Assembly (NCBI RefSeq): GCF_000166355.1
Contig: NC_014652.1
Location: 960,001 to 1,024,000 of the forward strand
Direction: 5' to 3'
Origin: Caldicellulosiruptor hydrothermalis 108
GTDB lineage: Bacteria; Bacillota; Thermoanaerobacteria; Caldicellulosiruptorales; Caldicellulosiruptoraceae
Length of the DNA: 64,000 nucleotides
Shown: piece after piece, positions 1 through 64,000 of the stretch
Layout of the letters: every line of letters begins with the position of its first letter
Numbering within the stretch: the stretch's first letter is position 1
The notes under the pieces: model-generated
Seen by the model: the letters and a program-made list of their open reading frames with translations, nothing else
Told to the model about the DNA's origin: nothing
The model's database searches: none
Program-made: the position numbers and the translations under genes

Positions 1-162
1 AAGCTCTTCATCAATAAGACCAATGATTCCATTTTTAGCACCATAAATAGCACGGATTGGGTGCTGTTTCATAGCTTCTTCAATAACACCCAGAAGCGAT
101 GCGTTGATGACAGCAGTTGGTCCACCTGATTGCGCAACCACGCAGTTACCTTCTTTTGGCAT
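1..162 (-). CDS. Pyrophosphate-dependent 6-phosphofructokinase, N-terminal part (cut by window edge)
   Basis: Only the first 54 residues are inside the window; the gene runs off the left edge. The N-terminus reads MPKEGNCVVAQSGGPTAVIN, with the nucleotide/PPi-binding glycine motif (SGGPTAVIN) typical of PPi-dependent phosphofructokinases of the long clostridial type rather than the shorter ATP-PfkA. The enzyme interconverts fructose-6-phosphate and fructose-1,6-bisphosphate with PPi as phosphoryl donor. ATG at 162-160 is preceded by a GGGAGG ribosome site. It lies downstream of rqcH on the same strand with a 57-base gap. The subtype assignment is from the N-terminus only. Confidence 0.8.
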   Translation of the reverse strand, partial: MPKEGNCVVAQSGGPTAVINASLLGVIEEAMKQHPIRAIYGAKNGIIGLIDEEL

Positions 163-219
163 TCAAAATCCCTCCCGTCCATATTTTTAGTTTATTTCAA
201 TAGTTAAACATAGAAGCCA

Positions 220-1977
220 TTACTCAACTTTGTTAAAGTTATCAATATTTTCAGGTGAATCAACAATGATAGTCTTGAAATTATCATATATAACAAAACC
301 TGGCTTGGATTTGGGCGGTTTTTTTACATACTTTACAAAGGTATAGTCAACCGGCACTTTTGTTGAATGCTTGGCTTTGCTAAAGTAGCTTGCAAGAAGT
401 GCAGCTTCAATCAAGGTTGTTTGCGGGACTTCTTTGTTGTTTGTTCGAATTATAACATGAGAGCCGGGAATCTTTTGGGTGTGAAGCCAGATGTCATGGC
501 TTGAAGCAAATCTTATGGTGAGAAAATCATTCTGTAGGTTGTTTCTTCCCACATATATGTCAAATCCATCTGAGCTGATAAAGTGGTGAGGTTTTGATTT
601 CTGATTTTCTTTTTTCTTTTGCTGACCTGCATTTTCTGCCTGAGTTTTGATATAACCTTCTTTTTCTAACTCTTCTTCAATACTCAAAAGGTCTTCTATC
701 TCTTGGCTTTTATCTAACAGTGCTTCTAAACTTTGCAGAAATTCAAGTTCTCTCTCAATTTCGGTAATCTCACCTTTTGCATACTCTTCAGCTTTTTTGA
801 GCTTATTGTAAAGCTTATAGTACCTCTCAGCATTCTGTTTCAAATCTTTGTCTTTTTCAAGCGGAATTTTTATGGTAGACAAATCTTCACTGTAATAATC
901 AATAACTTCAATAAAATCCTGGTTTGTCTCTTTTGCCTGGTAAAGATTTGCTAAAATTAGGTCACCATATTTTTTGTAAACCTCGGCATTTTTAGCCTCT
1001 TGTATTTTTTGAATGTTCTGCTCATATTTTTGGCTCAGCTTTTTTATATTTTGTTCTATAATCTTCTGAAGATGTTGACGTTTCTCAATAAATACTGTGT
1101 ATTGTTCTTTTTTAAAATAGTATTCGTCTATACACGAATTTAGATTTGAAAAATGTTTCTTGGGGTAAGCAGTGTAACATTTCAAGTCGATAGCATAAAA
1201 GTCTACAACGTTTCCTTTTTCAGTATAGAGTGTTGGAAGTATCTCCCCTTTTTCGACTATACAATATAATAATTCTTTTAAAGAATCAAAAATCCTTTTA
1301 ATTGTATCCTTATTTTCAAGACTTTTTTCAAAAACTTGTGCACGCAAGATAACTTCATTCGCAAATTGTTTGCTAATTCCAGAAAGATTGTCAGTCAAGA
1401 TATTTTCTGGACTTTTATTTGAGGATTTAAAAAATGATATAAATTCATCAAACGAAACTTCAATAGGATTTTTCTTTGTCAAAACTGGCGGCAATGTGTA
1501 TTTGACTCCAGGTAAAATTGGTCTTGGTGAGTCTTCGAATGATAGCCTTTTTATAGCATCAATAATTTTGTAGTTGGAATCTACCAAGAATATGTTGCTG
1601 TGCCTTCCCATCATTTCAAATATAAGATATTTGGTCTCTAAGTCACCCAGCTCACTCTTTGTCTCAAACTCTATCTTCAAAATTCTTTCTAACCCTTCCT
1701 GATAAATTCCGACAAGCCTTGCACCAAGCAAGTTCTTGCGCAAAATCATACAGAAATTTGGAGCAACTTCTGGGTTTTTCTTTTGCCTTGGTGAAATATA
1801 TATCCTTGGCAAAGAAGGATTTGCAGAAATAATGAGTTTTTTTGTACTGCCAAATTTGTAGACATAAAGGTTTACCTCAAACTGATTTGGCTGATATATT
1901 CTTTCAACTTTGCCATCTACAAGCTCCGAAATTAACTCTTTTTTAAGAGCACTTAGGACAACTCCGTCAAATGGCAT
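220..1977 (-). CDS. rqcH: RqcH (Rqc2/NEMF-family ribosome quality control factor, NFACT protein)
   Basis: 585 residues, full length for the family, formerly annotated as fibronectin-binding protein A. The NFACT-N domain covers about residues 1-260, a long charged coiled coil about 285-445, and the NFACT-R domain about 465-575 (motif SSDGFDIYVGRNN). In Bacillus subtilis RqcH binds stalled 50S-peptidyl-tRNA and recruits tRNA-Ala to add C-terminal alanine tails that mark truncated peptides for degradation. The Asp97-Arg98 pair important in B. subtilis is Glu97-Arg98 here. It starts 4 bases after the stop of the O-antigen-ligase gene, and its ribosome site (GGGGGAAG) lies in that gene's 3' end, so the two are probably co-transcribed. 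Confidence 0.93.
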   Translation of the reverse strand: MPFDGVVLSALKKELISELVDGKVERIYQPNQFEVNLYVYKFGSTKKLIISANPSLPRIYISPRQKKNPEVAPNFCMILRKNLLGARLVGIYQEGLERILKIEFETKSELGDLETKYLIFEMMGRHSNIFLVDSNYKIIDAIKRLSFEDSPRPILPGVKYTLPPVLTKKNPIEVSFDEFISFFKSSNKSPENILTDNLSGISKQFANEVILRAQVFEKSLENKDTIKRIFDSLKELLYCIVEKGEILPTLYTEKGNVVDFYAIDLKCYTAYPKKHFSNLNSCIDEYYFKKEQYTVFIEKRQHLQKIIEQNIKKLSQKYEQNIQKIQEAKNAEVYKKYGDLILANLYQAKETNQDFIEVIDYYSEDLSTIKIPLEKDKDLKQNAERYYKLYNKLKKAEEYAKGEITEIERELEFLQSLEALLDKSQEIEDLLSIEEELEKEGYIKTQAENAGQQKKKENQKSKPHHFISSDGFDIYVGRNNLQNDFLTIRFASSHDIWLHTQKIPGSHVIIRTNNKEVPQTTLIEAALLASYFSKAKHSTKVPVDYTFVKYVKKPPKSKPGFVIYDNFKTIIVDSPENIDNFNKVE

Positions 1978-1980
1978 CTT

Positions 1981-3366
1981 TTAGCTTCCCCCATTGTTGT
2001 AGATGTTCTTCTGCTCAAAAAATTGGCTTTTATCTTCTACTGATTTGAGAGCAAACAAAAATCCCAAAAACAGCCAGAAATATGTTGTCATCATTGGAAC
2101 TTCAAAGATGTTTTCAACCACGTTGTGCAGCAGGACTGTTGCAAGACCAATGAGCACTCCGCTTGCTATATTCTTCAATTCTTTTGAGCGCAGATGTTTT
2201 ACAGTTCTTGCAGCGAATAAAAGTCCTATTATGAATAAAAATATCATAATACCCACTCCAATAATTCCCATTTCAACAGCACTTTTAAGGTAAAAATTAT
2301 CAACGTAAAACGCATTGGCTATATTTCTCTTTGCAACCGCACCGCCAAATCTTCCAAATCCAACTCCAAAGAGAGGATGCTGCATTAAAATTTCGTATGC
2401 TTTTGTCCAGCGAGCAATTCTTCCTGCCCTTGCGCTGCTTTTGGCATACTCAGAGCTGAGCATATAAAGAACCCTCATTACAATTGAAGGTGCTAAAATA
2501 GGGACTGATACAAATATAGCAAAAAGAATTCCCAGAACTTTTTTGTCTATGAAAAAACCAAAAAGAAGCATTGAAAACAAAAATGCAAGCCATGCTCCTC
2601 TTGAAAATGTAAACCCAAGGCAGGCAATCATTGAAATCAGCACAACCGAATAATAAATTCTCTTTTTAATATTTTTCTCATAAAGCACATATGGAAGTAC
2701 AAACGGGATTGACATTGCCAAAAGACTTCCAAGAACATTTGGACTTCCTATAATTGAAAACACTCTTGTTCTTATATACGTCTCTCTACTACTATCAATC
2801 CAGCTTGAGGGTATTTCAACACCAATAATATACTGGTATATGCCATAGATGGATATTATGAACATCATCAGGATAAATATTGTAATAATCCTTTCAAACT
2901 GCTTTGCGTCTTTTAAAAGCCACAGTCCGACAAAGAACCATAAGGCATACTCTGCGTATACTCTAAACCCTTCTATAGCTATTCTCATATTGGGCGAATT
3001 TTTAAACAGTAAAAACACACAGACAAGTAAAAAAATCAGAATGTATACGTCTAAAGGAGAAACTCTCAAACTTGATTGATTTTTTATAATTGACTTTAAA
3101 AACAGCGCAAGGACAATTATCAAAAATAGCGCTTCATCCCACACAGAAGCAAAACCGCTTAAAATAGAAAGTTTTCTGAAAAGAAAATCCACAAAAGCAT
3201 AAAGCACAACACCCCACAAGAGTTTTGAAGGGTCTTCTAACGTTATCAGCACAAGCAAAAACAGACCAAGCGCAAGTATGCCAACTTTTACAGAGATTAA
3301 GCTACTTGTAATTCCTAATAGAAATATCAAAAAAGAGGTAATATATAAAGTTTTCTTTTCAACCAT
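1981..3366 (-). CDS. O-antigen ligase / polymerase family membrane protein (TuaE/Wzy type)
   Basis: 461 residues, almost entirely hydrophobic, with about 10-12 membrane segments and one larger extracellular loop around residues 330-390. The segment FTFSRGAWLAF is characteristic of the Wzy_C / O-antigen ligase superfamily, and HPLFGVGFGRFG in the loop matches the family's HPL.G.G signature. Members join or polymerise lipid-linked glycans at the outer face of the membrane. The glycosyltransferase and nucleotide-sugar dehydrogenase on the opposite strand (4602-7041) suggest a teichuronic-acid-like or other acidic cell-surface polysaccharide, with this protein as the TuaE-like polymerase. ATG at 3366 has AAAGGTG 7 bases upstream. 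Substrate cannot be told from sequence. Confidence 0.85.
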   Translation of the reverse strand: MVEKKTLYITSFLIFLLGITSSLISVKVGILALGLFLLVLITLEDPSKLLWGVVLYAFVDFLFRKLSILSGFASVWDEALFLIIVLALFLKSIIKNQSSLRVSPLDVYILIFLLVCVFLLFKNSPNMRIAIEGFRVYAEYALWFFVGLWLLKDAKQFERIITIFILMMFIISIYGIYQYIIGVEIPSSWIDSSRETYIRTRVFSIIGSPNVLGSLLAMSIPFVLPYVLYEKNIKKRIYYSVVLISMIACLGFTFSRGAWLAFLFSMLLFGFFIDKKVLGILFAIFVSVPILAPSIVMRVLYMLSSEYAKSSARAGRIARWTKAYEILMQHPLFGVGFGRFGGAVAKRNIANAFYVDNFYLKSAVEMGIIGVGIMIFLFIIGLLFAARTVKHLRSKELKNIASGVLIGLATVLLHNVVENIFEVPMMTTYFWLFLGFLFALKSVEDKSQFFEQKNIYNNGGS

Positions 3367-3393
3367 TCTATTTCACCTTTCACAATCTATTTT

Positions 3394-3903
3394 TCAGACA
3401 AAAATGTCTTTAAAAAATTTGATAATTATACTGTCTTTTGAGAACTTCCTCTTGGCATCTTGAATGCAGAAGAAATTTAGCAGTAGCAAGATGGCCCACA
3501 ACAATAGACTTTTTATTGAGAGCCCACCTTTTACAATTTTTCCAGCTATAAAGCCAGTGTAAAAGATAAAAGCATAAAAAATGCAGAAAAAGGCGGGTTT
3601 TTCTTTCATAAATCTTATCTGTTCACGGGCAACATAAACCAAAAAACTGTGTGACCACAAACTTTTTGAAGCTAAAAGTACCTGATGTATGCCATTTATA
3701 ATTTTGCTATAAAAATTCAAAAGAGTCCTAAAAAAAAGAGATTGTTGTATGTAGTCTTCTTTTGGCTTTTTTCTTACAAGTTCGAAGACTGCTGAGTATC
3801 TTGAAAGATAAAATAGCTTGGAAACAAGCTCATATATTCTGCTCTCCTTTAAATATCTTGCTAATAACAAAGCTAATTTGTAAGAATAACTTTTTTTAAT
3901 CAT
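3394..3903 (-). CDS. Uncharacterised membrane protein in polysaccharide locus
   Basis: 169 residues, not recognised. The N-terminal half is basic and amphipathic (K/R/Y-rich), followed by two or three hydrophobic segments around residues 105-150 and a short basic tail. There is no signal peptide at the very N-terminus and no catalytic motif that I can name. ATG at 3903 has GGTGGAAAC directly upstream. It sits between the DUF4330 gene (13-base gap) and the O-antigen-ligase gene (27-base gap) on the same strand, so a role in surface-polysaccharide export or assembly is plausible but only from context. Confidence 0.6.
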   Translation of the reverse strand: MIKKSYSYKLALLLARYLKESRIYELVSKLFYLSRYSAVFELVRKKPKEDYIQQSLFFRTLLNFYSKIINGIHQVLLASKSLWSHSFLVYVAREQIRFMKEKPAFFCIFYAFIFYTGFIAGKIVKGGLSIKSLLLWAILLLLNFFCIQDAKRKFSKDSIIIKFFKDIFV

Positions 3904-3916
3904 GTTTCCACCAGCC

Positions 3917-4435
3917 TTATTCTTTTACAATTTTCACTCCAGTTACAACTCCAACAAGTTCTGTAGTTCTTGTCTTTACATAAAATGTCTTTCCAACTCT
4001 GACTGTTTGCTTGTCAAGCTTTATTGTTGCTCCTTGCAAAGTTACGTAGCCATAGATAGTAAGATAGACATCTTTCTTGTATGGGTGAGTTGCGACAACA
4101 ACTTTGCCGTCTGATGATGTTCTTTCATATATTCCATCTTTTATTTGAATGTCCTGAATGTATGATTTTGTCAAAGTGTCGCCAGTTACCAAATAATCGT
4201 TTTTGTGAAGAGACTGAGCCATAACAGGGTCAGCAAGAGGAATTTTTACATTGATGATTGCTTCGCCCGGCTTGATTTCCACAAATTCATCCTGCGGAGT
4301 ATTTTCGGATGATTTTGCATGTGATGAAATCTTTGCAAACCCTACCCATGCAATTGCTACAATCAGCACTATCAAGATAAGGTCAACAATGTTGATAATT
4401 CCAAATAGTCTTCCTTTTTGATCCATTATTTTCAT
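3917..4435 (-). CDS. DUF4330 family membrane-anchored protein
   Basis: 172 residues from ATG at 4435, chosen because GGAGGGAGA lies 7 bases upstream; an in-frame GTG at 4453 would overlap that ribosome site. One membrane segment (about residues 18-38) follows a short cytoplasmic start (MKIMDQKGRLFGIINIVDL), then an extracellular beta-rich domain of about 130 residues. The opening pattern and size match DUF4330, a family of unknown function often found beside capsule or polysaccharide genes. It is the first gene of the minus-strand cluster and faces the glycosyltransferase at 4602 across a 166-base divergent gap. No catalytic residues are evident. Confidence 0.75.
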   Translation of the reverse strand: MKIMDQKGRLFGIINIVDLILIVLIVAIAWVGFAKISSHAKSSENTPQDEFVEIKPGEAIINVKIPLADPVMAQSLHKNDYLVTGDTLTKSYIQDIQIKDGIYERTSSDGKVVVATHPYKKDVYLTIYGYVTLQGATIKLDKQTVRVGKTFYVKTRTTELVGVVTGVKIVKE

Positions 4436-4522
4436 GTTTGTTTCTCCCTCCACAACAATAGTTTATCAAGACCATAGTATTACAAATTATTGAGCTTGGT
4501 CAAGAGATTTTAGAATTTTTTG

Positions 4523-4552
4523 TTGACTGGGCTGCCAAAAATATTGTATCTT
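4523..4552 (+). promoter_or_regulatory. Candidate sigma-A promoter for the glycosyltransferase gene
   Basis: TTGACT at 4523-4528 and TATCTT at 4547-4552 with an 18-base spacer lie about 50 bases upstream of the start at 4602. The -10 box is imperfect, so this is tentative. It is in the divergent gap with the DUF4330 gene. Confidence 0.4.
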
Positions 4553-4601
4553 AAGATTTGTAAAAAGAGTTTCAAAAAAATTACTAAGGGACTGAGAGAA
4601 G

Positions 4602-5768
4602 ATGATAGATATAATTTGTTTTTCAACAACGCCGTGGGATCCTATACCAACACGTAAACAGCAGATAATGAAAAGAATGCCGCAAAACTGTAGAATATTT
4701 TATTTAGACCCGCCTGTGACCCTGATAGGTCCATTAAAAGATCCAAGTTTGAGACCTTACCTTACAAGATTTAGAAAGTCTCCAAAGAGAATAAAAGAAA
4801 ACCTTTTTGTATTTGCTCTGCCACCAATTATTCCTTTTTATAACAAGAAAAGAGCTATCAATAAGTTCAATCAAAAAATGATAGCAAATTTTGTTAAAGA
4901 AGTTATCTATCAGAACTTTGATTTAAAATCACCTATAATATGGACCTACATGCCAAACACTGTTGATCTTCTTGAACATCTTTCTTACAGCTTTTTGGTT
5001 TACGACTGTATAGATAAACATTCAGAGTTTCAAGGATTTATTGACAAGGCTTTGGTTGAGAGCATGGAAGATGAGCTTGCTCAAAAGAGTAATGTAGTTT
5101 TTACAACAACACAAGGACTTTATAATAAACTAAAACAATTAAATGCTCACACATATCTTGTACCAAACGGTGCCGAGTTTGAACATTTTAATAGAGCTTC
5201 AAATAAACTGCCTGTACCCGATAAGATGAAGAATATTCCCCATCCTATCTTTGGCTTTGTAGGTGTTATCCACACATGGATTGACACTCAACTTATAGAA
5301 TATTTAGCAAAAGAAAAAAGAGAGTGGTCTTTTGTTTTGATAGGACCTGTAGGTGCTGGTGTGAGCGTGGATAATTTAAAGAAGCTGAGCAATGTTTATT
5401 TGCTTGGAAGGATTGATCACAGGGATTTGCCGCAGTATGTCTCTCAATTTGATGTTTGCTTAAACTTATTCAGAACAAACAAGCTCTCAGAGAATGTAAG
5501 CCCGCTGAAATTTTATGAATATTTGGCAACCGGAAAACCAATTGTTTCAACTTCTATGCCTCAGGTAGAAGAATTTTCTGATGTTGTGTATATCGGCAAA
5601 AACTATGAAGATATGCTTGTAAAATGCATTCAAGCTCTGCAGGAGGCACAAAATCCTAATATTGAAAAGATAGAAAAAAGAATAGAGTATGCAAAGCAAA
5701 CCTCCTGGGATAGCAGAGTAGCTCAAATTATCGAGATACTAAAGAGGGAAGGGATAAACATTGAATAG
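4602..5768 (+). CDS. Glycosyltransferase, GT4-type (TuaH-like)
   Basis: 388 residues. The N-terminal half has the TuaH-like opening (ICFSTTPWDPIPTRKQQ) and the second half a GT-B C-terminal Rossmann domain, with the nucleotide-sugar binding region ENVSPLKFYEYLATGKPIV (about residues 305-325). GT4 enzymes transfer sugars from NDP-sugars with retention, on the cytoplasmic side. TuaH of B. subtilis is a teichuronic acid glycosyltransferase; that similarity fits the overlapping downstream nucleotide-sugar dehydrogenase, which would make uronic acid donors. The stop overlaps the next gene's start by 8 bases, indicating translational coupling. Donor and acceptor are unknown. Confidence 0.82.
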   Translation: MIDIICFSTTPWDPIPTRKQQIMKRMPQNCRIFYLDPPVTLIGPLKDPSLRPYLTRFRKSPKRIKENLFVFALPPIIPFYNKKRAINKFNQKMIANFVKEVIYQNFDLKSPIIWTYMPNTVDLLEHLSYSFLVYDCIDKHSEFQGFIDKALVESMEDELAQKSNVVFTTTQGLYNKLKQLNAHTYLVPNGAEFEHFNRASNKLPVPDKMKNIPHPIFGFVGVIHTWIDTQLIEYLAKEKREWSFVLIGPVGAGVSVDNLKKLSNVYLLGRIDHRDLPQYVSQFDVCLNLFRTNKLSENVSPLKFYEYLATGKPIVSTSMPQVEEFSDVVYIGKNYEDMLVKCIQALQEAQNPNIEKIEKRIEYAKQTSWDSRVAQIIEILKREGINIE

Positions 5769-7041
5769 CGTATGTGTAATTGGCCTTGGATATGTTGGTC
5801 TTCCACTTGCTCTTTCGTTTGCAATGAAGGGTTATAAAGTCTTTGGTGTTGATAGCAATGAAAAATTGATTGAGGAACTTAAAAAGGGAGTGACTCACCA
5901 TTTAGAAAGTTACAATGGAAAAACAATACAGGAGATTTTAAAGGAGCAGCTTGAAAATGGAAACTTTATTCCCATGGTAAATTACAAGCAGGCGCTTGAA
6001 GCTTGTGATGATGTAATAGTCACGGTTCCAATACCTGTTTATGGTGGAAAACCTTACTTTGATTATCTCATTTCGTGCGCCAAAGAGATAAGCAAAAACT
6101 TGAGAAAAAATCAGCTAATACTTTTGCGATCAACGGTTGTTCCAGGTACAACAAGAAACATATTTCTTCCGATATTAGAAGAGAGTGGCTTGAAATGTGG
6201 AGAGGACTTTTATTTAGCCTATGCCTCAGAGAGAATTGCAGAGGGGAAGGCTTTTGAAGAGTTTGAAAATATGCCAACTGCTCTGGCGGGATTTTGTGAA
6301 AATAGCGTAAGAAGAGCTGTTGATTTGATTAAGGTGATTTGCAAGGAAGAGATAATTGTTGCATCTTCGTTTGAAGTTGTTGAGACAGCAAAGGTGATTG
6401 AGAATCTGCAAAGGGATATAAATATTGCGATGGTAAACGAGTTTGAGAGATTTACAAAGGCAATGAACCTTGATATATTTGAGGTGATAAAGGTTGCAAA
6501 CACTCACAAGAGGGTAAATCTCTTGTATCCTGGGCCTGGCGTTGGAGGATTTTGCATTCCTAACGCATTTTATTATTTAGATGCAAAGGCACAGGAGTTA
6601 GGTATTGAGCTTAAACTTTCTAAAACAGCAAGAATGTTCAACGAAGGCATTCCTAATTATATCTCCGACCTTGTTATGAAGACTATTGAAAAGTATAAAT
6701 GTTCAAAAAAGGTTGCAGTGCTTGGCATTGCAATGAAAGATTACTCTTCTGACGACAGGCTCAGCCCTGCCATTGAAATAATTAAGAATTTAAAAGTTCG
6801 AGGTGTTGAGGTTAAAGCGTTTGACCCTGCGGTAAAAACCGAATATGATTTTAAAGTTGAGAGTTTGCAAGAAGCTTTGAAAGATACACAGCTTGTTTTG
6901 ATTTTAGCAAAGCAGCATGGGATAGAATTTGAAAAAATTTTTGAGTATATTCCTCCTTCTCAGGCAATTATTATTGACACCCGAAATGTGTTTTCTTACA
7001 ATGATGCAAGAGAAAAAGGATTTGTGCTGGAAAAGATATAA
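5761..7041 (+). CDS. Nucleotide-sugar dehydrogenase (UDP-glucose/UDP-ManNAc dehydrogenase family)
   Basis: 426 residues from a TTG start, with AGGGAAGGG 6 bases upstream; it overlaps the glycosyltransferase gene by 8 bases. An NAD-binding Rossmann motif (IGLGYVGLPLA, residues 7-17), a central dimerisation domain (about 200-300) and a C-terminal substrate domain are all present. The catalytic cysteine is Cys265 in GPGVGGFCIPN. The usual form is GGHC.P.DP, so the histidine before the catalytic cysteine is Phe and the following V-D-P is missing. The reaction is the double NAD-dependent oxidation of a UDP-sugar to its uronic acid, a precursor for acidic surface polymer. Whether the sugar is UDP-Glc (TuaD-like) or UDP-ManNAc cannot be settled here. 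Confidence 0.85.
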   Translation: MNSVCVIGLGYVGLPLALSFAMKGYKVFGVDSNEKLIEELKKGVTHHLESYNGKTIQEILKEQLENGNFIPMVNYKQALEACDDVIVTVPIPVYGGKPYFDYLISCAKEISKNLRKNQLILLRSTVVPGTTRNIFLPILEESGLKCGEDFYLAYASERIAEGKAFEEFENMPTALAGFCENSVRRAVDLIKVICKEEIIVASSFEVVETAKVIENLQRDINIAMVNEFERFTKAMNLDIFEVIKVANTHKRVNLLYPGPGVGGFCIPNAFYYLDAKAQELGIELKLSKTARMFNEGIPNYISDLVMKTIEKYKCSKKVAVLGIAMKDYSSDDRLSPAIEIIKNLKVRGVEVKAFDPAVKTEYDFKVESLQEALKDTQLVLILAKQHGIEFEKIFEYIPPSQAIIIDTRNVFSYNDAREKGFVLEKI

Positions 7042-7043
7042 AG

Positions 7044-7083
7044 AAAAAGAGGTCATGGCAACTTGCCACGACCTCTTTTTTTG
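7044..7083 (+). terminator. Rho-independent terminator after the nucleotide-sugar dehydrogenase
   Basis: AGAGGTC-A-TGGCA / TGCCA-C-GACCTCT forms a 12-bp stem (one internal mismatch) with a 3-base loop at 7048-7076, followed by a T run. Confidence 0.92.
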
Positions 7084-7163
7084 GATATAGACCTTCAAAA
7101 TAAAATTTGGGGGGTTTTGCAGATATGATTATATAAAAATTTTAGCAAAAAAACAATATTGTC

Positions 7164-7192
7164 TTGTTATTAATATTAACCTGTGCTATAAT
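7164..7192 (+). promoter_or_regulatory. Sigma-A promoter for rpsB-tsf
   Basis: TTGTTA at 7164-7169, a 17-base spacer, and a perfect TATAAT at 7187-7192. Transcription would start near 7199, leaving a leader of about 100 bases before rpsB. Confidence 0.8.
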
Positions 7193-7198
7193 ATTGTC

Positions 7199-7291
7199 GG
7201 CTTTGTAAAAAAGCAGAGTCGGAAATCTTCGGTGGAAGGCATAAAAAGCCTTCTTATTATCCGGCTCGAAGAAAAACCGAATTGAGGGAGG
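7199..7291 (+). ncRNA. Structured rpsB leader RNA (candidate ribosomal-protein S2 autoregulatory leader)
   Basis: The leader folds into a stacked element: an outer helix TCGG (7219-7222) with CCGA (7277-7280), a purine-rich internal loop, a helix CTTCG (7227-7231) with CGAAG (7267-7271), and an inner hairpin GAAGGC (7235-7240) / GCCTTC (7248-7253) with a 7-base loop. The structure ends only a few bases before the AGGGAGG ribosome site at 7285-7291, and there is no terminator T run after it. That position suggests control of translation initiation, as in other r-protein leaders where the protein binds its own mRNA. S2 as the ligand is an inference from the downstream gene. Confidence 0.6.
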
Positions 7292-7301
7292 TAAAAAGAA
7301 G

Positions 7302-8078
7302 ATGCCAGTTTTAACTATGAAACAGCTTCTTGAAGCAGGTGTGCATTTCGGTCATCAGACACGCAGATGGAATCCCAAGATGGCTGAGTACATCTTTACT
7401 GAAAGAAATGGGATTTATATCATTGACCTTCAAAAGACAGTAAAGAAAATGGACGAAGCTTATGAGTTTGTAAAGTCTCAGGTAGCAGAAGGTAAAATTG
7501 TGCTCTTTGTTGGAACAAAAAAGCAAGCTCAAGAGACAATCAAAGAAGAAGCAGAAAGATGCGGAATGTTTTACATCAATCAACGATGGCTTGGTGGACT
7601 TTTGACCAACTTCAGAACAATAAAGACAAGAATAGAAAGGTTAAAAGAGCTCCAGCGAATGGAAGAAGATGGAACATTCGAAGTTCTGCCCAAGAAAGAA
7701 GTAAATCTCTTGAGGAAAGAGAAAGAAAGGCTTTTGAAGTATCTTGGTGGTATTCAGAATATGCCACGCATTCCCGACATTCTGTACATTGTTGACCCAA
7801 GAAAAGAAAGAAATGCTGTGCTTGAGGCAAGAAAGCTTGGGATTCCAATAGTTGCGATTGTCGATACAAACTGCGACCCTGACGAGATTGACTATGTAAT
7901 TCCTGGAAATGATGATGCAATCCGTGCTGTAAAGCTCATTACATCTAAAATTGCAGATGCTGTGATTGAGGGAAGAGAAGGTGAGCAGTTTACACCTGCT
8001 ACAACTTCATCTCAAGAAACTGACAAAGCGTCTGAACAGATGGAGATAACAGTTGATGATGGCATAGATGAAGAATAA
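7302..8078 (+). CDS. rpsB: 30S ribosomal protein S2
   Basis: 258 residues, a usual length. The N-terminal signature [22 protein letters not shown] is the S2 hallmark, and the family's second signature ([12 protein letters not shown]) is present near residue 165. The C-terminal 25 residues form an acidic, low-complexity tail. S2 joins late in 30S assembly and is needed for binding of S1 where present. AGGGAGG precedes the ATG. The gene has its own promoter and structured leader and is followed 37 bases later by tsf, the almost universal rpsB-tsf pair. Confidence 0.98.
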
Positions 8079-8115
8079 TATGTTTTTTATCAAACAATTG
8101 TAGGAGGGATTTTTC

Positions 8116-8730
8116 ATGATTACTGCTGAGATGGTGAAGGAGCTCAGAGAAAAAACAGGTGCTGGTATGATGGACTGCAAAAAGGCTTTAGAAGATGCAG
8201 GCGGCGATATGGACAAGGCAATAGAACTTTTGAGAGAAAGAGGCCTTGCAAAGGCTGCAAAGAAGGCTTCACGTGTTGCGGCAGAAGGTATTGTTGAAAG
8301 CTATATCCATGGAAATGGCAGAATTGGTGTTTTGGTAGAGATAAATTGCGAGACAGACTTTGTTGCAAGAAATGAGGAGTTTAGACAATTTGCAAAGGAT
8401 ATTGCTATGCAGATTGCAGCAGCAAATCCAAAATATGTTTCAAGAGAAGAGGTGCCTCTTGATGTAATTGAAAAAGAAAAGGCAATTTTAAGACAGCAGG
8501 CTTTGAATGAAGGAAAGCCAGAAAATGTTGTTGACAGAATTGTTGAGGGTAGGCTTGAAAAGTTCTTTGAAGAGGTTTGCTTGCTTGAGCAGCCTTGGAT
8601 TAAAAACCCTGATATGAAGATAAAAGACTTGCTCACAGAAAAAATTGCAAAAATTGGCGAAAATATTGTTATAAGAAGATTTGCAAGATTTGAAAGAGGA
8701 GAAGGAATTGAAAAGGCTGCTTCATGTTAA
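8116..8730 (+). CDS. tsf: Elongation factor Ts
   Basis: 204 residues, the short form common in thermophiles and many clostridia (E. coli EF-Ts is 283). The UBA-like N-terminal domain carries [19 protein letters not shown], and the core carries ETDFVARN, which contacts EF-Tu and helps displace Mg-GDP. EF-Ts is the nucleotide exchange factor for EF-Tu. AGGAGGG lies 8 bases before the ATG. It is co-transcribed with rpsB and followed by a strong terminator. Confidence 0.98.
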
Positions 8731-8750
8731 AATTTTAAATATGGCAGAGG

Positions 8751-8792
8751 AAGGGAACACTATTTTATTGAAAAGTGGTGTTCCCTTTTTTT
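8751..8792 (+). terminator. Terminator after tsf
   Basis: AAGGGAACAC (8751-8760) pairs perfectly with GTGTTCCCTT (8778-8787), followed by a T run. It separates rpsB-tsf from pyrH. Confidence 0.93.
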
Positions 8793-8804
8793 GAGCAAAA
8801 ACTC

Positions 8805-8834
8805 TTGATATACGGGCATCTTTGTTTGTAAAAT
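8805..8834 (+). promoter_or_regulatory. Sigma-A promoter for pyrH
   Basis: TTGATA at 8805-8810 and TAAAAT at 8829-8834 with an 18-base spacer, 28 bases before the pyrH start and just after the tsf terminator. It would drive pyrH-frr and, by readthrough, the genes beyond. Confidence 0.65.
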
Positions 8835-8861
8835 ATTATCGTAAAGAAGGAGAAGATAAAA

Positions 8862-9581
8862 ATGGTTAAGCCAAAATACAAAAGGGTAATATTAAAATTA
8901 AGTGGTGAAGCTTTGGGCGGTGAAAAGGGTTTTGGAATTGACTGGCAGGTTGTTGAAACCATCTGTGAAGAGATTGAAAAGGTAAGGGAGCTTGGAGTGG
9001 AAGTTGCTATTGTGGTCGGTGGCGGCAACTTCTTCAGAGGAAGAAGTGCTGAACACATAGACAGGGCAACAGCCGACTATATGGGAATGCTTGCAACTGT
9101 TATTAATTCACTTGCACTTCAGAGCATTCTTGAAAAAAGAGGCATTCCGACAAGAGTCCAGAGCGCAATCGAGATGAGACAGATTGCAGAGCCGTACATC
9201 CGACGCCGAGCAATTCGCCACTTGGAAAAGGGCAGGGTTGTGATTTTCGCATGTGGCACAGGCAATCCTTTCTTCTCAACAGACACTGCAGCAGCTTTGC
9301 GTGCTGCTGAGATTGACGCAGAGGCAATACTTCTTGCAAAAAAAGTAGACGGTGTCTATGACAGTGACCCGAAGAAAAATCCAAATGCTAAAAAGTATGA
9401 CTTTATCACTTACTTAGATGTCATCAATCAGCGACTTGAGGTTATGGACTCAACAGCAACATCTATGTGCATGGACAATGAAATTCCTATTTTGGTGTTT
9501 GAACTTGCAAAAGGAAATATTCTCAAGGCTGTTATGGGCGAGAACATAGGAACAATTGTAAATGTAAAGGAGGCAAAGTAA
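8862..9581 (+). CDS. pyrH: UMP kinase
   Basis: 239 residues, amino-acid kinase fold. KLSGEALGG binds the ATP phosphates, [11 protein letters not shown] is the UMP phosphate-binding glycine loop, and [12 protein letters not shown] is the C-terminal nucleotide-binding signature. It phosphorylates UMP to UDP with ATP; the bacterial enzyme is hexameric and typically activated by GTP and inhibited by UTP. AAGGAGGAG precedes the ATG. frr begins 1 base after its stop, so the pair is tightly coupled. Confidence 0.98.
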
Positions 9582-9582
9582 A

Positions 9583-10137
9583 ATGGCAGAACCTATTCAG
9601 GTTGCAGAGGAGAAGATGAAAAAGGCAATTGAGACTTTGAAAGAGGAGTTTGCCACAATCAGAGCAGGAAGAGCAAATCCTCATATTCTGGACAAGGTGA
9701 TGGTGGACTATTATGGCGTTCCAACTCCCATTCCTCAGGTTGCAAGCATAACCGTTCCCGAAGCGAGAATGATTGTTATCCAGCCATGGGAAGCAAGGAT
9801 GCTCAAAGAAATTGAAAAAGCCATTCAAAAATCTGACCTTGGAGTAAATCCAACAAATGACGGAAAGGTTATAAGACTTATTTTCCCTGAACTCACAGAA
9901 GAAAGAAGAAAAGAGCTTGTGAAACAAGTCAAAAAGATGGCTGAAGATGCAAAGGTGGCAATTAGAAACATAAGAAGAGAGGCACTTGATGAGTACAAAA
10001 AGATGAAAAAGAACAATGAGATTACAGAAGATGACCTCAAAGACGCCGAAGAGGATGTCCAGAAGCTTCACGACAAATACATAGAGCAGATTGAAAAACT
10101 TTTGAGTGCAAAGGAAAAGGAGATTATGGAGGTATAA
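9583..10137 (+). CDS. frr: Ribosome recycling factor
   Basis: 184 residues, the standard length. The long three-helix bundle is evident from heptad-like charged sequence at both ends, and the head domain is in the middle (VDYYGVPTPIPQVASI). With EF-G it splits post-termination ribosomes. AAAGGAGG lies at the end of pyrH. The conserved order rpsB-tsf-pyrH-frr holds. Confidence 0.98.
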   Translation: MAEPIQVAEEKMKKAIETLKEEFATIRAGRANPHILDKVMVDYYGVPTPIPQVASITVPEARMIVIQPWEARMLKEIEKAIQKSDLGVNPTNDGKVIRLIFPELTEERRKELVKQVKKMAEDAKVAIRNIRREALDEYKKMKKNNEITEDDLKDAEEDVQKLHDKYIEQIEKLLSAKEKEIMEV

Positions 10138-10167
10138 GATTTTCTAGTTGCAGAAGTTCAGGTTTTG

Positions 10168-10196
10168 GCGGGGGTGGCAACCCCGTTATTTTTTTA
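10168..10196 (+). terminator. Hairpin with T run between frr and uppS
   Basis: GGGGT-GGCA-ACCCC (10171-10184) is a short GC stem followed by GTTATTTTTTT. It is a plausible weak terminator or attenuator in a block usually transcribed through. Confidence 0.65.
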
Positions 10197-10223
10197 ATCA
10201 ATAAAAAGGGAGAATGAAAACAA

Positions 10224-10970
10224 ATGTTTGAGTTTTTAAAAAGAGAAAAGATAAAAATAGATAAAGAAAAGATGCCACAGCACATTGCAATCATTATGGA
10301 TGGAAATGGCAGATGGGCAAGGAAAAGAGGGCTTCCGCGTTCGGCGGGGCACAGGTTTGGTGCGCAGAAGCTAAAAGAGATAGTCCTTTTTGCCGATGAG
10401 ATAGGACTAAAGTACCTTACAGTTTACGCTTTTTCAACGGAGAATTGGAAAAGACCTAAAGAGGAAGTTGACAATCTTATGAACCTTTTGAGAGAATTCT
10501 TTGATACAGAGATAGAAAACCTCATAAACAAGACCCAGATAAGAATCAGGGTTATAGGGGATATTTCAAAGCTTGATAAAGATATTCAAGAGAGAATTGT
10601 AAGTGCCGAAGAAAGAACAAAAGACAAAAAAGGGCTTTGTGTTGTTATAGCTCTCAATTATGGGGCAAGACAGGAGATAATAAATGCGGTAAAAAATTTG
10701 GCTTTGGACATAAAGAGTGGTAAAATTGATATCGAAGATGTTGATGAGAACCTCTTTAAAAAATACCTTTACACAAAGGATATCCCTGACCCTGACCTTT
10801 TGATAAGACCAAGCGGAGAGATGAGGGTTTCAAACTTTCTTTTGTGGCAGATATCATATACAGAATTTTGGTTTTCAAATGTCCTGTGGCCAGACTTCAA
10901 AAAGGAGCACCTTTTAAAAGCTATCGAAGACTATCAAAGAAGAGAAAGAAGATTTGGCGGTGTTAAATAG
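10224..10970 (+). CDS. uppS: Isoprenyl transferase (undecaprenyl diphosphate synthase)
   Basis: 248 residues, cis-prenyltransferase family. IAIIMDGNGRWA holds the catalytic Asp and diphosphate-binding residues, and RPSGEMRVSNFLLWQ is the C-terminal signature for isopentenyl-PP and Mg binding. It extends farnesyl-PP with isopentenyl-PP to the C55 carrier for peptidoglycan and wall polymers. AAAGGGAG precedes the ATG. It is followed by cdsA 19 bases after the stop. The nearby dxr and ispG supply its substrate. Confidence 0.97.
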   Translation: MFEFLKREKIKIDKEKMPQHIAIIMDGNGRWARKRGLPRSAGHRFGAQKLKEIVLFADEIGLKYLTVYAFSTENWKRPKEEVDNLMNLLREFFDTEIENLINKTQIRIRVIGDISKLDKDIQERIVSAEERTKDKKGLCVVIALNYGARQEIINAVKNLALDIKSGKIDIEDVDENLFKKYLYTKDIPDPDLLIRPSGEMRVSNFLLWQISYTEFWFSNVLWPDFKKEHLLKAIEDYQRRERRFGGVK

Positions 10971-10989
10971 CCTTTTTGGAGGAAAAAAG

Positions 10990-11775
10990 ATGAAACAAAG
11001 GATAATCACTGCTATCTGGGGAATAGCGTTGGTAGCTTTGGCAAACTTTCTTGGTGGAATTTGGCTGAAGATTTTTGGTGCTCTTGTTACAGCAGTTGCT
11101 TTGTATGAATTTTTCAATTTGTTTAGAATAGAAAGATATATGCTGTATTTGAGCATAACATTAAGCTTCTTTGTTATTTTTAGCAATTATAGTATTAACA
11201 ATAAAATATTGTTTTTATTTGTCCTTCTTTTTCTACTTGCCTTCATAGAGAGCTTTAAAAACAGGATAGCTTCACAGAACATAGTCTATGTGCTATTTTC
11301 TTTTATTTACATAGTTTTTCCCATTTTATTTTTAGTACTACTTAGAGAATTTGAAAATGGGAAAAAACTAATATGGGTTCCTTACCTTGTATGCTGGCTT
11401 TCAGACACTTTTGCGTATTTTACTGGTCTTGCTTTTGGCAAAAGAAGAATATGGACAAGTATTAGTCCTAAGAAAAGTTTAGAAGGCTTTTTTGGAGCAA
11501 TGGTTGGAGGTATGGTTGCTGTCTGGTTTTATCAGTTTGGACTTTCGGGCAAAAATTTTGATTTGTCAACCCTGCTTATAAGCACAGCAGAAGGTATGAT
11601 GCTATCTATAGTTGCACACACAGGCGATTTGTTTGCTTCAATGCTAAAAAGGCAGCAGCAGAAAAAGGATTTTGGCTCTATTTTGCCAGGTCACGGCGGT
11701 GTACTTGACAGGTTCGACAGCTTAATCATGGTCACGCCAATAATCTATTTTCTTGCAAAATTTGGACTATTTTAA
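10990..11775 (+). CDS. cdsA: Phosphatidate cytidylyltransferase
   Basis: 261 residues from ATG at 10990, chosen because TTTTGGAGG lies 7 bases upstream; an in-frame TTG at 10954 inside uppS has no such site. About seven membrane segments. The CDS signature is intact near the C-terminus (SMLKRQQQKKDFGSILPGHG followed by GVLDRFD). It makes CDP-diacylglycerol from phosphatidic acid and CTP, the precursor of phosphatidylglycerol and cardiolipin. Confidence 0.96.
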   Translation: MKQRIITAIWGIALVALANFLGGIWLKIFGALVTAVALYEFFNLFRIERYMLYLSITLSFFVIFSNYSINNKILFLFVLLFLLAFIESFKNRIASQNIVYVLFSFIYIVFPILFLVLLREFENGKKLIWVPYLVCWLSDTFAYFTGLAFGKRRIWTSISPKKSLEGFFGAMVGGMVAVWFYQFGLSGKNFDLSTLLISTAEGMMLSIVAHTGDLFASMLKRQQQKKDFGSILPGHGGVLDRFDSLIMVTPIIYFLAKFGLF

Positions 11776-11801
11776 TAATTGCTTTTAAAGGAGCGAAGTA
11801 T

Positions 11802-12968
11802 ATGACAAAGAGTATTTGCATCCTGGGGTCAACCGGGTCCATAGGTGTTCAGACAATAGATGTTGCCAAAAAGCTGGGGATTAAAGTTGTTGGGCTTTCA
11901 GCGCACAAAAATGTGGAGCTTTTGATTAAGCAAGCAAGAGAGCTTAACCCGGACATTTTATGTATTGTAGATGAAAAATATTATCCTCTATTAAAAGAAA
12001 ATTTTCCTGATAAGATAGTTGTAACAGGGCAGCAAGGTCTGATTAATATTGCGACATATCCACATGCAGATTTGATTGTAAATGCCCTTGTTGGTATATC
12101 TGGTTTGATGCCAACAGTTGAGGCTATTTTGGCAGGTAAAAGAGTTGCTCTTGCCAATAAAGAGACCCTTGTGACAGGTGGAAAGATTATAAAAAGGATT
12201 CTTTCCCCAAAACAAGCAAAAGATTCTCTCCCTCTTCTTATTCCTGTTGATTCAGAGCACAGTGCTATTTTTCAGTGCCTGGTAGGTGAAGACAAAAAAA
12301 ATGTAAAAAAGATAATTCTCACAGCATCGGGAGGACCTTTCAGAGGCAAAAAACTCAAAGACTTACAAAGCGTCAATGTAGAAGATGTGCTGAAGCATCC
12401 TACGTGGAACATGGGCAAGAAAATCACAGTTGATTCAGCCACCTTTATAAACAAAGGGTTTGAAGTGATAGAAGCTATGTTTTTCTTTGATAAAAGTTGT
12501 GATGATATAGAAGTGTTGATACATCCACAGAGTATTGTTCATTCGATGGTTGAATTTGTTGATGGGTCTGTGAAAGCACAGCTATCTTACCCGGATATGC
12601 GTCTTCCAATTGAATATGCCCTGAGCTTCCCAGAAAGAGGCAAAGCAGTAGCTGCGCCACTTGACCTTGCAAAGGTAAAAAACCTTACATTTGAAGAGCC
12701 TGATTTTGATACATTCTTTTTGCTCAAAATTGCATATGAGTGCGCAAAAGAAGGAGAAAGTTACCCGATTGTGCTCAATGCTGCCAATGAAGAGGCTGTA
12801 AAATATTTCTTGGAAGGGAAAATTGCCTTTGTTGATATTATGAAGTATGTAGCTAAAATTATTGAAAGTCACAGGGGGCAAAAAGTGGAATCCATTCAGG
12901 ACATCTTGGAAATTGATGCAGAGGCAAGGCAGAAGTTTAAAAATCTTGTGGAAGGTGAGAAAAGCTAA
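11802..12968 (+). CDS. dxr: 1-deoxy-D-xylulose 5-phosphate reductoisomerase
   Basis: 388 residues. The NADPH-binding motif ILGSTGSIGVQT opens the protein, and the metal/substrate site PVDSEHSAIFQ lies at about residues 148-158. It converts DXP to 2-C-methyl-D-erythritol 4-phosphate, the committed MEP-pathway step. Its stop TAA shares a base with the ATG of rseP. Together with ispG (14023) it places two MEP enzymes in this operon. Confidence 0.97.
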   Translation: MTKSICILGSTGSIGVQTIDVAKKLGIKVVGLSAHKNVELLIKQARELNPDILCIVDEKYYPLLKENFPDKIVVTGQQGLINIATYPHADLIVNALVGISGLMPTVEAILAGKRVALANKETLVTGGKIIKRILSPKQAKDSLPLLIPVDSEHSAIFQCLVGEDKKNVKKIILTASGGPFRGKKLKDLQSVNVEDVLKHPTWNMGKKITVDSATFINKGFEVIEAMFFFDKSCDDIEVLIHPQSIVHSMVEFVDGSVKAQLSYPDMRLPIEYALSFPERGKAVAAPLDLAKVKNLTFEEPDFDTFFLLKIAYECAKEGESYPIVLNAANEEAVKYFLEGKIAFVDIMKYVAKIIESHRGQKVESIQDILEIDAEARQKFKNLVEGEKS

Positions 12969-14017
12969 TGAACCTTATACTTGCATTAATTGTGCTGACA
13001 ATAGTGATACTTGTTCATGAGTTTGGACATTTCATTGTATGCAAACTATCAGGTGTCCTGGTTGAAGAATTTGCCATTGGTTTTGGTCCCAAACTCTTTA
13101 GCATCAAAGGGAAAGAGACAGAGTATTCTGTGAGAGCATTTTTGATAGGAGGGTATGTAAAGCCTCTTGGCGAAGACCAAGAAGTTGACCATCCACGAGC
13201 ACTCAATAACGCAAAGGTTTACAAAAGAATTTTAATGGTTTTGATGGGACCTGTTATGAACTTTGTTCTTGCCATAATAATCATGATGGGGATTGGTTAT
13301 TTTATTGGTTTTGGGACCAATATTATTGGTAAAGTAGAACCAAACATGCCTGCATATGAGGCTGGGATAAGAAGTGGTGATAGGATTGTTGCGCTTGACA
13401 AAAATAGAGTTTATGTTTGGGACCAGGTAAGCTTTTATTTGGCTGTTCACAATATGCTCTATAAAGACAGAGAAGTGGAGATAAAAGTTTTAAGAGATGG
13501 CAAACAATATACTTTCAGGGTAATGCCTAAGTATGACCCGAATACAAAAACAAAGCGAATAGGTGTTTCGTCAAAGATATCACGTAAAAATTTATTTGAT
13601 AGCATCTATTATGGAATATTTGGGACATATGCTGAGATAAAAGAGACCATATACAGTGTTGTGCTGATGATAACAGGCAAAGTTTCTGGTTCTGAGATTA
13701 TGGGACCTGTTGGTATGGTGAAGACAATTGGAGAGGCTGCGAATGCCGGATTTAAGCAGAGCGTACTCAGCGGTCTTTTGAATGTTCTGTGGCTTATGCA
13801 GCTGATTTCAGTAAACTTAGGTGTTATAAATCTTATTCCATTTCCTGCTTTAGATGGAAGTAGACTCGTATTTTATCTATACGAAGCTGTGGCAAGAAAG
13901 CCTTTTAACAGAGAAAAAGAAGCACTTATTCACACAATTGGTTTTGTACTTCTTCTATTTTTGCTGGTGATAGTTACCTTTAATGATATAAAGAACATTA
14001 TAATGCCTGGAAGGTGA
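12968..14017 (+). CDS. rseP: Site-2 intramembrane zinc metalloprotease (RseP/RasP)
   Basis: 349 residues. The zinc motif His17-Glu18-Phe-Gly-His21 lies in the first membrane segment, a single PDZ domain spans about residues 115-195, and the third zinc ligand is in FPALDGSRL near the C-terminus, followed by a last membrane segment. In Bacillus the homologue RasP cleaves anti-sigma factors and remnant signal peptides within the membrane. It overlaps dxr by one base and ispG follows directly. Its target here is not evident; no anti-sigma gene was seen in the window. Confidence 0.95.
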   Translation: MNLILALIVLTIVILVHEFGHFIVCKLSGVLVEEFAIGFGPKLFSIKGKETEYSVRAFLIGGYVKPLGEDQEVDHPRALNNAKVYKRILMVLMGPVMNFVLAIIIMMGIGYFIGFGTNIIGKVEPNMPAYEAGIRSGDRIVALDKNRVYVWDQVSFYLAVHNMLYKDREVEIKVLRDGKQYTFRVMPKYDPNTKTKRIGVSSKISRKNLFDSIYYGIFGTYAEIKETIYSVVLMITGKVSGSEIMGPVGMVKTIGEAANAGFKQSVLSGLLNVLWLMQLISVNLGVINLIPFPALDGSRLVFYLYEAVARKPFNREKEALIHTIGFVLLLFLLVIVTFNDIKNIIMPGR

Positions 14018-14022
14018 AATTG

Positions 14023-15060
14023 TTGACAAAAAAGATTAAAATAGGCAATCTTTATATTGGTGGCGGTGAGCCAATTAGAATTCAGTCAATGACAAATACA
14101 AAGACAAAGGATGTTGAGGCTACAGTTGAGCAGATACTGAGACTTGAGAGTTTGGGATGCGACATCATAAGAGTTGCTGTTCCTGATTTAGATAGTGCTA
14201 AGGCTATAAGTAAAATAAAGCTGAAGATACACATTCCACTTGTTGCTGACATTCATTTTGACCACAAACTTGCGCTTGAAGCTATATACAACGGTGCTGA
14301 TAAGATTAGAATAAATCCTGGAAACATTGGAGATGAAAGAAAAGTCCAGGAAATAGCAAAAGAAGCAAAAAGATATGGGATTGCAATTAGGGTTGGTGCA
14401 AATTCAGGTTCGCTCCCAAAGGATATTTTGCAAAAATACAAATCTCCTGTACCAGATGCCATTGTTGAAGCAGCGATTTATCAGGTAAAACTTCTTGAAA
14501 GGTTTGAGTTTGACAATATTGTTGTGTCTGTCAAATCCTCAGATGTTTTAACCACAATTAAGAGCTATGAAATACTATCCCAAAAACTCAGCTATCCTCT
14601 TCATGTTGGTCTTACCGAAGCAGGTACTTTTGTTGCAGGGACTGTTAAGTCGAGCATTGCAATTGGCTATCTTCTCTTGAGGGGAATTGGTGATACCATA
14701 AGGGTTTCTCTCACAGATAGCCCAGAGAAAGAGGTTATTGTGGCAAAGGAGATTTTAAAAAGTTTAAAGCTCAGAAAAGGTGTGAAGATGGTATCATGTC
14801 CTACCTGTGCAAGGTGTAATGTTGACCTTTTAAAGATTGCAAATGAGGTTGAAAATAGGATACAGAATTTGGACTTGGACATTACGGTTGCAATAATGGG
14901 CTGTGCAGTAAACGGCCCTGGTGAGGCAAAAGAAGCTGATGTAGGTGTGGCATGTGGAGTTGGTGAAGGACTTCTGTTTAAGAAAGGCAAGATTATAAGG
15001 AAAGTGAAAGAGAATGAGATTGTAGATGAGCTTGTAAAGGAAATCTATTCTCTTTCTTAA
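14023..15060 (+). CDS. ispG: 4-hydroxy-3-methylbut-2-en-1-yl diphosphate synthase
   Basis: 345 residues from the TTG at 14023, chosen because GGAAGGTG ends 6 bases upstream; GTG at 14014 and TTG at 14020 are too close to that site. The TIM-barrel domain begins with IQSMTNTKTKD, and the C-terminal iron-sulfur domain has SCPTCARC and GCAVNGPGEA, supplying the [4Fe-4S] ligands and a conserved Glu. It reduces MEcPP to HMBPP in the MEP pathway and depends on reduced ferredoxin or flavodoxin. The length is typical of the short bacterial form. Confidence 0.96.
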   Translation: MTKKIKIGNLYIGGGEPIRIQSMTNTKTKDVEATVEQILRLESLGCDIIRVAVPDLDSAKAISKIKLKIHIPLVADIHFDHKLALEAIYNGADKIRINPGNIGDERKVQEIAKEAKRYGIAIRVGANSGSLPKDILQKYKSPVPDAIVEAAIYQVKLLERFEFDNIVVSVKSSDVLTTIKSYEILSQKLSYPLHVGLTEAGTFVAGTVKSSIAIGYLLLRGIGDTIRVSLTDSPEKEVIVAKEILKSLKLRKGVKMVSCPTCARCNVDLLKIANEVENRIQNLDLDITVAIMGCAVNGPGEAKEADVGVACGVGEGLLFKKGKIIRKVKENEIVDELVKEIYSLS

Positions 15061-15080
15061 TTTTTCGATGAGGTGAAAAT

Positions 15081-15749
15081 ATGTGCAAAAAGGTGGTTTG
15101 TCTTATTCCTGCTTATAATGAGGAAAAGAGAATAGGTGCTGTGCTTAGTGTTGTAAAAAAGTGTGAACTTGTAGATGAGATTTTTGTAATTGACGATGGT
15201 TCTGTAGACAAAACAGCTGAAGTGGCAGAAAAAAATGGTGTGAGTGTCTTAAGACTTGAAAAAAACAGGGGAAAGAGCTATGCTATATTTTACGGTGTTG
15301 AAAATACACAAGGCGATATAATATTGATGCTTGATGCAGACCTTGTAAATCTCAAGGTTGAAGATGTTGAAAATTTAATTAGACCTTTGCTTGAGGACAA
15401 GGCTGACATGACAGTTGGAATTTTTTCTGACGGCAGGTTTTCCACCGACCTTGCCCAGAAGATTTCGCCTTTTTTGTCAGGCCAGAGAGGAATAAAAAGA
15501 TGGGTTTTTGAAAAAATTTTAGAGTCACGCGAGGATATAAAAGATTTGGGGTATGCAATAGAGATTATTTTAACTGAGTATGCCAAAAAGTTTAACTTAA
15601 GAGTATTGACAGTACCACTGCCAAAGGTTTCGCATGTGATGAAGGAAGAGAAGCTTGGGTTTATAAAAGGTGCTCAGCACCGGATGAAGATGTATTCAGA
15701 TATAATAAAAGGTTATGTCAATCTCAAAAAAAGTAGGGATGGGCAATGA
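15081..15749 (+). CDS. Glycosyltransferase family 2 (polyprenyl-phosphate type)
   Basis: 222 residues with a GT-A fold: LIPAYNEEKRIGAVL at the start, the IDDGSVDKT donor-binding motif, and the metal-binding DAD in LMLDADL. There are no C-terminal membrane segments, resembling soluble GT2 enzymes such as dolichol-phosphate mannose synthase or glucosyl-3-phosphoglycerate synthase-like proteins. Its stop overlaps the polC start (ATGA at 15746), an unusual coupling for a sugar transferase in a replication/translation block. The substrate is unknown. Confidence 0.85.
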   Translation: MCKKVVCLIPAYNEEKRIGAVLSVVKKCELVDEIFVIDDGSVDKTAEVAEKNGVSVLRLEKNRGKSYAIFYGVENTQGDIILMLDADLVNLKVEDVENLIRPLLEDKADMTVGIFSDGRFSTDLAQKISPFLSGQRGIKRWVFEKILESREDIKDLGYAIEIILTEYAKKFNLRVLTVPLPKVSHVMKEEKLGFIKGAQHRMKMYSDIIKGYVNLKKSRDGQ

Positions 15750-18700
15750 GTGAGGCTCTATTTTTGCCAGTAAAACCTGTCAAGATTGAGTTTGACAAAT
15801 CAAGTATGGATCTTAAGGTTTATGTTGAGAGCCTTGATAACCTGAAAGATATTGACCTCATTGGAATTGAGCAAAGATTCAAGTCTCTTTTAGAAAGTTG
15901 CAGGGATGTTGAGATAAAACTTTTCAAAACCAGAAACCTGACGTTGGAAGAACTTTTGAAAAAATATAGATGGTTTTTGTTTTATAAAATTTCAAAAAGA
16001 TGTAACGGTCTTAGCCATTTTTTGAGAGAATGCGAGATTGTGCAAAGTTCAAGCGGCTTAGATTTTTTGGTTCCAAATGGTATCAGAGATATTCTTTTTG
16101 AAAGAAAAGTAGATGTGCTTGTAAAGCAAATACTGTCTGAAGAGTTCGGAATAGTATGCGACGTGGATTTTAAGATTAAAGACTTTTTTATCCAGTTTGA
16201 CACAGACCAAGAAGTAGAAAAATATCTAAAGCTTAGCGAGGAAAAGAAAGAAGAAACTGAAAAAATTACAAGTGAAAAGAGTGAGGTTGAGACAGACCCG
16301 ACCATTATATTTGGCAAAAAGATAGATGAAAAGAAAGAGGTAACTCCTATTTCTCTTGTCAAAGTTGGTACTGATTGCGTGATCGAAGGTGAAATTTTTA
16401 ATCTTGAGATAAAAGAGACTAAAAACCAGAATGTGCTCATATACAAGCTTTACATCACAGACTATTTAAATTCAACCTTTGTAAAAATTGTTGCCAAGAA
16501 AGATAAAATTCCTACTTCAATTTCTGTTGGAGATTATGTTAAGGTTGAAGGCAGGGTAGAATTTGACGATTTTGAAAAAGCGGTTGTGGTGAATGCTAAA
16601 AACATAAACAAAAGTCAAAAACCTCAGCGACTTGATACAAGCGATAACAAGAGAGTAGAACTTCATGCTCACACCAAAATGTCTGCTATGGATGCTGTGT
16701 GCTCTGCAGAGGAGATTATAAAATTGGCAGCTTCAATGGGACACAGAGCAGTTGCGATAACAGACCATGGAGTTGTTCAGGCGTTTCCGGAAGCACAGGA
16801 GGCTAGCAAAAGCTGTAATATCAAAGTTATCTATGGGATGGAATGCTATCTTATTGATGATGGCGCGCCAGTTGTTTACAATCCTAAGGAAGGACAAGGA
16901 TTTGACTCTACCTTTGTGGTTGTTGACATTGAAACAACAGGGTTTGACAGTCAAAGAGATAGAATAATAGAAATTGGTGCTGTGAAGATAGAAAACGGTC
17001 AAATAACAGAGAAATTTTCTACATTTGTTGACCCCGAAGGCAAAATCCCTGTCAGGATATCAGAGCTAACAGGCATATACCAAGATATGGTTGATAAAGC
17101 CCCAAAGCTGAGTGATGCCATTTTGGAGTTTGAAAAGTTTGCAAGCGGCAGCGTTCTTGTTGCGCACAACGCTCAGTTTGACATTGGATTTTTGAAAAAG
17201 GCGTACCAGGAATGTGGAATTATATTCGACTATACATATATCGATACGCTGGAACTTTCAAGAAGGCTTTTGACAGATCTGTCTTCTCATAAGTTAAACA
17301 AAGTTGCAGAGTTTTTAAATGTAGAGTTAAAACATCATCACAGAGCTGATTCTGACGCAGAAACAACAGCTGGTATCTTTATTTCTCTTGTGGAAAGATT
17401 AAAAGCAAGAGGGTACAAATGGTTAAAAGAACTTAATTCAATTGAGTCAAACGCAAAAGCAGACCTCAAATCTCACAGCTATCATGCAACTATACTTGTA
17501 AAGAACCAGCAGGGGTTAAAAAATCTCTACAAACTGGTATCGTATTCTCATTTAGAATACTTCTACAAAAGGCCAAGGATACCCAAAAGTCTTTTGATAC
17601 AATTAAAAGATGGACTTTTGATAGGAAGTGCGTGTGAGTCTGGTGAAATTTTCAGGGCCTTTTTGGAAGGGAAAAGTGAGGAAGAGATAGAAAAGATAGC
17701 AGCATTTTATGATTTCCTTGAGATAATGCCGGTTGAGAATAATTCTTTTTTGATTAGAGAAGGATACTTAAAAGATGAAGAAGATTTAAGAGAAATCAAT
17801 AAAAAGATTTACAATCTTGGCAAAAAACTTGGCAAGCTTGTTGTTGCGACATCTGATGCGCACTATTGTCATCCACACCAGAGAGTGTTGCGCCAGATTT
17901 TAAAACATAACCAAGGGTACGATGATGTTGAAAATGACCCGCAGCTTTATTTCAGGACAACAGATGAGATGCTCAAAGAATTTGATTATCTGGGAAATGA
18001 ATCTTGTTATGAAGTTGTTGTAGAAAATACCAATAAGATTGCCGATATGATAGAAGATATAAAACCAATACCCGATGAGACTTTCCCACCCAAGATTGAG
18101 GGTGCTGAGGAAGAAATATACAACATGACAATGAAGAAAGCTCACGAAATATATGGAGACCCTCTTCCGGAAATTGTAAGAGCACGGCTTGAAAAGGAAC
18201 TGAATTCGATAATCAAGAATGGTTTTGCGGTGATGTATTTGATTGCCCAAAAACTTGTATCTAAATCTTTGTCAGACGGTTATCTTGTTGGTTCGCGAGG
18301 GTCTGTTGGTTCTTCTCTTGTTGCAACAATGTGTGGAATAACAGAGGTAAATCCACTGCCCCCACATTATGTTTGTCCAAACTGCAAGTATTCTGAGTTT
18401 ATAACAGATGGTTCTGTTGGATGTGGTTATGACTTAGAAGACAAAAACTGTCCACGCTGTGGGAAAAAACTTAAAAAAGATGGGCACGACATACCGTTTG
18501 AGACCTTCTTGGGGTTTGATGGGGATAAAGAGCCTGATATTGACCTTAACTTTTCTGGTGATTATCAGCCAATTGCACACAAGTTTACAGAGGAGCTGTT
18601 TGGACAAGGCTATGTTTTCAGAGCAGGTACAATCTCAACAGTTGCTGAAAAGACTGCACATGGTTTTGTGACAAAGTATGCTGAGGAAAAAGGTTTGAAT

Positions 18701-19954
18701 CTTCATCCTGCAGAGATTTTGAGACTTTCTCAGGGTTGCACAGGAGTAAAAAGAACAACAGGCCAGCATCCCGGCGGGCTCATGATTGTTCCAAGAGACA
18801 AAGAGATATTTGATTTTACACCAATCCAGCATCCGGCAGATAGCGGGGACAAAAGCGTTATCACAACGCACTTTGATTACCATGCTATCTCAGGAAGACT
18901 TTTGAAGCTTGATATTCTTGGCCACGACGACCCGACTGTCATACGAATGCTCCAGGACTTGACGGGAGTTGACCCGCGTTCAATTCCTCTTGATGACAAA
19001 GATACGATGTCAATTTTTACAAGCACAGAAGCTCTTGGAATTTCTCCTGAGGACATAGATTGTGAAGTAGGGACTTTCGGTATACCTGAGTTTGGGACAA
19101 GGTTTGTAAGACAGATGTTAATTGAGACAAAACCAAAGACGTTTGCCGAGCTTGTTCGTATTTCAGGTCTTTCACACGGCACAAATGTGTGGACAAACAA
19201 TGCTCAGGATTTAGTAAGAAATGGAATTGCAACGCTCAAAGAGGTAATTTCTACAAGAGACGATATTATGTTATATTTAATTCAAAAGGGTGTTCCACCA
19301 AAAGACAGTTTTAGAATCATGGAAGATGTTAGAAAAGGTAAAGGATTAAAGCCGGAGGATGAGCAGCTTCTAAGAGCTCACAATGTTCCGGACTGGTATA
19401 TAGAGAGCTGCAAAAAGATAACGTACATGTTTCCAAAAGCACATGCTGCAGCGTATGTAATGATGGCGTTCAGGATTGCTTATTTCAAGGTACATTATAA
19501 GGAGGCTTTCTATGCAACATATTTTACAGTCAGAGCAGACGACTTTGATTATGCAACAATCCTCAAGGGGAGAGACGCTATAAGGCAGAAGATAAGAGAT
19601 TTGGAAAATAGGATAAGTAGTCTTTCTCAGAAAGACAAAAACCTTCTGACAGTGCTTGAGATTGCAAACGAGATGTTAGCACGAGGTCTAAAGTTTTACC
19701 CTGTTGATTTGAACGAGTCTGATGCAGAGAGGTTCATCATAAAAGATGGAGGGCTTTTAATACCCTTTAATGCTCTGCCAAATGTTGGAGTGGCAGCTGC
19801 AAAAAGTATTGTTGAGGCACGAAAAGAAGGAAGGTTTTTGTCTGTGGATGACCTTATAAGACGTGCAAAGCTGAACAAGCAGGTTATAGAGATTTTGACT
19901 CAGTATAAAGTGTTAAAAGACTTGCCTCAAACAAGCCAGCTAAGCTTTTTCTAA
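15746..19954 (+). CDS. polC: DNA polymerase III alpha subunit, Gram-positive PolC
   Basis: 1402 residues, the expected length. In order: N-terminal domain (about 1-200), OB fold (about 205-290), PHP domain beginning at LHAHTKMSAMD (about 302), an inserted DEDDh 3'-5' exonuclease (about 389-560, VDIETTGF and HRADSDAETT), the second half of PHP, a zinc-binding insertion (about 874-910, CPNC and CPRC), the catalytic palm with PDIDLNFSG (about 930), fingers, a duplicated HhH region, and a terminal SQLSFF that looks like a clamp-binding motif. It is the essential replicative polymerase with built-in proofreading. The start overlaps the glycosyltransferase stop. Confidence 0.98.
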   Translation: MSEALFLPVKPVKIEFDKSSMDLKVYVESLDNLKDIDLIGIEQRFKSLLESCRDVEIKLFKTRNLTLEELLKKYRWFLFYKISKRCNGLSHFLRECEIVQSSSGLDFLVPNGIRDILFERKVDVLVKQILSEEFGIVCDVDFKIKDFFIQFDTDQEVEKYLKLSEEKKEETEKITSEKSEVETDPTIIFGKKIDEKKEVTPISLVKVGTDCVIEGEIFNLEIKETKNQNVLIYKLYITDYLNSTFVKIVAKKDKIPTSISVGDYVKVEGRVEFDDFEKAVVVNAKNINKSQKPQRLDTSDNKRVELHAHTKMSAMDAVCSAEEIIKLAASMGHRAVAITDHGVVQAFPEAQEASKSCNIKVIYGMECYLIDDGAPVVYNPKEGQGFDSTFVVVDIETTGFDSQRDRIIEIGAVKIENGQITEKFSTFVDPEGKIPVRISELTGIYQDMVDKAPKLSDAILEFEKFASGSVLVAHNAQFDIGFLKKAYQECGIIFDYTYIDTLELSRRLLTDLSSHKLNKVAEFLNVELKHHHRADSDAETTAGIFISLVERLKARGYKWLKELNSIESNAKADLKSHSYHATILVKNQQGLKNLYKLVSYSHLEYFYKRPRIPKSLLIQLKDGLLIGSACESGEIFRAFLEGKSEEEIEKIAAFYDFLEIMPVENNSFLIREGYLKDEEDLREINKKIYNLGKKLGKLVVATSDAHYCHPHQRVLRQILKHNQGYDDVENDPQLYFRTTDEMLKEFDYLGNESCYEVVVENTNKIADMIEDIKPIPDETFPPKIEGAEEEIYNMTMKKAHEIYGDPLPEIVRARLEKELNSIIKNGFAVMYLIAQKLVSKSLSDGYLVGSRGSVGSSLVATMCGITEVNPLPPHYVCPNCKYSEFITDGSVGCGYDLEDKNCPRCGKKLKKDGHDIPFETFLGFDGDKEPDIDLNFSGDYQPIAHKFTEELFGQGYVFRAGTISTVAEKTAHGFVTKYAEEKGLNLHPAEILRLSQGCTGVKRTTGQHPGGLMIVPRDKEIFDFTPIQHPADSGDKSVITTHFDYHAISGRLLKLDILGHDDPTVIRMLQDLTGVDPRSIPLDDKDTMSIFTSTEALGISPEDIDCEVGTFGIPEFGTRFVRQMLIETKPKTFAELVRISGLSHGTNVWTNNAQDLVRNGIATLKEVISTRDDIMLYLIQKGVPPKDSFRIMEDVRKGKGLKPEDEQLLRAHNVPDWYIESCKKITYMFPKAHAAAYVMMAFRIAYFKVHYKEAFYATYFTVRADDFDYATILKGRDAIRQKIRDLENRISSLSQKDKNLLTVLEIANEMLARGLKFYPVDLNESDAERFIIKDGGLLIPFNALPNVGVAAAKSIVEARKEGRFLSVDDLIRRAKLNKQVIEILTQYKVLKDLPQTSQLSFF

Positions 19955-19984
19955 AAATTTATTGTCAGGAAAGGGACAGAAGAC

Positions 19985-20620
19985 ATGAAAGGTGTTGTAA
20001 TCTCAAGCGGTAAGATTGCAAGCAAGTCTTTTTACGATGAATATATAAAAGATGCTGATTTTATAATTTGCTGTGACGGTGGAGCAAACGTAGCATACAA
20101 ATATGGTTTTGTGCCAAACTTGATAATAGGCGACTTTGACTCTGTAGACAGAATAGTTTTGGAATATTTCAAAATTAATGACATACAAATAATGGAATTT
20201 CCTTGTGAAAAGGATAAAACAGATACACAGATTGCCATTGAGTATTTGGCTGAGAACGGGTTTGACGAGGTTGTAATGCTTTCTTGTACAGGTCAAAGAC
20301 TTGACCATGTTCTTGCCAACATAAGTCTTTTGTATTATCTGCTTGAGCACGATATAAAGGGTGCAATAGTAGATGAAAATAACATAATCATGATGACAAG
20401 AAACAAAATAAAAATCCATGGGAAAAAAGGCCATTTGCTCTCTTTGCTTCCATACACACAAACTGTAAGAGGTATTTGTACCAAAGGTTTGTATTATTCT
20501 TTAGAAGATGGTGTGATGGAGTTTGGCAATCCTTATGGTGTGTCAAATGTTATTATTGAAGATGAAGCAATTGTTGAGGTAAAAGATGGGGTATTATTGG
20601 TAATATTATCAAGTGATTAA
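19985..20620 (+). CDS. thiN: Thiamine pyrophosphokinase
   Basis: 211 residues. ADFIICCDGGAN, IIGDFDSVD and EKDKTDTQIA carry the acidic and phosphate-binding residues of the family. It transfers pyrophosphate from ATP to thiamine, giving TPP directly and serving thiamine salvage. GGAAAGGGACAG precedes the ATG. No TPP riboswitch fits in the 30-base gap to polC, so it is probably transcribed from the polC operon. Confidence 0.95.
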   Translation: MKGVVISSGKIASKSFYDEYIKDADFIICCDGGANVAYKYGFVPNLIIGDFDSVDRIVLEYFKINDIQIMEFPCEKDKTDTQIAIEYLAENGFDEVVMLSCTGQRLDHVLANISLLYYLLEHDIKGAIVDENNIIMMTRNKIKIHGKKGHLLSLLPYTQTVRGICTKGLYYSLEDGVMEFGNPYGVSNVIIEDEAIVEVKDGVLLVILSSD

Positions 20621-20681
20621 ATTTGATAAAAGTAATCATACTAATGAGTAGATGCTCCTTCAAAAAAGGGGGTCAAAACTT

Positions 20682-20957
20682 ATGCTCGGGTTTATAATGA
20701 CCCTGATTGTTGCAGCAATTGCAGGGTATATAGGCGATGCACTAACCAAATACAAGATGCCAGGCGGGTTTATTGGAGCTATGATTGCGGGGCTTGTCGG
20801 GTCTTGGATTGGAGCGTATATTCCGTTTTTCAGAAAACTTGGTCCTGTCATTGCTGGTATTCCTATTATTCCAACCATCCTAGGTGCTGCAATATTTATA
20901 TTTGTACTGGGACTGTTCAGAAAAGGCGCCGAAGAGGCAACAAAACAACAGCAGTAG
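20682..20957 (+). CDS. GlsB/YeaQ/YmgE family small membrane protein
   Basis: 91 residues from ATG at 20682, supported by AAGGGGGTC 7 bases upstream. Three membrane segments with many glycines (TLIVAAIAGYIGDAL, GGFIGAMIAGLVGSWIG, and the third near residue 70), the pattern of the transglycosylase-associated / GlsB family. These are stress-linked inner-membrane proteins of unknown mechanism. The short charged tail ends in KQQQ. It is followed by a strong terminator and may end the polC-thiN unit. Confidence 0.82.
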   Translation: MLGFIMTLIVAAIAGYIGDALTKYKMPGGFIGAMIAGLVGSWIGAYIPFFRKLGPVIAGIPIIPTILGAAIFIFVLGLFRKGAEEATKQQQ

Positions 20958-20965
20958 TAAGATTT

Positions 20966-21003
20966 GGCTGATAAGGTACAACTCCTTATCAGCCTTTGTT
21001 TTT
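20966..21003 (+). terminator. Terminator after the GlsB-like gene
   Basis: GGCTGATAAGG (20966-20976) pairs perfectly with CCTTATCAGCC (20984-20994), followed by TTTGTTTTT. Confidence 0.93.
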
Positions 21004-21154
21004 GGTAAGATAGTTTAGACATGTTATCTAAAAGGTTTTTGAAAAGTTTGTTTAAAAAATCAATAGTTTTTAATCGCAAATAATTGTATAGTCTATATTA
21101 GAAGAAGATATTTTGCAAGTTTATATACAATACTGTGTAGGAGGTAAAAGCTTA

Positions 21155-22267
21155 ATGGCAAGTGTAAGATTAAAAGGTGTTTACAAGAGATATCCAGGTG
21201 GTGTTACAGCTGTTTCTGACTTTAACTTAGATATCGAGGACAAGGAATTTATAGTTTTGGTAGGACCATCTGGTTGCGGAAAAACCACAACTCTCAGAAT
21301 GATAGCAGGTCTTGAAGAGGTAACAGAAGGCGAAATCTACATAGGGGACAAGCTGGTAAATGATGTCCCGCCAAAGGACAGAGACATTGCGATGGTTTTC
21401 CAGAACTATGCTTTGTATCCTCACATGACTGTTTTTGAAAACATGGCGTTTGGTCTCAAGCTCAGAAAGTTTCCAAAAGATGAGATAAAAAGACGTGTAC
21501 ATGAAGCAGCTAAGATTTTGGGAATTGAGCACCTGCTTGACAGAAAACCAAAGGCTCTGTCCGGTGGTCAGAGGCAGAGAGTGGCTTTAGGTCGTGCTAT
21601 TGTCAGAGAGCCAAAGGTATTCCTCATGGATGAGCCTCTTTCAAACTTGGACGCAAAGCTCAGAGTCCAGATGAGAACAGAGCTATCTAAACTTCACAAG
21701 AGACTTGGAACAACATTCATCTACGTTACACACGACCAGACAGAAGCTATGACGATGGGTACAAGAATTGTTGTTATGAAAGATGGATTTATCCAGCAGG
21801 TTGATACACCACAGGTTCTGTATGAGCAACCTGCAAACCTGTTTGTTGCAGGTTTCATTGGTTCGCCACAGATGAACTTCATTGAATCAAGGATTGAACA
21901 AAAGGATAAGAACTTATATGTTGTATTTGGAAACAACGCAATAAAACTTCCAGAAGGAAAAGCAAAGAAAGTTGAAGAGCTCGGCTATGTTGGAAAGGAA
22001 GTTATAATGGGTATAAGACCAGAGGATTTGCACGACGAAGAGATATTCCTACAGACAGCTCAAGATGCTGTTGTTGATGCAAATGTTGATGTTGTTGAGA
22101 TGCTTGGTTCTGAAACACTTCTGTATGTAGTTGTTGATGGTCTTAACCTCATTGCAAGAGTTGATCCAAGGTCAAAAGCAAAAGCTGGCGACAAGATCAA
22201 ACTTGCGTTTGATGTCAACAGAATTCACCTGTTCGACAAAGAAACAGAGAAGGCTATTGTTCACTAA
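21155..22267 (+). CDS. msmK: Sugar ABC transporter ATP-binding protein (MsmK/MsmX/UgpC type)
   Basis: 370 residues from ATG at 21155, chosen for TAGGAGGT 8 bases upstream. Walker [10 protein letters not shown], the ABC signature [15 protein letters not shown], Walker [13 protein letters not shown] and H-loop YVTHDQTEA are intact, followed by the C-terminal MOI/TOBE regulatory domain of the CUT1 family. No permease or binding-protein gene lies beside it, so it is probably the shared ATPase energising several carbohydrate importers, as MsmX does in Bacillus. It is a single-gene unit with its own terminator, and the CdaR-like regulator follows. Confidence 0.93.
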
Positions 22268-22280
22268 GCAAAAGAGGAAT

Positions 22281-22325
22281 AAGCCCTTGCCATGTGGTAA
22301 AGCTGTGGCAGGGGCTTTTTGTTTT
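22281..22325 (+). terminator. Terminator after msmK
   Basis: A 12-bp stem, AAGCCCTTGCCA (22281-22292) with TGGCAGGGGCTT (22307-22318, one G-T pair), followed by TTTTTGTTTT. Confidence 0.93.
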
Positions 22326-22404
22326 CAAAAACCTTTTACAACTGCAAAGAAAAAAAGTATAATAGATTTATAAAATACTATGAAAAAGGGTGAGGTATTG
22401 AGGT

Positions 22405-23499
22405 ATGATGACACAAAAGGTTATTGATGTTTTAGAGCAGGCAAAAGACATCATCGACGATGAATTTGGATATATTGAAGCTGATGGTAGAGTTATCTAC
22501 AGCTCAAATCCACTTTCTCAAAACAGGATAAACACGGTTGCAATTGACATGATAAAAACTGATACAGACCTTGAGATATTTGAAGGCCGCACATACAAGG
22601 TTTACAGAAGCCAGACAGACACCTATGTTCTTTATATAAACAACACAGAACCTCATGCTGAAAAGCTTTTGGACATGTTAAACCTTGTTGTGATGAAGGC
22701 AAAAGAGCCGGCTTCTGCGTATGATAAAAAGCTGTTTATAAAAAATCTTTTGTATGACAACATCCTGCCGGGGGAAATCTACACAAAGGCAAGAGAACTT
22801 CACATCGCAACAGGTGCAACAAGGGTTGTGTTTGCTATCTATATTCCAAATGCAAAAGAGATTAAAGATGTGAATATCGGTGAGATTTTGACAAGCATAT
22901 TCCCAAAGAGCACAAAAGATTTTATTATCCAGCTTGACAACAATATTCTGGTTTTCATAAAAGAGCTAAAACCAGGTTCAAATAATGAGGATGCATACAA
23001 GGTTGCAAGGATTATACTTGACACACTCAACTCAGAACTCTTGCTCAAGGCATATATTGGAATTGGCTCTGTTGTTGATGACATAAAAGAACTTTCGATG
23101 TCTTATAAGGAGGCAGAAGCAGCGCTCAAAATAGGCTACATCTTTGAAAAGGACAAGTACATCGTAAGCTATCACAAGCTCGGCCTTGGAAGACTTATAT
23201 ATCAGATGCCAACAAAACTTTGTGAGATGTTCTTGGAAGAGGTCTTCAAGGATGTAAAACTTTCTGATTTTGACCCAGAGCTCATACAGACTGTTGAGAT
23301 GTTCTTTGAATGCAACTTGAACGTCTCAGAGACAGCAAGACAGCTTTATATTCACAGAAATACCTTGGTTTACAGACTTGACAAGATAGAAAGAATGATA
23401 GGGCTTGACCTTAGAAAGTTCGAAGATGCTATTATCTTCAAGATGGCTATGCTTGTAAATCAATATTTAGAGTATACAAAGGGCAACATCACATTTTAA
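22405..23499 (+). CDS. CdaR/PucR-family transcriptional regulator
   Basis: 364 residues. The C-terminal 65 residues are the PucR-type helix-turn-helix (NVSETARQLYIHRNTLVYRL). A GGDEF-like middle region (about 130-260) has the usual position for CdaR proteins, and the N-terminal 120 residues may sense a ligand. CdaR-type regulators respond to sugar diacids or related metabolites; the ligand here is unknown. It sits between msmK and ftsEX with no close partner on either side. Start may be ATG 22405 or 22408, which are adjacent. Confidence 0.85.
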   Translation: MMTQKVIDVLEQAKDIIDDEFGYIEADGRVIYSSNPLSQNRINTVAIDMIKTDTDLEIFEGRTYKVYRSQTDTYVLYINNTEPHAEKLLDMLNLVVMKAKEPASAYDKKLFIKNLLYDNILPGEIYTKARELHIATGATRVVFAIYIPNAKEIKDVNIGEILTSIFPKSTKDFIIQLDNNILVFIKELKPGSNNEDAYKVARIILDTLNSELLLKAYIGIGSVVDDIKELSMSYKEAEAALKIGYIFEKDKYIVSYHKLGLGRLIYQMPTKLCEMFLEEVFKDVKLSDFDPELIQTVEMFFECNLNVSETARQLYIHRNTLVYRLDKIERMIGLDLRKFEDAIIFKMAMLVNQYLEYTKGNITF

Positions 23500-23517
23500 A
23501 AATTGCAGGTGAAAAGA

Positions 23518-24237
23518 ATGGTAAAGTTTATAAATGTGAGCAAAAGGTATCCAAACGGGGTGCTTGCGCTCACAAATATCAATTTGACCATTGAAAAAGG
23601 TGAATTTGTATTTTTGGTTGGTTCAAGCGGGGCAGGAAAATCTACAATTGTAAAGCTTCTTTTGAAAGAGATTGACCCGACTGAGGGAGAGATTATTGTT
23701 GGTGAGTACAAGCTCACACAGCTTCCGAAAAGGGAGATACCATATTACAGAAGAAAGATTGGAATAGTATTTCAGGATTTTAGACTTCTCCCCAACAAAA
23801 CAGTATATGAAAATGTGGAGTTTGCTATGCAAATAACAGGAGCACCTGCAAAAATCATCAGAAGACAGGTTCCTTATGTTCTGTCTTTGGTAGGGCTTGC
23901 GCACAAGGCAAAATGTTACCCGCACGAGCTTTCAGGCGGTGAGCAGCAGCGGGTTGCCTTGGCGCGAGCAATTGTAAATAAGCCCAACTTGCTTGTGGCT
24001 GATGAGCCAACAGGTAACTTAGACCCTGACACATCATGGGAGATAATGAGACTTTTAGAAGATATTAACAAGAGAGGAACAACTGTGCTTGTTGCAACAC
24101 ATGCTAAAGAGATTGTTGATAGCATGAGAAAAAGGGTTGTGGCAATTGACTGTGGCAGAATTGTGAAAGATCAACCTAAAGGAGTTTACAGCTATGAGTC
24201 TTCAGACAATCAAGTACTTTTGCAAAGATGGATTTAA
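23518..24237 (+). CDS. ftsE: Cell division ATP-binding protein FtsE
   Basis: 239 residues from ATG at 23518 (GCAGGTG 8 bases upstream). Walker A GSSGAGKST, signature LSGGEQQRVALARAI and Walker B LLVADEPTGNLD are present. With FtsX it forms a type VII ABC system that transmits ATP hydrolysis across the membrane to a cell-wall hydrolase. Its last 44 bases overlap ftsX, whose own AAAGGAG site lies inside ftsE. Confidence 0.96.
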   Translation: MVKFINVSKRYPNGVLALTNINLTIEKGEFVFLVGSSGAGKSTIVKLLLKEIDPTEGEIIVGEYKLTQLPKREIPYYRRKIGIVFQDFRLLPNKTVYENVEFAMQITGAPAKIIRRQVPYVLSLVGLAHKAKCYPHELSGGEQQRVALARAIVNKPNLLVADEPTGNLDPDTSWEIMRLLEDINKRGTTVLVATHAKEIVDSMRKRVVAIDCGRIVKDQPKGVYSYESSDNQVLLQRWI

Positions 24238-25078
24238 AAACATTTTTTTAAATAAGACCATGGCTGCTGCTTCTATCTCTATAGTGGTGGCAGCCTTAAC
24301 TGTGGTTGGGATATTTATTGCAATCGGGATTAATCTGGAGTATATCTCACAGCAGATAGAAAAGACGGTTGATATAAGGGTGATTCTACAAAAAGGTCAG
24401 GAAGAAAAAGCGGTTGTAATTGAGGAGTATTTGAGGAAAAACGCTTTGGTTCGAGAGTTTAAATACATAAGTCCACAGATGGCTTTGCAAGATTTGAAAA
24501 ATAAGCTTGGTAAAAATGCGTTTTTGCTTGAAGGACTTGAAAAAGACAATCCTCTGCGGGGATACTTTGTAGTAAAACCTGTAAAGATCGAGTATACTAA
24601 AAAGCTTACAGAAGAGTTAGAAACTTTAGATGGCGTTGCTCAGGTCTATTTTCCTTCTGAGACGGTGGACAAGCTGAGAAGGATTTTAAAGATAATAAAT
24701 CTTTTTTGCATACTTTTGATTTTGGGTCTTTATATAGTTGCTGTATTTATAATTGCCAATACTATCAAAATAACCCTCTTTGCAAGGCGCAGAGAGATCT
24801 CAATTATGAGATATATTGGTGCAACTAACAGGTTTATAAGCGGACCTTTTGTTGTTGAAGGGTTTATTATAGGTATTTTGGGTTCGATTTTGGCATATGC
24901 TATTGTTTTGTTATTTTATCACTATGCAATAAGATACCTTTCACAGACTATTACGTTTATTGATTTTGTCAACATTTCTATTTACAAGTACAAAATATTA
25001 GGAGTGTTTATACTCACAGGAAGCATGGTAGGCATACTGGGAAGCTTAATTTCTCTAAGAAGATACTTAAAAGCCTAA
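24194..25078 (+). CDS. ftsX: Cell division protein FtsX
   Basis: 294 residues. One membrane segment near the N-terminus, an extracellular domain (about residues 50-165) that would bind a hydrolase or its activator, then three membrane segments with the MacB/FtsX-type signature ARRREISIMRYIGATNRFI between the second and third. ATG at 24194 has AAAGGAG 10 bases upstream inside ftsE. The next gene encodes a coiled-coil LytM hydrolase, the probable partner. Confidence 0.96.
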   Translation: MSLQTIKYFCKDGFKNIFLNKTMAAASISIVVAALTVVGIFIAIGINLEYISQQIEKTVDIRVILQKGQEEKAVVIEEYLRKNALVREFKYISPQMALQDLKNKLGKNAFLLEGLEKDNPLRGYFVVKPVKIEYTKKLTEELETLDGVAQVYFPSETVDKLRRILKIINLFCILLILGLYIVAVFIIANTIKITLFARRREISIMRYIGATNRFISGPFVVEGFIIGILGSILAYAIVLLFYHYAIRYLSQTITFIDFVNISIYKYKILGVFILTGSMVGILGSLISLRRYLKA

Positions 25079-25086
25079 AAATCAAG

Positions 25087-25111
25087 CCTCTTTTGTCTTT
25101 TGTAAAAGAGG
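25087..25111 (+). promoter_or_regulatory. Hairpin covering the ribosome site of the LytM hydrolase gene
   Basis: CCTCTTTT (25087-25094) pairs perfectly with AAAAGAGG (25104-25111) around a 9-base loop. The 3' arm includes the first part of the AGAGGGGG ribosome site for the start at 25123. No T run follows, so it is not a terminator; it could limit translation relative to ftsEX. Confidence 0.45.
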
Positions 25112-25122
25112 GGGTTTGGCTG

Positions 25123-26262
25123 TTGAAAATCAGACTAAAAATTTTTTCTATTTTGCTTGTATTTGTTATCTTTTTTGAAACTGCTGTATCAAGCACTTTA
25201 AAAGAATATCAAAACAAGCTGAAATCTATTGAAAAGAACAAACAAAGAACACAGCAGAAGATAGTAGAGGTTAAAAAACAGCAGCAGCAAGTTTTATCAC
25301 AAATAGATGGGCTTGATAAGAAGATTGATGATGTGGAAGGAAAAATAAGAAATTTAAAAGCAAACATTGCATCTGTTGAAAACAAGATTTTGCAGACAGA
25401 GGCTGATCTCAGAGAAGAAGAAAAAAGGAAAGAAATGTATTATGAAAAGTTCAAAGAGAGAATAAGATGTATTTATGAGCTAAATACTGTCTCTGTATCG
25501 TATATTGAAATGCTGCTTGACTCTCAAAACCTTTCAGATTTTTTTACAAGAATGTATCTTTTTAACGATATAATTGAATATGATAAGCAAATACTAAATG
25601 AGTACACAAAGAGCATTGAGACTATCAAAAATAAGAAAGAAAAACTTGTTCTGCTAAAGGAAGACTTGAGTAGAGAAAAGAGGGAGCTTGAAAACTACCA
25701 AGCTTCTCTTTTGGTAGAGCAAAATGAAAAGAAGAAGCTTTTGTCAGAACTTGAAAAAGAGCAAGACAAATTGGAAAAGATGCTTGATGAACTTGAAGAG
25801 ATTTCAAATGAGCTTTCCAAGAAAATAAAGGAGATTTTGGCAAGACAGAAGACAAAACGCATATATAAAGGTGGCAAGCTCTTGTGGCCGCTTGAGGGGT
25901 ATTATGGGATAACATCATATTTTGGCATGAGGTTTCATCCAATTTTGAAGAAAAACAAAATGCACACAGGGATAGACATTGCAGCGCCATATGGAGCAAG
26001 TGTTTTAGCAGCAGCAGACGGCGATGTGATTTTAGCCGGATGGGTGTCTGGTTATGGTAAGACTATCATTATAGATAATGGTAGTGGTATTTCAACCCTC
26101 TACGCTCATCTTTCTTCAATCAACGTAGCTGTGGGCCAAAAAGTGAAAAGAGGCGAAAGTATAGGTAGTGTTGGTGCAACTGGGTATGCTACCGGTCCGC
26201 ACCTTCATTTTGAGGTTAGAATAAACGGAGATGTTACTGACCCGCTCAATTTCCTAAGGTGA
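25123..26262 (+). CDS. Coiled-coil M23 (LytM) murein hydrolase, EnvC/PcsB-like
   Basis: 379 residues from TTG at 25123, chosen because AGAGGGGG is 8 bases upstream and the product then begins with a clean signal peptide (MKIRLKIFSILLVFVIFFE). A long coiled coil follows (about residues 35-245), then a LytM domain (about 260-375) with H-x3-D in MHTGIDI and HLHFEV. All zinc ligands are present, so unlike E. coli EnvC it should be an active endopeptidase. Position after ftsEX suggests that FtsEX controls it, as with EnvC, PcsB or CwlO. Confidence 0.9.
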   Translation: MKIRLKIFSILLVFVIFFETAVSSTLKEYQNKLKSIEKNKQRTQQKIVEVKKQQQQVLSQIDGLDKKIDDVEGKIRNLKANIASVENKILQTEADLREEEKRKEMYYEKFKERIRCIYELNTVSVSYIEMLLDSQNLSDFFTRMYLFNDIIEYDKQILNEYTKSIETIKNKKEKLVLLKEDLSREKRELENYQASLLVEQNEKKKLLSELEKEQDKLEKMLDELEEISNELSKKIKEILARQKTKRIYKGGKLLWPLEGYYGITSYFGMRFHPILKKNKMHTGIDIAAPYGASVLAAADGDVILAGWVSGYGKTIIIDNGSGISTLYAHLSSINVAVGQKVKRGESIGSVGATGYATGPHLHFEVRINGDVTDPLNFLR

Positions 26263-26276
26263 GGAGCTGAAAAAGC

Positions 26277-27470
26277 ATGAAAAGAAAACTTCAAACCCTT
26301 GCAATAGCTCTAATTACTGCAATTGTCACATATATTGTGACCACTTATGTCTATTTTGGAAGTCCTATATATACAAACAAATTAGTAACTAACTCCAAGG
26401 TGTCTAAGGTTATATGGCTTTTGAAAAAGTACTATTATGAGCCTAAGGATATAAGTGACCAGAAAATTATAGACGGTGCAATAGATGGGATTGCTGCAAG
26501 TGTTGGTGATCCGTACACTGAGTATTTTACTAAAAAAGAATATGATGAATTTATCATACAGAGTAAGGGCACGTATTTTGGGATAGGGGTGACAATAGAG
26601 CCTGGTGAACATTATATTGAAGTTGTAACACCGTTTGAAGGTTCTCCCGCATACAAGGCTGGGATAAAACCAGGGGATAAGATTATAAGAGTAAATGGGA
26701 TAAATTTGACATCAAAAGATATAGAAAAGGCTGTAAATTTAATGAGAGGGCCAAAAGGAACAAGCGTGACAGTTACAATTTTGCGCAATGGCAGTTCAAA
26801 GCCTATCGACCTTAAAATTGTCAGGGATGAAGTAAAAATAAAAACTGTATCTTCTTCCATTTTGGAAAATAACATAGGTTATATTAAAATCACCAATTTT
26901 GATGAAAATACCCCACAGGACTTTTACAATAGCTATGACAAACTCAAAATTTCTGGCTGCCGTGGACTTATCATTGACCTGAGATTCAACCCTGGGGGGC
27001 TTTTGGAGTCTGTTGTTGACATTGCAAGCAATTTTCTCAAGAAAGGACAGCTTATAGTATATCTCAAAGACAGATACAATCACAAAGAGTATTTCAAGTC
27101 ATACAAAAATGGGGACACGGTAACGCCGCTTGTCGTGCTTACCAACAAATATTCAGCGTCAGCTTCAGAAATATTAGCTGGATGTTTAAAGGATCAAAAA
27201 AGGGCAAAAATTGTAGGTGAAAAGACTTTTGGTAAAGGAGTTGTTCAACAAGTATTTGACCTTGGAGATGGTTCGGCAATAAAAATCACTGTAAGTCAAT
27301 ATTTGCTACCAAGCGGAGCATATATTCACAAAAAAGGTATAGTACCTGATTTTAAAGTGAATCAGCCTAAAGAGTATCAGGACAAAATGAATGTACCAAT
27401 GGATAAAGACTTACAGCTCAAGAAGGCTATAGAGATTTTAAAAGATGAAATTTCAAAGAGTAAGTTTTGA
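26277..27470 (+). CDS. S41 family carboxyl-terminal processing protease (CtpA/CtpB)
   Basis: 397 residues: N-terminal membrane anchor or signal (about 8-28), PDZ domain (about 95-175, with SPAYKAGIKPGDKI), and a peptidase domain with the catalytic serine in NKYSASASEILAG and lysine in GEKTFGKGVVQ. CtpB of B. subtilis lies at the same position relative to ftsEX and minJ and cleaves SpoIVFA during sporulation; that role is possible here. ATG at 26277 lies 14 bases after the LytM gene. Confidence 0.93.
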   Translation: MKRKLQTLAIALITAIVTYIVTTYVYFGSPIYTNKLVTNSKVSKVIWLLKKYYYEPKDISDQKIIDGAIDGIAASVGDPYTEYFTKKEYDEFIIQSKGTYFGIGVTIEPGEHYIEVVTPFEGSPAYKAGIKPGDKIIRVNGINLTSKDIEKAVNLMRGPKGTSVTVTILRNGSSKPIDLKIVRDEVKIKTVSSSILENNIGYIKITNFDENTPQDFYNSYDKLKISGCRGLIIDLRFNPGGLLESVVDIASNFLKKGQLIVYLKDRYNHKEYFKSYKNGDTVTPLVVLTNKYSASASEILAGCLKDQKRAKIVGEKTFGKGVVQQVFDLGDGSAIKITVSQYLLPSGAYIHKKGIVPDFKVNQPKEYQDKMNVPMDKDLQLKKAIEILKDEISKSKF

Positions 27471-27488
27471 AAATTTGAGGTGCATATT

Positions 27489-28760
27489 ATGTTAAAATTT
27501 TTCTGGCAGATATTTGAACTGACAGGACTTAGTATATTTCGACTTCTTTTTAGCTGGAATTTCTGGGTTATAGTTATTTTAATTTCATTTTTATACAGAA
27601 GAGAGCAAGAGTTTGAACAGGCTGTACTCGGGCACAACCGAGTCAGCCTTCTTTACAAGGTTGTGGAGTCTTCCATCGCGGGGCTTGTAGGGGGTTATAT
27701 AGTAAGTTTAATTACTTTGTTTTTTGGCATAGTGGTGGATGTGGATAGTCTTATGTATCTTTGGTATATTGCTTTGATTCTTGCACTAATAAATCCAAGA
27801 TATCTTTGTTTTTCGTATGCGGCGGGAATTATTTCGGTGATATCTCTCATCTTCAAAAGACCAGCTGTTGATATCTCAGGGATATTGGTAATTGTGGCAA
27901 TACTTCATTTTGTTGAAAGTCTTCTAATTTTCTTGGACGGTTTTCGTGGTGCAATACCTGTTGTGATTGAGAGAAGAAAAAAAGGAGGCATTTTTTCAAC
28001 CTCAGGTGCTTATCTTATGCAAAGGTTCTGGGCTATACCGATGGTAATAATTGCGTATAACTATCAGACCACCGCGCAGGTTGTAAAAATTGAGCTGTTT
28101 GAACCCTCATGGTGGCCTCTTTTTAAACCACAGAATCTTTTGCCAAATACTATGCTTCTTATGACTCCTATTGTAGCTGCACTTGGATACGGGGATTTGG
28201 CGGTGGAAGATGAACCAGCTGTGATAAGCAAAAAAAGTGCCGGAATTTTGAGCATTTTTAGCATTGTTTTGTTTATTTTAAGCGCACTTTCATACAAGGT
28301 CTATGCTTTCAAGTGGGTGGCAGCTCTGTTTGCCCCCATTGCTCATGAAAGTATTATACTCTATCAGCAAAAGAAACAAAAAGAAGGAGATTCAATATTT
28401 GAAGCAGAGGAAAATAAAATAAAGGTGTTATATGTCGAAGAAAACAGTGTAGCAGCCAAGATGGGTATAAAACCGGGGGATGCTATTGTTTCTATAAACG
28501 GTCTTCAGGTTCAGAAAGAAGACGATATTGAGAGAATATTTACTGACGCACAGATTTACCTGTGGGTAAAAGTTGTGGATAAAAGAGGAAAGATAAAAGA
28601 GCTATATTATCAGGACTATGAAAATGGAATAAAAAATCTTGGAATAATAGTTATTACCAAAAATGTAAGCGCTAATTATCAGCTTGAGTCTGATGGATAC
28701 TTTATATTTATAAAAAATATTGCAAGAAGAGTAAAAAATTTTTTGTTCAACAAAAGTTGA
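27489..28760 (+). CDS. PDZ-domain polytopic membrane protein (MinJ-like)
   Basis: 423 residues from ATG at 27489 (TTGAGGTG 7 bases upstream; the in-frame GTG at 27480 overlaps it). About seven or eight membrane segments fill residues 1-300, and a cytoplasmic PDZ domain follows (about 310-390, SVAAKMGIKPGDAIVSINGL). This is the MinJ architecture; in B. subtilis minJ is also beside ctpB and ftsEX and bridges DivIVA to MinCD at septa. Function here is inferred from architecture and order, as no min or divIVA gene is in the window. Confidence 0.75.
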   Translation: MLKFFWQIFELTGLSIFRLLFSWNFWVIVILISFLYRREQEFEQAVLGHNRVSLLYKVVESSIAGLVGGYIVSLITLFFGIVVDVDSLMYLWYIALILALINPRYLCFSYAAGIISVISLIFKRPAVDISGILVIVAILHFVESLLIFLDGFRGAIPVVIERRKKGGIFSTSGAYLMQRFWAIPMVIIAYNYQTTAQVVKIELFEPSWWPLFKPQNLLPNTMLLMTPIVAALGYGDLAVEDEPAVISKKSAGILSIFSIVLFILSALSYKVYAFKWVAALFAPIAHESIILYQQKKQKEGDSIFEAEENKIKVLYVEENSVAAKMGIKPGDAIVSINGLQVQKEDDIERIFTDAQIYLWVKVVDKRGKIKELYYQDYENGIKNLGIIVITKNVSANYQLESDGYFIFIKNIARRVKNFLFNKS

Positions 28761-28772
28761 AACCTAGCAAAA

Positions 28773-28819
28773 TTAAAGGGCGAAGCTATTGAGTCTTTGC
28801 CCTTTAACTTTTTGTTTTT
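28773..28819 (+). terminator. Terminator between convergent minJ-like and small membrane protein genes
   Basis: TTAAAGGGC (28773-28781) pairs with GCCCTTTAA (28799-28807) and is followed by CTTTTTGTTTTT. It contains the stop codon of the minus-strand gene. Confidence 0.85.
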
Positions 28820-29082
28820 GCAAGAAAGTCCACTAGGATTGCCGCACCAAGTCCTTCAATGAATATGTAGACTGAATTTTGCAAAAATCCTTGGGCTAAG
28901 ACTTTCAGGTCTACTTTGTCTGATACATAGTGCAGTGACAAAATATAAAACTTTATTCCTATCAGTGCCATCACAATGGAAATAAGGCTTATTACAAGCA
29001 AGATTTTTTTTGAATAGGTAGAAATTTTTTGAAAAAATCTTTTCCTGCTCTTTTCCTTTTCCCTTTCCCTTTCCTTTTCCAT
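28804..29082 (-). CDS. Small uncharacterised two-TM membrane protein with E/K/R repeat
   Basis: 92 residues from ATG at 29082 (GAAGGTG 7 bases upstream). The N-terminus is an E-K-E-R dipeptide repeat encoded by five tandem hexamers, then a basic stretch, a membrane segment about residues 29-50, an amphipathic middle and a second hydrophobic segment about 68-86. Not recognised. It is alone on the minus strand between the division cluster and the SpoIIQ-like gene, divergent from the latter. Confidence 0.6.
   Translation of the reverse strand: MEKEREREKEKSRKRFFQKISTYSKKILLVISLISIVMALIGIKFYILSLHYVSDKVDLKVLAQGFLQNSVYIFIEGLGAAILVDFLAKTKS
29051..29080 (-). repeat. Five tandem hexamers directly after a start codon
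   Basis: Read on the minus strand the units are GGAAAA or GGAAAG, five in a row, encoding alternating Glu and Lys/Arg. Copy-number change would alter protein length in steps of two residues without shifting frame. Confidence 0.85.
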
Positions 29083-29246
29083 TTCTCTGCACCTTCTTTT
29101 TAATCTTAAAGAAATCTTGTTTTGTAAGGTTATGATATCAAACTGCAGGGAAATATTCAAAGAAAATTTATGGATATCAATTTCTATTTATGTATAACCA
29201 AAGCAATGGATGGCAAAAATACTTTTATAGAAGGAGGTGCAGAGGT

Positions 29247-30146
29247 GTGAACAAGAAAAACTGGAAAGAAAAACTTTTAGATTTTTTTGACACTAAAGGT
29301 TTTTATATTATTGTGGCTGTATGTTTGCTGGTAATAGGATTTTCGGTTTATACCATTGCCACCACAGACTTTACAAAATACGAGGTAGAACAAAATCAAG
29401 AAAACAAGCAATCTTTAAATAACCAGGTTAAATTGCCCGAGATACCTCAGCCACAGGAAAGTTCAACAGAGGTAACAAAACAGGATGATTTGAAAAAAGA
29501 GGGTTCTAAATCTATAAGTTCAAAAAAGAAAAGCGAAGATAATAAAAATAGCAGTAATTCAAATTCTACTATCCGCCCTACACAGTCAGGAAATAATTCT
29601 AAAAATAGTAATAATAAAAATAAAAGCTCTTCTGTCTTCTCTAAGAAACAAGATAACAAAAAGATGGATTCAAACATCCAGATTGGAACTGGTACCAGCC
29701 AGGAAGATGTTGAGGTTATAAACCCTGTTGACTTCAAGCCAATCTTTCCTACCATTGGGAAGGTAATAAGAGAGTTTTCTGATCAGTCGCTTGTATATTC
29801 AAAAACTCTTGATGAGTGGACAGAACACCCTGGAATTGACATAGAAGCTCAGGAAGGTAGCGATGTAAAAGCTTGTTTTGACGGTACAGTTATTGATTTA
29901 GGAGAAGACCCTCTTTATGGAAAATATGTTGTAATCGATCATGGAGATGGATATATCTCAAAGTACTACAATCTCAAAGACTTAAAGGATATTCAGATAG
30001 GAGAGATTGTAAGGCAAGGAGAGAAAATAGGAGAGGTTGGTACAAGCTCTAACATAGAGTACATGGACCCGCCGCATCTTCATTTTGAGATACTTTACAA
30101 TGGTGAAAATCAAAATCCGCTGAAGTTTTTACCTCAAACAAATTAA
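29247..30146 (+). CDS. spoIIQ: M23 peptidase-family protein, SpoIIQ-like
   Basis: 299 residues from GTG at 29247 (AAGGAGGTG 5-6 bases upstream). A short cytoplasmic tail, one membrane segment (about 17-37), a Ser/Asn/Lys-rich low-complexity linker (about 60-155) and a C-terminal LytM domain (about 185-295) with HPGIDIEA and PPHLHFEI. The stretch LVYSKTLDEWTEHPGID resembles clostridial SpoIIQ, which spans the forespore outer membrane and binds SpoIIIAH. Unlike B. subtilis SpoIIQ, the zinc ligands H-x3-D and H-x-H are intact, so enzymatic activity is possible. Followed by sleB-ypeB, gpr and spoIIP, which supports the reading; a general LytM hydrolase is the alternative. Confidence 0.7.
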   Translation: MNKKNWKEKLLDFFDTKGFYIIVAVCLLVIGFSVYTIATTDFTKYEVEQNQENKQSLNNQVKLPEIPQPQESSTEVTKQDDLKKEGSKSISSKKKSEDNKNSSNSNSTIRPTQSGNNSKNSNNKNKSSSVFSKKQDNKKMDSNIQIGTGTSQEDVEVINPVDFKPIFPTIGKVIREFSDQSLVYSKTLDEWTEHPGIDIEAQEGSDVKACFDGTVIDLGEDPLYGKYVVIDHGDGYISKYYNLKDLKDIQIGEIVRQGEKIGEVGTSSNIEYMDPPHLHFEILYNGENQNPLKFLPQTN

Positions 30147-30155
30147 ACAAAAGCG

Positions 30156-30190
30156 AGGGGAATGAGCAACTACATTGCCATTCCCCTTAT
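30156..30190 (+). terminator. Shared hairpin between convergent spoIIQ-like and ugtP-like genes
   Basis: AGGGGAATG (30156-30164) pairs with CATTCCCCT (30179-30187). Reading minus, a TTTTGTTT tract follows; reading plus, the tract is poor. The minus-strand gene's stop lies in the loop. Confidence 0.7.
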
Positions 30191-31282
30191 AAATTCCGCA
30201 ATGTCGATTGAAGAGTTTGGCTTTCCTAAAAACGAACAGGCAAGCTTCATATGTTCTAAACGTTGAGGATTGTTTATTATCTGACTAAATACTATATCAA
30301 AGTTTTCGGTATTTTTTACATACGCAGCAGCTCCGTTGTTCATGAGATAAAAAGTGTTTCTTTCTTCTTGCCCGGGAATAGGAGAAATCAATATCATGGG
30401 AAGTTTGCGAGACAGTGCTTCTGCGCATGTGAGTCCCCCGGGTTTTGTGATGAGAATATCACTTATTGCCATGAGCTTGTCTATGAAATCAATAAACCCG
30501 TATACTATTATCTTTCTTCCAAAATCTTTTTCTTCCAAAGCATTTTTGAGGGCCTTGTTTTTTCCTGCAACAACAATTATTTGATAGTTCTTATCACATA
30601 TTGTGCAGGCCTTTTCGACAATCTCTTCTATGTTTCCAAGCCCTAAGCTTCCGCCCATTATAAGTATTGTTGGTCTATCTTCCAGGTTCAAATTTTCGAC
30701 AATTTGTTTTCTGTCATATTTTTGAGCAAATGACGGGTTTATAGGAATTCCAAGTGGCACTACTTTGTTTTGTTGGGCACCTTTTTTGACCGCTTCATAC
30801 ACCAAGTTTTGGTGATGAACAATAATATAATCGGCGAAATGGTTTATCCAGTATGGATGAATGGTAAAATCAGTGACAATACTTATTATAGGCACATTTA
30901 TGTTCCCTCTTTTTTTAAGCTGGGCCACCATGTCAACTGGTGATGGATGAGTACCAATTACTATGTCCGGTTTGAAATCCGAGATAATATTATAGAGTTT
31001 ATAAAATGCAAAATAGAACTTTTCATACAAAGCTCTGCTCCATCTGGTTGGAGGTTCTTTGTCAGTAGAGTCATATACAAGACCATAAATAAAAGGCACT
31101 GACTTGATTGCTTTTAAATATGTTCCCACGGCAAGTTTGTCAAGTATTGGACTTATGATTTTCAGTGTATCTACAATTTCCACTTGTGACTCAGGATATT
31201 TTTGTAGAATAGCACTCTTGAGGGCATTTGAAGCAGCAAAGTGTCCTCCGCCTGCGTCAAGGCTTAATATCAAAACCTTCAT
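30170..31282 (-). CDS. GT28-family diacylglycerol glycosyltransferase (UgtP / MGDG synthase-like)
   Basis: 370 residues from ATG at 31282 (GGTGGAGG 7-8 bases upstream). An MGDG-synthase N-terminal domain (LSLDAGGGHFAASNALK, about residues 6-22) is followed by the GT28 C-terminal UDP-sugar domain (ILIMGGSLGLGNIEE and ITKPGGLTCAEAL). UgtP adds glucose to diacylglycerol, giving glycolipid membrane components and lipoteichoic acid anchors. It is monocistronic and diverges from sleB. The sugar and number of additions are not predictable. Confidence 0.85.
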   Translation of the reverse strand: MKVLILSLDAGGGHFAASNALKSAILQKYPESQVEIVDTLKIISPILDKLAVGTYLKAIKSVPFIYGLVYDSTDKEPPTRWSRALYEKFYFAFYKLYNIISDFKPDIVIGTHPSPVDMVAQLKKRGNINVPIISIVTDFTIHPYWINHFADYIIVHHQNLVYEAVKKGAQQNKVVPLGIPINPSFAQKYDRKQIVENLNLEDRPTILIMGGSLGLGNIEEIVEKACTICDKNYQIIVVAGKNKALKNALEEKDFGRKIIVYGFIDFIDKLMAISDILITKPGGLTCAEALSRKLPMILISPIPGQEERNTFYLMNNGAAAYVKNTENFDIVFSQIINNPQRLEHMKLACSFLGKPNSSIDIAEFIRGMAM

Positions 31283-31398
31283 TTGTTTTTTCCTCCACCC
31301 TTGCAAGTCTTTAAGTTTATTTTACCGCTAATTTTGAATAATAAAAATGAGCTTACAAAAAATAATTTTAGAAAAATTCATATTTGGGGGTTTGCAGC

Positions 31399-31956
31399 AT
31401 GGGTAAAATCTTAAAAAGATATTCACTTTTTATCCTGCTTCTTTTGATAAGTTTTATCCTCAGTATATATTCTGCAAAGCTTATTTATGATATAAAAAGA
31501 GCAAGTTACGAGAATATTGAGAAAAAACTTGAAAAGGCATTAGAAAGTACTGACAAGGAAGTTTTAAACGAATTTATTGAAACGCAGGGGTCAACAAGCT
31601 ACCAGAACAAAGATTTGTATCTTCTGGCCAGAGTTATAAATGGTGAGGCAAGAGGAGAACCTTATGTAGGCCAGGTTGCAATCGGGGCTGTAATTATAAA
31701 CAGAACAAAACACCCCGGATTTCCAAAGACAATCAGCGGTGTAATCTATCAGCCGGGTGCCTTTACTTGTGTATCCGACGGTCAAATTAATGCAAAACTT
31801 GAACCAACAGCACTAAAAGCAGCAAGAGACGCGCTAAATGGATGGGACCCGACAAACGGTTGTATATATTACTACAATCCTGCAAAGACAACAAACAAAT
31901 GGATTTGGAGCAGGAAGGTTATGCTTGTCATTGGCAAGCACAGATTTGCAAAATAA
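31399..31956 (+). CDS. sleB: Spore cortex-lytic enzyme SleB-like hydrolase
   Basis: 185 residues from ATG at 31399 (TTGGGGGT 8 bases upstream). A single N-terminal membrane or signal segment (about 10-30), a short charged stretch, then the Hydrolase_2 domain (about 65-185) with ARVINGEARGEPYVGQVAIG, where the Glu of NGEARGE is the catalytic residue in SleB lytic transglycosylases. SleB degrades muramic-delta-lactam cortex at germination. The usual N-terminal peptidoglycan-binding domain is absent, so this is the short form. ypeB follows 29 bases later, the diagnostic pair. Confidence 0.88.
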   Translation: MGKILKRYSLFILLLLISFILSIYSAKLIYDIKRASYENIEKKLEKALESTDKEVLNEFIETQGSTSYQNKDLYLLARVINGEARGEPYVGQVAIGAVIINRTKHPGFPKTISGVIYQPGAFTCVSDGQINAKLEPTALKAARDALNGWDPTNGCIYYYNPAKTTNKWIWSRKVMLVIGKHRFAK

Positions 31957-31985
31957 AATCAATAAACTAAAGAGGTGAGATTAGC

Positions 31986-33386
31986 TTGAGCATTTTAGGT
32001 GGATACAAAGAACTTCGGGAAAGGCTAAAGAGTGTAAGGCTTTGGAGTGTGATGGCGGTCACACTTGGTATTTTGGTTATTGTAGCGCTTTGGGGAGTAA
32101 ACCAGTATAAAGGAAAAGCAAACTACCACAACTATCTTACCAATATGTGGCACAGAGCATTTTTCGACATGGTAGGTTATGTTCAAAACATCCAGGCATT
32201 GCTGTCAAAAGCTGAAGTGTCAGGCGATGACAGGCAAAGAGCGGTATTATATACCGAGGTGTGGCGAAACGCTTTTGCAGCGCAGGAGAACCTTTCCCAG
32301 CTTCCTATTGAAAATAATGTTGCACTTGAACGAACAGCAAAGTATCTTACTCAAGTTGGAGACCTCAGTTTTTCACTTTCAAAACAGCTTATGAGCGGCA
32401 AAAAAGAGACATTGCTTCAGCAAAAGCAGCTCAAAAAACTTCGAGCGTATGCAGATAAGCTCAGTAACAACTTAAATGAGCTTGCAATTGAGATAAGTCA
32501 GGGAAGGCTGAGATGGGGCGAGGTCAGAGTAGTTGGAACGTCAAGGTTCAGAAGGATAGCTCAGAATGTTACAAGCAGCAGGATGCTGGCAGTTGAGGCA
32601 GGGTTTAAAGACTACCCAACTTTGATATATGACGGACCTTTTTCTGACCACATCAGTCGCCAGACCCCAAAAGGACTTCCAGAAAAACTTATAAGCAAAG
32701 AACAGGCAAAAAAGATTGCGCTTAACTTTTTAAATTTTAAAAGAGCTGATATAGTCAATTATTTAGGACTTTCAGGAGATAGAATAAAGGTTTATACTTT
32801 TGAGATAATCCCTGACAGAAGAATTCGCGATAGAACAATTACAATAGCTATTTCTAAAAAAGGCGGCAAAGTAATTTGGATGATTGACAACAGGGCTTCC
32901 TCTTCCCCAAAAATAGGTGTTGCGAAAGCAAAGGAAAATGCTAAAAAGTTTTTAATTGAAAAAGGTTTTGCTAACATGATTGACACCTTTTATCTAAAAC
33001 AGGATAACACTGCTCTGATAAATTATATCTACCAACAAAATGGTGTTAAGATATATCCCGATATGGTGAAAGTTAGAGTTGCTCTTGACACAGGGCAAAT
33101 AGTAGGGTTTGATGCAACAGCATATTATATGTCTCACACTTCAAGGAAGATCCCTAAACCTGCAATATCTGAAAGACAGGCAAGAAATTTTATTAGCAAA
33201 AATTTTGATGTGCAAAGCGTATCGCTTGCTATAATTCCACTTGATTCTGGAAAAGAAGTCTTCACATACGAATTTTTAGGCAAATATGATGGTAAGTACT
33301 TTGCTGACTATATAAATGCAATCACTGGAAAGGAAGAAAATATCTTGGAGATAATTAAAGACCCTAATGGCATTTTATCAATGTAA
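31986..33386 (+). CDS. ypeB: Germination protein YpeB
   Basis: 466 residues from TTG at 31986 (GAGGTGAG 7-8 bases upstream). One N-terminal membrane segment (about 18-36), a helical domain (about 45-200), then PepSY-type repeats in the second half (about 230-460). YpeB stabilises and localises SleB in the spore and is itself processed at germination. Its directly downstream position from sleB and the length support the call. It is followed by a SASP gene. Confidence 0.92.
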   Translation: MSILGGYKELRERLKSVRLWSVMAVTLGILVIVALWGVNQYKGKANYHNYLTNMWHRAFFDMVGYVQNIQALLSKAEVSGDDRQRAVLYTEVWRNAFAAQENLSQLPIENNVALERTAKYLTQVGDLSFSLSKQLMSGKKETLLQQKQLKKLRAYADKLSNNLNELAIEISQGRLRWGEVRVVGTSRFRRIAQNVTSSRMLAVEAGFKDYPTLIYDGPFSDHISRQTPKGLPEKLISKEQAKKIALNFLNFKRADIVNYLGLSGDRIKVYTFEIIPDRRIRDRTITIAISKKGGKVIWMIDNRASSSPKIGVAKAKENAKKFLIEKGFANMIDTFYLKQDNTALINYIYQQNGVKIYPDMVKVRVALDTGQIVGFDATAYYMSHTSRKIPKPAISERQARNFISKNFDVQSVSLAIIPLDSGKEVFTYEFLGKYDGKYFADYINAITGKEENILEIIKDPNGILSM

Positions 33387-33463
33387 GCAAATGGATAATA
33401 AATTGAATAGTTTTTGAACAAACTAAGATATGCGGTGAAAAAGCCGCAAGGGGGGCGATTGGC

Positions 33464-33637
33464 TTGGCAAGGCAAAAGATTATGTCAGAGGAGCTTAAAA
33501 TGGAGATAGCAAAAGAACTTGGAGTGTACGATGTAGTCACAAAGTACGGTTGGGGAGAAGTAAAATCGCGCGACTGTGGTAACATCGTCAGAAAAGCTAT
33601 CGAGATGGCAGAAAGAGCCTTGAAAGAAAAGCAATAA
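33464..33637 (+). CDS. sspF: Small acid-soluble spore protein, SspF type
   Basis: 57 residues from TTG at 33464 with AAGGGGGG 7 bases upstream; too short for many gene callers. The product begins MARQKIMSEELKMEIAKELG and continues with YGWGEVKSRDCGN and an AIEMAE segment, closely matching B. subtilis SspF (GGWGEIRARDAGN). The EIA.ELG segment corresponds to the Gpr cleavage region of alpha/beta SASPs. These proteins coat and protect spore DNA. The gene for the cognate protease, gpr, lies 140 bases downstream, and ypeB lies upstream. Expected to be sigma-G dependent; I could not identify a clear promoter. Confidence 0.9.
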   Translation: MARQKIMSEELKMEIAKELGVYDVVTKYGWGEVKSRDCGNIVRKAIEMAERALKEKQ

Positions 33638-33656
33638 CCCCCCTGTCAATAAAAAG

Positions 33657-33694
33657 AGGGGGCTGCAAGAGTATAATCTTGCAGTTCCCTTTTA
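33657..33694 (+). terminator. Terminator after sspF
   Basis: CTGCAAGA (33663-33670) pairs with TCTTGCAG (33677-33684), extended by GGG/CCC outside, followed by TTTTAA. Confidence 0.8.
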
Positions 33695-33777
33695 ACATAC
33701 ATTTTTGGTTAAATGACCTCAAAAGTGAAAACAATAATTTGTAGGAAGAAGTTTCAAAAGAAAGGTGGGAAAAGAGA

Positions 33778-34761
33778 ATGTTTAAAATTCAAACAGACCT
33801 TGCCCTTGAGACGAGGGAACTTGTCCAAAAAGGGCTTGGAAGAGAGATAGAAGGTGTTGAGGTTGAAGAGAGAAAAGAGTTTGACGATAAAATTAAAATC
33901 ACTAAGGTCAAGATTAACTCTATAAAAGGTGAAGCAATCTTGCAAAAGCCTATGGGCAATTATATAACAATCGAAGCTGACGGGCTGCGCGATGAAGATT
34001 TTGAGGTCCAGGAACAAGTTTCAAAGATACTGGCAGACGAGCTTGAAAGCTTAATAAATGTGTCACAAAAATCTACTGTGCTTGTTGTTGGACTTGGCAA
34101 CTGGAATGTCACGCCCGACTCTTTAGGGCCAAAAGTTGTGTCAAAGGTGTTGATAACACGTCATTTGTTTGAGTTTGTGCCAGAAAAGGTCAAAGACAGG
34201 CGAATACGCTCTGTTTGCGCAATATCGCCAGGTGTTCTGGGCATAACTGGAATCGAGACCAGTGAGATAATAAGCGGTATAGTTCATAGAATACATCCTG
34301 ATTTGATAATTGCAATTGACGCACTTGCTTCAAGAAGGCTTGAGAGGATATCAACTGCTATCCAGATAGCAGATACAGGTATCGTCCCCGGCTCAGGTAT
34401 TGGAAATGAACGAAAAGGTATCACAAAAGATACAGTTGGTGTGCCTGTTGTGGCAATTGGTGTTCCTATGGTTGTTGACGCAGCAATTATTGCAAATGAT
34501 GCCATAGACCTTCTGCTTGAAAGACTTAAAAATGAAACAGACAGGTCATCGCCGCTTTATATGCTTTTGGAGAGTATCCCTGATGAGGACAGGTTTAATC
34601 TTATCAAAGAGGTAATATTCCCTTACTATGGTAATCTCTTTGTGACACCAAAAGACATAGACAGGATTGTTGAAAACATTTCGACTGTGATAGCTGATGG
34701 AATAAATAAGGCAATTCATCCGGAGGTAAAAGAGAATGAAGAGTATAGATATGTGAATTGA
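33778..34761 (+). CDS. gpr: GPR endopeptidase (germination protease)
   Basis: 327 residues. The opening FKIQTDLALETRELV is close to the pro-segment and first strand of Gpr; LVVGLGNWNVTPDSLGP, the central IDALASR and VPGSGIGN.RKGI segments are family signatures. Gpr is made as an inactive zymogen in the forespore, self-processes, and on germination cleaves SASPs to free DNA and amino acids. AAAGGTGGG precedes ATG 33778. It is downstream of sspF and upstream of spoIIP, the same gpr-spoIIP order as in B. subtilis. Confidence 0.95.
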   Translation: MFKIQTDLALETRELVQKGLGREIEGVEVEERKEFDDKIKITKVKINSIKGEAILQKPMGNYITIEADGLRDEDFEVQEQVSKILADELESLINVSQKSTVLVVGLGNWNVTPDSLGPKVVSKVLITRHLFEFVPEKVKDRRIRSVCAISPGVLGITGIETSEIISGIVHRIHPDLIIAIDALASRRLERISTAIQIADTGIVPGSGIGNERKGITKDTVGVPVVAIGVPMVVDAAIIANDAIDLLLERLKNETDRSSPLYMLLESIPDEDRFNLIKEVIFPYYGNLFVTPKDIDRIVENISTVIADGINKAIHPEVKENEEYRYVN

Positions 34762-34860
34762 GTGAGTTGTAATAAAAGGGGGGATTGAAGAATAAGAATT
34801 TTAAAAGAAAGTTTTTAGATAATATCAAAAGTTTTAAAAAGGAGTTTTGAATAATTTAAA

Positions 34861-35991
34861 ATGGTGAAGGTTTTTGATTTTAAAAAGATAGTATTGGTAA
34901 CTACTATACTTTTTGTGGTTGGTGTTGGCTTTTTAGTTGAAAGATTAATCTTTTTAAATCAAGCAGCAACAGCTCTGCTTTTCAGGTATTCAAAAGAGAT
35001 TATTTCGTTTAATATACCCATTTTTTCTGACCATTTTGCAAACGAGGCTTTTAAAATTGAGAACATAGTAAGGTTTTCTTATCCGATGTTTACGGCAACA
35101 AACTTTCAAGAGGTTGCAAATGCACCTGTATATGAAGATGATGCCATTGTGATAGATTATAACCAGCAGACCCAAGAAGAGAAGAAAAATGGTCAAGCTG
35201 AAAGCCAGGATGAAAACATCGAATTTCAGAAATACTTTGAAAATAGTGCTCAAAAAATGGGAATTTACAACATAGAGATTATGAATCAGACAGATTATAA
35301 GATTGATGTTAATACCCTTTTGAAGACAAACTTCAAAATTTTCAATGGGAAAAAACCGTCCATTTTAATTTACCATACTCACACAACAGAAAGCTACAAT
35401 ACTTTTTCCCAAAACCTTGTATACACTCCTGGCACAACAGACAGAACACTTGACTTTAACTACAACGTTGTGAGAGTAGGGGAAGAGCTGAAGAAGATCT
35501 TGGAAAAACAGTATGGTTATAAGGTTTATCACAGCAAAGATGTAAATGATTATCCGGAATACAAGGGTTCTTATTCAAGATCATTGAAAGTGATAGAAAG
35601 ATATAAAAGTGAACATCCTGATATAAAGATCTTTATAGATTTGCACAGGGATGCTATTGGAAATGGTTCAAAAAAGGTGAAGGTTTCAACAGTTGCGTTT
35701 GGATATGAGGTTGCAAAGGTTATGCTTGTTGTGGGGACAGACAAGCTTGGGCTTTATCATCCGTTTTGGCGACAGAACCTTCTGTTTGCTGTACATCTTC
35801 AAAAAAATCTCAGCAAAATATGCCCTCAGATTACAAGACCTATAAACCTCTCTGCTGCACGATACAATCAACATGTATCACCATATGCTATAATCATTGA
35901 AGTTGGTAGCAATGGAAATACCTTAGAAGAAGCCTTGAGGAGTTGTCAGATTGTTGCAAAGGCATTGGATGATACCATCATGGGAAGGTGA
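34861..35991 (+). CDS. spoIIP: Stage II sporulation protein P
   Basis: 376 residues: one membrane segment (about 10-32), a non-conserved extracellular stalk, and the C-terminal amidase/endopeptidase domain (about 165-375) with ILIYHTHTTESYN, FIDLHRDAIG and the late IIEVGSNGNT motif. SpoIIP works with SpoIID and SpoIIM to thin septal peptidoglycan and drive engulfment. ATG 34861 is preceded by AAGGAG at a long 16-base distance; no better in-frame start is evident. The downstream small gene overlaps its stop. Confidence 0.93.
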   Translation: MVKVFDFKKIVLVTTILFVVGVGFLVERLIFLNQAATALLFRYSKEIISFNIPIFSDHFANEAFKIENIVRFSYPMFTATNFQEVANAPVYEDDAIVIDYNQQTQEEKKNGQAESQDENIEFQKYFENSAQKMGIYNIEIMNQTDYKIDVNTLLKTNFKIFNGKKPSILIYHTHTTESYNTFSQNLVYTPGTTDRTLDFNYNVVRVGEELKKILEKQYGYKVYHSKDVNDYPEYKGSYSRSLKVIERYKSEHPDIKIFIDLHRDAIGNGSKKVKVSTVAFGYEVAKVMLVVGTDKLGLYHPFWRQNLLFAVHLQKNLSKICPQITRPINLSAARYNQHVSPYAIIIEVGSNGNTLEEALRSCQIVAKALDDTIMGR

Positions 35992-35999
35992 GTTTTGGT

Positions 36000-36314
36000 T
36001 TGAGAAGAAGCAGATACAGAAGATATTGTGAATATAAAAATTTTATCAGAAGAATAAGAAGAGGGCTAATTTTGGTAGTTGTTATCTTTTTAATTATGCT
36101 CTTTATAGTTGAGATGAACAAGCAAAAGATGTTGCCCCACGACGAGTACATCCTCAAAATACTTTTTAGCTATGACAGTATAAATTTGAAATTTGCAGGT
36201 GGAAGATTTTCAATCAAAGTTAGCAAAAGCTTGCCCAACCGCTTTTATAAAAAGACAAACTATCTCATTTTTAAATCAAAGGGGTATCTATTTTCTTTGG
36301 TAGGGAATAATTAA
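36000..36314 (+). CDS. Small basic membrane protein between spoIIP and spoIIM-like genes (uncharacterised)
   Basis: 104 residues from TTG at 36000, where GGAAGGTGAG ends about 7 bases upstream; a GTG at 35988 is possible but overlaps that site. A very basic N-terminus (RRSRYRRYCEYKNFIRRIRR), a single membrane segment about residues 25-42, then a basic, beta-rich tail. Not recognised. Its overlap with spoIIP and place before the spoIIM-like gene suggest sporulation-stage expression, but that is inference. Confidence 0.55.
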   Translation: MRRSRYRRYCEYKNFIRRIRRGLILVVVIFLIMLFIVEMNKQKMLPHDEYILKILFSYDSINLKFAGGRFSIKVSKSLPNRFYKKTNYLIFKSKGYLFSLVGNN

Positions 36315-36366
36315 AAAAAGATTAACATATTATTTTACTATAAAATTTGCAAAAGAGAAGATAACA

Positions 36367-36930
36367 ATGAAGACAAGGATAAAACTTTTAATTGTATCTA
36401 TTTCTGTTTTGTATATTCTTAGTATGTTTTTTGGTATAAGATTTTTCTTGGGAATGAACACAAATCAGAAAAGCCAGCTTTCGAACTTTGTCTTACTTTC
36501 AATAAATATGGCAAAACAAGGAAATGCGGCTTATTGGAAAAATGTTTTGATTTCCTCATCAGGAGTAATACTGTTTTGCCTTTGCATATGGGGGCTTTCC
36601 AACCTTCACAGATACATGCAGCTTTTGAACATAGGAATTGTAATATTTAAAGGATTTTCATTTGGGCTTGCTACTGCTGTCTTTTTTTACGTGTATAAGA
36701 TAAAAGGGCTTGCATTCTTTTTGTCTTATATGCTATTAAAAGAATTGATTGTTTTCATATTTTTGATTATACTTATTCTGTATTCATTTATAATGTTATT
36801 CTTTAAAGACAGAATGGTAAAAATAGATAAAAGGTCAACCGCTGTTGTGGGAATGATTATAATATTTTTAGTGTGCGGGATACTGGTGATTGACAACATG
36901 GTGGCAAAACTTGCTTGCAGGTTAATATGA
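36367..36930 (+). CDS. Stage II sporulation protein M-like membrane protein
   Basis: 187 residues with about five membrane segments. It has the SpoIIM layout: first segment, then N.NQKSQL..F, then WKNVLISSSGVILF and FKGFSFGLATAVFFYVYKIK, which align with the SpoIIM pattern of a conserved F.N..YL and FKGF..G. The gene next to it is xerD, the same neighbour as spoIIM in Bacillus. SpoIIM recruits SpoIIP and SpoIID to the septal membrane. Primary sequence is divergent, so this rests on pattern and gene order. Confidence 0.6.
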   Translation: MKTRIKLLIVSISVLYILSMFFGIRFFLGMNTNQKSQLSNFVLLSINMAKQGNAAYWKNVLISSSGVILFCLCIWGLSNLHRYMQLLNIGIVIFKGFSFGLATAVFFYVYKIKGLAFFLSYMLLKELIVFIFLIILILYSFIMLFFKDRMVKIDKRSTAVVGMIIIFLVCGILVIDNMVAKLACRLI

Positions 36931-36985
36931 GATTGCTATAAGATGGCAGGAACTTATTTATAGATAGAAGGGGATTTGAAGATAG

Positions 36986-37861
36986 ATGAGTATCATAGAA
37001 GCTTTTGGTAATCACCTTCAGAGACAGAATAGATTTTCACAAAATACCATAAGCTCATATTTGCGGGACGCTAAAAAATACATAGAATTTTTAGATAACA
37101 TAAAGATAAAACTTGAAAATACTTCTCAGGCAACCTTGATAGCATACATTATCAGTATGCAAAAAAGTGGCAAATCAAACAGCACTATTGCACGAGCAAT
37201 TGTTTCACTAAAAGTCTTCTATGACTTTTTAAAAATTCAGAACATTGTTGATATTGGAAAGATTGAGATTGAACCTCCCAAACTTGAGAAAAGTCCACCT
37301 CAGATACTTACCAGAGATGAGGTGGAAAAGCTTCTTTCATGTCCGAAAGAAGATGATATTAAAGGAATCAGAGACAAAGCAATGCTTGAACTTTTATATG
37401 CAACAGGTATCAGGGTGAGTGAACTTATCAACCTCAATCTTGACGACATCAATCTTGAACACGGATATATCATCTGCAAAAACAAGAAAAGAGACAGGGT
37501 TATTCCCATTGGTTCGTACGCCATTTCGGCAGTTGAGAAGTATTTACGTCATTCGCGGCCTTACCTTGCTAAAAACAAGGATGAAGAAGCTCTGTTTCTG
37601 AACTTTAACGGTGAGAGAATGACAAGACAGGGATTTTGGAAGATAGTAAAGTTCTACGCGCAAAGCGCAGGAATAGATAAAGAAATAACACCGCATGTAC
37701 TCAGGCACTCTTTTGCCACTCATCTAATTGAAAATGGGGCAGATGTGAGAGCTGTTCAGCAAATGCTGGGGCATGCTGATATTTCTACAACACAGAGATA
37801 TCTTCAAGTTGCAAATGTTAAACTAAAAGAGGTTTATCAGAAAACTCATCCACGTGCATAA
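36986..37861 (+). CDS. xerD: Site-specific tyrosine recombinase XerD
   Basis: 291 residues, full length. The N-terminal SAM-like core-binding domain (about 1-85) precedes the catalytic domain with the R-K-H-R-H-Y set: ATGIRVSEL (Arg), the KKRDRVIP strand (Lys), TPHVLRHSFATHL (His and Arg), GHADISTTQRYLQ (His and Tyr). It resolves chromosome dimers at dif together with XerC. AAGGGGATTTG lies upstream. Next to the spoIIM-like gene, as in Bacillus. It is followed by a terminator. Confidence 0.9.
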   Translation: MSIIEAFGNHLQRQNRFSQNTISSYLRDAKKYIEFLDNIKIKLENTSQATLIAYIISMQKSGKSNSTIARAIVSLKVFYDFLKIQNIVDIGKIEIEPPKLEKSPPQILTRDEVEKLLSCPKEDDIKGIRDKAMLELLYATGIRVSELINLNLDDINLEHGYIICKNKKRDRVIPIGSYAISAVEKYLRHSRPYLAKNKDEEALFLNFNGERMTRQGFWKIVKFYAQSAGIDKEITPHVLRHSFATHLIENGADVRAVQQMLGHADISTTQRYLQVANVKLKEVYQKTHPRA

Positions 37862-37888
37862 TAAGATAATTTTTTTGAAAATAGAGGG

Positions 37889-37917
37889 GCAAGGCAATGC
37901 CTTGCTTTTTGTATTTT
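37889..37917 (+). terminator. Terminator after xerD
   Basis: GCAAGGC (37889-37895), AAT loop, GCCTTGC (37899-37905), then TTTTTGTATTTT. Confidence 0.9.
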
Positions 37918-37951
37918 ACAAACTTTTTCAGAAAATAGGAGATGAGCTAAG

Positions 37952-39292
37952 TTGCAGAAAATAAGACTTTACGTTGCTATTTTGCTGGGGATACTTGTAA
38001 AGTTTACTTTAAAGCTTTTCGGGAAGGACGCAACAAGTGCTCCGGGGAAGATTGCTCTCAAGATTTGTCCTTCTATCATAAAAGAAATTGATAAAAGAAG
38101 CAAACTAAAGATACTTATATCAGGTACAAATGGTAAGACAACCATAAACAACATAATAAACTGGCTAATTGCGGGTGATAAGGTTGTGCTTTCTAATCTG
38201 AAAGGGTCGAATATGGCAAACGGGATTGTAAGTGCTTTTATAAATAATCTAAGGTCAAGCTATGATATTGCGTGTTTTGAAGTTGACGAAGGCTCACTGC
38301 CAGTTGTAACAAGATATTTAAAACCAGACATATTTGTCACAACAAATGTGTTCAGAGACCAGCTTGACAGATACGGTGAGCTTGACAGAGTAAAGGAGTT
38401 GATTTTGAGCCATATTGGACAAGCTTTAGCCATAATAAATGCAGACGACCCAAACTTGGCAAGTTTTAGTGGTGAAAAGAAGGTATTTTACAGTGTGGAT
38501 GAAAACGTGCTTAGCCGAAGAACCAATGTCACATTGGATTCACGTTTTTGTCCCAAGTGCAATGCTAAACTTGAATATTTGTTTTACAATGTTGGACATC
38601 TTGGAAAATATAAATGCTTAGTGTGTGGTTATAAAAATCCTGAAAGCAGGTTTGTCATTACAAACATAAGAGAAGATTCGGCAGGGTTTGTTTTTGACTT
38701 TTTTGACAGGGGAACAGGTATACATATTGAGAACATTAAATGGGAAATGGGTGGTATTTATAATCTGTACAATGTCTGTGCAGCCATTTCGGTAGCAATA
38801 TTGACTGGTGTTGAAGAAAAAAGAATAAAAGAAAGGATTGAAACATTTGAAAATGAGCTTGGGAGGTTAGAGAAGAAAGAAGTTGGCGGCAAAAAAGTAA
38901 TAATATCACTTGTAAAAAATCCCATAGGCATGAGCGAGACACTAAGCGTAATTAGCCAAGACCCCGACCCTAAGGCTATTGTGTTTATCCTCAACGACAA
39001 TGCTGCAGATGGAAAAGATGTCTCATGGATTTGGGATGCTGATTTTGACATCTTGTACAGAATAGAAAACATCAAAGCTTTGTACTTTGGTGGCAAGAGA
39101 AAAGAAGATATGGCTTTGAGAGTAAAATACAGTGAATATATGCTTTCTAAGTTTGAATTTATTGACTACAAAGAAGAATTAGACAAGGTTTTTGAGCTAA
39201 AAGATATTGAGAAGGTCTATATTCTTCCAACATATACAGCTCTTTTTGAAGTAAAGAAAATAGTGGACAACCTTTCAAAAAGGATGGGATGA
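37952..39292 (+). CDS. murT: Lipid II isoglutaminyl synthase, MurT subunit
   Basis: 446 residues from TTG at 37952 (AGGAGATGAG upstream). Mur-ligase central domain with the ATP loop ILISGTNGKTTINN (about 50-63), a four-cysteine zinc ribbon insertion (CPKC...CLVCGY, about residues 195-225) and the DUF1727 C-terminal domain carrying the Asp-His-Glu-type triad region. MurT-GatD amidates the alpha-carboxyl of D-Glu in lipid II to D-isoglutamine, required for efficient cross-linking. gatD starts 4 bases after its stop. Confidence 0.95.
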   Translation: MQKIRLYVAILLGILVKFTLKLFGKDATSAPGKIALKICPSIIKEIDKRSKLKILISGTNGKTTINNIINWLIAGDKVVLSNLKGSNMANGIVSAFINNLRSSYDIACFEVDEGSLPVVTRYLKPDIFVTTNVFRDQLDRYGELDRVKELILSHIGQALAIINADDPNLASFSGEKKVFYSVDENVLSRRTNVTLDSRFCPKCNAKLEYLFYNVGHLGKYKCLVCGYKNPESRFVITNIREDSAGFVFDFFDRGTGIHIENIKWEMGGIYNLYNVCAAISVAILTGVEEKRIKERIETFENELGRLEKKEVGGKKVIISLVKNPIGMSETLSVISQDPDPKAIVFILNDNAADGKDVSWIWDADFDILYRIENIKALYFGGKRKEDMALRVKYSEYMLSKFEFIDYKEELDKVFELKDIEKVYILPTYTALFEVKKIVDNLSKRMG

Positions 39293-39296
39293 AAAA

Positions 39297-40025
39297 GTGG
39301 AGATAAATATTGTGAATATGTATCCAGAAGTTTTAAATCTGTATGGAGATAGAGGCAATATTATCTGTCTGCAGAAAAGATGCATCTGGAGAGGTATAGA
39401 AGCAAACATTTTTGAATACAATTTAGGCGCAGACCAAGAAATCCTAAAAAATGCAGATATAATCTTGCTTGGCGGGGCATCTGACAGGGAACAATCTATT
39501 GTGTATTCACATCTTTTGAAATTAAAAGAACTTATTAAGAGCCTTATTGAAGATGGAGTTGTGATACTTGCAATCTGTGGTGGATATCAGCTTTTAGGAG
39601 AGGCTTATATCGATGCAAGCGGAAGAGCAATAAAGGGTCTTCACATCCTGGATTTTATAACAAAAGCTGAAGGGAAAAGACTTATTGGAAATATTATTAT
39701 TGAAACAAGCTTAGATGTGTTTCCCAAAACAGTTGTGGGATATGAAAATCATGGTGGAAGAACCTATCATGATTATCAGCCTTTTGGCAAGGTCTTAAAA
39801 GGTTATGGTAACAACAGGAAGGATGGGTTTGAAGGACTGATTTATAAGAATGTAATAGGTACGTATTTGCACGGACCTCTTCTTCCTAAAAATCCGCATA
39901 TTGCAGACTTTATGCTCAAAAAAGCTCTTGAAAGAAAGTATGCTTTAGATAGCTTAGAATTTCAAAAATTAGATGATACATTAGAATATATTGCTCACAA
40001 CAGGGTAAAAGAATTGTATATGTAA
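39297..40025 (+). CDS. gatD: Lipid II isoglutaminyl synthase, glutamine amidotransferase subunit GatD
   Basis: 242 residues from GTG at 39297 (AGGATGGGATG upstream). Class I glutamine amidotransferase-like (CobB/CobQ type) domain: nucleophile in LAICGGYQLLGE and the catalytic His in GTYLHGPLLPKNP. GatD hydrolyses glutamine and passes ammonia to MurT. Start of the protein EINIVNMYPEVLNLYGDRGN is characteristic. It is followed by a terminator, so murT-gatD is a two-gene unit. Confidence 0.95.
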   Translation: MEINIVNMYPEVLNLYGDRGNIICLQKRCIWRGIEANIFEYNLGADQEILKNADIILLGGASDREQSIVYSHLLKLKELIKSLIEDGVVILAICGGYQLLGEAYIDASGRAIKGLHILDFITKAEGKRLIGNIIIETSLDVFPKTVVGYENHGGRTYHDYQPFGKVLKGYGNNRKDGFEGLIYKNVIGTYLHGPLLPKNPHIADFMLKKALERKYALDSLEFQKLDDTLEYIAHNRVKELYM

Positions 40026-40040
40026 AACAGAAATTTGGGC

Positions 40041-40075
40041 AAAAGGCTGCTATTCAGAGGCAGCCTTTTATAATT
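40041..40075 (+). terminator. Terminator after gatD
   Basis: AAAAGGCTGC (40041-40050) pairs with GCAGCCTTTT (40060-40069), then TATAATTAT. Confidence 0.88.
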
Positions 40076-40103
40076 ATAATTCACAAATTTATAAATTTTC
40101 ATA

Positions 40104-40132
40104 TTGACTTTTTTGAACAAAGGTTATAAAAT
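40104..40132 (+). promoter_or_regulatory. Sigma-A promoter of the nucleoside operon
   Basis: TTGACT (40104-40109), exactly 17 bases, TAAAAT (40127-40132). The probable start of transcription, about 40139, coincides with the first base of the repeat-rich operator. Confidence 0.8.
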
Positions 40133-40138
40133 AATAAC

Positions 40139-40172
40139 GTCAGATGTCAGATGTTAGATGTCTGACATCTAA
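40139..40172 (+). promoter_or_regulatory. Nested palindromic operator overlapping the transcription start of the nucleoside operon
   Basis: AGATGTCAGA (40142-40151) is a perfect 10-bp inverted repeat of TCTGACATCT (40161-40170), and inside it TTAGATGTC-T-GACATCTAA (40154-40172) is a second, 9-bp palindrome sharing the right arm. AGATGT also recurs as direct repeats at 40142, 40149 and 40156, 7 bases apart. Position at +1 suits a repressor; the GntR/UTRA regulator encoded in the operon (45623) is the obvious candidate, by inference. Confidence 0.75.
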
Positions 40173-40198
40173 AAAATAAAAAAGGAGGTCTGGTTTTT

Positions 40199-41221
40199 AT
40201 GAAGAAAAGGTTATATGCAGTGTTAAGTCTTGTTGTGATTGCTGCACTTTTGTTAAGCTTAAATGTATCTTGGAACATGGCAAGTGGGTCTACATCCCAA
40301 AAAACTTTTAAGGTAGGGCTTGTCACTGACGTTGGTGGTGTCAATGACAGAAGTTTCAACCAGTCTGCATATGAAGGTCTGAAAAGAGCTGAAAAAGAAC
40401 TAAAGATCAAAACAACTCTCATTCAATCAAAACAGATGACAGACTATATTCCAAACTTACAGAAACTTGCAAAAGCTAATTACGATTTAATTATTGCAGT
40501 TGGTTTTCTGATGCACGACTCGGTTGTGACAGTTGCAAAGCAGTTCCCTAAGACAAAATTTTTAATTATCGACTCTGAGATTTCTGACCTTCCTAATGTT
40601 GCCTCAGCTATGTTCAGAGAGGAACAAGCAGGCTACTTAGCAGGTGTTGCTGCAGCTTTGCTTGAGAAAGCTAAGTTTGGCAAAACAACTGGAAAGAATG
40701 TATTTGGAGTTGTAGGTGGCATGAAGATTCCACCTGTTGACAGATACATTGCAGGTTTTAAAGCTGGCGTCTTGAGCGAGATTCCAAAAGCAAAGGTTAT
40801 AATCAAGTACACTGGCAAGTTTGACGACCCGGCATCAGGAAAACAGGTAGCTCTTTCAGAAATTGCACAAGGGGCTGACTTTGTATTTCAGGTTGCAGGG
40901 CAGACAGGTCTTGGTGTTATCCAGGCTGCAAAAGAAAAGGGAGTTTATGCAATTGGTGTTGACTCAGACCAAAGCTATGTGGCACCAACCACTGTTGTTA
41001 CCTCTGCAATGAAGAGAGTTGACGTTGCAACATACAGTGTTATAAAAGATACATTAAATGGGAAATTCAAAAGTGGTATCATTTACTTTGATTTGAAAAA
41101 CAATGGTGTTGGACTTGCTCCATTTATGAAAGGTGTTCCAAAGAGTGTGAGCGAAAAAATAAACAAGGTAATTGCTGATATAAAAGCTGGTAAGATAAAG
41201 ATACCAACAGAAGTAAAGTAG
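40199..41221 (+). CDS. BMP family nucleoside-binding protein of an ABC transporter
   Basis: 340 residues, PnrA/BmpA family; FKVGLVTDVGGVNDRSFNQS is the family's ligand-binding opening, and GVDSDQSYVAPTTVVTSAMK is the second signature. Related proteins bind purine or pyrimidine nucleosides outside the cell. An N-terminal hydrophobic segment is present (about residues 5-22), but there is no lipobox cysteine and the whole protein lacks cysteine, so it is not a lipoprotein of the usual kind. AAGGAGGT lies about 10 bases upstream. It is the first gene of the nucleoside operon; ATPase and permeases follow at 42079-45601. Confidence 0.92.
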   Translation: MKKRLYAVLSLVVIAALLLSLNVSWNMASGSTSQKTFKVGLVTDVGGVNDRSFNQSAYEGLKRAEKELKIKTTLIQSKQMTDYIPNLQKLAKANYDLIIAVGFLMHDSVVTVAKQFPKTKFLIIDSEISDLPNVASAMFREEQAGYLAGVAAALLEKAKFGKTTGKNVFGVVGGMKIPPVDRYIAGFKAGVLSEIPKAKVIIKYTGKFDDPASGKQVALSEIAQGADFVFQVAGQTGLGVIQAAKEKGVYAIGVDSDQSYVAPTTVVTSAMKRVDVATYSVIKDTLNGKFKSGIIYFDLKNNGVGLAPFMKGVPKSVSEKINKVIADIKAGKIKIPTEVK

Positions 41222-41236
41222 TACCATGTAAGTTTT

Positions 41237-41280
41237 AAAGGCCTGCTGGGCAATATCTAATATCACAGCAGGCCTTTCGA
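41237..41280 (+). terminator. Strong hairpin with weak T tract after the binding-protein gene (probable partial terminator)
   Basis: AAAGGCCTGCTG (41237-41248) pairs perfectly with CAGCAGGCCTTT (41266-41277), but only TTTCGAC follows. Such a hairpin typically stabilises the upstream binding-protein mRNA and lowers readthrough into the ATPase and permease genes. Confidence 0.7.
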
Positions 41281-41325
41281 CAATATACAGGTTTATGATA
41301 CGAATAGAAAGGGGATTTAATCCAT

Positions 41326-42060
41326 ATGATAGGGATAATAGGTGGTTCTGGATTTTACTCTTTTTTGGAAAATGTTAAAGAGATAGAGATTGAAACCCCG
41401 TATGGCAAACCAAGTGATAAAATAGCAATTTCAAAAGTAGAAGGGAAAGAAGTTGCGTTTATTCCGAGGCATGGTAAAACCCATATTTACCCTCCTCATA
41501 AAGTGCCATATAAGGCAAATATATATGCATTAAAAGAACTGGGTGTTGAGAAGATTATTTCAACAACAGCATGTGGAAGCTTAAAAAAGGAGATTAAGCC
41601 GGGTGATTTTGTAATTGTTGACCAGTTTATTGACAGAACATGGGGACGAGAGGACACATTTTCGGATATTGGAAATGTAAAACACACCTCAATGGCACAG
41701 CCTTATGATGATCAGATGAGAGAAATTGCAATTAATGTTTTAGAAGAACTTGGATATAGATTTCATAAAAAAGGTACATGTGTAGTTATTCAGGGACCGC
41801 GATTTTCTACTTTTGCTGAGAGCAGATGGTATTCCAAGATGGGGTTTGACGTTATTGGAATGACTCAGTATCCCGAAGTAGCTTTGGCAAATGAACTTGG
41901 AATAAAGTATTTAAATGTAACTCTTGTGACAGACTATGACGCTGGGTTGGAAGATGACCCAGATATAAGACCTGTTTCCCATGAAGAGGTTTTAAGAGTG
42001 TTTTCTGAAAATGTAGAAAAGCTCAAAAAGGTTATCATTGAAATAATAAAAAGAATATAA
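41326..42060 (+). CDS. mtnP: S-methyl-5'-thioadenosine phosphorylase
   Basis: 244 residues, PNP/MTAP trimer family. IGIIGGSGFY begins the phosphate-binding region, PRHGKTHIYPPH and TACGSLK follow, and VTDYDAGLE carries the Asp that favours 6-aminopurines (MTA, adenosine) over 6-oxopurines. It splits methylthioadenosine to adenine and methylthioribose-1-phosphate. Its position between the binding protein and the ABC genes is unusual for mtnP and suggests that imported adenine nucleosides may also be substrates. Confidence 0.88.
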   Translation: MIGIIGGSGFYSFLENVKEIEIETPYGKPSDKIAISKVEGKEVAFIPRHGKTHIYPPHKVPYKANIYALKELGVEKIISTTACGSLKKEIKPGDFVIVDQFIDRTWGREDTFSDIGNVKHTSMAQPYDDQMREIAINVLEELGYRFHKKGTCVVIQGPRFSTFAESRWYSKMGFDVIGMTQYPEVALANELGIKYLNVTLVTDYDAGLEDDPDIRPVSHEEVLRVFSENVEKLKKVIIEIIKRI

Positions 42061-42078
42061 AGACAGGTGGGACATGAT

Positions 42079-43590
42079 ATGGAGTACATTTTGCAGGTAA
42101 AGGATATTTCTAAAAGATTTGGTAATATTCAAGCAAATGATAATGTGTGTTTGGATGTCAAAAAAGGTGAGGTACATGCCATACTTGGGGAAAATGGTGC
42201 TGGAAAGTCTACTTTAATGAATATCATCTATGGTCTTTATACTCCTGATTCTGGAGAGATATATTTTGAAGGGCAAAAACTTGAGGTCAAAGGACCTCAT
42301 GAAGCAATTGAAAAAGGAATAGGAATGGTTCATCAGCATTTTATGTTGATACCTGTATTTACCGTGGCTGAAAATATTGTTTTGGGATTTGAGCCAAAAG
42401 GTTTTAGGTTTAATGTTCAAGAAGCTGAGAAGAAAATTCTTGAGATTTCGAAGAAATACAATTTAGAAATTGACCCAAAGGCAAAAGTTGGAGATTTAAG
42501 TGTAGGTATGCAACAAAGAGTAGAGATATTAAAGGCTTTTTACAGAGATGCAAGGCTTTTGATACTTGATGAACCAACAGCAATGCTAACACCCCAAGAG
42601 ACAAGGGAGCTTTTTAAGATTATAAATAACCTGAAAGCTCAAGGGATATCCATATTATTTATAAGCCACAAACTTGATGAGGTTATGGAAATTTCAGATA
42701 GAGTAACTGTTATGAGAAGAGGAAAGACAATAAAGACCTTGAACACCAAAGAAACAACCGAACAGGAACTTGCAAATTTGATGGTCGGAAGAGAAGTTAA
42801 ACTTGTTGTTGAAAAGACTGAACCGCGGTTAGGAGAGACTGTGTTAAAGGTTGAAAACCTTTCAGTCAAACTGAAAAACGGTGTTGAAAAGGTCAAAGAT
42901 GTAAGTTTTGAAGTAAGAAGAGGAGAGATTTTTGGTATAGCAGGTGTTGATGGAAACGGTCAAAATGAGCTTGTAGAAGCTATTGTTGGACTTATTTCAT
43001 CAACAGGGAAAATAATCTTCAACGGCCAAGAGATTCAAAACCTTCCCACACGCAAACGTTACGAAAAAGGGATTGCTTATATTCCAGCAGACAGGCAGCA
43101 GGACGGGCTTGTTTTGAACTTTACAGTGGCAGAAAACATTGTGCTCAAAAGATACTACAAAAACCCATATTCTAATAGAGGATTTTTAAATTACAAGGTT
43201 ATAACTCTTGAGGCTGATAGACTCATACACGAATTTGATGTGCGTCCACCTGATTACAAGCTGTTTGCAAAGAACCTTTCAGGTGGCAATCAGCAAAAGG
43301 TAATCTTGGCAAGAGAGTTTTCAAGCAGTCCTGACCTTTTAATTGCTGTTCAGCCAACAAGAGGAATGGATGTGGGAGCTATAGAGTACATCCATAGAAA
43401 ACTGATTGAACTTCGAGACAGTGGCAAAGCTATATTGCTTGTTTCTTTAGAGCTTGATGAGATTTTGAACCTCTCTGACAGGATTGCTGTGATGTATTCG
43501 GGCAGGATTATGGATATTTTGGAGAGTAAAAAGGCAACAAAAGAAGATATAGGACTTTTGATGATAGGCAAGAAAAAGAAGGAGGCCTAA
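42079..43590 (+). CDS. Nucleoside ABC transporter ATP-binding protein (two ABC domains)
   Basis: 503 residues from ATG at 42079 (CAGGTGGG 7 bases upstream). Two fused ABC domains: the first has GENGAGKST, LSVGMQQRVEI and LLILDEPTAML; the second (from about residue 255) has GVDGNGQNE and LSGGNQQKV, with a degenerate Walker B (LLIAVQPTRGMD). This is the pattern of the RbsA/YufO class, where the second site is non-hydrolytic. It energises the two permeases that follow. The cargo is taken to be nucleosides from the BMP protein and the salvage enzymes. Confidence 0.94.
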   Translation: MEYILQVKDISKRFGNIQANDNVCLDVKKGEVHAILGENGAGKSTLMNIIYGLYTPDSGEIYFEGQKLEVKGPHEAIEKGIGMVHQHFMLIPVFTVAENIVLGFEPKGFRFNVQEAEKKILEISKKYNLEIDPKAKVGDLSVGMQQRVEILKAFYRDARLLILDEPTAMLTPQETRELFKIINNLKAQGISILFISHKLDEVMEISDRVTVMRRGKTIKTLNTKETTEQELANLMVGREVKLVVEKTEPRLGETVLKVENLSVKLKNGVEKVKDVSFEVRRGEIFGIAGVDGNGQNELVEAIVGLISSTGKIIFNGQEIQNLPTRKRYEKGIAYIPADRQQDGLVLNFTVAENIVLKRYYKNPYSNRGFLNYKVITLEADRLIHEFDVRPPDYKLFAKNLSGGNQQKVILAREFSSSPDLLIAVQPTRGMDVGAIEYIHRKLIELRDSGKAILLVSLELDEILNLSDRIAVMYSGRIMDILESKKATKEDIGLLMIGKKKKEA

Positions 43591-43593
43591 ACG

Positions 43594-44670
43594 GTGATGG
43601 TAAAAAAGGTTTTGCAGAGCATTTTAATGCCGCTTATTGCTATTTTTATATCCATGATTGTAGGTGGGATAGTAATATTAATCACAGCAAAACAAAATCC
43701 TATTTATGCGTACATTGCTCTTTTTAGCGGAGCATACGGGAATTTAATGAACTTTGCAACAACCCTGACAAACGCAATACCTCTCATAATAACCGGGCTC
43801 GGGGTTGCTATAGCATTTTCTTCAGGGCTTTTTAATATTGGTGCTGAAGGGCAGTTTTGGATAGGCGCAATTGTTGCAACTTATCTTGGGTACCAGATAA
43901 AGGGTCTTCCGTGGTTTTTACACATTCCGTTGATAATTATATGTGCTATGATAGCGGGTGCACTGTGGGGTGGAGTTGTTCCTGGTCTTGCAAAGGTTTA
44001 CACTGGAGCTCATGAGGTTATCACAACTATGATGATGAGTTATATAGCTATCTATTTTAGCCATTATTTGTTAGAAGGCGGTCCAATGATGGATAAAGGA
44101 ACAATACCACAATCACCGGTGATTCAAAACAGTGCAAAGCTAAGTACTTTGGTACCAAATACACAGCTGTCAAGTGGACTTTTCATTGCAATCCTGGCAG
44201 TTGTAGTGGTCTATATTCTCATGTACAAAACAACATTAGGTTACGAACTCAGAGCAGTAGGGTTTAATATCAAAGCTGCAAAGTATGCTGGCATGAACGT
44301 CGCTCAAAAACTTGTTTTGGCTATGGGGCTTTCAGGCGCATTTGCTGCTCTTGCTGGTGCTGTTCAGATAATGGGTGTGCAGTACAGACTATATGATAGC
44401 TTTACTTCAGGTTATGGTTATACTGCTATAGTTGTTGCACTTCTTGCGAATAACAATCCAATTGGTGTTGTAATTGCAGCACTTTTCTTGGCAGGACTTT
44501 CAACAGGTGCGCAAGAGATGCAGATGCAAACAAATATCTCTGGACAGCTTGCTGATGTTGTGGTGGGGCTTATAATCTTCTTCATTGCAATTGAAGAGCT
44601 TTATAGGATTATTATGGAAAAGATAAAAACCAGAAAAACAAAGTTGCAACCGGTAGGAGGGCAAGAGTAA
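43594..44670 (+). CDS. Nucleoside ABC transporter permease 1 (YufP/NupP-like)
   Basis: 358 residues, about nine membrane segments, BPD_transp_2 family. FNIGAEGQFWIGAI is the family signature and YELRAVGFNIKAAKYAGMN is the cytoplasmic coupling loop to the ATPase. GTG at 43594 has AAGGAGG 8 bases upstream; the adjacent ATG 43597 is an alternative. Gap to the ATPase gene is 3 bases. Confidence 0.92.
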   Translation: MMVKKVLQSILMPLIAIFISMIVGGIVILITAKQNPIYAYIALFSGAYGNLMNFATTLTNAIPLIITGLGVAIAFSSGLFNIGAEGQFWIGAIVATYLGYQIKGLPWFLHIPLIIICAMIAGALWGGVVPGLAKVYTGAHEVITTMMMSYIAIYFSHYLLEGGPMMDKGTIPQSPVIQNSAKLSTLVPNTQLSSGLFIAILAVVVVYILMYKTTLGYELRAVGFNIKAAKYAGMNVAQKLVLAMGLSGAFAALAGAVQIMGVQYRLYDSFTSGYGYTAIVVALLANNNPIGVVIAALFLAGLSTGAQEMQMQTNISGQLADVVVGLIIFFIAIEELYRIIMEKIKTRKTKLQPVGGQE

Positions 44671-44671
44671 G

Positions 44672-45601
44672 ATGAATATACTCAGTATTTTCACAAATCC
44701 ATATTTGTGGGCGTCAACCATTGCAATGGCAGTACCGCTTGCACTTCCGGCAATTGGCGGTACTTTTTCAGAACGAGCTGGCGTTGTCAATATTTCTATG
44801 GAAGGAATAATGCTAATTTCGGCATTTGTCTCTGTTGCGTTTTCGGCATACTTTCACAATGCATGGCTTGGACTTTTAGGGGGAGTAATATCTGGTATTT
44901 TGGTAGCATATGTATTTGCATGGGCAGCTGCAAAGATGTACGCAAACCAGATAGTCCTTGGTATGGCTTTTAACATATTTGCGTCTGGTATCACTGCTTA
45001 CCTTTTCAATGCCATATATGGCCCGGAAGGGACACCTTTTGACACACCCAAACTTCCTGATGTTAGAATACCTGTGATAGATAGAATTCCTGTAATTGGA
45101 CAGATTTTAAGCGGACAAAATGTGATGGTTTATATAATGTTTGTTTTGATAATACTTAGCCAGTGGTTTTTGTTCAAGACAACCATAGGTTTGAGGCTAA
45201 GAGCAGTTGGCGAAAATCCAGAAGCTGCTGAGACAGCAGGTATCGATGTTGTAAAGATGAAATACTTAGGTATTATTCTGGGTGGGGCGTTTTCAGCTCT
45301 TGGCGGTGCTTATCTTTCGATTGGGGTTTTGAACAGTTTTTCGCCAGAGATGTCGTCAGGAAGAGGCTATATAGCTTTGGCTGCCATGATTTTTGGTAAG
45401 TGGACACCTGTGGGGTCATTTTTGGCATCACTTTTGTTTGGTTTTGCAACAGCCCTAAGCTATACACTGCAGGAATCATCAATTTCAAAAAACATTATCA
45501 TGATGTTACCATATGTAGTTACAATCTTAGCATTGATTGGAATAGGTGGTAAGAGCGTTGCACCTGCTGCCGACGGTATTCCTTACAGGCCTAAAAAATA
45601 G
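44672..45601 (+). CDS. Nucleoside ABC transporter permease 2 (YufQ/NupQ-like)
   Basis: 309 residues with eight to nine membrane segments, same BPD_transp_2 family. TFSERAGVVNISMEGIML near the start and LRLRAVGENPEAAETAGID (coupling loop) mark it as the partner of the preceding permease. It begins 1 base after that gene, with GTAGGAGGG about 10 bases upstream. Together with the ATPase and BMP protein it forms a complete importer. Confidence 0.93.
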   Translation: MNILSIFTNPYLWASTIAMAVPLALPAIGGTFSERAGVVNISMEGIMLISAFVSVAFSAYFHNAWLGLLGGVISGILVAYVFAWAAAKMYANQIVLGMAFNIFASGITAYLFNAIYGPEGTPFDTPKLPDVRIPVIDRIPVIGQILSGQNVMVYIMFVLIILSQWFLFKTTIGLRLRAVGENPEAAETAGIDVVKMKYLGIILGGAFSALGGAYLSIGVLNSFSPEMSSGRGYIALAAMIFGKWTPVGSFLASLLFGFATALSYTLQESSISKNIIMMLPYVVTILALIGIGGKSVAPAADGIPYRPKK

Positions 45602-45622
45602 AAAAAAGGGCGGGTGCGAGCA

Positions 45623-46354
45623 ATGGAAAGTTTTGAATTAGTAGGATATCCCCAAAGGTATGAGCTTGTGTTGAAGAGGTTAAAGCAACTCATTGAAGAA
45701 AAATTTAAAGAAGGCGACAAGCTTCCTTCTGAAATGGAACTTGCAAAGCTTTTTGGTGTGAGCAGAGCGACGCTCAGAGAAGCTTTAAGGATATTGGAAG
45801 AAGAAGGCTATGTTGTAAGAAAACATGGTATTGGGACTTTTGTATCATCACGGCCAATTTTGCAATCTGGAATGGAAGAGCTTCAGAGCATAACAAAGTT
45901 AATGGAAAAACAGGGGTACAAGCCGCACACGAAAGATATTGTTGTTACTAAAACCTATCCAAACGCAAAAGAGGCTCATATGCTCAGAATATCGCCAGCT
46001 GAAGAGATTATCAAAATAGAAAGAGTACGACTTGCGGAGAGTATTCCCGTTGTTTATTGTGTTGATAGACTTCCTGCAAAGCTATTTTCATCTGAGTTTA
46101 AATTTGTAGGAGAGTCGTTATTTGACTATTTAAATGATAAACTGGGAATATATATTGCGTATGCAATCTCTGATATCATCCCAATGCTTGCTGAGAAAAA
46201 TAATGTGTATAAAAAGCTTGAACTTGAAAAGAGTGATGTTGTTCTTTTGCTTGACCAGGTTCATTTTGACCAAAACGACATTCCAATTTTGTATTCTTCA
46301 AACTATTTCTCACCCAAAAAATTCAGATTCTATATTGTGAGAAAGAGGGTATAA
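45623..46354 (+). CDS. GntR family transcriptional regulator (HutC/UTRA type)
   Basis: 243 residues from ATG at 45623 (AAGGGCGGGTG about 6 bases upstream; an in-frame GTG at 45614 lies inside that site). The winged helix-turn-helix occupies about residues 10-75 (LPSEMELAKLFGVSRATLREAL), and the UTRA effector domain follows (about 95-240). Being inside the operon it most likely autoregulates through the palindromes at 40139-40172. The inducer is presumably a nucleoside or sugar phosphate; not determinable. Confidence 0.92.
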   Translation: MESFELVGYPQRYELVLKRLKQLIEEKFKEGDKLPSEMELAKLFGVSRATLREALRILEEEGYVVRKHGIGTFVSSRPILQSGMEELQSITKLMEKQGYKPHTKDIVVTKTYPNAKEAHMLRISPAEEIIKIERVRLAESIPVVYCVDRLPAKLFSSEFKFVGESLFDYLNDKLGIYIAYAISDIIPMLAEKNNVYKKLELEKSDVVLLLDQVHFDQNDIPILYSSNYFSPKKFRFYIVRKRV

Positions 46355-46357
46355 AAA

Positions 46358-46774
46358 ATGAAGTATTTGGACAGGGTTGATGAACAAACTGCGTATTTTT
46401 TAAACTTGGCAAAAGAAGCTCAAAAAAAGGCATATGCACCGTACTCACGCTTCAAGGTTGGAGCAGCAGCTGTTGGTAGCAGTAGAAAGGTGTATACAGG
46501 GTGCAACATAGAAAATGCTTCATATCCACTTTCCATTTGTGCAGAAAGGGTTGCACTATTTAAAGCTATATCAGAAGGTGAGAGCAAAATAAAAGCTCTT
46601 TATATCATCGGTCCTGAGAATGAGCCTATATCGCCGTGTGGTGCGTGCAGACAGGTGATTTTTGAACTTGCAAGAAATAGTACTATTTATCTTTCAAATT
46701 GTGATATGACAAAAGTAATAGAAACTAATAGCAAAGAACTTTTGCCATACGGATTTGACTTGAAAGAAAGATGA
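46358..46774 (+). CDS. cdd: Cytidine deaminase
   Basis: 138 residues, the small tetrameric form. CNIENASYPLSICAERVAL carries the zinc-ligand Cys and catalytic Glu (C-A-E), and SPCGACRQV the other two cysteines. It deaminates cytidine and deoxycytidine to uridine forms, feeding the pyrimidine-nucleoside phosphorylase at 46992. It starts 3 bases after the regulator gene. Confidence 0.96.
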   Translation: MKYLDRVDEQTAYFLNLAKEAQKKAYAPYSRFKVGAAAVGSSRKVYTGCNIENASYPLSICAERVALFKAISEGESKIKALYIIGPENEPISPCGACRQVIFELARNSTIYLSNCDMTKVIETNSKELLPYGFDLKER

Positions 46775-46802
46775 AATTAAGGTGGGAGGGAGATTATCCA
46801 AG

Positions 46803-46973
46803 GTGAAAGTAGTATTTCTTTCTCTTATCACAGGATTTATTGTCGGTGCTATATTCAGACTTCTAAAGCTTCCAATTCCTGCACCAAATGCTCTTGCAGG
46901 AATAATGGGTATATTTGGGATATTTTTGGGAGCTGTTTTTGTTGAGCAGATTCTTAAGTTGTTAACAAAGTAG
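46803..46973 (+). CDS. XapX-domain small membrane protein
   Basis: 56 residues from GTG at 46803, with GGGAGGGAG 10 bases upstream; a GTG at 46782 would start in that ribosome site. Two membrane helices with the PxPxP turn (FRLLKLPIPAPNALAGIMGI), the XapX/DUF1427 pattern. The domain was named after the E. coli xanthosine locus, so finding it between cdd and the pyrimidine phosphorylase supports a general link with nucleoside utilisation. Its biochemical role is unknown. Confidence 0.85.
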   Translation: MKVVFLSLITGFIVGAIFRLLKLPIPAPNALAGIMGIFGIFLGAVFVEQILKLLTK

Positions 46974-46991
46974 AACAAGAAGGTGAAAAGC

Positions 46992-48317
46992 GTGCTGGTG
47001 ACAGAGATTATTAGGAAAAAACGTGATGGTGAGATCTTGAGCAAAGAAGAACTTGAATTTATTGTGAATGGGTATGTAAAAGGCGAAATTCCAGACTATC
47101 AGATGTCTGCTTTCTTGATGGCTATATATTTTAGAGGGATGTCAAAAGATGAGCTTGTAGAACTTACCATGCTCATGGCAAAATCAGGCAAGATGGTAGA
47201 CCTGGGCAGTATAGAGGGTATCAAGGTTGACAAACACTCAAGTGGTGGTATTGCTGACACAACAACCTTGGTCTTAATACCACTGGCAGCATCTTGCGGT
47301 GTAAAGGTTGCAAAGATGTCAGGACGAGGGCTTTCTCACACAGGTGGGACAATTGACAAGTTGGAGTCAATCCCAGGTTTTAAAACAGAGCTTTCAGAAG
47401 ATGAGTTTATAGAAGCAGTAAATAAAGTTGGTGCGGCAATTGTTGGGCAGTCAGAAAGCCTTGTTCCTGCAGACAAAAAGATATATGCTTTAAGAGATGT
47501 CACAGGTACAGTTGAATCTATACCACTTATAGCATCTTCCATCATGAGCAAAAAGATTGCAGCTGGTAGTGATAAGATAATACTTGATGTCAAGTTTGGC
47601 AAAGGTGCTTTCATGAAAGAGTATGAAAAGGCAAAAGAGCTTGCTAATACTATGGTTGAGATTGGAACTTTGGCAGGAAGAGAAACTGTGGCATATGTTA
47701 CAGATATGAATCAGCCACTTGGTCTTATGATTGGCAACGCTCTTGAGGTTATTGAAGCAATAGAGGTCTTAAAAGGCAGAGGACATGAAGATTTGAAGAA
47801 TCTTTGTATTGAATTTGCATCTGAGATGATGATTATGGCTGGAGTTGAAAAGGAGAAAAAATTAGCACAAGAAAGAGCAATTGAGAGCATTGAAAAAGGG
47901 CATGCTCTTGAAAAATTTAGAGAAATTATAAAAAACCAAGGTGGAGACCCTGAAATAGTTGACAATTATTCTTTGTTACCACAAGCCAAATATACTTATG
48001 AACTAAAATGCGATGAAGATATGTATATTAAAGATATTGATGCTCTCAAACTTGGGCTTTGCGCACTAAAACTTGGAGCAGGAAGACAAAGAAAAGAAGA
48101 CAAGATTGACTATGCGGTTGGAATTCAACTTTTTGGTAAAATAGGCGACAAAATAGCCAAGAATATGCCGTTTGCTAAAATCTATGCAAATGATGAAAAA
48201 AGGCTTGAAGAAGCCATCTCAGATGTGAAAACTGCATTTGAGTTTTCAAAAGCGCCTGTTCCAAAAAGAAAAGTAATATTTGCAAAGATAACAAAAGATA
48301 ATGTTTTTGAATTTTAA
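46992..48317 (+). CDS. pdp: Pyrimidine-nucleoside phosphorylase
   Basis: 441 residues from GTG at 46992 (AAGGTG 6 bases upstream). The thymidine/pyrimidine phosphorylase signature KMSGRGLSHTGGTIDKLES is intact, as is DKHSSGGIADTTTL (phosphate-binding). Alpha helical N-domain, alpha/beta domain, and C-terminal domain (about 345-435) are complete. It splits uridine, deoxyuridine and thymidine to base and (deoxy)ribose-1-phosphate. The Firmicute type generally accepts both uridine and thymidine, so Pdp rather than DeoA is preferred. Confidence 0.93.
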   Translation: MLVTEIIRKKRDGEILSKEELEFIVNGYVKGEIPDYQMSAFLMAIYFRGMSKDELVELTMLMAKSGKMVDLGSIEGIKVDKHSSGGIADTTTLVLIPLAASCGVKVAKMSGRGLSHTGGTIDKLESIPGFKTELSEDEFIEAVNKVGAAIVGQSESLVPADKKIYALRDVTGTVESIPLIASSIMSKKIAAGSDKIILDVKFGKGAFMKEYEKAKELANTMVEIGTLAGRETVAYVTDMNQPLGLMIGNALEVIEAIEVLKGRGHEDLKNLCIEFASEMMIMAGVEKEKKLAQERAIESIEKGHALEKFREIIKNQGGDPEIVDNYSLLPQAKYTYELKCDEDMYIKDIDALKLGLCALKLGAGRQRKEDKIDYAVGIQLFGKIGDKIAKNMPFAKIYANDEKRLEEAISDVKTAFEFSKAPVPKRKVIFAKITKDNVFEF

Positions 48318-48337
48318 ATTACGTGGAGGGGAACATG

Positions 48338-49000
48338 ATGACCAGAGAAGAGATTGCAAAGTTTATTGACCATACACTTTTGAAGTCCTCTGCAACACCT
48401 GCAGATATAAAGAAACTATGTGATGAGGCTCTGAAATACTCGTTTGCCTCTGTTTGTGTGAATCCTTATTATGTAAAATTGTGTAAGGAATATTTGAAAG
48501 AGTCAAATGTCAAAGTGGCAACTGTGATAGGTTTTCCACTTGGTGCAAACACTCTTAAAACAAAGGTGTTTGAAGCAAAAGAAGCTTTTGAAAACGGTGC
48601 TGATGAGATAGATATGGTTATAAATATTGGAGCTATGCTAAGTGGTGACACAGATTATGTTTACGAAGAGATCAAGAGCATTGTTGATGTTGCAAAAGAG
48701 TATTCAAATAAAATAGTAAAGGTAATAATTGAAACATCTGAACTTGACAATGAAAAGAAGATAGAAGCATGCAAAATTGCAGCCGCAGCAGGCGCAGATT
48801 TTGTAAAAACTTCCACGGGTTTTTCTAAAAGCGGTGCAAAGTATGAGGATATACTTCTTATGAGAAAAGTTATAGGAGAGAAGTTGAAAATCAAGGCCTC
48901 AGGTGGAATTAGAACGTTTGAAGATGCTCTTTTGATGATACAAGCAGGTGCAAGCAGGATAGGTACAAGCAGCGGTGTAGCAATTGTGGGTGGGGAATAA
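48338..49000 (+). CDS. deoC: Deoxyribose-phosphate aldolase
   Basis: 220 residues from ATG at 48338 (GGAGGGG 6 bases upstream; the adjacent ATG at 48335 and GTG at 48323 are too close to it). A TIM barrel with the Schiff-base lysine in FVKTSTGFSK and the second conserved Lys in IKASGGIRT. It cleaves deoxyribose-5-phosphate to acetaldehyde and glyceraldehyde-3-phosphate, downstream of DeoB. Confidence 0.96.
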   Translation: MTREEIAKFIDHTLLKSSATPADIKKLCDEALKYSFASVCVNPYYVKLCKEYLKESNVKVATVIGFPLGANTLKTKVFEAKEAFENGADEIDMVINIGAMLSGDTDYVYEEIKSIVDVAKEYSNKIVKVIIETSELDNEKKIEACKIAAAAGADFVKTSTGFSKSGAKYEDILLMRKVIGEKLKIKASGGIRTFEDALLMIQAGASRIGTSSGVAIVGGE

Positions 49001-49041
49001 AAATAACCTCAAGTATTCGTTTTTGGAGGGAAGATTTTTAA

Positions 49042-50214
49042 ATGAGAGTTATATTAATTGTTCTTGACAGTGTGGGTGTCGGTGCGCTTGACGATGCAAA
49101 TCTTTACGGCGATGAAGGGAGCAATACTCTTTCAAATACTTCTTATGCAGTTGGAGGCCTTGAACTTAAGAACTTATACAAGCTTGGGATAGGAAACATT
49201 ACAGACATAAAAGGTACACCACCAAATCCCAATCCTATTGGAGTTTTTGGTAAAAGCAAGGAAATGTCAAAGGGCAAGGATACTATAACCGGTCACTGGG
49301 AGATAGCTGGTGTTGTGTTAGAAGAGCCTTTCAAGACATTTCCAAATGGTTTTCCTGAAGATTTGATTCAGGAATTTGAAAAAAGGATTGGGAGAAAAGT
49401 TCTTGGCAACAAAGTTGCATCTGGCACAGAGATAATAAAAGAGCTTGGAGAAGAGCATATAAAAACCGGCTATCCAATTGTTTATACTTCTGCTGACTCT
49501 GTATTTCAAATAGCTGCTCACGAAGAGGTTATTCCTCTTGAGGAGCTATATAGGATATGCCAAATAGCAAGGCAGCTTCTTGTTGGAAAATATCTTGTTG
49601 CAAGAGTAATTGCAAGGCCATTTGTGGGGAAAGATAGGAACAGTTTTGTAAGAACTTATAACAGAAAAGACTTTGCAGTTGAGCCACCTTATAATACGCT
49701 GCTTGACAATATTAAAGAAGCAGGTTTTGAATGTGTGGGAATAGGCAAGATAGAGGATATTTTTGCCAAAAGAGGACTGACAAAGAGTATTCACACAGAA
49801 GGAAACATGGACGGGATTGACAAAACCTTGAAGGCGATGGATGAAGTTGACAAAGGACTAATTTTTACAAACCTTGTTGATTATGATATGCTGTATGGTC
49901 ACAGAAATGACCCTCATGGTTATGCAAAGGCTTTAATAGACTTTGACACAAGGCTTCCCGAAATCATGGAAAAGCTTAAAAAAGATGATATTTTAATAAT
50001 CACTGCAGACCATGGTTGTGACCCGACAACACCTTCAACAGATCATTCGCGTGAACATGTGCCAATACTTGTGTATGGTCAAAATATCAAAAAAGGATAT
50101 GACCTTGGAACAAGAAATAGTTTTTCTGATATTGGTCAGACAATAGCAGAGTATTTGAATGTAAAACCTTTAAGGTTTGGAGAGAGTTTTTTAAAAGAAA
50201 TTGTGATAAAATAG
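49042..50214 (+). CDS. deoB: Phosphopentomutase
   Basis: 390 residues, alkaline-phosphatase-like metalloenzyme. [14 protein letters not shown] binds metal, [10 protein letters not shown] carries the phosphorylated threonine, and [18 protein letters not shown] is the C-terminal metal site. It converts (deoxy)ribose-1-phosphate to the 5-phosphate. TTGGAGGG precedes the ATG. It links the phosphorylases at 46992 and 50232 to DeoC and the pentose phosphate pathway. Confidence 0.96.
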
Positions 50215-50231
50215 CTATTGAGGTGATTTTT

Positions 50232-51050
50232 ATGTCGTATTATGAAAGGGTAAAAGAAGCATCAGAATTTATAAAAAGTAAGATTCCAAACGTGCCAGAG
50301 GTTGCTATTATTCTGGGCAGTGGACTTGGTGGTTTTGCGGATACAATGGAAGATAAAATTGAAATCAAATATTCAGAGATACCTCATTTTCCTGTGTCTA
50401 CTGTCAAGGGACACAAAGGCAACTTGGTTTTTGGAAGAGTAAAAGGAAGAGAGGTTTTGGCCTTTCAGGGAAGATTTCATCTTTATGAAGGGTATAAGGT
50501 TGAAGAGGTTGTATTTGGTGTGAGGGCAGCAGGACTTTTGGGAGTGAAAAACCTTATTGTTACAAACGCGGCAGGTGGAATTTCGCCTCTGCTTTCTCCT
50601 GGAGATTTGATGGTGATAAAAGACCATATAAATCTCTCAGGCGAGAACCCGGCAATTGGGCCGGAAGCAGAAAGATTTGGTGAAAGGTTTTTTGATATGA
50701 CATATGCATATGACAGGGAGATAATTGAAAAAGCAAAAGATGTTTACAAGAAAAATGGAGTTGATTATAAAGAAGGTGTATACGCATTTTTAAAAGGTCC
50801 TTCATATGAAACACCTTCGGAGATAAGGATGCTAAAAATCCTTGGCGCTGATGCGGTTGGCATGTCAACAGTTCCGGAAGTTATTGCGGCTCGGCAGATG
50901 AATATCAAAGTTTTTGGAATTTCATGTATTACAAACATGGCAGCAGGAATTCTTGAAAAGAAACTTTCACATGAAGAGGTCATAGAAGTTTCAAAGATGG
51001 TTGAGGAAAAGTTTATAAAAATAATTAGGGATTTGATAGAGATTATTTAA
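50232..51050 (+). CDS. punA: Purine nucleoside phosphorylase
   Basis: 272 residues from ATG at 50232 (GAGGTG 6-7 bases upstream; the GTG at 50223 lies inside it). Trimeric PNP family: ILGSGLGGF, HxGxNLVFG.VKGR, TNAAGGISP and the C-terminal GISCITNMAAG with the Asn that selects guanosine and inosine. It releases purine base and ribose-1-phosphate. It closes the operon, followed by a strong terminator. Confidence 0.94.
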   Translation: MSYYERVKEASEFIKSKIPNVPEVAIILGSGLGGFADTMEDKIEIKYSEIPHFPVSTVKGHKGNLVFGRVKGREVLAFQGRFHLYEGYKVEEVVFGVRAAGLLGVKNLIVTNAAGGISPLLSPGDLMVIKDHINLSGENPAIGPEAERFGERFFDMTYAYDREIIEKAKDVYKKNGVDYKEGVYAFLKGPSYETPSEIRMLKILGADAVGMSTVPEVIAARQMNIKVFGISCITNMAAGILEKKLSHEEVIEVSKMVEEKFIKIIRDLIEII

Positions 51051-51071
51051 AAAAGAAAAGTAAATACTTAT

Positions 51072-51116
51072 AAATCCTACACTGCAAAGCTTTTGTGCAG
51101 TGTAGGATTTTTGTTT
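51072..51116 (+). terminator. Terminator of the nucleoside operon
   Basis: AAATCCTACACTGCA (51072-51086) pairs perfectly over 15 bp with TGCAGTGTAGGATTT (51096-51110), then TTGTTTATT. Confidence 0.95.
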
Positions 51117-51187
51117 ATTATACAAAAAAAGCGGGTAAAAATAAATTTGGGATATTATTTTTTCCTGCGGGGAGGGAAAATTGCTGT

Positions 51188-51541
51188 ATGAAAAGGGTGT
51201 TGATAGTAGATGATGCAGCATTTGTGAGGTATTCCTTGAGACAGACATTAGAAAAACATGGGTTTGAAGTTGTGGGTGAAGCATGTGATGGAAAAAGCTG
51301 TATAAAACTTTTTCAGCAGCTTCATCCAGACATAGTGACTCTTGATATTACAATGCCAGAGATGAATGGTATAGAGGTTTTGAAAAAGATTATGGAGATT
51401 GACAAAAATGCAAAAGTTGTCATGATAACTGCTTTAGGGCAAGAAGAAAAGGTAAAAGAGGCAGTATTAAATGGGGCAAAAGGGTTTATTGTAAAGCCGT
51501 ACAAAGAAGAGCATTTAGTAAAGGTCTTGGCTTCTTTATAA
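51188..51541 (+). CDS. cheY: Response regulator CheY
   Basis: 117 residues, a single receiver domain from ATG at 51188 (GGGGAGGGA upstream). Asp8-Asp9 and the phosphorylation site Asp53 (VTLDITMPEMNG), conserved Thr in MITALG and Lys in VKPYKEE are present. It lacks an output domain, so it should act by binding the flagellar switch or as a phosphate sink. cheA begins 20 bases after its stop. Confidence 0.93.
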   Translation: MKRVLIVDDAAFVRYSLRQTLEKHGFEVVGEACDGKSCIKLFQQLHPDIVTLDITMPEMNGIEVLKKIMEIDKNAKVVMITALGQEEKVKEAVLNGAKGFIVKPYKEEHLVKVLASL

Positions 51542-51561
51542 AAAGATGAGAAGGTGAGACT

Positions 51562-53463
51562 GTGAATGAGGCACAAAAAGACCCTATGTTTGAGATATTT
51601 GTCAGTGAAGCAAAAGAGATAGTAAGTTCGCTTGAGAGGATTTTTATTGAACTCAAAGAAGGAAACAGAAACTTTGATGTAGCAGTGGCAGAAGCTTTGA
51701 GATTTTTCCATACATTAAAAGGTTCCTCAGCGATGATGGGGTTTGATGACATATCCAAGGTTTGTCACAGGGTTGAAGACATCTTTGTTTGTATGAGAGA
51801 TGAAGGTAAACTACCAACAAACCTTGATAATTTTATTTTAGACATGTTAAAGTTAATAGATTTTTTAACCATTCAGATAAATCGTATAGAAAACTCACAG
51901 CAGCCTCAAGATGCAGAAAATATCGAAGAGGTTTTAGAAAAGGTTGAAATGAGCTTGGCAGAAAATGATAAGGTGCAAGCTGAAAGTGAGAAAAGATATC
52001 ATATAAGGCTGCTTTTTGAAGAAGGCTGGGAAATGGAGAATTTGAGGGCTTTTTTAATTGTCCAAAATTTGAAACAGTATGTGAAGGTTCTGGAATACTT
52101 ACCTTCTGATATTGAGAGTAATATGGCATCTTCAGAAAAAATCAAAAAAGAGGGTTTTTTTATTTCAATTGAAACTCTACTTAAAAAAGAGGATGTGGTA
52201 AAACTTTTTGAAAGTTTTGCATGGGTAACAGATATCAAGGTTGAAGAGGTATCTGAGAAAGCTTCCTTAACCAAGGAGATAAGTTCATGGCAAAATGCTA
52301 TACACTCTACCAATAAACTAATAAACGTTAATATTGAAAAAGTTGATAAACTAATAGACCTCATTGGAGAGGTGGTAATAACCTTTTCCATGATTGTTCA
52401 ACATCAAGAAATAAAAACTGATGAGAATAGCAGTTTCAAAAATTTAACACTCCAGATGTCAAAGCTAATAAGAGAACTTCAAGAAGTTGCAATGTCAATG
52501 CGTATGCTACCGCTTTCTTCTACATTTCAAAGGCTAAAAAGGACCATTATTGAGATGTCTGCAAAACTTCAAAAACCAGTTGATGTTCATATCACCGGGG
52601 AGGAGACAGAACTTGACAAGGTTTTGATAGAACACTTAACAGACCCACTGATTCATATAGTTAGAAATGCTGTGGACCATGGAATAGAAGACAAAGAAGA
52701 AAGGTTAAAAAAAGGTAAAGGTACAACTGGTAATGTGTATATCAGTGCTAAAAATAGCGGGTCTGAAGTAGTTATTAGCATTGAGGATGATGGCAGAGGT
52801 CTTAATAAAGAGAAAATCTTACAAAGAGCTTTAGAAAGAGGCCTTATAACCTCACCTGATGATATTGGAGAAGATGAGATTTTTGAGTTAATATTTCAGC
52901 CAGGATTTTCTACAAAAGAAGAAGCGACAGAATACTCAGGAAGAGGTGTGGGGCTTGACATTGTGAAAAATAGCGTTCAAAAAATTGGTGGAAGAATTTT
53001 TGTTGAGTCTGAAAAGGACAGGGGCACAAGATTTACAATTAGAATACCTCTCACTTTGGCAATAATTGACGGAATGTTAATTGATGTTGATGGCAATGTC
53101 TTTGTTGTACCTTTGAGCTCAATAGTAGAGACATTTAAACTTGAAAAACAGCAGATAGTATTGGAAAACGAAATTCCGTTTGTGTACAGAAGAGGCATAT
53201 GTTTTAGTGTAATTGATTTGAACAAGATGTTTTATGGGAAAGACATGCTTGCCAAAGAAAGACCTTTTTATCTGGGTATACTTGTTACAAATGGTGAGAA
53301 GAATGGTGTTTTGCTTGTGGACAATATGATTTCTCAGCAACAGATAGTTATAAAAACTATGCCTGCTATTTTAAAGCAGGTAAGAGGCATTTCAGGGTGT
53401 ACACTTCTTGGAAGTGGGAATATAGCATTTATTTTGGATATTGATGCTTTGCTTGAAAGGTAG
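51562..53463 (+). CDS. cheA: Chemotaxis histidine kinase CheA
   Basis: 633 residues from GTG at 51562 (AGAAGGTGAG upstream). P1 phosphotransfer domain with His50 in RFFHTLKGSSAMMG, a middle CheY-binding-like domain (about 145-230), P3 dimerisation (about 255-310), P4 ATPase with HIVRNAVDHGIE, DDGRGL and GRGVGLD motifs (about 315-495), and a CheW-like P5 (about 500-633). It phosphorylates CheY in response to receptor arrays. The stop abuts the next gene. Confidence 0.95.
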   Translation: MNEAQKDPMFEIFVSEAKEIVSSLERIFIELKEGNRNFDVAVAEALRFFHTLKGSSAMMGFDDISKVCHRVEDIFVCMRDEGKLPTNLDNFILDMLKLIDFLTIQINRIENSQQPQDAENIEEVLEKVEMSLAENDKVQAESEKRYHIRLLFEEGWEMENLRAFLIVQNLKQYVKVLEYLPSDIESNMASSEKIKKEGFFISIETLLKKEDVVKLFESFAWVTDIKVEEVSEKASLTKEISSWQNAIHSTNKLINVNIEKVDKLIDLIGEVVITFSMIVQHQEIKTDENSSFKNLTLQMSKLIRELQEVAMSMRMLPLSSTFQRLKRTIIEMSAKLQKPVDVHITGEETELDKVLIEHLTDPLIHIVRNAVDHGIEDKEERLKKGKGTTGNVYISAKNSGSEVVISIEDDGRGLNKEKILQRALERGLITSPDDIGEDEIFELIFQPGFSTKEEATEYSGRGVGLDIVKNSVQKIGGRIFVESEKDRGTRFTIRIPLTLAIIDGMLIDVDGNVFVVPLSSIVETFKLEKQQIVLENEIPFVYRRGICFSVIDLNKMFYGKDMLAKERPFYLGILVTNGEKNGVLLVDNMISQQQIVIKTMPAILKQVRGISGCTLLGSGNIAFILDIDALLER

Positions 53464-53472
53464 GTGAGAAAA

Positions 53473-53955
53473 GTGCAGGAAGATTTGCTCAGCAACAAAG
53501 TGGATGAGTTTGAAGAAGCTATGAAAGATATGTACCTTATATTTAAAGTGGATGACCAGTTATATGGAATAGAGATTAAGTATGTCATAGAGATTATAGG
53601 TCTTTTGCCCATAACCTATGTGCCAAATCAAGAAGAATATGTTAAAGGAATAATTAATTTGAGGGGCAAAATCATTCCTGTGATTGATGCAAGAATGAGG
53701 CTTTCAAAGCCTCAAAAGGAGTACAACGAAAGGACCTGTGTAATTGTCACAAGCATAGATGATTTTTTGGCTGGCATTATTGTTGACCATGTGAGCGAGG
53801 TTGCTGTGATAAACAAGGACCAAATTAGTTCTTTGCCACAAACATATGAAAAGATAGATGAAAGGTTTTTCAGAGGTGTTGCAAGCTTAAATGAAAGACT
53901 TGTATTGATACTTGATTGTGAAACTTTTGTCAAGCCTGATAGGATAAATCTCTAA
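53473..53955 (+). CDS. cheW: Chemotaxis coupling protein CheW
   Basis: 160 residues from GTG at 53473 (TAGGTGAG 5-6 bases upstream); a GTG at 53464 lies too near that site. CheW SH3-like fold with YLIFKVDDQLYGIEIKYV at the start and GIINLRGKIIPVID in the middle. It couples receptors to CheA. cheA ends 9 bases upstream; the MCP gene follows after 30 bases. Confidence 0.94.
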   Translation: MQEDLLSNKVDEFEEAMKDMYLIFKVDDQLYGIEIKYVIEIIGLLPITYVPNQEEYVKGIINLRGKIIPVIDARMRLSKPQKEYNERTCVIVTSIDDFLAGIIVDHVSEVAVINKDQISSLPQTYEKIDERFFRGVASLNERLVLILDCETFVKPDRINL

Positions 53956-53985
53956 AAAAAATAAATGAAAGGGGATAGGTGGTTT

Positions 53986-55536
53986 ATGAAGTTCTTTAAA
54001 AATTTTAAGATTTCTGTTAAGATTTTGGCGGGGTTTGGAATTGTTTTGATTTTGATACTCTTCATGGGTATAATAGCTGTTACAAACATCAACAGAATAA
54101 ACAATGCCTATACAAAGGTTTATCAGACTAATGTAAAAGCATTTATTGCAATCGGCAATGTGCTTGAAGGTTTTGAAAGACAGCGTGTTAACTACAGAAA
54201 TATTTTGCTTGCGAGAAATGCCACAGAGATGAATTCGTATCTTCAGAAGACCGATGAGATAAATAATTTTTATAAAACAAACCTTGAAGAGTTTTCAAGA
54301 CTGATAAATGAAGAGGACATAAAAAAAGAGTATCAAAAGTTGATTTCTTTATTTGATGAATATGATAGGCTAACAAATCAAATAATTGAACTTGCAAAAA
54401 GTGATAAAAAAGCGGCTACTGAACTTTTATTCAAACCAAGTTCAGCCCAGCTTGTAACTGATGTTCAAAACTCAATAAATACCCTCTATGAGCTTGAAAA
54501 AAAGTACATCGAAAAGTTAAACGTTCAAAATAATGCCCTTGCAAAAAGTACAGTAACATCAATGATGATAATAATTATTCTGTGCATAGCAATTTCTCTC
54601 TTTTTGGGTCTGGTTATTTCTTCTGCAATTAGCAGACCTCTTTCTAAAATGGTTTCTGCTGCCCAGAAGATTGCAGAAGGGGATTTAACAGTTGATGTGA
54701 GCTATGACTCAAAAGATGAAGTTGGAACTTTATCTGAGGCATTTTCGAAGATGATTGATTCGCTTTCTCAACTGATTTTTTCAGTAAAATCTTCTGCAGA
54801 GCAAGTTGCGCTTGGAGCAAAGCAGCTTGCAGATGCAAGCCAGAGCTTGGCCCAGGGTGCAACAGACCAGGCAAGCGCAATTGAAGAGCTAAATGCCTCT
54901 GTTGAAGAGGTGTCTGCTCAGACAAAACAGAACAGCAAAAATGTTGAGGAAGCTACAAATTTTGCTAATCAGATAAAGGATGAAGCAAGAGTTGGTATGC
55001 AGCAGATGGAAGATATGATGAAAGCCATGGAAGAGATAAATATGGCATCTGCAAATATCTCAAAGATTATAAAGACCATAGACGAAATAGCTTTTCAGAC
55101 AAATATATTGGCGCTTAACGCTGCAGTTGAGGCAGCACGGGCGGGAAGTTATGGAAAAGGATTTGCGGTTGTAGCCGAAGAGGTAAGGAACTTAGCAACA
55201 AGGAGCGCAAATGCTGCAAAAGAGACAAGTAGTCTTATTGAATCTACCATCAAAAAGATTGAAGTGGGAGATAGTATTGCAAAGCAGACATACACCTCGT
55301 TAGATAGAATTACAAAGAATATTGATAAAATGGCCATGATTATGAATGATATAATGTATTCTTCAAAAGAACAGTCTGAAGCAATAGCACAGATTACAGA
55401 GGGAATAAACCAGGTTGCCAATGTGGTGCAGAGCAATTCAGCAAACTCTCAAGAGACAGCTGCCGCTTCAGAAGAACTTTACAGCCAGGCAGATGTTCTT
55501 AAAAACCTTGTTGAAAGATTTAAAACAAGAAGCTGA
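53986..55536 (+). CDS. Methyl-accepting chemotaxis protein
   Basis: 516 residues from ATG at 53986 (AAAGGGGATAGGTGG upstream). Membrane segments at about 10-32 and 190-212 flank a four-helix-bundle (4HB_MCP) sensor, then HAMP (about 213-265), and the signalling domain with the hairpin tip [20 protein letters not shown] (about 365-385). It has no C-terminal CheR tether pentapeptide. The 4HB sensor does not reveal the ligand; an energy or small-molecule signal related to nearby nucleoside use is only a guess. Confidence 0.95.
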
Positions 55537-55558
55537 TAAAAATCATAAAAAACTAATT

Positions 55559-55591
55559 GGGGCTGGGGAAACCAGCTCCTTTTATTTTTGT
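55559..55591 (+). terminator. Terminator after the chemotaxis cluster
   Basis: GGGGCTGG (55559-55566) pairs with CCAGCTCC (55572-55579, one G-T), then TTTTATTTTT. A 12-bp perfect palindrome, TGTATCGATACA, follows at 55589-55600. Confidence 0.88.
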
Positions 55592-55600
55592 ATCGATACA
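55589..55600. promoter_or_regulatory. 12-bp palindrome upstream of the ECF transporter gene promoter
   Basis: TGTATCGATACA is self-complementary and lies 17 bases before the -35 box at 55617. It overlaps the end of the chemotaxis terminator. A possible operator; no regulator is adjacent. Confidence 0.35.
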
Positions 55601-55616
55601 GTTTTGGTTTTAAGAT

Positions 55617-55644
55617 TTGATTTTTGAATCTTTTTGTGTAGAAT
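55617..55644 (+). promoter_or_regulatory. Candidate promoter for the ECF S-component operon
   Basis: TTGATT (55617-55622), 16 bases, TAGAAT (55639-55644), 36 bases before the start. No riboswitch-sized leader is present. Confidence 0.55.
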
Positions 55645-55679
55645 TAGGCAAGTAGAAATATTTTTAAAGAGGTGGTTTT

Positions 55680-56234
55680 ATGAAAAACGGAGTGAGGTTT
55701 TGGGTATTTTCTGGGGTAATAGTTGCTCTTGTGTTTGTTTTAACATTTACAATAAAGATACCGCTCATGGCAGGGTATTTTAACATTGGCGATGTTGTAA
55801 TAATACTTTCTTCTATTTTATTCGGCAAAAGTATAGGGTTTATGGGCGGAAGTTTTGGTTCTGCCCTTGCGGATATTGCTTCTGGTTATACCATTTATGC
55901 TCCTTTTACTTTTGTCATCAAAGGACTTGAAGGTTTTATCTGTGGCCTGATTTTCGAAAAATTAGAAGGAAAGCAGAAGAAGTGGGCATCTTTTATTATT
56001 TCGACAATGCTCAGTGGCATTTTTATGGCAATGGGGTATTTTTTGTCAGAAGCTTGTGTGTTAAAATATCTATCATCGGCATTAAATATTAATAGAAACT
56101 TACAATTTGGACTTAAAGTTGCTCTTGCGAATTTGCCTTTTAATTTGCTGCAGGGTATTTTGTCAGCAATAATTTCCATAATATTAGCTGTACCTCTTTA
56201 TAATAATAAATTTATCGGGAAGATGAGAATTTGA
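55680..56234 (+). CDS. ECF transporter S component
   Basis: 184 residues with five to six membrane segments. The N-terminal region with AGYFNIGDVVIILSSILFGKSIGFMGGSFGSALADI matches the ECF_trnsprt S-component fold in general layout (glycine-rich GGsfGsaLaDl). S components bind a vitamin or related small molecule and use shared EcfA/A'/T modules, none of which is in this window. AAAGAGGTGG precedes the ATG. Overlap of 4 bases with the next gene suggests coupling. HmpT- or PdxU-like substrate is a guess, not supported by a residue I can point to. Confidence 0.82.
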   Translation: MKNGVRFWVFSGVIVALVFVLTFTIKIPLMAGYFNIGDVVIILSSILFGKSIGFMGGSFGSALADIASGYTIYAPFTFVIKGLEGFICGLIFEKLEGKQKKWASFIISTMLSGIFMAMGYFLSEACVLKYLSSALNINRNLQFGLKVALANLPFNLLQGILSAIISIILAVPLYNNKFIGKMRI

Positions 56235-56983
56235 AATACTTAAAATTTCCAAATATACCAGAAAGTAAAGCTACACACGTTTTGCTTGACAAAAGAGCGT
56301 ACGATAAGTTTATCTATGCGTTAGAAGATTTGGGTATAAAAATAGTGATATGTGAAAGCTGTGATGACCTTTATCCTGCGATATCTTCTCACCCTGATAT
56401 ATTTTATTTTCACTATGAAGACAACTTAATCTTTGCCGCTCCCAACTCACCAAGAAAAACCACAGAGGAACTGAAAAAACTTGGATTTAATATAATATTT
56501 GGAGAGAAAGCTGTTTTGGGAAAATATCCTGAGGATGTAAAGTACAATATCGCAAAAGTTGGCACAAAAGTCTTTCACAATTTTAAATTTACTGATAGAA
56601 TAGTAGCAAAAAGAATAGAAGAAGACAACCTTCAAAGGATTCATATAAAACAGGGGTATACTAAATGTTCAATCTTGATTGTAAATTCAAACGCAATTAT
56701 TACCTCTGATAAAGGAATTTACAAAAAAGCAATTGAAAATGGAATAGATAGCTTACTTATATCGCCAGGCTTTATTAAATTGGAGGGGCTTAACTATGGT
56801 TTTATTGGCGGCTGTGGAGGATTAATTAGCAAAAATCTTATGGCTTTTAATGGTGATATTTCAATGCATCCAGATTATTTGAGTATAAAAAATTTTCTTA
56901 AAAAGTATGATATTGAAATCTTGAATGTGGCGGGTTTGCAGCTTTCAGATATAGGTTCTATCATTCCTTTGTGTCAGCAGTAG
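56231..56983 (+). CDS. DUF6873 / GME-fold protein coupled to the ECF gene
   Basis: 250 residues from TTG at 56231 (GGGAAGATGAGAA upstream), overlapping the S-component stop by 4 bases. It shows the repeated strand-helix pattern of guanidino-group-modifying-enzyme folds (conserved HPD with DIFYFHYED and the late FIGGCGGLISKNLMAFNGD), as in the DUF6873 family. The catalytic Cys/His set of active amidinotransferases is not clear, though GGCGG contains one Cys. Function unknown; coupling to an ECF S component suggests action on the imported compound or on a guanidino/amidino precursor. Confidence 0.7.
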   Translation: MKYLKFPNIPESKATHVLLDKRAYDKFIYALEDLGIKIVICESCDDLYPAISSHPDIFYFHYEDNLIFAAPNSPRKTTEELKKLGFNIIFGEKAVLGKYPEDVKYNIAKVGTKVFHNFKFTDRIVAKRIEEDNLQRIHIKQGYTKCSILIVNSNAIITSDKGIYKKAIENGIDSLLISPGFIKLEGLNYGFIGGCGGLISKNLMAFNGDISMHPDYLSIKNFLKKYDIEILNVAGLQLSDIGSIIPLCQQ

Positions 56984-57071
56984 AAAAAAGAACATATTGA
57001 AAAAGAGCATTTGAGGGTATATTTATTATTGTGCTAAAAAGTTAAAGCTTATATTCAGGGATGTGAAGAAA

Positions 57072-57968
57072 ATGCAAATATTGAGTTTGGGAGTGGCAGA
57101 CGACCCTGTTTTTGTATATGAGAGATTAAAAAGGCAGCTGGATAGGAATGAAAATGTAAAAGGACTTTCCATTGAGCCAAATCAATGTGGCAATATCACA
57201 TTTTACGGTATTTTTTTAAGCGACGATGAACTCAAAAAAAATTTCGATTTGAATGCGTATGACAGAGTAAAATATTTTGTTGCTGATGCAATAGCAAATG
57301 TAATAATTGAGTACACCAAAGAAAAGTTTCTTTTTAAACTGATAAAAGAAGATTATTATTTTTTAGATGAAATAGAAGCAAAAAAGATATTTCAAGAAAG
57401 TCAGAAAAGATTAAATGAACTAACAAGTGCCCAGAGCTTTTCAAAGGTAAAGTTCGAAATAATAAAAAAAGTGCTTGATTTTTTAGACTCTAATTTTGAA
57501 TTTAATTTTGAAGGTTTTTTGACCTTCAGATTAAAAGATTATATAAAGACAATTCAAAATATTGTGGAAGATGTTACAAATAAATACCTTCTGGAAAGGG
57601 AATACTTTCAGTTTATAAACCTTCTGAGATATTTTACAGACATTCAAGAATCAAAGATAGAACATGTAGATGTTATCCCGACTGCTAAAATGTATTTGCT
57701 CCTTGATAGAGAAGGAAATGAGATAAAAGATGAGTTTTATGAGCTTTTATCAAGAAATTTTAAGTTAAATCTTTCGAAAGAAGATATACTTCTGAGTAGA
57801 CTAATTTCGCTCTCCCCTCAAAATATTGTTTTTCACAAGCACCAGGATACAACTATTCCAGCGGATATACTTGAAATTCTTTCTCTTGTATTTGATAAAA
57901 AACTTCAATTTTGCACTTCTTGCAAGATAAAATACGTAGATAGTTTTTCGTCCAAGAGTGAGGAATAG
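57072..57968 (+). CDS. ytxC: Putative sporulation protein YtxC
   Basis: 298 residues from ATG at 57072 (CAGGGATGTGA upstream; GTG 57063 is an alternative). The signature FEGFLTFRLKDYI (about 155-170) and YFQFINLLRYFTDIQESKIEHV match the YtxC family, conserved in spore formers; its molecular role is unknown. The protein is soluble, with no membrane segment. The gene ends inside its own terminator. It extends the sporulation set of the window away from the main block. Confidence 0.82.
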   Translation: MQILSLGVADDPVFVYERLKRQLDRNENVKGLSIEPNQCGNITFYGIFLSDDELKKNFDLNAYDRVKYFVADAIANVIIEYTKEKFLFKLIKEDYYFLDEIEAKKIFQESQKRLNELTSAQSFSKVKFEIIKKVLDFLDSNFEFNFEGFLTFRLKDYIKTIQNIVEDVTNKYLLEREYFQFINLLRYFTDIQESKIEHVDVIPTAKMYLLLDREGNEIKDEFYELLSRNFKLNLSKEDILLSRLISLSPQNIVFHKHQDTTIPADILEILSLVFDKKLQFCTSCKIKYVDSFSSKSEE

Positions 57969-57986
57969 TTCCTCACTTTTGTTTTG
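57957..57986 (+). terminator. Terminator whose loop is the ytxC stop codon
   Basis: AGTGAGGAA (57957-57965) pairs perfectly with TTCCTCACT (57969-57977); the 3-base loop is TAG, the ytxC stop. TTTGTTTTG follows. Confidence 0.9.
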
Positions 57987-57991
57987 TCCTG

Positions 57992-58020
57992 TTTACTTCA
58001 ATTATTTAAAGTGATATAAT
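57992..58020 (+). promoter_or_regulatory. Sigma-A promoter for yerC
   Basis: TTTACT (57992-57997), a 17-base spacer, and a perfect TATAAT (58015-58020), 50 bases upstream of the start. Confidence 0.65.
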
Positions 58021-58069
58021 CTTAAAGAAGAGCAGAGTAAGCGGGGTTACAAAGAGGTGTATAAAGCAT

Positions 58070-58381
58070 ATGAATGAAAAACTTAAGAATGAGATGACAG
58101 ACCATCTTTTTGAAGCAATACTTGAACTGAGAACAGTAGAGGAATGTTATAATTTTTTTGAAGATTTGTGCACAGTAAGAGAGATTCAGGAGCTTTCTCA
58201 AAGATTTGAGGTTGCAAAGCTTCTATTTGAGGGTGCAAAATACAGTGACATTACAAAAAAAACGGGGGCATCTCCTGCTACAATTAGCAGAGTAAACAGG
58301 TGTCTAAACTATGGAGCTGACGGTTATAAAACTGTGCTTTTAAGACTTAAACAAAAATCAAGATTGGATGATGAAAAGTGA
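58070..58381 (+). CDS. YerC/YecD family TrpR-related protein
   Basis: 103 residues. The TrpR-like fold shows in LCTVREIQELSQRFEVAKLL and the helix-turn-helix YSDITKKTGASPATISRVNR. YerC proteins are small dimeric DNA-binding proteins of the Trp repressor superfamily; the ligand and targets are unknown in most Firmicutes. Its stop overlaps the start of the RNA methyltransferase (GTGA at 58378). Confidence 0.9.
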   Translation: MNEKLKNEMTDHLFEAILELRTVEECYNFFEDLCTVREIQELSQRFEVAKLLFEGAKYSDITKKTGASPATISRVNRCLNYGADGYKTVLLRLKQKSRLDDEK

Positions 58382-59493
58382 TAGAGCTTTTTGTTGCGAC
58401 ACCTTTAGGTACAGAGTCGGTTGCAAAGGAAGAGCTGGTAAGGCTGGGATATAAAAATTTAAAAGTTGAAAATGGAAGGATTTTTGTGTCAGCTGAGCTT
58501 GAAGACATACCCAAGCTCAATATAAATTTAAGAACGCCAAACAGAATTTTTGCTATCTTAAATAAGTTCAAGGCTCAGACTTTTGATGAACTATTTGATG
58601 GAGTGTACAGCTACTCTTGGCACGAAATACTGCCAAAAGATGCAAAGATTTTGGTAACTGGCAGAACAGAAAAGTCCAAGCTGTTTAGTATAAGAGCGTG
58701 CCAGTCTATAACTAAAAAAGCAATAGTTGAAAAACTAAAATCAAAATACAATGTAAACTTGCTTGAAGAGACTGGACAGCTTTTCAAGATAGAAATCGCC
58801 ATGATAAATGACTGGGCTTATCTGCTTTTTGACACAACAGGCGATTCTCTTCACAAAAGAGGTTATCGGAAACTTATTTCTAAAGCGCCTTTGAAAGAAA
58901 ACATAGCAGCAACTTTAATCCTGCTTGCCAAATGGCAAGACGATGAAGAAGTATTCTGGGACCCATTTTGTGGTTCTGGAACCATAGCAATTGAAGCAGC
59001 AATGATTGCCAGAAACATAGCTCCCGGTATTAACAGGACCTTTTTGGCTGAAAAAAATGGATTTATTTCACAACAGGAATGGAAAAAATCAAGGCTTGAG
59101 GCAATTGAGAGGATTGATTATCAAAAAAAGTTTGAGGTACTATCTTCTGATATTGATGAGAATATGATACACATTGCAAGAGCAAACGCAAAGGAGATTG
59201 GCGTTGACAAAGACATAAGATTTTTCAGGGCAGATGCAAGAAAGATAAAAAAACCATCAGAAAAAGGCATAATTGTGACAAACCCACCGTATGGAGAGAG
59301 GATTGACGATATGGATATATTTGAGCTTTATAGGGATTTTGGCAGATGTCTTAAAACATTTGATAACTGGCGCTTTTTTGTGTTATCTGCATATGAGAAA
59401 ATTGAAAAAGCATTTGGCAAGAAAGCAGACAAAAACAGGAAGCTTTACAATGGTAAGATAAAAACATATCTTTATTTCTATTTTCAGTTGTGA
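58378..59493 (+). CDS. THUMP-domain class I RNA methyltransferase (RlmL/YpsC-like)
   Basis: 371 residues from GTG at 58378. N-terminal ferredoxin-like region and THUMP domain (about 45-155) are followed by an UPF0020 methyltransferase domain with the SAM motif DPFCGSGTIAIEAAMIARNI and the catalytic NPPYGER. Homologues methylate guanine N2 in 23S rRNA (RlmL) from SAM. It overlaps yerC by 4 bases, so both are coupled, and a terminator follows. Confidence 0.9.
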   Translation: MIELFVATPLGTESVAKEELVRLGYKNLKVENGRIFVSAELEDIPKLNINLRTPNRIFAILNKFKAQTFDELFDGVYSYSWHEILPKDAKILVTGRTEKSKLFSIRACQSITKKAIVEKLKSKYNVNLLEETGQLFKIEIAMINDWAYLLFDTTGDSLHKRGYRKLISKAPLKENIAATLILLAKWQDDEEVFWDPFCGSGTIAIEAAMIARNIAPGINRTFLAEKNGFISQQEWKKSRLEAIERIDYQKKFEVLSSDIDENMIHIARANAKEIGVDKDIRFFRADARKIKKPSEKGIIVTNPPYGERIDDMDIFELYRDFGRCLKTFDNWRFFVLSAYEKIEKAFGKKADKNRKLYNGKIKTYLYFYFQL

Positions 59494-59523
59494 TAAAATG
59501 AGTTTAAAACAAAAGTAAATAAA

Positions 59524-59571
59524 AAAGGGCTTGCCGTCTGAAAAAGCATATGTATTTTTGGCAAGCCCTTT
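59524..59571 (-). terminator. Bidirectional terminator between the methyltransferase and the secreted protein genes
   Basis: AAAGGGCTTGCC (59524-59535) pairs with GGCAAGCCCTTT (59560-59571), 12 bp with a 24-base loop. The T tract is better in the minus direction (TTTTTT). Confidence 0.88.
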
Positions 59572-59577
59572 ATAGTT

Positions 59578-61443
59578 TTATTCCTCTTTTTTCTTAAATT
59601 TTTCCAAATCCTCTTTTACAAATTTTATATTCAGCTTTGAAAACTCAATCTTGTCTATCTTTATGCTTTTCACAAAATTTTCAAAGTCAGAAACTGTATA
59701 GCTATTATAATACAAAACAGGAATTGACAGGTCGATGGTGTAATAATATTGATTGTATTTTATCATATAGATAATTCTGTTCTGAAGATTCATAAAATTA
59801 AAGTCTCTATTTGGATTTCCCTTTGCGAGTTCTGAAAGCTTAGAAATGTTATAGACATAAGTAAACTTATAAATAGAAAGATTTTTGTCAGCATACTTTA
59901 AAAGGCTCATATTTACAGTTTTGCTCTTGTATTCGTTGCTTTCAACCCATGCTTGCATAGTGTTTTTTATAATTTTTTCAGCAGGGTCTACGTTTATTCC
60001 ACCATTTATTGTCAAGATTGAGTATGGAGTATTGTAAAGCATCACTGTTTCAATGTCTGAAATACCCTGTGCAGATGGAATTGAGGATCCTATTATCTGA
60101 CTAAAGTAGCTATAGTAGTAATATGGCATATTTGTTTTATAATCCTTTGAAATCTTCATTTCAAATGGAGCTTTGTTAAGTTTTATGGTTTTCAAACTGT
60201 TCTGTGGTTTCAAATCTCCAGACCAAAGAATAGAATCAAAGTATCTGCTTTTTGCTGGCAATACTTTGAATGAATTTATTATCCTCTCATATTTTTGCTT
60301 ATCTTTGTTATATTTTTCTTCTGCAGCGTACAGTCTTACCACATATTTATTATTGTTTGAGTCAACATAAAGTCTTTTTTCAACAAACGTCTTGTTAAGG
60401 CTTTTTCTGATTCTAAGTTCATAAATTTTTGCTTTGCTTGTTCCAATATTTAAACTTTTGTATGAGATGATTTTTAAAAGTTCTTTATTGTAAAGCTCAA
60501 TACTTTTTATTTCCTGAGAAACCCATTTGTCAAAACTGACATTCGAGTTTGTCACAAAACTGACAGAAAGATATTCGTCATATTCCTGCTGACTATCTGA
60601 AGGTATTATACTTGAGGTATCCTGCTGTTTTTGGGTTGAGATTCCCATCTCCTCATCTGTGTAAAGTGGAGCAAATGATTGAGTTGATGAATTGTACTCA
60701 AGATTATAAATGTCTGTAGATTTCCAGTAAGGTGGAAGGTCAATCTGCCATCCATAACTTGTGTTTTTGTGAACTCTCCACGATGTTACGTTGTCTGCTA
60801 AATCTTTTATATTGGGGTTGTTTTTATCAAAGTTTGTTTCAAAAGAGTCAGCCATCTTGTATAGAAGATTTTTGTGTTGTAAGTAGAAATTTAAATCCAT
60901 GCTAATCGTAAGTCTGTAAATGTAGTTGTATCTCTTATTTTTGCTCAAATAAATTCGCGTGAGATTAAAAGTGCCAGAACTTTCTTCTTCGTCAACAAAT
61001 ACATAAAAGGAGTCGGTATAAACACTTGTGGCTTCAATATATTCTTGACCTTGCTTGTCCTTTCCTTTTTTGAGCGAATATAGTTTTGAACCAGAATAAT
61101 AACCTGAAATCAGGTCTTGACCATACAGCAAAATCTCATCTAAGGAGGTATAGCCTTCTTTATTTAAGATTGCCTCAATATTGATAGATGCCTTGTAGCT
61201 ATTGCTTGACATTGAAAAATAGCTTCCTTTGGGGTCTTTGTTTATATAAGCATCCTGTGGCATGTAGATAGACCAGTTGTAAACACTGTTTCCAACCCGG
61301 TTCTTATTGACGTCGTCTTTTGAAAAAACTGTATAAAAGTCAATGACGCCACTGTCTTCTTGTGCAAGCGCGAAGATAGAAGATGTGAGAACGAAAGCAA
61401 CTATTGTAAAAATACAAATTGCTATTTTTAACTTTCTTGACAT
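59578..61443 (-). CDS. Secreted protein with three PsbP-like repeats, HtrA-linked
   Basis: 621 residues from ATG at 61443 (AAAGGGTG 7-8 bases upstream). A signal peptide (about 1-28) ends near ALAQ. I see three segments with the same plan: short W/F-rich strand with the phrase NWSIYMP (about 56), GWQIDLPPYW (about 231) and PFEMKISKDY (about 426), each followed by about 130-150 residues of beta strands and ending in a helix plus SFE/SFK/SIK motif (about 201, 391, 604). This resembles the PsbP/Mog1 fold. No catalytic residues or anchor are apparent. It follows htrA in the same unit, 29 bases away. The three-repeat reading is by eye. Confidence 0.6.
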   Translation of the reverse strand: MSRKLKIAICIFTIVAFVLTSSIFALAQEDSGVIDFYTVFSKDDVNKNRVGNSVYNWSIYMPQDAYINKDPKGSYFSMSSNSYKASINIEAILNKEGYTSLDEILLYGQDLISGYYSGSKLYSLKKGKDKQGQEYIEATSVYTDSFYVFVDEEESSGTFNLTRIYLSKNKRYNYIYRLTISMDLNFYLQHKNLLYKMADSFETNFDKNNPNIKDLADNVTSWRVHKNTSYGWQIDLPPYWKSTDIYNLEYNSSTQSFAPLYTDEEMGISTQKQQDTSSIIPSDSQQEYDEYLSVSFVTNSNVSFDKWVSQEIKSIELYNKELLKIISYKSLNIGTSKAKIYELRIRKSLNKTFVEKRLYVDSNNNKYVVRLYAAEEKYNKDKQKYERIINSFKVLPAKSRYFDSILWSGDLKPQNSLKTIKLNKAPFEMKISKDYKTNMPYYYYSYFSQIIGSSIPSAQGISDIETVMLYNTPYSILTINGGINVDPAEKIIKNTMQAWVESNEYKSKTVNMSLLKYADKNLSIYKFTYVYNISKLSELAKGNPNRDFNFMNLQNRIIYMIKYNQYYYTIDLSIPVLYYNSYTVSDFENFVKSIKIDKIEFSKLNIKFVKEDLEKFKKKEE

Positions 61444-61472
61444 ATAACTATCACCCTTTCCATATATTTTAA

Positions 61473-62585
61473 CTATTTGCTTGTTGGCCACTCTTTCAAA
61501 ATAACTTCTTTTTCAAGAATTTTGCCATTTCTTTTGATTTTTATCTTTACCTTGTCACCAGGAAGATATTTCATAAGAGTTTGATTGTATTCTGCAATAG
61601 AATTGATAGGGTAGCTGTCAATTGCAACAAGTATATCATTTTCTTGAGCAAATTCTTTTAAAGGGCTGTCGGCTTTTACATCTATGATTTTAAGACCGAG
61701 GTTAGACGGAAGCCCAACATAAGATAGCCAACTGTCTTCAAACTCAAGACCTAAGTAACATCTTTTGATTCTACCAAACTTTTTGTAGTGGTCAAGGAAA
61801 TAAAGTATATTCTCTGCAGGAATTGCAAAGTTAATTCCCTGCCAGTAGTCAATACCGAGAGTATTTATCCCTACAAGTTTTCCCTGCATATTAACAAGTG
61901 GACCGCCGCTGTTGCCTGGATTGATGCTTGCATCTGTTTGCAAAAATGTATAGACTTCATCTACAGGTCTATTAAGTCCGCTTATTATTCCCTTTGTGAC
62001 ACTATTTCGCCATCCTAAAAAAAGCGGTGTGCCTATTGCCAAAACTTCCTGACCCACATAGATATTTTTTGGGTTTTCAATTTCAATTGGGGTAAGATTG
62101 CTTCGGTTAACTCTCAAAATTGCAAGGTCAATTTCTTTGTCACTGTAAAGTACAGTTGCCTTGTAAGCCTTGGCATCGTAGAAGATAACATAAGGCTGTT
62201 TTAAATCTTCAACAACATGATTGTTTGTCAAAATCAGTCCATTTTTGTCTATTACAACACCAGATCCATGAGAAAGCCCAGCTGGAATTTTGCTGTAGTA
62301 AAAGTCGTCTGCTTTTATCTTTTTGCTGTCACCAATGATTGCTACAACAGACTTGTTTACCTTGTCAATGACCTCACTTATGGACAGGTCTTTTTTCTGA
62401 ATTATCAGGCTATTTTGCGTTTTGGTGTAATCAAAGTTTAAAAAGTCTTTCAAAGAGTCAATATCAACGTAGGTTTTTCCGTCAATCTCTTTTGGAGTCA
62501 CGGCAATAGTCTGGGCAAATACAATGTTTGAAAGAACAAATATCACAATAAATCCAGCCAGCCATATCTTTATACTTTTTCTCAT
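61473..62585 (-). CDS. htrA: HtrA-family serine protease with stalk-like N-terminus
   Basis: 370 residues from ATG at 62585 (GGGAGGT 7 bases upstream). Signal or anchor segment (about 5-25), a short copper-amine-oxidase-N-like domain (about 28-64), a trypsin-like domain with His123 (TNNHVV), Asp153 (KEIDLAI) and Ser226 (PGNSGGPL), and one PDZ domain (about 275-365). The catalytic triad is complete. HtrA proteins degrade or refold misfolded extracytoplasmic proteins. It is the first gene of a two-gene minus-strand unit with the PsbP-like protein. Confidence 0.94.
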   Translation of the reverse strand: MRKSIKIWLAGFIVIFVLSNIVFAQTIAVTPKEIDGKTYVDIDSLKDFLNFDYTKTQNSLIIQKKDLSISEVIDKVNKSVVAIIGDSKKIKADDFYYSKIPAGLSHGSGVVIDKNGLILTNNHVVEDLKQPYVIFYDAKAYKATVLYSDKEIDLAILRVNRSNLTPIEIENPKNIYVGQEVLAIGTPLFLGWRNSVTKGIISGLNRPVDEVYTFLQTDASINPGNSGGPLVNMQGKLVGINTLGIDYWQGINFAIPAENILYFLDHYKKFGRIKRCYLGLEFEDSWLSYVGLPSNLGLKIIDVKADSPLKEFAQENDILVAIDSYPINSIAEYNQTLMKYLPGDKVKIKIKRNGKILEKEVILKEWPTSK

Positions 62586-62622
62586 TGCAGAACCTCCCAT
62601 ACCAAGAATTTGTCACCATATA

Positions 62623-62652
62623 ATTATAACGTATTTTAGCCAAAAATGTTAT
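62623..62652 (-). promoter_or_regulatory. Candidate promoter for htrA
   Basis: Reading minus, ATAACA (62652-62647), 18 bases, TATAAT (62628-62623). The -35 box is imperfect (4 of 6). Confidence 0.45.
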
Positions 62653-62689
62653 CCCCTAAAAAATAAAATTTTGGTTGCAATTTTTATGC

Positions 62690-62718
62690 TTGATTATTTT
62701 TATTTTTTGCTTTATAAT
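62690..62718 (+). promoter_or_regulatory. Sigma-A promoter of the CsoR-type sulfur operon
   Basis: TTGATT (62690-62695), 17 bases, perfect TATAAT (62713-62718). Transcription would start near 62725, just before the operator. Confidence 0.8.
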
Positions 62719-62734
62719 ATACTTGTAAATGCAA

Positions 62735-62757
62735 TACACCCCCATGGTATAGGGGTA
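62735..62757. promoter_or_regulatory. CsoR/CstR-type operator
   Basis: TACACCCCCATGG-TATAGGGGTA: C-run and G-run half-sites (62739-62743 and 62752-62755) in near-palindromic arrangement, the form recognised by CsoR-family repressors. It lies about 10 bases after the predicted start of transcription and upstream of the operon that encodes a CsoR-family protein. Confidence 0.75.
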
Positions 62758-62789
62758 AAAGCTACTGGGGAAGGAGAATATTCAGAAGA

Positions 62790-62993
62790 ATGAGAAAAGC
62801 GGTATTGGACAAAAACATGTGTGACAGATCACCCTTTTGTCCTGCTTCGCGTTCGTGCAAGTTTGGTGCAATAAAAAGAAATGTAAGAGGATTTTTTGAT
62901 GTAGAGATTGAAATTGACAAAGAAAAGTGTACAGGATGCGGCGTATGTACGAAGTTTTGTCCGCAGGGAGCTATAAAGATTGTTGAAGAGTAG
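62790..62993 (+). CDS. Ferredoxin-like 4Fe-4S protein
   Basis: 67 residues. One classical cluster motif, C-x2-C-x2-C-x3-CP at Cys47, 50, 53 and 57 (CTGCGVCTKFCPQ). The N-terminal cysteines 11, 17 and 23 are spaced C-x5-C-x5-C and do not form a standard second cluster. It probably carries electrons in the operon's sulfur chemistry. The ATG is preceded by AAGGAGA at 13 bases, a long distance, so the start is moderately certain. csoR follows 11 bases after the stop. Confidence 0.85.
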   Translation: MRKAVLDKNMCDRSPFCPASRSCKFGAIKRNVRGFFDVEIEIDKEKCTGCGVCTKFCPQGAIKIVEE

Positions 62994-63004
62994 GTGACGC
63001 TGAG

Positions 63005-63262
63005 GTGCCTGAAAATGAAAGGAAAGAAGAGGTTCTTTCAAGACTTAAAAATATCAAAGGGCACATAGAAGGAATTATTAAAATGGTGGAAGAAGAAAAA
63101 GAATGTGAAGAGGTTATGCTCCAGATAATTGCTGTCAAGAAAGCTTTGGAAAAAGTGGGATATTATATAATAGAAAGCCATGCTGAAAAGTGCTTGTCAG
63201 ATGTCGAGAACAAGGCTCAGATTCAAAAAATTTTGAATATCATGATGAAATTTTTAAGTTGA
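63005..63262 (+). CDS. CsoR-family metal/persulfide-sensing repressor
   Basis: 85 residues from GTG at 63005 (TAGGTGA 7 bases upstream). The DUF156 four-helix fold shows LKNIKGHIEGIIKMVEE at the start. Cys34, His59 and Cys63 occupy the Cys-His-Cys positions of the copper sensor CsoR (spacings 25 and 4), whereas CstR persulfide sensors lack that His. Yet the operon carries tusA and a dsrE-like gene, as in CstR systems. The ligand therefore cannot be assigned from sequence. The operator at 62735 is its probable target. Confidence 0.85.
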   Translation: MPENERKEEVLSRLKNIKGHIEGIIKMVEEEKECEEVMLQIIAVKKALEKVGYYIIESHAEKCLSDVENKAQIQKILNIMMKFLS

Positions 63263-63445
63263 AAGGTAAAGTTGGTATCTATTTTTCTCCTGTTGAATGC
63301 TTAAAAGCTTTTGTGTTCAAAAATGTTATTATTTTAACAATCTGATTTTAAAAAATTTTTTTGCAGAAGTTTGTTAAATAAATCTCATGCAAATGGGGTA
63401 ACAATATAAAAGGTAAAAATAAAAATTTATGGAGGTGCGATCAAG
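63263..63445. other. AT-rich intergenic stretch between csoR and tusA
   Basis: No gene seen. It holds one half-site-like ATGGGGTA near 63390, with no matching C-run arm, and no convincing promoter or terminator. tusA could be reached by readthrough from 62690 or have its own weak promoter. Confidence 0.5.
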
Positions 63446-63670
63446 ATGGCAGAATATTTTATTGATGCAAAAGGGCTTCAGTGTCCAGGACCTATTACCC
63501 AGCTTTTTAAACAAATGAAGGAAGCACAAAGTGGAGATGTTGTAACAATTGAAGTGACAGACCCAGCGTTCAAACGTGATGTTGAGAGCTGGTGTAAAAA
63601 GACAAAGAATGAGCTTTTGGAGCTCAAAGAAGAAAATGGTGTAATTCAGGCAAAGATTAAAAAGGCTTAA
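63446..63670 (+). CDS. TusA-like sulfurtransferase
   Basis: 74 residues, the SirA/TusA fold, with the sulfur-carrying cysteine in the CPGP motif (GLQCPGPITQLFKQMK, Cys13). A second Cys (WCKK) lies near residue 50. TusA-type proteins accept persulfide sulfur and hand it on. ATGGAGGTG precedes the ATG. It is 183 bases after csoR and 16 bases before the DsrE-like gene. Confidence 0.93.
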   Translation: MAEYFIDAKGLQCPGPITQLFKQMKEAQSGDVVTIEVTDPAFKRDVESWCKKTKNELLELKEENGVIQAKIKKA

Positions 63671-63686
63671 AAGTGGGTGAGAAGAT

Positions 63687-64000
63687 TATGAGAGAAGACA
63701 AAAAGACAATCATTGTGTTTTCAAACGACATGGACAAGGTTATGGCAGCATTTGTAATTGCAACTGGTGCTGCTGCAATGGGCGATGAGGTCACAATGTT
63801 TTTTACATTCTGGGGTTTGAACGTTTTGAGAGACGCGAAAAAGAAAGCACAAGGAAAATCATTCTTAGAAAAAATGTTCGGTGCTATGATGCCAAAAGGG
63901 GTTGAAAAACTCCCGCTTTCCAAGATGAACTTTTTAGGGATTGGTCCAAAGCTTATGAAATATATGATGAAAAAGAAAAATGTGATGATGTTACCTGAGA
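63687..64000 (+). CDS. DsrE/DsrF-family protein, N-terminal part (cut by window end)
   Basis: About 104 residues are visible. TIIVFSNDMDKVMAAFVIATGAAAMGDEV and MFFTFWGLNVLR match the DsrE2-type small proteins with membrane-like hydrophobicity; a Met/Lys-rich region follows (KMFGAMMPKGVEKL). DsrE relatives accept or bind persulfide sulfur, usually with TusA. The conserved functional cysteine normally near residue 110-120 would be beyond the window. ATG at 63687 has GGGTGAG 7-8 bases upstream. Confidence 0.88.

Follow-up and report, generated by a model that had tools for sequence, protein, structure and literature searches.

The rpsB motif (Meyer et al. 2009, PMC2704228) is the S2 r-leader found in Proteobacteria, Cyanobacteria and some Firmicutes. 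The E. coli counterpart precedes the rpsB-tsf gene pair (annotated tff; Rfam RF00127 t44), where surplus S2 represses the rpsB-tsf message and the level of tsf falls. According to a review (PMC10931766), the E. coli S2 operator excludes the ribosome-binding site, S2 needs S1 as a companion, and the details of S2 autoregulation are unclear even for E. coli.

Elsewhere in the phylum of the genome analyzed here, many rpsB genes are preceded by CACACG, a two-part P1, GGUGC, P3, GGAGG and then AACC before the Shine-Dalgarno sequence. An alignment (A2) was assembled from 57 of these ordinary leaders, hand-picked from 92 that had been cropped by pattern (the pattern missed 4 of 96, and L027 was dropped from the leader set because its stretch is cut at a contig end). 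Its covariation, 437 double-changed cells versus 142.8 ± 12.0 after shuffling, lies far above both controls. The covariance model built on these 57 leaders, all from outside the family of the window's genome (R1), matched the rpsB leader of E. coli (21.8 bits, E 3.3e-6 in 1.4 kb) and, under strict filters, 253 of 299 phylum genomes, with rpsB directly downstream in all of the best 30 of these 253 matches; on these grounds the ordinary element was equated with the rpsB motif. By this measure the S2 leader is common across the phylum as sampled (253/299), and this is the figure to be read as a rate, since the 92/92 matched in a second collection of ordinary leaders (A5, selected from 127 loci) reflects the exclusion of most odd leaders from it. 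The remaining 46 genomes gave no R1 match and may harbor additional divergent S2 leaders; among the 20 of these misses that were listed, the window's genus is represented by five members, all five unmatched. Three other sampled families of the same class (f2, f3 and f4, the last comprising L015 and L016) carry ordinary leaders matched by R1. Leaders of other forms were seen upstream of rpsB in L102, L106, L112, L154, L159 and L163.

In the ordinary leaders the pseudoknot is mostly short. Counted as Watson-Crick pairs from the U of GGU, helices of one to six pairs occur in 1, 8, 55, 14, 10 and 4 of the 92 A5 leaders, respectively. In a strict test that took the last AAC before the Shine-Dalgarno sequence as the 3' strand, so that the first two pairs are partly fixed, the third pair was Watson-Crick in 74 of 92 leaders versus 56.9 ± 2.5 after shuffling (0/5000), the fourth was not significant (1175/5000) and the fifth was weak (63/5000), with kinship uncontrolled throughout. 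A cruder test gave a weaker signal (mean 3.51 versus 3.31 ± 0.08, 14/1000). A Shine-Dalgarno-like GGAGG also stands at the end of P1 in 85 of the 92 leaders and in E. coli, where the window has CGAAG; in ordinary leaders it is possibly a decoy or standby site.

The window is a 64,000-nucleotide stretch, positions 960001-1024000 of a 2.77-Mb single-contig genome, in which rpsB is followed by tsf and then by pyrH and frr. The features of the rpsB locus are as follows.

7164-7192, + strand: promoter TTGTTA-17-TATAAT with TG before the -10 element (pattern scan, 10/12 matches)
7216-7223, + strand: 5' strand of P1, GAGUCGGA, pairing with 7260-7267 over 8 bp
7228-7233, + strand: 5' strand of the pseudoknot, UUCGGU, in the junction before P3; full complement of 7276-7281
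7235-7240, + strand: 5' strand of P3, GAAGGC, pairing with 7248-7253 over 6 bp
7248-7253, + strand: 3' strand of P3, GCCUUC, pairing with 7235-7240
7260-7267, + strand: 3' strand of P1, UCCGGCUC, pairing with 7216-7223
7268-7275, + strand: purine linker GAAGAAAA, placed by the model alignments on GGAGGAAAAA of ordinary leaders
7276-7281, + strand: 3' strand of the pseudoknot, ACCGAA, in the tail after P1, ending 4 bases before the Shine-Dalgarno sequence
7286-7292, + strand: Shine-Dalgarno sequence GGGAGGU, 4 bases past the pseudoknot 3' strand
7302-8078, + strand: rpsB, 30S ribosomal protein S2, 258 aa (TIGR01011, 369.2 bits)
8116-8730, + strand: tsf, elongation factor Ts, 204 aa (TIGR00116, 246.3 bits)
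8745-8793, + strand: probable intrinsic terminator after tsf, a 22-bp hairpin with a T run (-28.8 kcal/mol, z -7.11)

Given the promoter at 7164-7192, transcription of rpsB would start at about 7199-7200. The terminator at 8745-8793, which is absent from the list returned by the terminator pattern scan, probably closes an rpsB-tsf unit. The preliminary description had placed a structured leader of about 100 bases between promoter and start codon, and this is borne out by the promoter, the fold and conservation within the family. It had likewise claimed that no terminator follows, and indeed the five terminator-like sites listed by the pattern scan are all on the minus strand, with none on the + strand in 7200-7301. 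The minimum-energy fold of 7200-7301 has -27.5 kcal/mol (z -2.61; 2 of 200 shuffles equally low), and P1 and P3 are present in it at 37, 60 and 75 °C. With coding sequence added (7212-7350), z is only -1.02 and 27 of 200 shuffles are equally low. A 5' hairpin at 7200-7214, also part of the minimum-energy fold, was dropped from the element, because by eye one of its pairs is broken in L011 and L013, most of the genus otherwise keeping it, and because it is unrecognizable in L014. Pairing of a P3 strand with the Shine-Dalgarno sequence was also noted by eye.

The helices identifiable near 7219-7280 are P1, P3 and the pseudoknot, the last being a crossing helix that lies beyond any nested fold and had not been spelled out in the preliminary description. 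When the letters of both are shuffled, junction and tail give a 6-bp Watson-Crick match with a probability of 0.021. Conservation is the stronger argument for the pseudoknot, since neither strand differs in any of the family's 13 genomes. This family set (L002-L014) holds 12 genomes of the window's genus and one of another genus; rpsB was found in all 61 genomes searched, and in every one of the 13 the leader is alignable and directly upstream of it. A MAFFT alignment misplaced P3 in some rows, and the alignment behind the pair counts had been adjusted to P1 and P3. Once the pseudoknot was added, the 20 pairs of the three helices are formed in 196 of 196 cells with letters across 10 distinct leaders (13 genomes), the L014 row (alignment A4) being gapped in one pair of P1 and at a P3 base. 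Double-sided changes occur at two of the eight pairs of P1 and one of the six of P3 (0/500 shuffles), each in a single row: two in L014, the most distant leader, and one, in P3, in L010. The covariation check that had been proposed thus yielded three compensated pairs in P1 and P3 and none in the six pairs of the pseudoknot, which never vary among the family genomes.

Compared with the rpsB motif, the window leader has the same position upstream of rpsB, a P1 with a junction, P3, and a pseudoknot between junction and tail (PMC2704228). The helix numbered P2 there is absent, as the same text allows for Firmicutes; P1 is one 8-bp helix where the motif has a long one; and the pseudoknot is 6 bp long, against the three pairs reported for Firmicutes. 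With E. coli it shares the gene pair, the topology and the GGU x ACC core of the pseudoknot, but it has none of CACACG, GGUGCC and GGAGG, which the E. coli leader retains. With the ordinary Bacillota leaders of A2 and A5 it shares P1, P3 and a pseudoknot just before the Shine-Dalgarno sequence, but it lacks the inner half of P1 together with the GAUGA bulge, so that P1 is one segment rather than the two-part helix with a GAUGA-type internal loop of A2; the motif of Meyer et al. itself calls for no more than a long P1. Six Watson-Crick pseudoknot pairs are present in 13 of 13 leaders of the window's family versus 4 of the 92 selected ordinary ones. Of the A2 consensus letters, CACACG, the CC of GGUGCC, GAUGA and GGAGG are missing, while GGUG and AAAACC are retained.

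The preliminary description could name no known structure to which this leader corresponds. That holds for Rfam, which gave nothing over the window at gathering score (RF00127 t44 threshold, 44 bits) and no t44 among the six relaxed matches, at E up to 10, in 7100-7400. Rfam gathering scores were reached by none of eight rpsB loci of other families tested, and when t44 was run against four loci with ordinary leaders it matched L018 alone, at 34 bits (E 3.5e-4). The kind of element, however, is known, its topology being that of the rpsB motif and S2 leaders. The sequence feature is real, and no description of its form in this family was found in the article texts searched; the alignment of Meyer et al. 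(PMC2704228) may already include relatives of this sequence.

Whether the family's leader descends from the ordinary element was addressed with covariance models in both directions. R1 scored the window leader at 9.8 bits (E 1.0), rank 2 of 25 matches in 64 kb, which we infer would correspond to an E value on the order of 1e-3 for the leader of about 100 bases alone. The alignment covers the whole leader, with P1 on P1, GGUG on GGUG, P3 on P3 and CGAAGAAAAACC on CGGAGGAAAAAACC, the inner helix alone being deleted. At the 12 remaining family loci the leaders scored 8.5-12.0 bits, L014 through a 23-base fragment and L012 with another place outscoring the leader. In the whole genome the window leader is absent from the three R1 matches at E <= 10; the top-scoring one (17.1 bits), located where a dehydrogenase gene ends, was taken for chance. 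In the reverse direction, a model built from seven leaders of the window's family (R2) recovered all 13 family leaders, and in a phylum scan of 398 sampled genomes it matched 8, every one of them from the window's genus. When applied to 25 hand-selected rpsB loci of other families (L152, L159 and L163 among them from genomes without an R1 match), it weakly matched the leader's place in 10, where 0.63 would be expected by footprint, and found nothing at the leader in the other 15. The binomial probability of this enrichment, 6e-10, or 3e-6 when near-identical leaders are merged and 7 taken for 10, is rough, because Shine-Dalgarno letters are common to all gene starts. Singly the matches are weak (best E 0.037), and three come from the near-identical leaders L022, L028 and L030; leader matches hold ranks 1, 3 and 4 of 47, and those three alignments place P1 on P1.

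Weak model scores and missing consensus letters are also what an S2 leader of independent origin would produce, one that arose in this family to do the same job and came to resemble the rpsB motif. There is precedent in unrelated structures that likely bind one r-protein (PMC7247131). We nevertheless consider this origin unlikely, as R1 aligns with the leader end to end in one direction and R2 finds leaders in the other, and as the ordinary leaders of the three other sampled families of the class mean that divergence needs fewer events than independent origin. The alignments in both directions, the position and the shared topology point to homology of the family's leader with the rpsB motif and S2 leader as likely, though short of proof. 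The leader is thus most probably a divergent member of this class serving as an S2 operator, one that has lost the inner part of P1 and the majority of the consensus letters and whose pseudoknot has 6 bp, 3 being commonest. The preliminary reading of an S2 autoregulatory leader stands as the best-supported prediction, on the grounds of gene context, conservation and resemblance to the rpsB motif.

The moderate significance of the fold (z -2.61, and -1.02 with coding sequence) would also suit a constitutive 5' structure that stabilizes the message or offers the ribosome a standby site, with no control by S2. Set against this is a conserved pseudoknot beside the Shine-Dalgarno sequence, where E. 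coli has its S2 operator, and we regard such a structure as improbable. Less probable still is a two-state switch in which UCUUCGGU pairs either as UCUUCG (7226-7231) with CGAAGA (7267-7272) or, through UUCGGU and ACCGAA, as the pseudoknot. The alternative helix is fully paired in 9 of 10 distinct family leaders and its duplex energy is close to that of the pseudoknot (-5.6 versus -6.2 kcal/mol), but it crosses P1 and uses the last base of P1, and the purines it recruits are also explained by the GGAGGA of ordinary leaders. It was rejected because it is broken in L014, where CGAAGA is lost, three of six alternative pairs fail and P3 is shortened, yet both pseudoknot strands are kept.

For the S2 operator, the predicted sequence of events is the following. 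P1 would carry the hairpin P3, and UUCGGU before P3 would pair with the ACCGAA tail just upstream of the Shine-Dalgarno sequence. S2 made beyond the places available on new 30S subunits would bind and stabilize this pseudoknot, and by analogy with E. coli it should lock it next to the Shine-Dalgarno sequence and hinder initiation, keeping the 30S subunit off the rpsB start. Repression of rpsB would lower S2 and, through the shared message, EF-Ts. Since the window pseudoknot stops 4 bases before the Shine-Dalgarno sequence, such blocking would have to be steric; in some ordinary leaders the pseudoknot strand extends into the Shine-Dalgarno sequence (for example L029 ACCAGGAGG and L060 ACAGGAGG), which fits a mechanism that blocks initiation. 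The E. coli operator, with its exclusion of the ribosome-binding site and the help of S1, implies that direct blocking may be wrong, and the mode of repression is the least certain step.

The bases gained by the family's pseudoknot occupy the place of the inner P1 strand. Tentatively, the operator may have been rebuilt by helix exchange, with the strand of the lost inner P1 helix passing to the longer pseudoknot, which would make it a natural minimal S2 operator. Under helix exchange, S2 would have to recognize the junction of P3 and pseudoknot without the letters that E. coli and ordinary Bacillota leaders have in common. If true, a naturally shortened leader that lacks most of the shared letters and has an extended pseudoknot would reveal which part is essential. 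Relatives of the class with ordinary leaders are probably thermophiles too; if so, thermophily by itself does not account for the form of this leader.

Upstream of the locus, a 17-pair hairpin at 7044-7080 with T runs on both sides, listed on the minus strand by the pattern scan, is probably the terminator between the preceding sugar-nucleotide dehydrogenase gene and rpsB. Between it and the rpsB promoter lies an element at 7080-7121, TTTGGATATAGACC-TTCAAAATAAAATTTGGGGGGTTTTGCA, which by eye hardly varies across all 12 members of the genus examined, with the exception of five G instead of six in L006, and is apparently better preserved than the promoter spacer. A genome-wide count gives one exact copy of its core (7102-7121) and two copies with 3 mismatches.
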